From a virus, in the IMG/VR virus record IMGVR_UViG_3300027861_000229, positions 1-21,099 of that record: a DNA stretch of 21,099 nt. One strand, 5' to 3'. Below the pieces are notes generated by a model. The model had not been told where the DNA came from, did no database searches, and saw nothing but the letters and a program-made list of their open reading frames with translations. Both the position numbers and the translations under genes were made by a program. Positions 1 to 21,099 of this stretch are shown here, piece by piece (positions within the stretch are counted from its first letter, which is position 1; each line of letters starts with the position of its first letter).

Positions 1-41
1 GTATAGAAAACTACTGATTAATACTTAACAAGGGTATAACA
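1..41 (+). other. Leader before terminase, no gene supported
   Basis: These bases lie before the first ATG. The frame of the following terminase gene is open back to the window edge, so that gene could begin upstream, but the ATG at 42 is the first available start. Another frame ends with a UAA at 26-28 and could be the last eight codons of a gene cut off by the edge. No Shine-Dalgarno sequence is visible. Confidence 0.4.
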
Positions 42-449
42 ATGGTAAAGATTATAGAACAAAAACACTGATGAAGTCTTAGTATTTTAGAGAAAGGTGA
101 AACAGCTAATCCTAATTGAAGACCTAAGAAATGAATATCTTTAGTAAACAAACAATTAAGAGAACAAGGATATGACCCAGCGAAAAAAAAAGATATAGAA
201 GAAACATATCTTCAGATGTTACAACTCACAGAAACAGAACTTAAAAAACTGTTTCTTGATCCTAAACAACCTATGCTTATAAAAATACTTGCTAGTAATA
301 TGAGTAATACAAATAAGAACTTTGATGTAGTAGAAAAAATGCTAGACAGATGAATCGGTAAATCTATCCAGACCGTACAAGCAGCAGTAATGATGGCAAA
401 AGTTGATAATCCCTTAGAAGATAGGCTTAAAGAATTATGATTATATTAA
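42..449 (+). CDS. terS: Probable small terminase subunit
   Basis: 135 aa when UGA is read as glycine (six UGA, three GGN glycine codons). The N-terminus carries the NPNGRPKKG signature at residues 23-31, with the central glycine coded by UGA. This basic motif is typical of DUF5681-like phage proteins found just before large terminases. A charged helical region follows (YDPAKKKDIEETYLQML), then a C-terminal segment around FDVVEKMLDRGIGKS. Its expected role is to recognise phage DNA and regulate the large subunit at the start of packaging. Its position directly before the large terminase, with a 13-bp overlap in another frame, supports the call. The frame stays open upstream to the window edge, so the true start could be earlier. 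Function rests on the motif and neighbourhood. Confidence 0.75.
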
Positions 450-1834
450 ATGCAAAACAAATAAAATGATTAGAAGACTTTTGAATAAGGAATCTGACAA
501 AATCTGAAAAGATACAATATGTCTACAGTAAGTGATACATAGATATAGACTTCTTTTGAGATTTTTTTTTAAGAAGTTGGAAGTGAAAAGAAACACCAGA
601 TGTTCACCATGAAATCCAAACAGCATTAAGTTCTAAAGAAAATACAAATATCATTATCGCCAGATGACACTGAAAAACAACTACAATACTTATAAATATT
701 ATTCATTCCCTTGTATACGAAATTTATGGAAGTCAATTATATATAGCTTCAGCTGGACTATGAAGCGAGAGCTTATGAAAAATAAAATATGAGTTAGAAA
801 CAAACCAACATATAAAAGAAGTTTTTTGAAATTTAGTACCACATTTGGATGCAAAAGCTCAAGAACAGCAATGAACAAAAAAATGGAAGGAGAAATTATT
901 AGAACTAACAAATGGAGAAAGTATAGAAACACTAACAAAAGGTAACCCAGTAAGATGAAAAAGACCATCCAGAATAACTGTGGATGATTTAGAAGAAAAC
1001 AAAGATGTAATGAGTACCGTAACCGTAGAGAAAACAAGGAAGTGGTTCTTCAGTTCTTTGTACAATACTCTGCTTCCATGATGAAAGATTATTATACTTG
1101 GAACAATAGTAGGGAACATGTGCATGGTAAAGCACATTAAAGACACGAAAGACTGGCAAACGATAGAATACAAGGCAATAGAGAATTGAAAGCCACTGTG
1201 GACAGATATGTGGAGTATGGAAGAACTGGAGAAAAGAAAAAAAGAGATAGGAACGATATTATTCAATCAAGAGTTCATGAATATACCATTCCAAGTAGAA
1301 CATACAATCGTGAAGCAAGAACATATACAATACTTTGATTATACATGACAACCGTTTGATTATATAAATATCTGAGTGGATCCAGCGATTAGTGAAAAAA
1401 CAAGTTCAGATCCATTTGCAATAGTTGTAACTGCAGAAAAATGAAATAAGAAATATGTACTAGAAGCAATAGAATTGAAAGAAAGAAATAAGGATCCGTT
1501 CAAAGCGACAAAAACACTAAAGTCAATATACAATAAATACAAAGCAAATAGAGTGACCATAGAAACAATAGCATTCCAACAAGTGATGAGTAAATTATTG
1601 AAAGCAGAAAACATGGCCGTAACAGATGTAACACCAAATAGAGATAAGGTGACCAGGCTGATGGAATGGCAATGAGAATTTGAACAAGGGAATATTTACT
1701 TCAATAGAGAAAAAACATTCGACCTTGTGGACCAGCTGCTACAATTCCCAGATGTACAGCATGATGATTTAGTAGATGCTATGGTATATAGCTTCAGAAA
1801 AACTAAAAAAAGTTTTATTATTGATACATTTTAA
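437..1834 (+). CDS. terL: Large terminase subunit (ATPase and nuclease)
   Basis: 465 aa, with 19 UGA and 8 GGN glycines. This is the packaging motor that pumps DNA into the prohead and cuts the concatemer. The N-terminal ATPase has a Walker A loop RGHGKTT at residues 76-82 in which both glycines are UGA. Walker B is ITVDDLEE with D183, D184 and the catalytic E186, and a coupling-type motif LGTIVG follows. The C-terminal RNase H-like nuclease shows the acidic residues D315 (GVDPAIS), E376 (TIETIAF) and D443/D444 (HDDLVDAM). The order and length fit the family. The start at 437 overlaps terS by 13 bp; the frame needs UGA decoding by codon 11. It is the best single proof of both the phage nature and the code of this DNA. 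Confidence 0.96.
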
Positions 1835-1892
1835 TAATTTACAATAATATTAATATGAATACAATAAAATTAATATTTACTAAATAAAAAAT

Positions 1893-3107
1893 ATGGAATT
1901 ATTTTGAAAGAAATTTTTTGAAAAAAAAGCAGTATGAGATAAAACTTGATTCAGCTATAATGGTGCTACATTTTGATTTGATAGTAACCTAACAACAAAT
2001 ACAAGCCTATATTATAAATTATATAGAGAAAATACAGACCTTAGAAGATGTGTAGAAGAATTATACCAAACAGTAGGTAAAGATGGTTTCAAAATAATGG
2101 AATGAGAAAATGAAATAAAAAACCAAGAAATAATTAGTGCTTTAAATTATGGGAATGGATTTGACATATTGAAAAATACATTAATAAGAGATACAGAAGT
2201 TGCTGCAAATATTTTTGTAATCCATATAAAAAATGCTGGATGAAAAATTATTTGATTTCAAATACTAGACCCTAGAACAATCAGAATCGTTGCAAATAAA
2301 CATTGAGAAGTATTGAGATACATACAAACTAGATGATGAAATGTACAAGAATTTTTGCCAAATGAAGTATTCCACTTCAAAGATATGATCGACCCAGATA
2401 ATGAAGTACAATGAATATCTAAAATAGAAACACTTATATATGACATAATGAGTGATAAAGAAAGCTGAAGAAGTAACTATGCTTTTTTCAAAAATAATGC
2501 CATACCAAGTACACTAATAACATTAGATAATGGACTGGATGAAACTGAGATGAAGCAAGCAATGGCAACTCTTAAAAAACAATTTACTGGATGAGCCAAT
2601 AAACATAAAGTAAGTGCAGCAGCATGAATAAAAGATGTTACACAATTAAGCTGATGAATTAAAGATATGGAATTCACTGCTCTAAGATGATTTACAACAG
2701 AAAGGATATGTAGTGCCATGTGAGTACCTAAAACCATTCTAGGATACTCTGATGGAGTAAATTATAGTACTTCAGATAATCAATATAGAAAATATATAGA
2801 GAATACAATTAGGCCACTACAAAATCAAATAGAACAAATGTTTAATGTTCTTATAAAATCAATAAATCCAAATGCAAGAATAGAGTTCCTAGACTTGAAT
2901 CAATTTGATTATTCACAAAAGATAACAGATTTTGAAAAATTAGTTTGAATCTGAAGTATGACACCATCAGAAGTTAGAGAAGAATTGTGACTAGAAGAAC
3001 TAGAGTGAGAAAATACAAATAGATTAATGATAAAGCAATGATATGAATTATTAGAAGATGTATGAGTAAATGAAATAACACCACTGCCAGAAGTTCCTAA
3101 AAAATAA
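1893..3107 (+). CDS. HK97-type portal protein
   Basis: 404 aa, near the usual length for HK97-family portals. The portal forms the dodecameric ring at one capsid vertex through which DNA enters and leaves, and on which the head assembles. The N-terminal half has TDLRRCVEELYQTVGKDGFK and VLRYIQTRGGNVQEFLPNEV, matching the wing and stem layout of the family. The C-terminal half contains MGVPKTILGYSDG followed by a helical YRKYIENTIRPLQNQIEQ segment, a classic portal signature. The C-terminus is acidic. It follows terL after a 58-bp AT-rich gap and is 3 bp from the next gene. Many glycines are UGA, including the one in the MGVP motif. The start is the first ATG after the gap, preceded by an A-rich stretch and no Shine-Dalgarno. 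Confidence 0.93.
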
Positions 3108-3110
3108 GAT

Positions 3111-3833
3111 ATGCCTATAAACAGATATTTATTAGCCAAAGAGAAAGCCTTTACAAATACTATGTATAGGTTTTTTGTGAAAAGTAGAAAAGAAGTACAA
3201 GCATTACTAAGGAAGCAAGATACACAAAAAGACTTTAATGGTGATTTGAATAAATTGCTAGAAGAAATAATGTTGTGAGCTGCCTTGATCGTATCAAATA
3301 AAAGTAAACCAGTATTAGTAAAATGAACAAAAGAAACTATTAAAATAAATCCTAACTTTGCAATTAACTGGGAATTAAGAAACGACCCAGCAGTTTCATA
3401 TCTAGACCACCTAGTAACAATACATAGCTCAAATTATTTAGAATGAAGCATAGGACATACTACATATACAAGAATTACAAAACTAGTCAATAACTGATTA
3501 AGTGCATGATTGTCATATACAGAGATAGCAAAAGACATAGAGAAACTAGACCCAATTGTGTTTAGTAAAAATAGAAGTAAAATGATAGCAGTTGCAGAAT
3601 TATGAACAGCTTACGAGCAGTGAAAATTTATGCCAATGCAAGATTTGAAAGATAAATGAGAAATAGTATTAAAAAAATGGCTTACAGTAAATGATGAAAA
3701 AGTAAGGCCAGAACATAGTAAAAACCAATCAGACTGATATATACCCTTAGATATTCCATTTAGTTGAACACAAACAAAAGTAGCTCCAGCTCCACCAAAC
3801 TGTAGATGTTCACTTATATATAAAGTAATATAA
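3111..3833 (+). CDS. Head morphogenesis protein, Mu F / SPP1 gp7-like
   Basis: 240 aa. The C-terminal domain ends with KVAPAPPNCRCSLIYK, carrying the Pro-Asn-Cys-Arg-Cys element that is the hallmark of the Mu gpF-like head morphogenesis family. It is preceded by VRPEHSKNQSDGYIPLD, which fits the conserved R-x-x-H box. Upstream, YTEIAKDIEKLDPIVF and RSKMIAVAELGTAYEQ match the helical core of the family. In known phages this protein is a minor head component encoded just after the portal and needed for making infectious heads; the same order holds here, with a 3-bp gap. It lacks a fused ADP-ribosyltransferase or other effector domain, so it is the minimal version. The start ATG sits 3 bp after the portal stop. 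Confidence 0.88.
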
Positions 3834-3839
3834 AATATC

Positions 3840-4016
3840 ATGACAAGAGTTAAGAAAAAGAAATTTTTTGAAATACACGATATAAGTTTCAATGAAGAAG
3901 TTGAAGACTTATATAATAGTGGATGGACTCTAGATGAAATTAAAGAATGAAAAGAATATATACAAGAAAATTATAATAAGGAAGTGAAAAACTTTAGAGA
4001 AAGTTTATTAAATTAA
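3840..4016 (+). CDS. 58-aa hypothetical head-region protein
   Basis: 58 aa, very basic N-terminus (MTRVKKKKFFEIHD) followed by an amphipathic helical region with the phrase YNSGWTLDEIKEGKEYI. It contains a single UGA glycine. The protein lies between the Mu F-like protein and the prohead protease, 6 bp after the former. I do not recognise a family. The helical turn WTLDEIKEG could be a small DNA-binding or protein-contact motif, but this is only a resemblance. Reading frame, position and A-rich start context support that it is a real gene. Confidence 0.6.
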
Positions 4017-4073
4017 TTTACAAAATTAAACTTATCATAATAATATAAATAATATTTAATAATAATATAAAAT

Positions 4074-5144
4074 ATGAAAACTAGATTTTTTCAAGCTGAA
4101 ATGAAAGAAGTTGAGTTGAAAGAGTGAAGCATCAAAATAAAATGATTTGCATCTACTCCAGATATTGACAGATATAACGACATAGTTAATCCAAAAGCAT
4201 TCAAGAATGCAATCGAGTGATATATGACTAATCCAGTAATACTACTACAACATAATTCAGATAAACCAATTTGAAAAACTGTAGATAGTAAAATCAATAA
4301 AAATTGATTAAATATCACAGTAGAAATTACGAACGATATAGATAATGTCTTCAAGAATATCCAAGATGGAATCCTAAAAGGTTTCTCAATATGATTTATA
4401 CCGAAGAAGTGGGAATACAAAATGGTATGAGATAAAGAGATAAGAGAAATAACTGAACTTGACCTTATAGAAGTATCAGTTGTAAGTACTCCAGCAAATG
4501 CATCTAGTCTATTTAGTTTATCAAAAAGTATTAAATCATTTTTTGAAGAATTGAAAGAAGACAATATTATTAATAATAAAGAAACTATGAAAAATGAAGT
4601 TAAAGAAAATCAAGATGTAGAAAAAGAAACTACTGAACAAGTTGAACAAGAAGAAGTTGTAACTGAAGAAAAAGAAAATACTGAAGAACAAGAAAATGAA
4701 GAAACTACAGAAGAAAATACTGAAGAAAAAAACACAGAAGAAGAAATAACTGAATGAACTAATACTGTCGCTCCAGACAAAGTTGAAACTGCAGATGAAA
4801 ACTCTGCTGAAGAAACTGAAACTGAAACTGAAGAAGTAGAAGAAACATCTGAAAACGATGAAGAAACTACTGAAGAAGAATCAGAAGAAGTTGAAAATGA
4901 TGAAGCTGGAAGTGAATTAGAAAAAGATTTTGCAGCTATGAAAAAAGAGTTAGCAGAACAAAAAGAATTGCTTGATGTTTGTGTAGATACTTTAATGAAT
5001 CTATCTAACAGAACACAAGAAATTAAATGAGTTGTTGAAGCTATGCCTATAAAAAGGTGACTAGCTACATTAGGTGGAGTACAAGAAAAGAAAAATGTAG
5101 ATCCATTAGTACAAGCATTAATGAATGCTAAAGAAAATTATTAA
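4074..5144 (+). CDS. Prohead protease fused to acidic scaffold-like domain
   Basis: 356 aa. Residues 1 to about 165 form an HK97-type (S78-like) prohead protease: KGFASTPDIDRYNDIV, then H60 in LLQHNSDKPIG, S105 in KGFSIGF and E133 in IEVSVVSTPAN. H60 and S105 fit the catalytic His and Ser, and E133 is a possible third member. Residues 172 to about 277 are an extreme Glu/Thr-rich stretch with almost no hydrophobic residues. Residues about 280-356 look like a coiled coil with a conserved-looking end. The tail probably acts as the scaffold that is removed by the protease during maturation, as the delta domain or a separate scaffold does in other phages. No separate scaffold gene is seen before the capsid gene. 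An internal ATG at 4587 could start a scaffold-only product. Confidence 0.92.
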
Positions 5145-5163
5145 TTATTAATCTTAAAAAAAG

Positions 5164-6213
5164 ATGAAAACTGAAATGACTAACGAGCAAAAATTAGCTC
5201 TAGTTCAAAAAGCCTTAAATGGTAAATTGGAAGTGAAATGAGATGCAATGGATACAGCTGAAGCTGGTGCTGGTGCTGAATTTATTGATACTGGTATGTC
5301 AAGTACAGTATTACAAAAAGTAAGAGATGCACAATCAGTGTTATCTAAATTACCAACTCCAATCACAATGCCTACTGGAACATTTGAAATTCCAACTGAA
5401 TGAGCGGATCCTACATTTTATGCTGGTTCTGAAAATACAGCTGGACCAGGTACTGAATGAACTGCTTCAAATGCTGGTACTGGTTCTATTACTCTTACAT
5501 CTAAAAAGTTTACTGCTATCACTTATTTAAGTGGAGAATTAGATGAAGATGCAATTGTATCAATTAGACCATATGTAGAAGATAAAATATCTAAAGCATA
5601 TACTGAATTACTAGATAAGGTTTTAATTAACTGAGATACTACTACTGCTGCTACTGGTAATGTAAATAGTGATGATGCTGCTCCAACTGCTGGAACATAC
5701 TACTTACAAATGGATGGTATGAGAAAAGCTGCTATTGATAATTCAAAAACAGTAGATGCTGGAACATTAGATAGTACAGACTTTAGAGCTGCTAGAAAAC
5801 TATTAGGAAGAAAATGATTAAATCCAGATAAACTATTATGGATATTAGGAGCTGATGTTTATTACAAATTACTAGGTTTAACACAAGCTGAAACTATAGA
5901 AAAATTTGGAACTGCTGCTACATTCTCAAATGGTACTCTATCTGCTGTAGATGGAATCGAAATCGTAACAAATGGAGATGTTCCTACTACTGAAGCTGAT
6001 GGTAAAGTATCTGATACACCAGCTAACAATACTGTTGGTACTGCTCTATTAGTTTATAGAGAAGATATTATAACTGGTTTTAAAAGAGAACTTAAAACTA
6101 ATGTTGAATACTTACCAAACTTAGACCAATTTAGAATTTCTGCACATACTAGATTTGCATTAACTATTAAAGCTACTGACTCAGTTGCTGCATTAATTAA
6201 TGTAACTATATAA
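5164..6213 (+). CDS. Major capsid protein, HK97 fold
   Basis: 349 aa. It follows the protease directly, as expected for the shell protein. The N-terminal region MKTEMTNEQKLALVQKALNG is helical and could be partly removed on maturation. The rest shows features of HK97-like capsids: STVLQKVRDAQSVLSKLPTP, the segment ITLTSKKFTAITYLSGELDE, then IVSIRPYVEDKISKAYTELL, and a C-terminal ALLVYREDIITGFKRELKTN. Codon use differs sharply from its neighbours: many GGT, GCT and ACT codons, and only about 5 UGA against 25 GGN glycines. This is what I would expect for the most highly expressed virion gene. A 10-bp hairpin follows its stop codon. The start has no Shine-Dalgarno, only an A-rich run. Confidence 0.92.
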
Positions 6214-6226
6214 TTGTAGGTTATTA

Positions 6227-6253
6227 GAACTGTCAAGTATTATTTGACAGTTC
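6227..6253 (+). terminator. 10-bp hairpin after the capsid gene
   Basis: GAACTGTCAA at 6227-6236 and TTGACAGTTC at 6244-6253 are exact inverted repeats around a 7-nt loop. The hairpin starts 13 bp after the capsid stop codon. There is no run of T directly after it, so it could be a weak terminator, a processing site or a 3' stabiliser for the capsid message rather than a strong intrinsic terminator. It sits where a drop in expression after the capsid gene would make sense. Confidence 0.65.
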
Positions 6254-6282
6254 AATATAATTTATTATCTAAAAATTTAAAA

Positions 6283-6504
6283 ATGTTTATTATAAATAAG
6301 AGTGAAGAAGTACAAAGAACTAAAATAAATTGAAACAAACAAGATGTAAAACCTTGAGAAATAGTTGAAGTTACAAAAGAAGAATGACTATATGTAACTA
6401 AAGCATACGGAGAAATTTTTTGAGTATCTGAAGAAGCAAAAAAAAGAAAACAATCTTCTGAGAAAAAAACAGAAGCACCTAAAAAAAATAGATTTAGAAA
6501 GTAG
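6283..6504 (+). CDS. 73-aa hypothetical head-region protein
   Basis: 73 aa. The first half (INGNKQDVKPGEIVEVTKEEG) reads like the short beta-rich proteins often found after capsid genes in siphophages, which sit on the head or at the head-tail junction. The C-terminal half is a basic, low-complexity tail (KKRKQSSEKKTEAPKK). Four UGA and one GGA code its glycines. It lies between the capsid hairpin and the connector gene. I do not recognise a family with confidence, and the head-tail role is inferred only from position and shape. Confidence 0.6.
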
Positions 6505-6526
6505 ATTAATTATTAAAAATTAGAAG

Positions 6527-7060
6527 ATGGCAAATTATGTTAGTGAAGCAGAACTAAATACAATCTTAGGAACAAGCGGAGAAACTGCATTGTTAACTGA
6601 ACTGAATGAACTTGCAACTGCTTATATAAATAATTTTTTAAGAATTACTACTCTAGCAAAAAAGACAGCTCAAGAAGAAATCCAAGATTATAATGGAACA
6701 AATGAATACTTTACAAAAGAACTAAATCCAAGTGACCTTGTAGAAGTAAATGGAGCAACAGTAGTTGGAGTAGTGGATATCACATGAAGAAAAATAACAT
6801 TCCAACATACTCCAATAAATACAGATACTATATTCAATAAAATCACTCTGAAATATACATACGGATACGAAACAATTCCAGATGATATCAAATGAGTGGT
6901 ATACTGAATAGTTGGATACTTATATAACTGAAGAAAAACTGCTGGTATAAAATCATTTACACAATGACAAATAACAGTAACGAAAGATGATGTAAAATCA
7001 ATAGAATCAATGCTGATTGCATGATTAACTAAATACAGAAAAAATACTATTTACTGCTAA
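6527..7060 (+). CDS. Head-tail connector protein
   Basis: 177 aa. The N-terminal helices (YVSEAELNTILG, then LLTELNELATAYINNFL) and the middle strands with TLKYTYGYETIPDDIKGVVYG resemble gp6-like head-tail connectors, where the phrase Y-x-x-G-Y-x-x-IPxDIKxA is typical. Such proteins form a ring under the portal. It is followed by a closure-like and a gp10-like gene, the usual order. Glycine coding is mixed (six UGA, eight GGN). The start ATG is preceded by the weak purine-rich TAGAAG, one of the few places that looks like a ribosome binding site in this window. Confidence 0.8.
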
Positions 7061-7064
7061 AAAA

Positions 7065-7382
7065 ATGTTACAAACAATAAACAACATAATAACAGTTAAG
7101 AGATGGGATGAAGTCAGTTGAGAAAGTTCTTATATAGACTTGATTACTGGCTTATCTTGTTATATAGAGCCAGCAGATTTTGAAGTCGCTAGCAATGTAG
7201 ATGGAGAAAGTACGAGTGATGTATTCAATCTATTTTCTGACAATACAAATATTATAATTTGAGATAAGATTATAGATAAAGACTGAAACGACTACAAAGT
7301 TAAATGAACAAAAGTATTTGATGATCTACTCGGAACACATATTGAAGCTGTTATTTTAAAAACCTATTGAGAAGATGCTTAA
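7065..7382 (+). CDS. Probable head closure / head-tail joining protein
   Basis: 105 aa, mainly beta by composition. It contains GLSCYIEPADFEV near residue 30 and ends with a strand pattern (GDKIIDKDGNDYKVKGTKVF, then HIEAVILKTYG) like that of phage head-tail joining or closure proteins, in which a short loop between two strands plugs the portal channel. It starts 4 bp after the connector stop and its last codons overlap the next gene by 8 bp, so translation is probably coupled. The family assignment is from size, strand pattern and gene order, not from a diagnostic motif. Confidence 0.7.
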
Positions 7383-7707
7383 ATTTACACTTACATCCGA
7401 TTTAAAAACTTATGATATCAAATGAGCTATAAATAAAGCATTAATACAAAGCACTCTGGTTGTACAATGAAAGGCTGTAAGAAATGCTCCATACCAAACA
7501 TGAAATTTAAGAAGAAGTATAACAACAGAAGTAAAAAGAGATAAATGAATAATCGGAACAAATGTAAGGTATGCAAAAGTAAGAGAATTTGTAAATAAGA
7601 AGAATCCAAGTAGAAAATTTTATATGAAAAGAGCTTTAGAAAAAAGTTGATTTGAAATTAAAAGAATATTTACTAAAAATATAAATAATGTTCTCCACAA
7701 TAAGTAA
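7375..7707 (+). CDS. HK97 gp10-like neck / tail completion protein
   Basis: 110 aa. It contains the family signature APYQTGNLRRSI near residues 39-50, with the glycine coded by UGA, followed by IIGTNVRYAKVREF, which matches the Y-A-x-x-x-E-[FY] element of HK97 gp10-like proteins. It ends with a FYMKRALEKSGFEIKR helix. Members are minor tail or neck proteins needed to join tails to heads. The start overlaps the previous gene by 8 bp and the end overlaps the next by 20 bp, which suggests tightly coupled translation. It fits the canonical connector, closure, gp10-like, tail terminator order. Confidence 0.87.
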
Positions 7708-8101
7708 TGAAATATACACGATAATAAACTCACTAGTAGCGACTACAAAATTAGCCGCTGTTTACAATTATGATGTAAAGACATACGATAATGTCCCAGC
7801 AGCTACAATCACTCCCTTAGACACAGCAGAAACAGTCCTAGACACAGTTACAAATATGGATGTGATACCATTTAGAGTAAGAGTAGTTGATAAGAATAAA
7901 AATGTAGCTACGATGGAATCTAGAATGAGAACACTTGCAGATGAAATAATTGCAGAATTAAGAAAGAAAGAAAATATAACTTTGAATGGATCCGTTTGTA
8001 ATATGACATTTTGAATTACATGGGGATGGATGGATGACCAGCAGCCAATGAGAACATTTGAAATTGTATGTACAGTAACAACAACAAATACTATTATCTA
8101 A
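7688..8101 (+). CDS. Probable tail terminator protein
   Basis: 137 aa. An N-terminal helix (MFSTISNEIYTIINSLVATT) is followed by VYNYDVKTYDNVPAATITP and VIPFRVRVVDKNKN, a helix and two strands typical of small tail terminator / neck proteins that cap the tail tube and set the junction with the head. The C-terminal half pairs a helix (MESRMRTLADEIIAEL) with strands ending in MRTFEIVCTVTT. Only one UGA codon is used. It overlaps the gp10-like gene by 20 bp. The call is supported by position just before the tail genes and by the fold pattern; no catalytic motif is expected. Confidence 0.75.
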
Positions 8102-8111
8102 TTTAAAAACC

Positions 8112-9416
8112 ATGAGTACTTGATTAAAAATAACAAACGAGCAATTAATCTGATGAGAATATGAATGAGAGCCACATGTTGCACAAGTTAATGCTAATGG
8201 ATCATTAAAAACTGTACCAGGACCTTGATGAAATTTAGTTGAAAGTGATTTAACTAATACCGTATGGGGAATAAGAAAAGTCGCACAAGATTTAAGCTTA
8301 TTTCATTGAATATGGACTTATAATATACCACAAGCTTATTGGAGAATAGCTGAAAACTGAACTGCTTTAGTTGATACAGATACTTCTACAAAATGTGTAT
8401 CTAGTCTTTGACAAATGAATATAAATAGTTGAGCTACTATTTGAGATATAACTCATTTACATAGTAGAAGACACCCTAGATACCAACCTAATAGATGACA
8501 TTATTATGCAACAGCTTGATATATACCAAACCCTACTGCTACTTGAATAAGAGAATGGGGATTACTAAGTAATTGAAGTTCCGTATTATTTAGATTAACA
8601 GATTGAGTTTTAAAATGAGTAATGACAAATAGTGTATGAACTACAAAAGAAGTTACTTTAGATTTACCAGTTTGAGCAGATTTAAGTGCTTGAAACTTAT
8701 ATGATATACAATACCATTGGAGATGAGTATGAAATTATTATTTTTATTTTAATCTAAAATTAGTTTGAGTAATTACTAATCTTTGAACTTGAACACAAGT
8801 ATCTACTGCTAATCCAGCAATGGCCGTACATTATAGATGTGAAAATACAGATTGAACAGATGTTGCTATGAGCTTTGGTTGTGTAGATGTTACAAGTGAA
8901 TGATGACAAAAAGAATGATTAACTTATGTAGCTTGTACGAATGAAATTGGAGCAACTCAAGGGAGAGATATATCTTGATACAATCAACCTTTGATTATAA
9001 TGAGAGTTAAAGAAACATTATATTGATTAGCAAATACTAGAGATAGTATACTAAATAGAATGAGTGCTAGTTCAGATCAAAAATCTACAATGACTATGTG
9101 GAGAACAAGAGATGAAACTGCCTTTAGTTGAACTGAATATAATGATTGAAATTATGTAGATGCTGAAATGTGAAGTAGTGTAGAATATATAGATTGTGTT
9201 CCTTATAGTGATACTCAAATAGAATTTGATACATTAAAAGCTTCTAAAGTATTATGAGCTAGAGTACCACAAGACTGAACAACTATTGTTTGAAACCCTA
9301 GTGAAGAAATAAATTTTTTCGTGGAACAATGAGATTATCTAATTTTATGTTGAGCTAGAGAACAATGATGAGCTTGTAATATGTTCTGAAACTTGGAGCT
9401 TGGAGAAGAAATTTAA
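8112..9416 (+). CDS. 434-aa probable virion surface protein
   Basis: 434 aa. It has the highest number of UGA codons in the window (about 42, against 8 GGN glycines). The N-terminus (NVLV-like VESDLTNTVWGIRKVAQDL) is followed by LHSRRHPRYQPNRGHYYATA and TGIREWGLLSNGSSVLFRL. From memory, this arginine/Tyr-Gln-Pro pattern followed by a G-[LF]-x-x-x-x-x-[VS]-x-F-R-[LV] strand occurs in virion structural proteins of diverse phages, where it forms a jelly-roll-like or lectin-like domain. No signal peptide or TM segment. It lies between the tail terminator and the tail tube, a place where neck appendages or capsid fibers are sometimes encoded. Its function is not known; a surface or host-contact role is inferred. 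Confidence 0.65.
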
Positions 9417-9473
9417 TTTACTAAATTTAATATTTATATATTATATTAATAGTTTAAAATTTAATACAACAAT

Positions 9474-10448
9474 ATGACAAATAAAATATGAAGACTAGTC
9501 TCATTATGAATAGGTAAAGAAACTACAGCTGGAACTGAAACAAGTTCTTATACATGGATACCATTAACTATATCACCATTTATAAAACCTATAAATGAAT
9601 ATATAGATAATGAAAATGGAATCTGAAGAATAGAGTGAAGCAACTGACAAGAACTTGCTAAATCTGAAACAGAAACAAACATAGAATGATGGGTATGACA
9701 AAGCACGTTCTGACTTATCATGACAGCAATGTTCTGAACTTCTGCAGCACCAACAACTGTAGAAACTGGAGTTTACAAACATGCATTTACAGTACAAAAT
9801 GACAATGATCATAAATCATTTTCATTAGTAACAGATGGAAGCACTCAAAATCTTTCGTTATATAATTTATTAGATGCTCTTTCAATAAATGCAGAAGTAT
9901 GATCGGTTGTAAATTTTTCTGGATTATTTAAAGGTAAAAAGGTAAATACTACTACTGGAGAAACTGTTGCCTTTGCAAGTGAAAACTATTTTAAGGTTGC
10001 AAATATGACTGTAAAATTTGCAGATGATGTATCATGATTAACTGCTGCAAGTTCTGTAGATTTACAAATGGTAAATTTTGAACTTTCAAAGAACACTACC
10101 CCAATATATAAAGTATGAAGTATAGAGCCATCTAGTATTCATAATCAACAATTAGCATTAGCTGGAGATTTTGAAGCACTATTTACAGATGATACTTATA
10201 AAGATTATGTAAGTGGTTGAACAAATAAAGCAATGAGAATAACTATACAATGAGATGCATTGATAGGAGCTACAGAATATCCAGAATTAAGTTTTGATTT
10301 TGCTAATCTATCATTTACAGAATGGGATAGAACAACAGATAATAATGCTATCATGAGCCAAACAGTTTGATTTACTGGTGGGTATAGTATTGCTGATACT
10401 GCCATGATAACTTGATATTTACAAAATGAAGAAAGTTCACAATATTAA
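9474..10448 (+). CDS. Major tail tube protein
   Basis: 324 aa. The N-terminal IGRLVSLGIGKETTAGTETS and WIPLTISPFIKPINEYIDNE match the start of tube proteins, where early residues face the lumen and an ETTAGT element is common. The rest is a beta-rich body (KHAFTVQNDNDHKSFSLVTD, then LDALSINAEVGSVVNFSGLF). Tube proteins stack as hexamers to form the siphovirus tail. Glycines are 16 UGA and 13 GGN, between the extremes of the capsid and its other neighbours. It follows a 57-bp AT-rich gap after the 434-aa gene and precedes a small ORF with a hairpin, then the tail chaperone gene, as in other siphophages. Confidence 0.85.
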
Positions 10449-10465
10449 TTTATAATAAAAATATT

Positions 10466-10531
10466 ATGAGAGTAAGAGATTTTACAAGTACATTTTGGAC
10501 TGCAATAAGTAATTGGAGTACAGATGAATAA
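10466..10531 (+). CDS. Possible 21-codon leader-like ORF
   Basis: A short frame (begins MRVRDFTSTFWTAI) starts 17 bp after the tail-tube stop and ends 3 bp before a GC-rich hairpin. It has two UGG tryptophan codons and no UGA. It is too short to judge as a protein. Its placement, ending right at a hairpin whose loop can pair with the leader of the next gene, makes a regulatory leader possible. It may equally be chance. Confidence 0.35.
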   Translation: MRVRDFTSTFWTAISNWSTDE

Positions 10532-10534
10532 AAA

Positions 10535-10556
10535 AAGGGGCTGCTTGTTGCCCCTT
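10535..10556 (+). terminator. GC-rich hairpin between tail tube and chaperone genes
   Basis: AAGGGGC at 10535-10541 pairs with GCCCCTT at 10550-10556 around an 8-nt loop. It is the most GC-rich local structure in the window. On the + strand it is followed by a broken T tract, so termination would be partial. On the minus strand the same hairpin is followed by six T residues and would be a textbook intrinsic terminator, so it may also block antisense transcription into the tail-tube gene. Confidence 0.75.
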
Positions 10557-10590
10557 CTAAAAACAAGCAATTATAATTTATAACAAGCAA
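10542..10590 (+). promoter_or_regulatory. Hairpin loop with two downstream complements
   Basis: The hairpin loop TGCTTGTT (10542-10549) is the exact reverse complement of AACAAGCA, which occurs twice in the leader of the chaperone gene, at 10562-10569 and 10582-10589. The second copy ends 4 bp before the ATG at 10594. The loop could therefore pair with either copy, making a pseudoknot-like or alternative hairpin structure near the start codon. This is seen in sequence; the regulatory role is inferred. Confidence 0.5.
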
Positions 10591-10593
10591 AAC

Positions 10594-10842
10594 ATGAAAG
10601 ATTTTATAACAAGAAAAATCAACAGAGAATACAATGAAATTTTATTGAAATGAGCTGAAGTCGGTGGAGATGGTAACTTTAAAATCTCAGCTAACAATGC
10701 TGAAAAAGCTAACGACTATCTAGTGATGGCCATGACAGAAAAAACCCAGAAAGAAATAGATGAAATGAAGCAAGAAGATTTTGAAGAAATAGTATCACAA
10801 ATCAATAAACTAAAGACAAAAAAAAAGACATCAGAGAAATAA
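10594..10842 (+). CDS. Tail assembly chaperone, short form (G-like)
   Basis: 82 aa, zero-frame product ending at the UAA at 10840. It is charged and helical (ITRKINREYNEILLKGAEVG, then AEKANDYLVMAM) with a lysine-rich end. In siphophages the gene between the tail tube and tape measure encodes a chaperone that coats the tape measure before tube polymerisation, made in a short and a frameshifted long form. Position, size and the slippery run near the 3' end match that scheme. One UGA glycine is used. The leader carries two AACAAGCA repeats that can pair with the loop of the preceding hairpin. Confidence 0.8.
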
Positions 10843-11045
10843 AGAGATGTATAAATAGTGGCTGAGAAGTTCCACCAGAATATATGGATTATATCCTTAT
10901 AAAAGAGTTATACCATTGTACTCCATCTGAGTTAGATGAACAAGATGAACAAGTAACTAAACTACATTTTGAGATAATAATGCTAGAAAGAAAAAAAGAA
11001 TATCTAGACAGTAAAAGAGCTGAACAAAAAAACACTCCCAGATAA
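10594..11045 (+). CDS. Tail assembly chaperone, -1 frameshift form (G-GT-like)
   Basis: Fusion of the first 78 codons of the G-like gene with 72 codons read in the -1 frame from 10827, about 150 aa. The -1 frame is open from the slippery heptamer to the UAA at 11043. Its product includes GGEVPPEYMDYILIKELYHC and a helical LHFEIIMLERKKEYL region, like the T domains of tail chaperones, which bind the tape measure. The second frame lacks a good start of its own (the first ATG is mid-domain, without a ribosome binding site), which favours frameshifting over independent translation. Slippage of RNA polymerase on the nine-A run would give the same product and cannot be excluded. Confidence 0.8.
10821..10827 (+). 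other. Slippery heptamer A AAA AAG for -1 frameshifting
   Basis: The heptamer lies at the end of a run of nine A (10818-10826) followed by G, in the right phase for a tandem -1 slip from AAA-AAG to AAA-AAA. The zero-frame stop is 12 bp after it. I see only weak downstream pairing (ACATC 10828-10832 with GATGT 10846-10850). The A AAA AAG site is a well-known efficient slip sequence in bacteria. Confidence 0.8.
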
Positions 11046-11061
11046 TATGGAGAGTGTTTTT
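11029..11061 (+). terminator. Intrinsic terminator after the tail chaperone genes
   Basis: AAAACACTC at 11029-11037 pairs with GAGTGTTTT at 11052-11060, with T residues at 11057-11061. It overlaps the stop codon of the frameshift frame at 11043-11045, which lies in the loop. Ribosomes finishing the long form would run into it, so termination could depend on frameshift translation. Confidence 0.8.
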
Positions 11062-11090
11062 ATTTACTAAAAAGAGTTTATGTATATAAT
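11061..11090 (+). promoter_or_regulatory. Possible promoter before the tape measure gene
   Basis: A TATAAT hexamer at 11085-11090 lies in the 73-bp gap between the terminator and the tape measure start, with TG at 11081-11082. A convincing -35 element is absent. In DNA this AT-rich the hexamer could occur by chance; the terminator just before it is the main argument for a new promoter. Confidence 0.3.
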
Positions 11091-11118
11091 TTATATAAAT
11101 ATTTTGTAAAAAAATAAT

Positions 11119-12597
11119 ATGGCTAATAATACATTGGAATTAGTAATAAAAGCTCAAGATCATGCAAGCAAAGAATTGAAAAAGATAGAGAAACAAGTTA
11201 AGTGAATGCAAGGAACATTCAAAAAAACTTGAAAGTCTGTGTCAGATTTTTGAAAAAGAAATGCAGAAACATTCAAGAAAATTTGAATCGGAGTTGGTAT
11301 TGCTGTGACTGCAATCGGAGTAATGTGAAAACAATTTTTAGATATAGGAACATCAATAGAACTAACTTGAAAAAAAGCTGCAGTAGTTTTTTGAGATTAT
11401 ATAGATGATGTAAAAGCAGTTTGAAAAGAAACAGCTAAAGCAATGTGATTATCACAAAATGAATACTTAGCTGCAGCTTCATGAGTGCAAGATTTACTAG
11501 TACCAATGTGATTTGCTAGAGATGAAGCAGCAAAAATGACAACAGATATGCTAGGACTTGCTGGAGCATTAGCAGAATGGAGTGGATGAACAAGAACAGC
11601 AACTGAAGTATCTGAAATACTTACAAAAGCAATGCTGTGAGAAACAGAACAACTGAAGACAATGGGTATACAGCTTGATATATCTTCAAAGCAGTTTAAC
11701 GAGAGAATAAAGCTGGTTGCAGAAGAAACTGGAGTAACTCTACAACAAGCAAAAGCATTGGATATCCAAAATCAAATACTTGCCAAATCAGTAGATGCTC
11801 AAAATGCTTATAAAGAATGAGCTGGAAGTCTAGCAAGACAGCAAGCAGAACTAACAGCTACAATTAAAGATGCTAGAGATAGTATTGCAGTAGCCCTTAT
11901 TCCAGCCATGAATACTCTGATAGAAACAATGGCTCCAGTTATCCAGGACCTTGCAACAACTGTACAATTATGGGCAGAAAATAAAGAAAATATAGAATGA
12001 TTAAAAGATACTATGGTATCTACAATAGAAGTATTTAAAACAATAGGAGATATGATTCAGTGGATCATAACTTTATTATGATGGCTTATAAAACCATTCC
12101 AAGAAGCAGTAAATAGTATAGCTTTGCTTGCAGCAAATGTAGTTATCTTTTTTTGAAACATGACATGAAGTTTAAATAGTTGGAGTGAAAATACAAAAAG
12201 TACAATTGAAAGTGTAAAAAGTTTTTTCTCTGGATTATTTTCATTTTTATTTCCACAGTTTGATTTTTTTGTAAAGAAAATAAATATTTTAAAAGATGCT
12301 TATGCTTCTATTAAAAGTGCTATATGATTATGATGAAGTTCCGTAGATTGAGCTAGAGCAAATGGATGACCGGTAAATGCAAATGGAAGTTATATAGTTT
12401 GAGAAAAAGGACCAGAATTATTTACTCCATCTAGTAGTTGAAATATTACTCCAAATAATCAGCTAGGAACAAGTAGTATAAATATAAACATGTGATGAGT
12501 TTCTGTAAGTAATGAAGCAGATGAAAATAGACTTGTAGAAAAAATAAAGATGAGCTTAACAGATAGTTTACAAATGAATAAATTTTGAGTTTCTTAA
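11119..12597 (+). CDS. Tail tape measure protein
   Basis: 492 aa, short for the family. The N-terminal ELVIKAQDHASKELKKIEKQ is the usual start of tape measures, followed by a hydrophobic segment (IGIGVGIAVTAIGVMG, about residues 57-72). The middle is helical with QQAKALDIQNQILAKSVDAQ and an alanine-rich KGTAGSLARQQAELTATIKD-like coiled region near residue 245. The C-terminus has the diagnostic GGPVNANGSYIVGEKGPELF region near residues 415-434, where the first glycine of VGEKGPE is UGA. The protein sets tail length; at about 1.5 angstrom per residue this predicts a tail near 70 nm (inference). Glycines are about 28 UGA to 17 GGN. No lytic domain is visible. Confidence 0.92.
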
Positions 12598-12607
12598 TTA
12601 AAAAAAT

Positions 12608-13417
12608 ATGTTAAATGAAAGTACATTAAATGCATCTACATTATGAAGTGGTAGTGTTCCAACAGCTGCTTCTTTAGATGATGTATCAATAAATAATTTT
12701 TGATTACAAAATGAGTATATAATTACTTCAAATATAGAAGATGATACAATAACAGATGTATCAAGTTATAATAATCCACAAATACATGGTAGATGATTTT
12801 TAAGCAATTTTAAAAGATGAAGAAATATATCTATGCAAGTAACTATTAAATGAGATAGTCAACTGGATTTTTTAGAAAGACTAGATAACTTCAGAAAAGA
12901 AATATATACAGAAGAAAGTGAGTTAAGTTGGTTAAGGCAAGATGGAGAATATAGAAAGATAAAAGTAAACTGCACTAGTAATCCTAAAATATTTAACTCT
13001 TACAATTTAACATTCTTGACCCTGGACCTAACATTTGAAAGCCTAGAGCCTTTCTGGTATAAAGAAAGCTATCAAAGTAAAAATATTACATGAAAAACTG
13101 CAAGTTTTACTGAAGAAATAACAAATGAATGAAAAGCAGTATCTGATGTGCAATTTTATGTGATCGTAAATAGCTGAAGTTTAACTGAAACAAGTATAGC
13201 AATTTGAGATACCGAAATAACTATCACTGATACAATAAGTGCTTGAGATATTTTGTATATAAATTGAGAAGAAAAAACAGTTGATATAAATGGAACTGAA
13301 ATAGATTATTCATGAGTATTTCCTACCATGAGCAGTTCTACTAATTTTTTTGATTATATACTTACTTGAACTTTTGAAATAGATACAATAATCCTAAACA
13401 GAAAGAACTATGTATAA
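12608..13417 (+). CDS. Distal tail protein (Dit-like)
   Basis: 269 aa. The N-terminal half has SINNFGLQNEYIITSNIEDD, then IHGRGFLSNFKRGRNISMQV and LDFLERLDNFRKEIYTEESE, the typical Dit pattern in which a strand pair and helix form the hexameric ring at the tail tip. FLTLDLTFESLEPFWYKE in the middle matches the end of the Dit core. The C-terminal part is a beta-rich galectin-like region (VQFYVIVNSG, then ILYINGEEKTVDINGTEIDY), also usual. It follows the tape measure by 10 bp and overlaps the hub gene by 8 bp. The C-terminus lacks an extra sugar-binding insert, so it looks like a short Dit. Confidence 0.82.
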
Positions 13418-14399
13418 CATAAAAATATATAATAAAAGCCTAGTATATCAAAACACATTGTCATTGAAAAAAGTAGTAAATATCTCTGGCTTTACTTCAG
13501 ATATAAATGGCTGAGTTTGAAATATGACATTGACATTGAATCTTAAAATTACAAATACAGATTTTGAAGTATGAGATATTTTAGAAATTTATTTTGAATC
13601 AGACCATATATATTCATGAAGCATTATAGATGTACAAAAATTATATTGAACTAATATAGAAACTGTAAGCTTAATCATGATAGGGTATGGATGACTAATG
13701 TCACAAGTGCTGAAAACAGAAACATATTCAGATATAGCAAGTAATATTGCAAAAGATATTATAGATGATTTTAATACTGAATATTGAACTGCAATACTTT
13801 CATATGATGTAAATTCTATCCCTACAACCGTTTGAGCGATAGACTTAACATTCACTAACAAAAATTATTTAGAATGCCTAAGAGAGCTATCAGACACTGT
13901 TTGATTAAAGTTTTTTATAGATATAGATGGAGTAGTCTACTTTAGAGATGAAGCATTATATAGTAATCACAAACTGACCACTGAAAAAGATGTTGAGCAA
14001 TTAAATATAACTGAAGAATGAAGATGAATAAAAAACACTTTGATTCTGAAGAATGCAGTAAATGAAAAAACATATACAGATGCTATCAGTATATCCACTT
14101 ATTGAATCAAAGAAATATACCTAGATAAATCAAGCGAGTTAACCACTGAAGCTACTGGAGATGAATATGCAGATACATATTTAAATGATAATGCAGATAA
14201 GAAAGATAAAATCCAAATTACTGTAAACAATAAATATGATTACTTTACAATAAAACCTTGAGATACTATAAAAGTTAGGAACACTTGATACACTATAAAT
14301 AATTTACAAATAGTGAAAATTTCGTATTCTTATGAAAAGGCAATTCTGGATTTAGAAAAGTCTTATAGTTTTGCAAATGAAATATTTAATAACAATTAA
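13410..14399 (+). CDS. Tail hub / tail-associated protein (gp27-like fold)
   Basis: 329 aa. The N-terminus (NIKIYNKSLVYQNTLSLKKV) starts a beta domain, then GYGGLMSQVLKTETYSDIAS and the helix IASNIAKDIIDDFN. The middle has LTFTNKNYLECLRELSDTVG followed by LKFFIDIDGVVYFRDEA, a pattern I associate with hub proteins of siphophages (ReqiPepy6 gp37-like and similar), in which a helix is followed by the strand F-x-I-D-x-[DN]-G. It has no fused peptidase or lysozyme domain. The protein should close the tube under Dit. Its start overlaps the Dit stop, so translation is likely coupled. Confidence 0.75.
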
Positions 14400-14402
14400 A
14401 AT

Positions 14403-16307
14403 ATGCTATATAATAATGCTAGAACAAGTTGTGTGTGATCGTATGGAGCAAGTGATACTTCAATCGTAGTAAATACTGGGGAATGAGCTTTATTCCCTAC
14501 GGCATTCCCATTTGAAGCTACTTGGGAACACTTTGAAAGTGGAGTAGTAATAAAAAGAGAAATAATAACTGTTACAAATATTGTTTGAGATTTATTAACT
14601 ATAACAAGAACTGCTGCAACTTGTGTACAAGATGATAGTGCTAACCCAAAAGTGAGAACTAATAATGCTTACTCTTTTTCTGATGGAGATTTTATAAGTC
14701 AATATGTAACTGAAGAAGATTATAATTCATTACATACTTTTAAGAATATAACAGTACCAACAACTTATACTACAAAAGAAGAAACAAAGAAATCTAACTT
14801 AGTTTATAATGCAAGTTCTACTTGAAATGATGATTATAATATCACAATTACAGACTTAACATCATATGCAGATGGCTCAACTTATAGGTTTAAAGCAGAT
14901 GTAGATAATACTTGAGTAGCAACATTTGAAGTCAATTCACTTGGAGCTATTGACTTAAAGAAAAATCAATGACAAGATGATTTAATTACTGGAGATATAA
15001 TGGCTGGATGAATAGTAACAGCAACTTATAATTCAACATTATCTTGTTTCCAATTTGTATGACAAGAAGCTACTGTGGTTGCTTGAGAAGTAGCAAAGAC
15101 TACTTCTGAATTTATTGCTTGAGAAAATCTGTGAATTTGAGATGCAGTTTATCTTGAAAGCGATTGATTTGTATATAAAACAGATGCAACAGATCCAAAT
15201 AAATTAAATTTTATATGATTTGCAACGGCAACAGTAACTGCAACAAATCTTATAAGTGTCAATACTTCATGAGTAGATAGTAGTCAAAGTTCATTGACTA
15301 TTTTGTCAGATTATTATTTACATAGAGTGCAAGTATGATTTGATTTAACAACTCCAGTATCTCAATGAACAAAAGATTTGTGAGCTTTTACAGCTTCATA
15401 TTGATTTGCTATAAGTGGAGATGGAACAAAAGTATTCGTCTGTGATTATGTTTGAGATAGAGTATATCAATATCCTTTATCAACTGCATATGATATAACA
15501 AGTGCTTGAGCTTCTACTTGAAGTATAGCTGTTTGAGATACATTGCCTATGTGAATTTTTATCAGTACAGACTGAACGGAATTATATATTGCTGCTGAGA
15601 GTGCTGATACAATAAGACAATATACAATGTCAACTGCATGGGATATAACAAGTGCAACTTTTACTCAATCTCTTTCTGCTTGAGATACAAAACCATATTG
15701 AGTTTGATTCAGTGCTAATTGATTAAAAATGTATATCTGAGCTGCGAATGCAAATACAATAAGAGAATATACACTCTCAGTTGCATGGGATATATCAAGT
15801 GCTACTTTCGCCCAAGCAAAAAGTGTTGTAACTCAAACATGAAGCCCAGCAAGTACATACTTAAATTCTGACTGAACAAAGATATTCTTATCTGGATTAT
15901 GAAGTACAAGTGTATGGGAATATACGATGTCAACACCATATGATATAAGTACAGCAACACTCAGTGATACTTATGTAACTTGACAATCTGGAGCATGAAT
16001 GACATTCTCTCAAGATGGTGTAAGATTATATAAAATGGTAGAAACAACTGAAATTGTTTGACAATATGATACATTTGGTACTAGCTCAACTCCATGAGAA
16101 ATTACTGATAATCCTTATGAAACATTTGTAAAAGTATGAGAAGCTGTAAGTGCAACTCAAATTGATATAAAAGAAAATAAAGATAATCTAAATGGAGTAT
16201 CATCATCTACTGCTACTGCTTGAGCTGTGGTATTATGAGATGCACAAGGATATATAACAATAAAGGTGAACTGAGAAGAAAAGAAACTACCTTATTTTTG
16301 AACTTAA
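14403..16307 (+). CDS. Tail fiber with beta-propeller repeats
   Basis: 634 aa. Residues 1-300 are a beta-rich N-terminus (IVVNTGEGALFPTAFPFEAT near residue 20), likely a tail-attachment part. From about residue 300 the chain has repeats of about 50 aa with a core [QE]-Y-[TP]-[LM]-S-[TV]-[AP]-[WY]-D-I-[TS]-[ST]-A near residues 357, 406, 455 and 506, each preceded by a F-x-[ST]-x-[DN]-G-x-[KE]-[LMI]-[YF] strand. This is a beta-propeller of the lactonase-like type found in phage tail proteins from metagenomes. After it comes a helix (VSATQIDIKENKDNLN) and a short end domain. It probably recognises a host cell-surface structure. Most glycines, including those in the blades, are UGA. A shorter propeller gene lies 0.3 kb downstream. 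Confidence 0.78.
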
Positions 16308-16324
16308 TTATTAATTATAAAACT

Positions 16325-16609
16325 ATGTTAACTACTATTACAACAACAAGTCAAGACCTTACAGAAATTTTAAGTGAAACACAATTTAAGAATGCTGAAA
16401 GAACTAGACAAGATAGAGTACAAAAAATCTTGATCCAAAATTTATGAGCTTCTGATATATATGTAGAATTTGGAACTGCTAGTGCTGTTGGTACTTGAAT
16501 AAAAATTACAACAGATGCTTCATTTGCATTTGAAGATGTAGAATTGAGCGATTGTGAATTGATTGCAGATACTTCAGAAAATGCAGATGTTAGAATTATA
16601 ATAAACTAA
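16325..16609 (+). CDS. 94-aa probable virion protein
   Basis: 94 aa. It begins with TTITTTSQDLTEILSE and has IQNLGASDIYVEFGTASAVG in the middle and CELIADTSENADVRIIIN at the end. This layout (leading helix, Q-N-x-G-x-x-x-[IV]-Y-[IV]-x-x-G strand pair, then a L-I-A-D-x-[ST] strand and final V-R-[VI]-[IL]-[VI]) is shared by small beta-sandwich phage proteins that decorate virions or cap fibers. The gene lies between two propeller tail genes, so a fiber-associated role is likely. Its precise family is not recognised with certainty. Confidence 0.6.
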
Positions 16610-16612
16610 AAA

Positions 16613-17494
16613 ATGGTTAAATTAAATAATACAATTTCTTTATGAAGCGAAGCACCAATAATACCAAATAATAGTATTGGTGCTATTAGTGGTGGTGGTT
16701 GATTATTTGTTCCAGAAAGTTGATGATCTGTTCCAACATTTCCAGAGAATTTTGATATATCATTGTCTACATATGATAGTATAGTAGATGTTATTTCTTG
16801 AAGCAGTTTAAGAGCTTTTTATTTTGCTCCAGATTGACTTAACCATTATCATATTGATGATGGAACAAATTTAATTTATCAAGATACTTTATCTATTGCT
16901 TGGGATTTATCTACTGCTAGCCAAGTCCATACTCATAATATTTCTTGAGTTTGATGATGATTAAGATGAATGTGTTTCTCAAGTGATGGTTTAAATTATT
17001 ATGCAGTTTGAAGTACTGCAGATAGTATAAGACAATATACTTTATCTACTGCTTGGGATTTATCTACATCTTCTGTTAATTATGTTAAACAATTTGTATT
17101 ATGATATGCCACTGATGGAATAGCAATGAGTGATGATGGAGTATATTTATATATAACATATTCAAATAGAAAAATTAGACAATTTACATTATCAACACCA
17201 TATAGTATAAATACTGCTACACTCACAAATACAACTGCTGACTTATTAGACTTTCCATTAGCACTACATATATCTCCAGATTGAAAATCAATATTTTATA
17301 CTGCTGATAATGATTTTGTATATCAATTTAATATGTCAACTCCATACGATATTCTGACTGCCGTATATTTTAGTAGAGTTGATGTTACAAATAGTTCATT
17401 TGTAAGATGATTATGATTTAAATCTGATTATACAAAAATGTATGCAACTAGCCAAACATCTCCTAGATTATATCAATATTCTACTAACAATTAA
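16613..17494 (+). CDS. Second beta-propeller tail protein
   Basis: 293 aa. The N-terminus holds a short glycine-rich linker (ISGGGGLFVPESGGSVPTFP). Four repeats of about 50 aa follow, with TLSIAWDLST, YTLSTAWDLST, FTLSTPYSINT and FNMSTPYDILT near residues 92, 142, 192 and 240. Each has a preceding F-x-x-D-G strand. The repeats are the same type as those of the 634-aa fiber gene, so the two are paralogues or share a swapped module. With few blades and no large attachment domain it may be a propeller tip that associates with the larger fiber. It probably takes part in host binding. The stop is followed after 6 bp by the first lysis-region gene. Confidence 0.72.
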
Positions 17495-17500
17495 AACCCA

Positions 17501-17812
17501 ATGGAAAATCGTGTAAGTAAACTAGAAGAAGAATTTGCAAATCTTCAAAAAATACTCTATAAAATGGAAGCAAGCCTTGAAACAATAGCCTTGCAAATTT
17601 CTTCTGCTGTAAATATGAAAGAGAATGTAACAAGATTAGATGAAAGACAAAAAGGTTGATTTAAAAGATTAGCTAATTGTGAAACAAGGAGAGAATGATT
17701 AGAATGAAGAATAAATAAAATAGATAATAAGCTTGCTTGATACTCCGTAGGGATTACAATTATAGCAATAGTTGTGCCTTATATTGTAAAACTAGTTACA
17801 AATGAATGATAG
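17501..17812 (+). CDS. Coiled-coil protein with C-terminal TM, holin-like (XhlA-like)
   Basis: 103 aa. Residues 1 to about 75 form a coiled coil (RVSKLEEEFANLQKILYKME, then VTRLDERQKGGFKRL and EGLEGRINKIDNKLAG). Residues 81-99 are a hydrophobic TM segment (YSVGITIIAIVVPYIVKLV), followed by a short polar end. This layout matches XhlA-type phage proteins, which sit in the membrane with the coiled coil outside it and act with holins or endolysins. Its place at the start of the probable lysis cassette fits. The gene ends UGA-UAG, so its last residue is a UGA-coded glycine. It overlaps the next gene by 11 bp. Confidence 0.7.
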
Positions 17813-18008
17813 ATATGTAATACAAAATATTATAATTTGAGTTTTGGTAATAATCTTATCAGTTGTCACATATTCTTTTATAACTGTAAGAAATGAATGA
17901 GAAAGATTTACATTTAATGACTGAGTAGAATTATACAATTTTTGTAACTGATGAGAAAATCCTAGTTTTTTACTAAGACATAATGAAAACATTAAAAACA
18001 ATTGATAG
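17802..18008 (+). CDS. 68-aa single-TM protein, lysis-cassette candidate
   Basis: 68 aa. Residues 6-27 form an N-terminal TM segment (VIQNIIIGVLVIILSVVTYS and onward). A polar outer part follows with one cysteine (LYNFCNGGENPSFLL). It overlaps both neighbours (11 bp upstream, 26 bp downstream), which points to coupled translation in one operon. The size and topology fit a holin or an inner-membrane spanin-like protein, but no diagnostic motif is seen. Like the previous gene it ends UGA-UAG. Confidence 0.6.
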
Positions 18009-18378
18009 GGTCCTAAAAGATAACTGATATACCAGAGAAGAAATATCTGTCTATAGAGAAATGTGAGTTACAAATTGAATGGGTAGTAAATGATGAATCA
18101 AATTTACTAAAGAATTATCAAAGTTGCCTTGATTTAATAATAAGAAATGAAAACAACTTTTAAAAGATATGGACCTGGTCAGCGATATACATGATATTCG
18201 GTTTTATGTGTGATGATGATTATTTGGCTTTTTAAGAGCTAATTGGAAGTTTGGAGTAAACATCATAGCATTGTTTCATTGGACCACTCCTATGGGCAGA
18301 ATTTTATTGTTTACGACACTATTTATCGTATTAACTTTAGTCGGTTGGATTAATTTTACTTGGAATAAGATATTATAA
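17983..18378 (+). CDS. Small membrane protein with HD motif (PLA2-like family?)
   Basis: 131 aa. The N-terminal part is charged (REEISVYREMGVTNGMGSKG). H70 and D71 lie in SDIHDIRFYVGGG, close to the H-D-[IL]-R-[YF]-x-x-G-G motif of small phage-associated proteins that resemble phospholipase A2. The cysteine usual before the HD pair is missing, so activity cannot be assumed. Residues about 104-124 form a TM segment (MGRILLFTTLFIVLTLVGWI). Known relatives lie beside lysis genes. Here it sits between the TM protein and the peptidase, so a membrane-damaging lysis role is a reasonable guess. Part of the gene near its end uses fewer UGA codons than the start. Confidence 0.5.
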
Positions 18379-18380
18379 TT

Positions 18381-19205
18381 ATGTTTGAATTAGAAACACC
18401 ATGAATAATACTGAATGAAGATACAATCTCACCAAGAGATTATATGATCGGTACAGAAAATCCATTATTCATACCAAAGAATATAAATACAGATAAATAT
18501 TTGTACGACCAGTCACTTAAAAGAAGTCCTTCGACCCTATGGAGTTGCTGACTTTTTGCAGCAATGTGATGTATAAGTGATTTGACATGATACGAATTCA
18601 CGGAGCAAGATATAAACGAAATTAATAAACTAGCATTAAGTGATTACGGACTGCAGCCATGAGTCTGAATGTATATGAGTAAAGCGATAGATTGTGTAAG
18701 AGATTGGTGGAATAGAAAGTTCCCAGAAAACAAATTACTCAGCTTCAGATTACAAATAGGGGACAATAAATTTGTAGAATGACTAAATAAGGGACATTCA
18801 TTCGCAGTTGGATATAAAACATCCACAGAATACTATAAGGACAGCCAAGATGATGGAGTCATTAATAAAAAAGATTTCCCTTCAGACTGATCATGACATT
18901 TAGTTAGATCCAATTTCAAAAATGTTATTAGGATAGATGATAATTATGAATGAAAGAAAACCCACAATACATATATCAATAACATGATAAAGGAACTAAA
19001 AGATAAATGAATCTACTTCCCAAGTGCCTATTTATTTCTTTATGATAGAAGTATGGAACAAGAAATCCTAGATAACATAGATTTAGAATGAGCTAAAGCA
19101 GAGTATTTACTCTGAACATGGAGCTGAATGAATCCAAGAGAGAATATGAGTCGCCAAGAAGTAATGCAAGTGATACATAATCTTAGAAAGGATTTAAACA
19201 AATAG
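18381..19205 (+). CDS. Papain-like cysteine peptidase, candidate endolysin
   Basis: 274 aa. C56 in TLWSCGLFAAMGCISDL heads a helix like the active-site helix of papain-type peptidases. H173 in GSGHLVRSNF and N188 in IRIDDNYEG give the other two members of a C-H-N triad in the correct order and spacing for a C1/C39-like fold. The end, GTWSGMNPRENMSRQEVMQV (about residues 247-266), resembles the short wall-anchoring helix repeats of the SLH type (W-x-G-x-x-P-x-x-x-[MV]-[ST]-R-Q-E). Together this suggests an enzyme that binds the envelope and cuts peptide cross-links or surface-layer protein. It closes the lysis cassette, 2 bp after the previous gene. No signal peptide is seen, so export would need a holin. 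Catalysis is inferred from motif order only. Confidence 0.65.
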
Positions 19206-19206
19206 T

Positions 19207-19506
19207 ATGAGAAATAAAAAGAATAGATGAAACTCCAGACATCACAAGATACCAAAATGTGAATGATGAAGCATGCACTATGATAATTTAATCGCACTGA
19301 ATAAATATAGACATAGGGCATTACATATCCTTTTTGATGAAAACGGCAAAGCTACGATGCCACATAGACAAATAGAGATACATTTGAGCATGATGTGAAA
19401 AGCAATCATAACAGAAGTCCACGATGAGATGCAAGCAATTATTGACAACTACTGAATGGATATGTATAACCCAAAATGTCACCACAAAAAAAAGAGAAGA
19501 TATTAA
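19207..19506 (+). CDS. Small HNH-like protein
   Basis: 99 aa, rich in His and Lys. The segment SRHHKIPKCEGGSMHYDNLI near residue 10, followed by RHRALHILF, follows the H-H-x-I-P-x-x-x-G-G-x-x-x-x-x-N-[LI] ... H-x-x-[LF]-H-x-x-F pattern of small HNH-fold proteins that I know from Patescibacteria and their mobile elements. Such proteins are nuclease-like; in phages HNH proteins often help terminase cutting. The gene is the last of the late series, 1 bp after the peptidase stop, and is followed at once by a strong terminator. Whether it is an active nuclease is not shown. Confidence 0.6.
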
Positions 19507-19518
19507 CTTCTCTTTTTT
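19488..19518 (+). terminator. Strong intrinsic terminator closing the late operon
   Basis: AAAAAAGAGAAG at 19488-19499 pairs exactly with CTTCTCTTTTTT at 19507-19518 around a 7-nt loop that contains the UAA stop of the HNH-like gene (19504-19506). A further T-rich stretch follows. The A-rich left arm makes it work in both directions. Confidence 0.9.
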
Positions 19519-19621
19519 ATTTTTTAACTCTACTTTCATATCTACAAAACTCAACTCACTCTGGAATAGTCAAGGCTCATATAATCTTTTTATTTTCTTT
19601 TTTAGAGATAATTTAATAAAA

Positions 19622-19675
19622 ACAAAGAGTTGACATGTGTTAGCAGTCTTGATACAAAATTTATACAAAGAGTTG
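19622..19675 (+). repeat. Direct repeat ACAAAGAGTTG at both -35 elements
   Basis: ACAAAGAGTTG occurs at 19622-19632 and 19665-19675, 43 bp apart (about four helical turns). The last three bases of each copy are the start of a -35-like hexamer. Two such sites in phase could bind a regulator that covers both promoters. Confidence 0.6.
19630..19658 (+). promoter_or_regulatory. Promoter-like element P1
   Basis: TTGACA (19630-19635) is a perfect -35 box. At a 17-nt spacing lies TACAAA (19653-19658), four of six matches to the -10 consensus. It lies in the gap after the late terminator and points toward the early genes. Confidence 0.6.
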
Positions 19676-19700
19676 CAATAATTATAAAAGAGTATATACT
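19673..19700 (+). promoter_or_regulatory. Promoter-like element P2
   Basis: TTGCAA (19673-19678) and TATACT (19695-19700) are separated by 16 nt, with four and five of six consensus matches. Transcription would begin near 19707, which is the A of the leader-peptide ATG, so the leader message could be leaderless. Confidence 0.6.
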
Positions 19701-19706
19701 ACATAT

Positions 19707-19745
19707 ATGAATATTTGCATCTCAGACAGCAAGTATTTATACTAA
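19707..19745 (+). CDS. Putative 12-aa leader peptide of an attenuator
   Basis: The frame encodes MNICISDSKYLY and ends with UAA. Its codons 5 to 8 cover the left arm of the antiterminator hairpin. A ribosome on it would mask that arm and favour the terminator; without a ribosome the antiterminator could form. It holds no glycine, so it would not sense UGA decoding directly. Too short to prove by coding statistics. Confidence 0.4.
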   Translation: MNICISDSKYLY

Positions 19746-19771
19746 GCATGAGCTATAATATTGTCTGAGAT
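19719..19771 (+). promoter_or_regulatory. Antiterminator-like hairpin
   Basis: ATCTCAGACA (19719-19728) and TGTCTGAGAT (19762-19771) are perfect 10-bp inverted repeats. The right arm occupies the loop of the following terminator hairpin and shares its first stem base, so the two structures exclude each other. A small nested hairpin (AGTAT/ATACT) lies between the arms. Confidence 0.6.
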
Positions 19772-19785
19772 ATTATAGCTTTTTT
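19751..19785 (+). terminator. Attenuator terminator before the early genes
   Basis: AGCTATAATA (19751-19760) pairs with TATTATAGCT (19771-19780), followed by six T residues (19780-19785). The 10-nt loop is the right arm of the antiterminator. The stem is AT-rich but perfect. It lies 19 bp before the first early gene, so a transcript must pass it for that operon to be expressed. Confidence 0.75.
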
Positions 19786-19803
19786 ATATACTAAAAAATA
19801 CAT

Positions 19804-20025
19804 ATGGAATTTAAATTCAAATGGATTACAGAAATAATTAAATCAGATAATTGAAATGATTGTATAAAACTTACTGTGAAATGAGATAAAGAAAGAATAT
19901 ATTATTGACAAAAAGCAGTTTGAAAAGCTAAATCTTTAATACCAATTATATGATGAAAAGAATATGAAAGAATGCTAAAATTAAAAGAATATACTGATAA
20001 ACAATTTTTAGTTCTTAATAAATAA
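19804..20025 (+). CDS. 73-aa hypothetical early protein
   Basis: 73 aa, very basic. The first half looks like a two-strand unit (KFKWITEIIKSDN, then CIKLTVKGDKERIYYG), and the second is helical (KEYERMLKLKEYTDKQF). Six of the glycine codons are UGA and none is GGN. I recognise no family. As the first gene after the attenuator and before the replication initiator it may be a regulator or an early host-takeover protein, but nothing in the sequence shows which. Confidence 0.6.
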
Positions 20026-20028
20026 ATT

Positions 20029-20772
20029 ATGAAAGAAACATTCTACTTCTCACATGATTATAATGTAAGAACAGATGATAAAATAAAAAGAATGATCAGA
20101 AAAAATTGAATGGAATGATACTGAATCTACTGGGCTTTAATTGAAGACTTATATTATAATGCAGAAGCAATGCAATTGGATTGCGATGGCATAGCATATG
20201 ATTTGAGAGTAGATGAAAAAAAGGTAAAAAGTGTAATAGAAGATTTTTGATTATTTATAATAGAAAAAAATACATTCTACTCACAATGAGTATTTGAAAG
20301 ATTAGAACAAAGAAATACAAAATCAGCTAAGGCAAGGGAAAATGCTAACAAAAGATGGAATAAAAAAAATACTAATGGAATGCAGTCGCAATGCAATCGC
20401 ATAAAAAATGAATGCAAACCCAATGCTATAAAGGAAAGGAAAGGAAAGGAAAGTAAAGTAAATATAATAAAAGAAAATATAAAAGAAAAAAATACACAAT
20501 TAATAAACAATAATAAAATAAAATTATTAGATACTATAGATCAAGCAGAAATAATACAAAAATATAATATAACAGAAACAGAACTATCTGAAGAAGTTGA
20601 AAAATTTATAGAATATCGGACAGAGCCAAATGAGAAATGAAAGCAAAGATACCAATTTGAAAAAACCTTTGATCCAAACAGAAGATTAGCAACTCGGTTG
20701 CGAAACAATAATAAATGGCAAAAAACTTTAACAAATAACAAAACACCAAGATGAATATGAATAGTTGAATAG
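20029..20772 (+). CDS. Replication initiator with DUF4373-type N-terminus
   Basis: 247 aa. The N-terminal domain has YFSHDYNVRTDDKIKRMIRK, then GMEGYGIYWALIEDLYY at residues 27-43, and IAYDLRVDEKKVKSVIEDFG. This is the DUF4373 (Lin1244/Lin1753-like) winged-helix pattern seen in phage and plasmid replication proteins; the glycines G27, G30 and G32 are all UGA. A low-complexity basic linker (NAIKERKGKESK) follows, and the C-terminus has a LSEEVEKFIEYRTEPNEKGK unit and ends with RLATRLRNNNKWQKT, a pattern also common in initiators. It should bind the origin and recruit host replication proteins. The DNA of the linker carries iteron-like repeats and an AT-rich tract. Its glycines are mostly UGA (8 of 11), showing that early genes are recoded too. 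Confidence 0.8.
20379..20427 (+). repeat. Iteron-like AATGCA repeats inside the initiator gene
   Basis: AATGCAGTCGCA (20379-20390), AATGCAATCGCA (20390-20401), AATGCAAACCCA (20411-20422) and a partial AATGC at 20422 are spaced by 11, 21 and 11 bp, that is near whole helical turns. The first two differ at one base. A further AATGCAA lies at 20169. They sit in the linker-coding part of the initiator gene. Confidence 0.6.
20428..20530 (+). other. Purine-rich then AT-rich tract, possible unwinding element
   Basis: Four tandem GGAAA units (about 20433-20452) are followed by an almost pure A/T stretch. With the iterons just upstream this repeats the layout of the lambda origin: initiator sites inside the initiator gene, then an easily melted region. 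It is coding DNA for a low-complexity linker, so composition alone is not proof. Confidence 0.45.
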
Positions 20773-21098
20773 TAAGATATGAGCCTTTGTATGAGATACT
20801 CACTTACTCAAAAAAGAAATATTATATAAAAGAAAAAAATATAGAAGTGTTGGATGAACTTATTGAAACAAAAAAGTTTGTCAGATTTTGAAAAGCAAGA
20901 GTAAATGTATCTAGCATCGATACAATCGAGCCAGCAAAAGCTGAAGATAACTTCTACCAAGCAGAGATACAAAACTACTCCTACCAGGACCAAAGCATAA
21001 TAAAAAAAGAAGTAAAACTATGGAAGTGAAGAACTCATAAAGATTTGACTCCGTATGTACTGAAACAGATCATAGAAACTTATATCGAAAAAAACTAA
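20751..21098 (+). CDS. 115-aa hypothetical early protein
   Basis: 115 aa; its start overlaps the initiator stop by 22 bp. Content: RYEPLYEILTYSKKKYYIKE, a helix with NIEVLDELIETKKFVRFGKA, then ARVNVSSIDTIEPAKAEDNF and a basic C-terminus. The FVRFGKARVNVSSIDTIEPA stretch resembles strand-helix elements of small single-strand DNA or RNA binding and regulatory proteins, in which a short K-x-x-R-x-G-x-x-x-[VI]-x-x-x-x-[IV] strand contacts a partner, but I name no family. It ends one base before the window edge. Position argues for a replication-linked role. Confidence 0.6.
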
Positions 21099-21099
21099 A

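Follow-up and report, generated by a model that had tools for sequence, protein, structure and literature searches.

A kissing-hairpin terminator in the leader of a phage replication operon, probably an unrecognised RNA switch

That plasmids control their replication initiators by RNA is textbook knowledge; we found no described counterpart in double-stranded DNA phages. In ColE1, RNA I and RNA II meet through 7-nt complementary kissing loops, and loop identity sets specificity. Known kissing complexes show that fully paired 7-nt loops can coexist with both stems. PK-repBA promotes translation, and a separate antisense RNA counteracts it. For the guanidine-IV riboswitch, it has been proposed that a kissing loop joining the first hairpin to the terminator hairpin puts steric strain on the linker, which makes the terminator harder to complete (PMC7736828, PMC11611296).

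The leader described here has features of several such systems. Like guanidine-IV (GGAM-1/mepA), it has two hairpins side by side, and the second is an intrinsic terminator located a short way before a start codon. With pT181/pIP501-type antisense attenuators it shares a terminator in the leader of a replication initiator and recognition by kissing RNA (PMC3753616, for pT181). It resembles ColE1 in its 7-nt complementary loops, whose identity would set specificity, and PK-repBA (RF01089, the IncB/IncI rep leader pseudoknot) in that an upstream hairpin has a loop complementary to an element further down, ahead of a replication gene.

Our window, the whole stretch of 21,099 nt that was analysed, is a virus record of 21 kb; it contains a terminase gene (Pfam) and further structural-looking genes. 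The leader lies between the preceding genes and an operon made up of a 73-aa ORF, a Lin1244_N (PF14297) gene and a 115-aa ORF. Folding of the transcribed strand shows that positions 19707-19785 form two adjacent hairpins, HP1 followed by HP2, of which HP2 is the intrinsic terminator. The features are as follows.

19630-19658, plus strand: weak promoter-like pair TTGACA, 17 nt, TACAAA, read from the sequence (the P1 implied by the first-pass annotation)
19673-19700, plus strand: predicted promoter P2, TTGCAA, 16 nt, TATACT, from a consensus scan
19707-19740, plus strand: HP1, 12-bp stem 19707-19718/19729-19740, in both the minimum free energy (MFE) and centroid folds
19707-19745, plus strand: 12-codon ATG frame, MNICISDSKYLY, from the sequence
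19719-19728, plus strand: loop 1, AUCUCAGACA, complementary to loop 2
19750-19781, plus strand: HP2, the terminator hairpin, 11-13 bp
19762-19771, plus strand: loop 2 with closing bases, UGUCUGAGAU, complementary to loop 1
19780-19785, plus strand: U6 tract of the intrinsic terminator, read from the sequence
19804-20025, plus strand: 73-aa ORF (code 25), first gene past the leader, no Pfam match
20029-20772, plus strand: Lin1244_N (PF14297) replication-initiation-like protein, code 25, Pfam match

The -10 box of P2 (TATACT, 19695-19700) places the expected start at about 19707, at HP1, which is also where the 12-codon frame begins, as the first-pass annotation had described. The consensus scan did not list the upstream pair at 19630-19658. 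A direct repeat, ACAAAGAGTTG, occurs at 19615-19632 and 19658-19675, with copies 43 bp apart that overlap both promoters, and is a possible operator for an early repressor or activator. Further upstream, a strong terminator-like hairpin at 19488-19518 (AAAAAAGAGAAG...CTTCTCTTTTTT) closes the preceding operon at an HNH-like ORF (19207-19506); being symmetrical, it may act in both directions.

The first-pass annotation had read this region as two perfect 10-bp inverted repeats that exclude each other. Both repeats are indeed perfect, and the right arm of the first (19762-19771) does lie in the loop of the second, followed by six T at 19780-19785. The second repeat, however, is 11 bp long (19751-19761/19770-19780), and a third, the HP1 stem, had been missed. 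Because this 12-bp stem forms, the two arms of the first repeat are the two hairpin loops, AUCUCAGACA in HP1 and UGUCUGAGA(U) in HP2, and their complementarity is perfect over 10 nt (19719-19728/19762-19771). In the predicted fold, pairing of these distant arms is therefore a loop-loop (kissing) contact. Mutual exclusion was thus only half right, since with HP1 formed the contact is possible beside the terminator stem. We found no further mismatch-free copy of TCTCAGACA anywhere in the window.

The MFE structure of 19707-19790 is the two-hairpin fold, at -24.1 kcal/mol (z = -4.1), and none of 200 shuffled sequences was equally stable; HP1 folded alone gave a z of -3.8. A forced antiterminator fold reached -15.8 kcal/mol, so that in the window the complete terminator is favoured by about 8 kcal/mol, and blocking 19719-19728, the folding check suggested with the original reading, changed nothing. 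The balance is different for an RNA ending just past loop 2, in which long-range pairing (-15.3) beats HP1 alone (-10.3); therefore, the contact can form before HP2 is finished. The isolated loop duplex has an energy of -13.8.

By an uncomputed estimate from simple A-form geometry, the 9-nt linker cannot span fully formed HP1, kiss and HP2 together; therefore, some basal pairs must open. On this model, which hairpin opens at its base would decide the sign of control. In the window the base of HP1 is A-U/G-U and weaker than that of HP2, so it may open first and weaken the antitermination effect. In many relatives, internal loops separate an upper kissing hairpin of HP2 from a short G-C base, a split that would suit a switch. 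One subfamily has a small third hairpin in the linker (L030:3940-3962, L050, L061 and L069) with covarying arms (TTTAGA..TCTAAA, TTTACA..TGTAAA), which would shorten the linker and possibly tune the kiss.

To determine how widely this arrangement occurs, we took relatives of the Lin1244_N gene from IMG/VR and GTDB genomes; all GTDB matches were in Bacteroidota. Many uncultivated Bacteroidota phages have the same layout upstream of the PF14297 gene, namely promoter, HP1, kissing terminator and start codon. A strict search required a 7-nt word and, 28-75 nt downstream, its exact reverse complement, each of them flanked by stems, as well as a U-rich tail. It recovered the element in 95 of 233 distinct upstream regions and in 0 of 1165 dinucleotide shuffles, close relatives being included. 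A folding search over the 400 nt upstream of the Lin1244_N gene, also with close relatives included, detected it at 61 of 165 loci, compared with 5 of 324 shuffled regions and none of 163 downstream controls. Only about 40% of sampled relatives thus show the element. At least one element-bearing member was found in 29 of 60 Rep types (clusters at 85% Rep identity), some of them labelled by eye. These types are scattered over a poorly resolved Rep tree; the row at the shortest path from the window bears the element, with a placement that is not well supported.

Among near-whole phage records, a kissing terminator was located at the rep leader in nine of nine, and one of these had a further weak candidate of 6 nt, rich in A and T. 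L069 is an exception, with apparently two kissing leaders that have different loops: GTACGAG/CTCGTAC before a GIY-YIG-like ORF (586-680) and, seen by eye, CTGCCA/TGGCAG before the rep gene (about 2085-2195). Four rep leaders, those of Porphyromonas phage005b, Flavobacterium phage 1/32, a human gut phage clone and Enterococcus EF62phi, did not score as carrying the element. A covariance model, R1, built from one subfamily only, matched the source MAG alone among 395 Bacteroidota genomes; as far as this subfamily goes, the element is therefore not a common prophage feature.

The surroundings of the element are also conserved. Of 58 distinct elements, 53 have a Bacteroidota-type TAnnTTTG box at the position that corresponds to P2, ending 8-24 nt (median, 9) before loop 1, against an expectation of 4.6% for shuffled DNA; across the 58 the U tract mostly starts 7-13 nt ahead of the next ATG. 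From the positions of box and U tract, the expected RNA is 75-90 nt long, with little beyond the two hairpins. A terminator hairpin with its U tract thus lies between promoter and first gene, as in intrinsic-terminator attenuators, and the gene downstream (PF14297) is one for replication initiation, as in pT181/pIP501 attenuators.

The two-hairpin kissing structure is well supported by comparison of related sequences. In one subfamily of 14 aligned leaders, all 25 pairs were kept in every sequence. The 7-bp kissing helix was 100% paired, with four of its seven pairs changed on both sides. The covariation score of the whole structure was 0.292, against a shuffled mean of 0.097, and none of 500 shuffles scored as high. 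An alignment with L152, L154 and L052 put the HP2 arms out of register, and these were left out of the pair counts. The HP1 stems covary in relatives as well. When hairpins were picked blind to their loops, 9 of 27 distinct loop pairs were complementary over at least 6 nt (permuted mean, 0.74; maximum, 5). Compensatory changes had been proposed as a check on the original reading; among homologues, covariation keeps the pairing of the distant arms and is not confined to the terminator.

About 20 different loop pairs were seen in all. The strict search alone gave 15 words, the folding search added four (CTGCTAT, CTACTAC, CTTCTAC and GTCGATG), and others were found by eye (CAACGAC, TATCGAC, CTTCGAC, GGTCGAG and a 9-nt pair in L109). 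Seven loci with the window's own loop pair, from an exact scan of viral contigs, were not scored as terminator-linked kissing elements by the general scans. Of the 15 words, 14 have U at position 2 and 12 have A at position 6; positions 3-5 vary. Both loops have changed in a compensatory manner between L135 and L352 (GTCGGAT versus GTAGGAT, 98% identical outside the loops) and between L055 and L356 (GTCGTAT versus GTCGGAT, 97%). L321 (GTGGGAG/CTTCCAC), beside L326 (GTGGAAG/CTTCCAC), looks like a G-U intermediate. In leaders 80-95% alike, the loops differ about 1.7-2 times more than the rest, a ratio that ignores gaps and is suggestive only.

Given these results, our preferred reading (probability of roughly 0.55) is that the leader attenuates transcription of the replication operon and that the kiss is in steric competition with formation of the full terminator. 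Transcription from the predicted P2 would begin at HP1, and loop 1 would pair with loop 2 as it emerges, before RNA polymerase has finished HP2. The stiff kissing complex would stretch the linker and disfavour closure of the terminator base, so that some polymerases read through into the replication genes. The first-pass annotation had offered a small RNA as an alternative; here an RNA of about 80 nt would be the natural by-product of the terminator. With both loops on it, this RNA could also work in trans: terminated transcripts would accumulate with genome number, and their loops would pair with nascent leaders, remove the cis kiss and favour termination, damping expression of the replication protein in a copy-dependent feedback. 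With their hypervariable centres, the loops would tie this control to the phage that encodes it. We infer both the direction of control and the trans action, the latter from loop diversification alone; such diversification is to be expected if recognition must be specific to the phage's own replicon, and cis-only coevolution is also compatible with it. More tentatively, the leader could be a self-contained replication thermostat. A sense loop and its own antisense loop would be in one molecule, terminated copies would meter replication in trans, and the loop triplets, diversified across Bacteroidota phages and into the code-25 phage, would serve as phage-specific identity tags (incompatibility types).

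The same anatomy would serve a control of opposite sign, in which the kiss stabilises the terminator as a clamp, giving a stable, self-locked RNA of about 80 nt, and read-through rises only when the kiss is broken. The two-hairpin fold is indeed the most stable state, and fully paired 7-nt loops are compatible with both stems. Yet guanidine-IV, the closest studied kissing-terminator RNA, works the opposite way (PMC7736828, PMC11611296), and a second covarying hairpin would be superfluous for an ordinary terminator; we therefore regard this reading as unlikely. Alternatively, the kissing fold might gate ribosome access to the replication gene, with or without a transcription stop. Loop-loop RNA contacts control the rep genes of pMU720, ColIb-P9 and R1 at translation (PMC3753616), and the start codon lies within about 12-24 nt past HP2 in most relatives. 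Control at translation is nonetheless quite improbable: nearly all elements have terminator-typical U tracts, and in the window 24 nt separate the first ATG from the start of the U tract, with the rep gene some 250 nt off. That the loops are simply inverted repeats adjoining the replication gene and bound as DNA by an initiator or repressor (an origin or operator), with no role for RNA, is very hard to accept, as the covariation of stems and loops is that of a kissing RNA made from the transcribed strand, the promoter and the U tract are oriented to match, and inter-loop spacing differs between families. Least credible is the first-pass model, a classical attenuator with exclusive stems and ribosomes on the 12-codon leader peptide as the switch: arms and frame are present and the long-range helix is transiently favoured, but that model overlooked the HP1 stem, its antiterminator loses by 8 kcal/mol, and its upstream frame is not conserved, since only 22 of the 58 distinct elements have an ATG frame over loop 1, and their peptides and stops are unrelated. 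This lack of conservation indicates that the frame is probably not a leader gene. What stands of that model is a conserved terminator between promoter and early (replication) operon, together with covarying distant arms; those arms are the loops of two compatible hairpins rather than exclusive terminator and antiterminator stems.

Proteins of the PF14297 type are labelled "replication initiation protein" in Porphyromonas, Lactobacillus and Enterococcus phages. In L030, the gene just upstream of the leader (3506-3889) encodes a DnaA C-terminal (Bac_DnaA_C) domain and adjoins the Lin1244_N gene, and an upstream gene in L173 (about 2650-2900) resembles it by eye; the two genes likely form a two-protein initiation module. 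Relatives of the window's Rep (20029-20772) reach 54-58% identity over the N-terminal part. It is 51-58% identical over that part to Reps of standard-code phages, and some standard-code phages with a Rep akin to it are without the leader element. The window's open frames require TGA to be read as glycine (table 25), and the conserved MEGYGIYW motif of its Lin1244_N protein has TGA where relatives use GGN. Sequence comparison thus suggests that the replication gene may have been exchanged across hosts of different genetic codes. Predicted Gracilibacteria phages are matched by Bacteroidetes CRISPR spacers (PMC10746230), which makes exchange between Gracilibacteria and Bacteroidota phages plausible. 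A search for other code-25 phages by the TGA-for-Gly pattern of the rep motif gave three accidental matches only, and no relatives came up with the terminase as query; among code-25 phages, we found the element in the window alone.

The leader probably acts as an RNA switch, so far unrecognised, by which phage replication is metered. Rfam 15 had nothing at the gathering threshold in the window or 19 relatives, and hits below it were at chance level only. The PK-repBA model scored 12 bits on the minus strand, with no coding-strand match (gathering score, 45), and we found no conserved guanidine-IV ligand sequence or Rfam match to it in the window or the relatives tested. In blastn searches with the element regions, neither INPHARED phages nor PLSDB plasmids showed similarity at the element, and open-licence papers gave no description of it. 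The parts are those of known RNA attenuators; what the searchable literature does not describe is a kissing pair, self-complementary and hypervariable, placed at a replication gene of a phage. This structured RNA family absent from Rfam, possibly common to phages of hosts with different genetic codes, is compact and combines strong covariation and many natural loop pairs with a direct tie to a replication gene. It makes RNA control of phage copy number directly testable, and its loop pairs are ready-made candidate orthogonal attenuators. In guanidine-IV, conserved bases bind guanidine and the genes are mostly exporters, whereas here the gene is for phage replication, the loop centres are hypervariable, the predicted pairing comprises 7-10 Watson-Crick pairs, and no conserved ligand site is seen. 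PK-repBA is a translation activator with a separate antisense RNA, in contrast to the single transcript that carries both loops here. ColE1 controls a primer RNA in trans, whereas this is a cis pair beside a terminator, in which every change needs two mutations. Finally, in pT181 and pIP501 the partner is a separate antisense RNA, while the phage leader has both complementary loops in one transcript.
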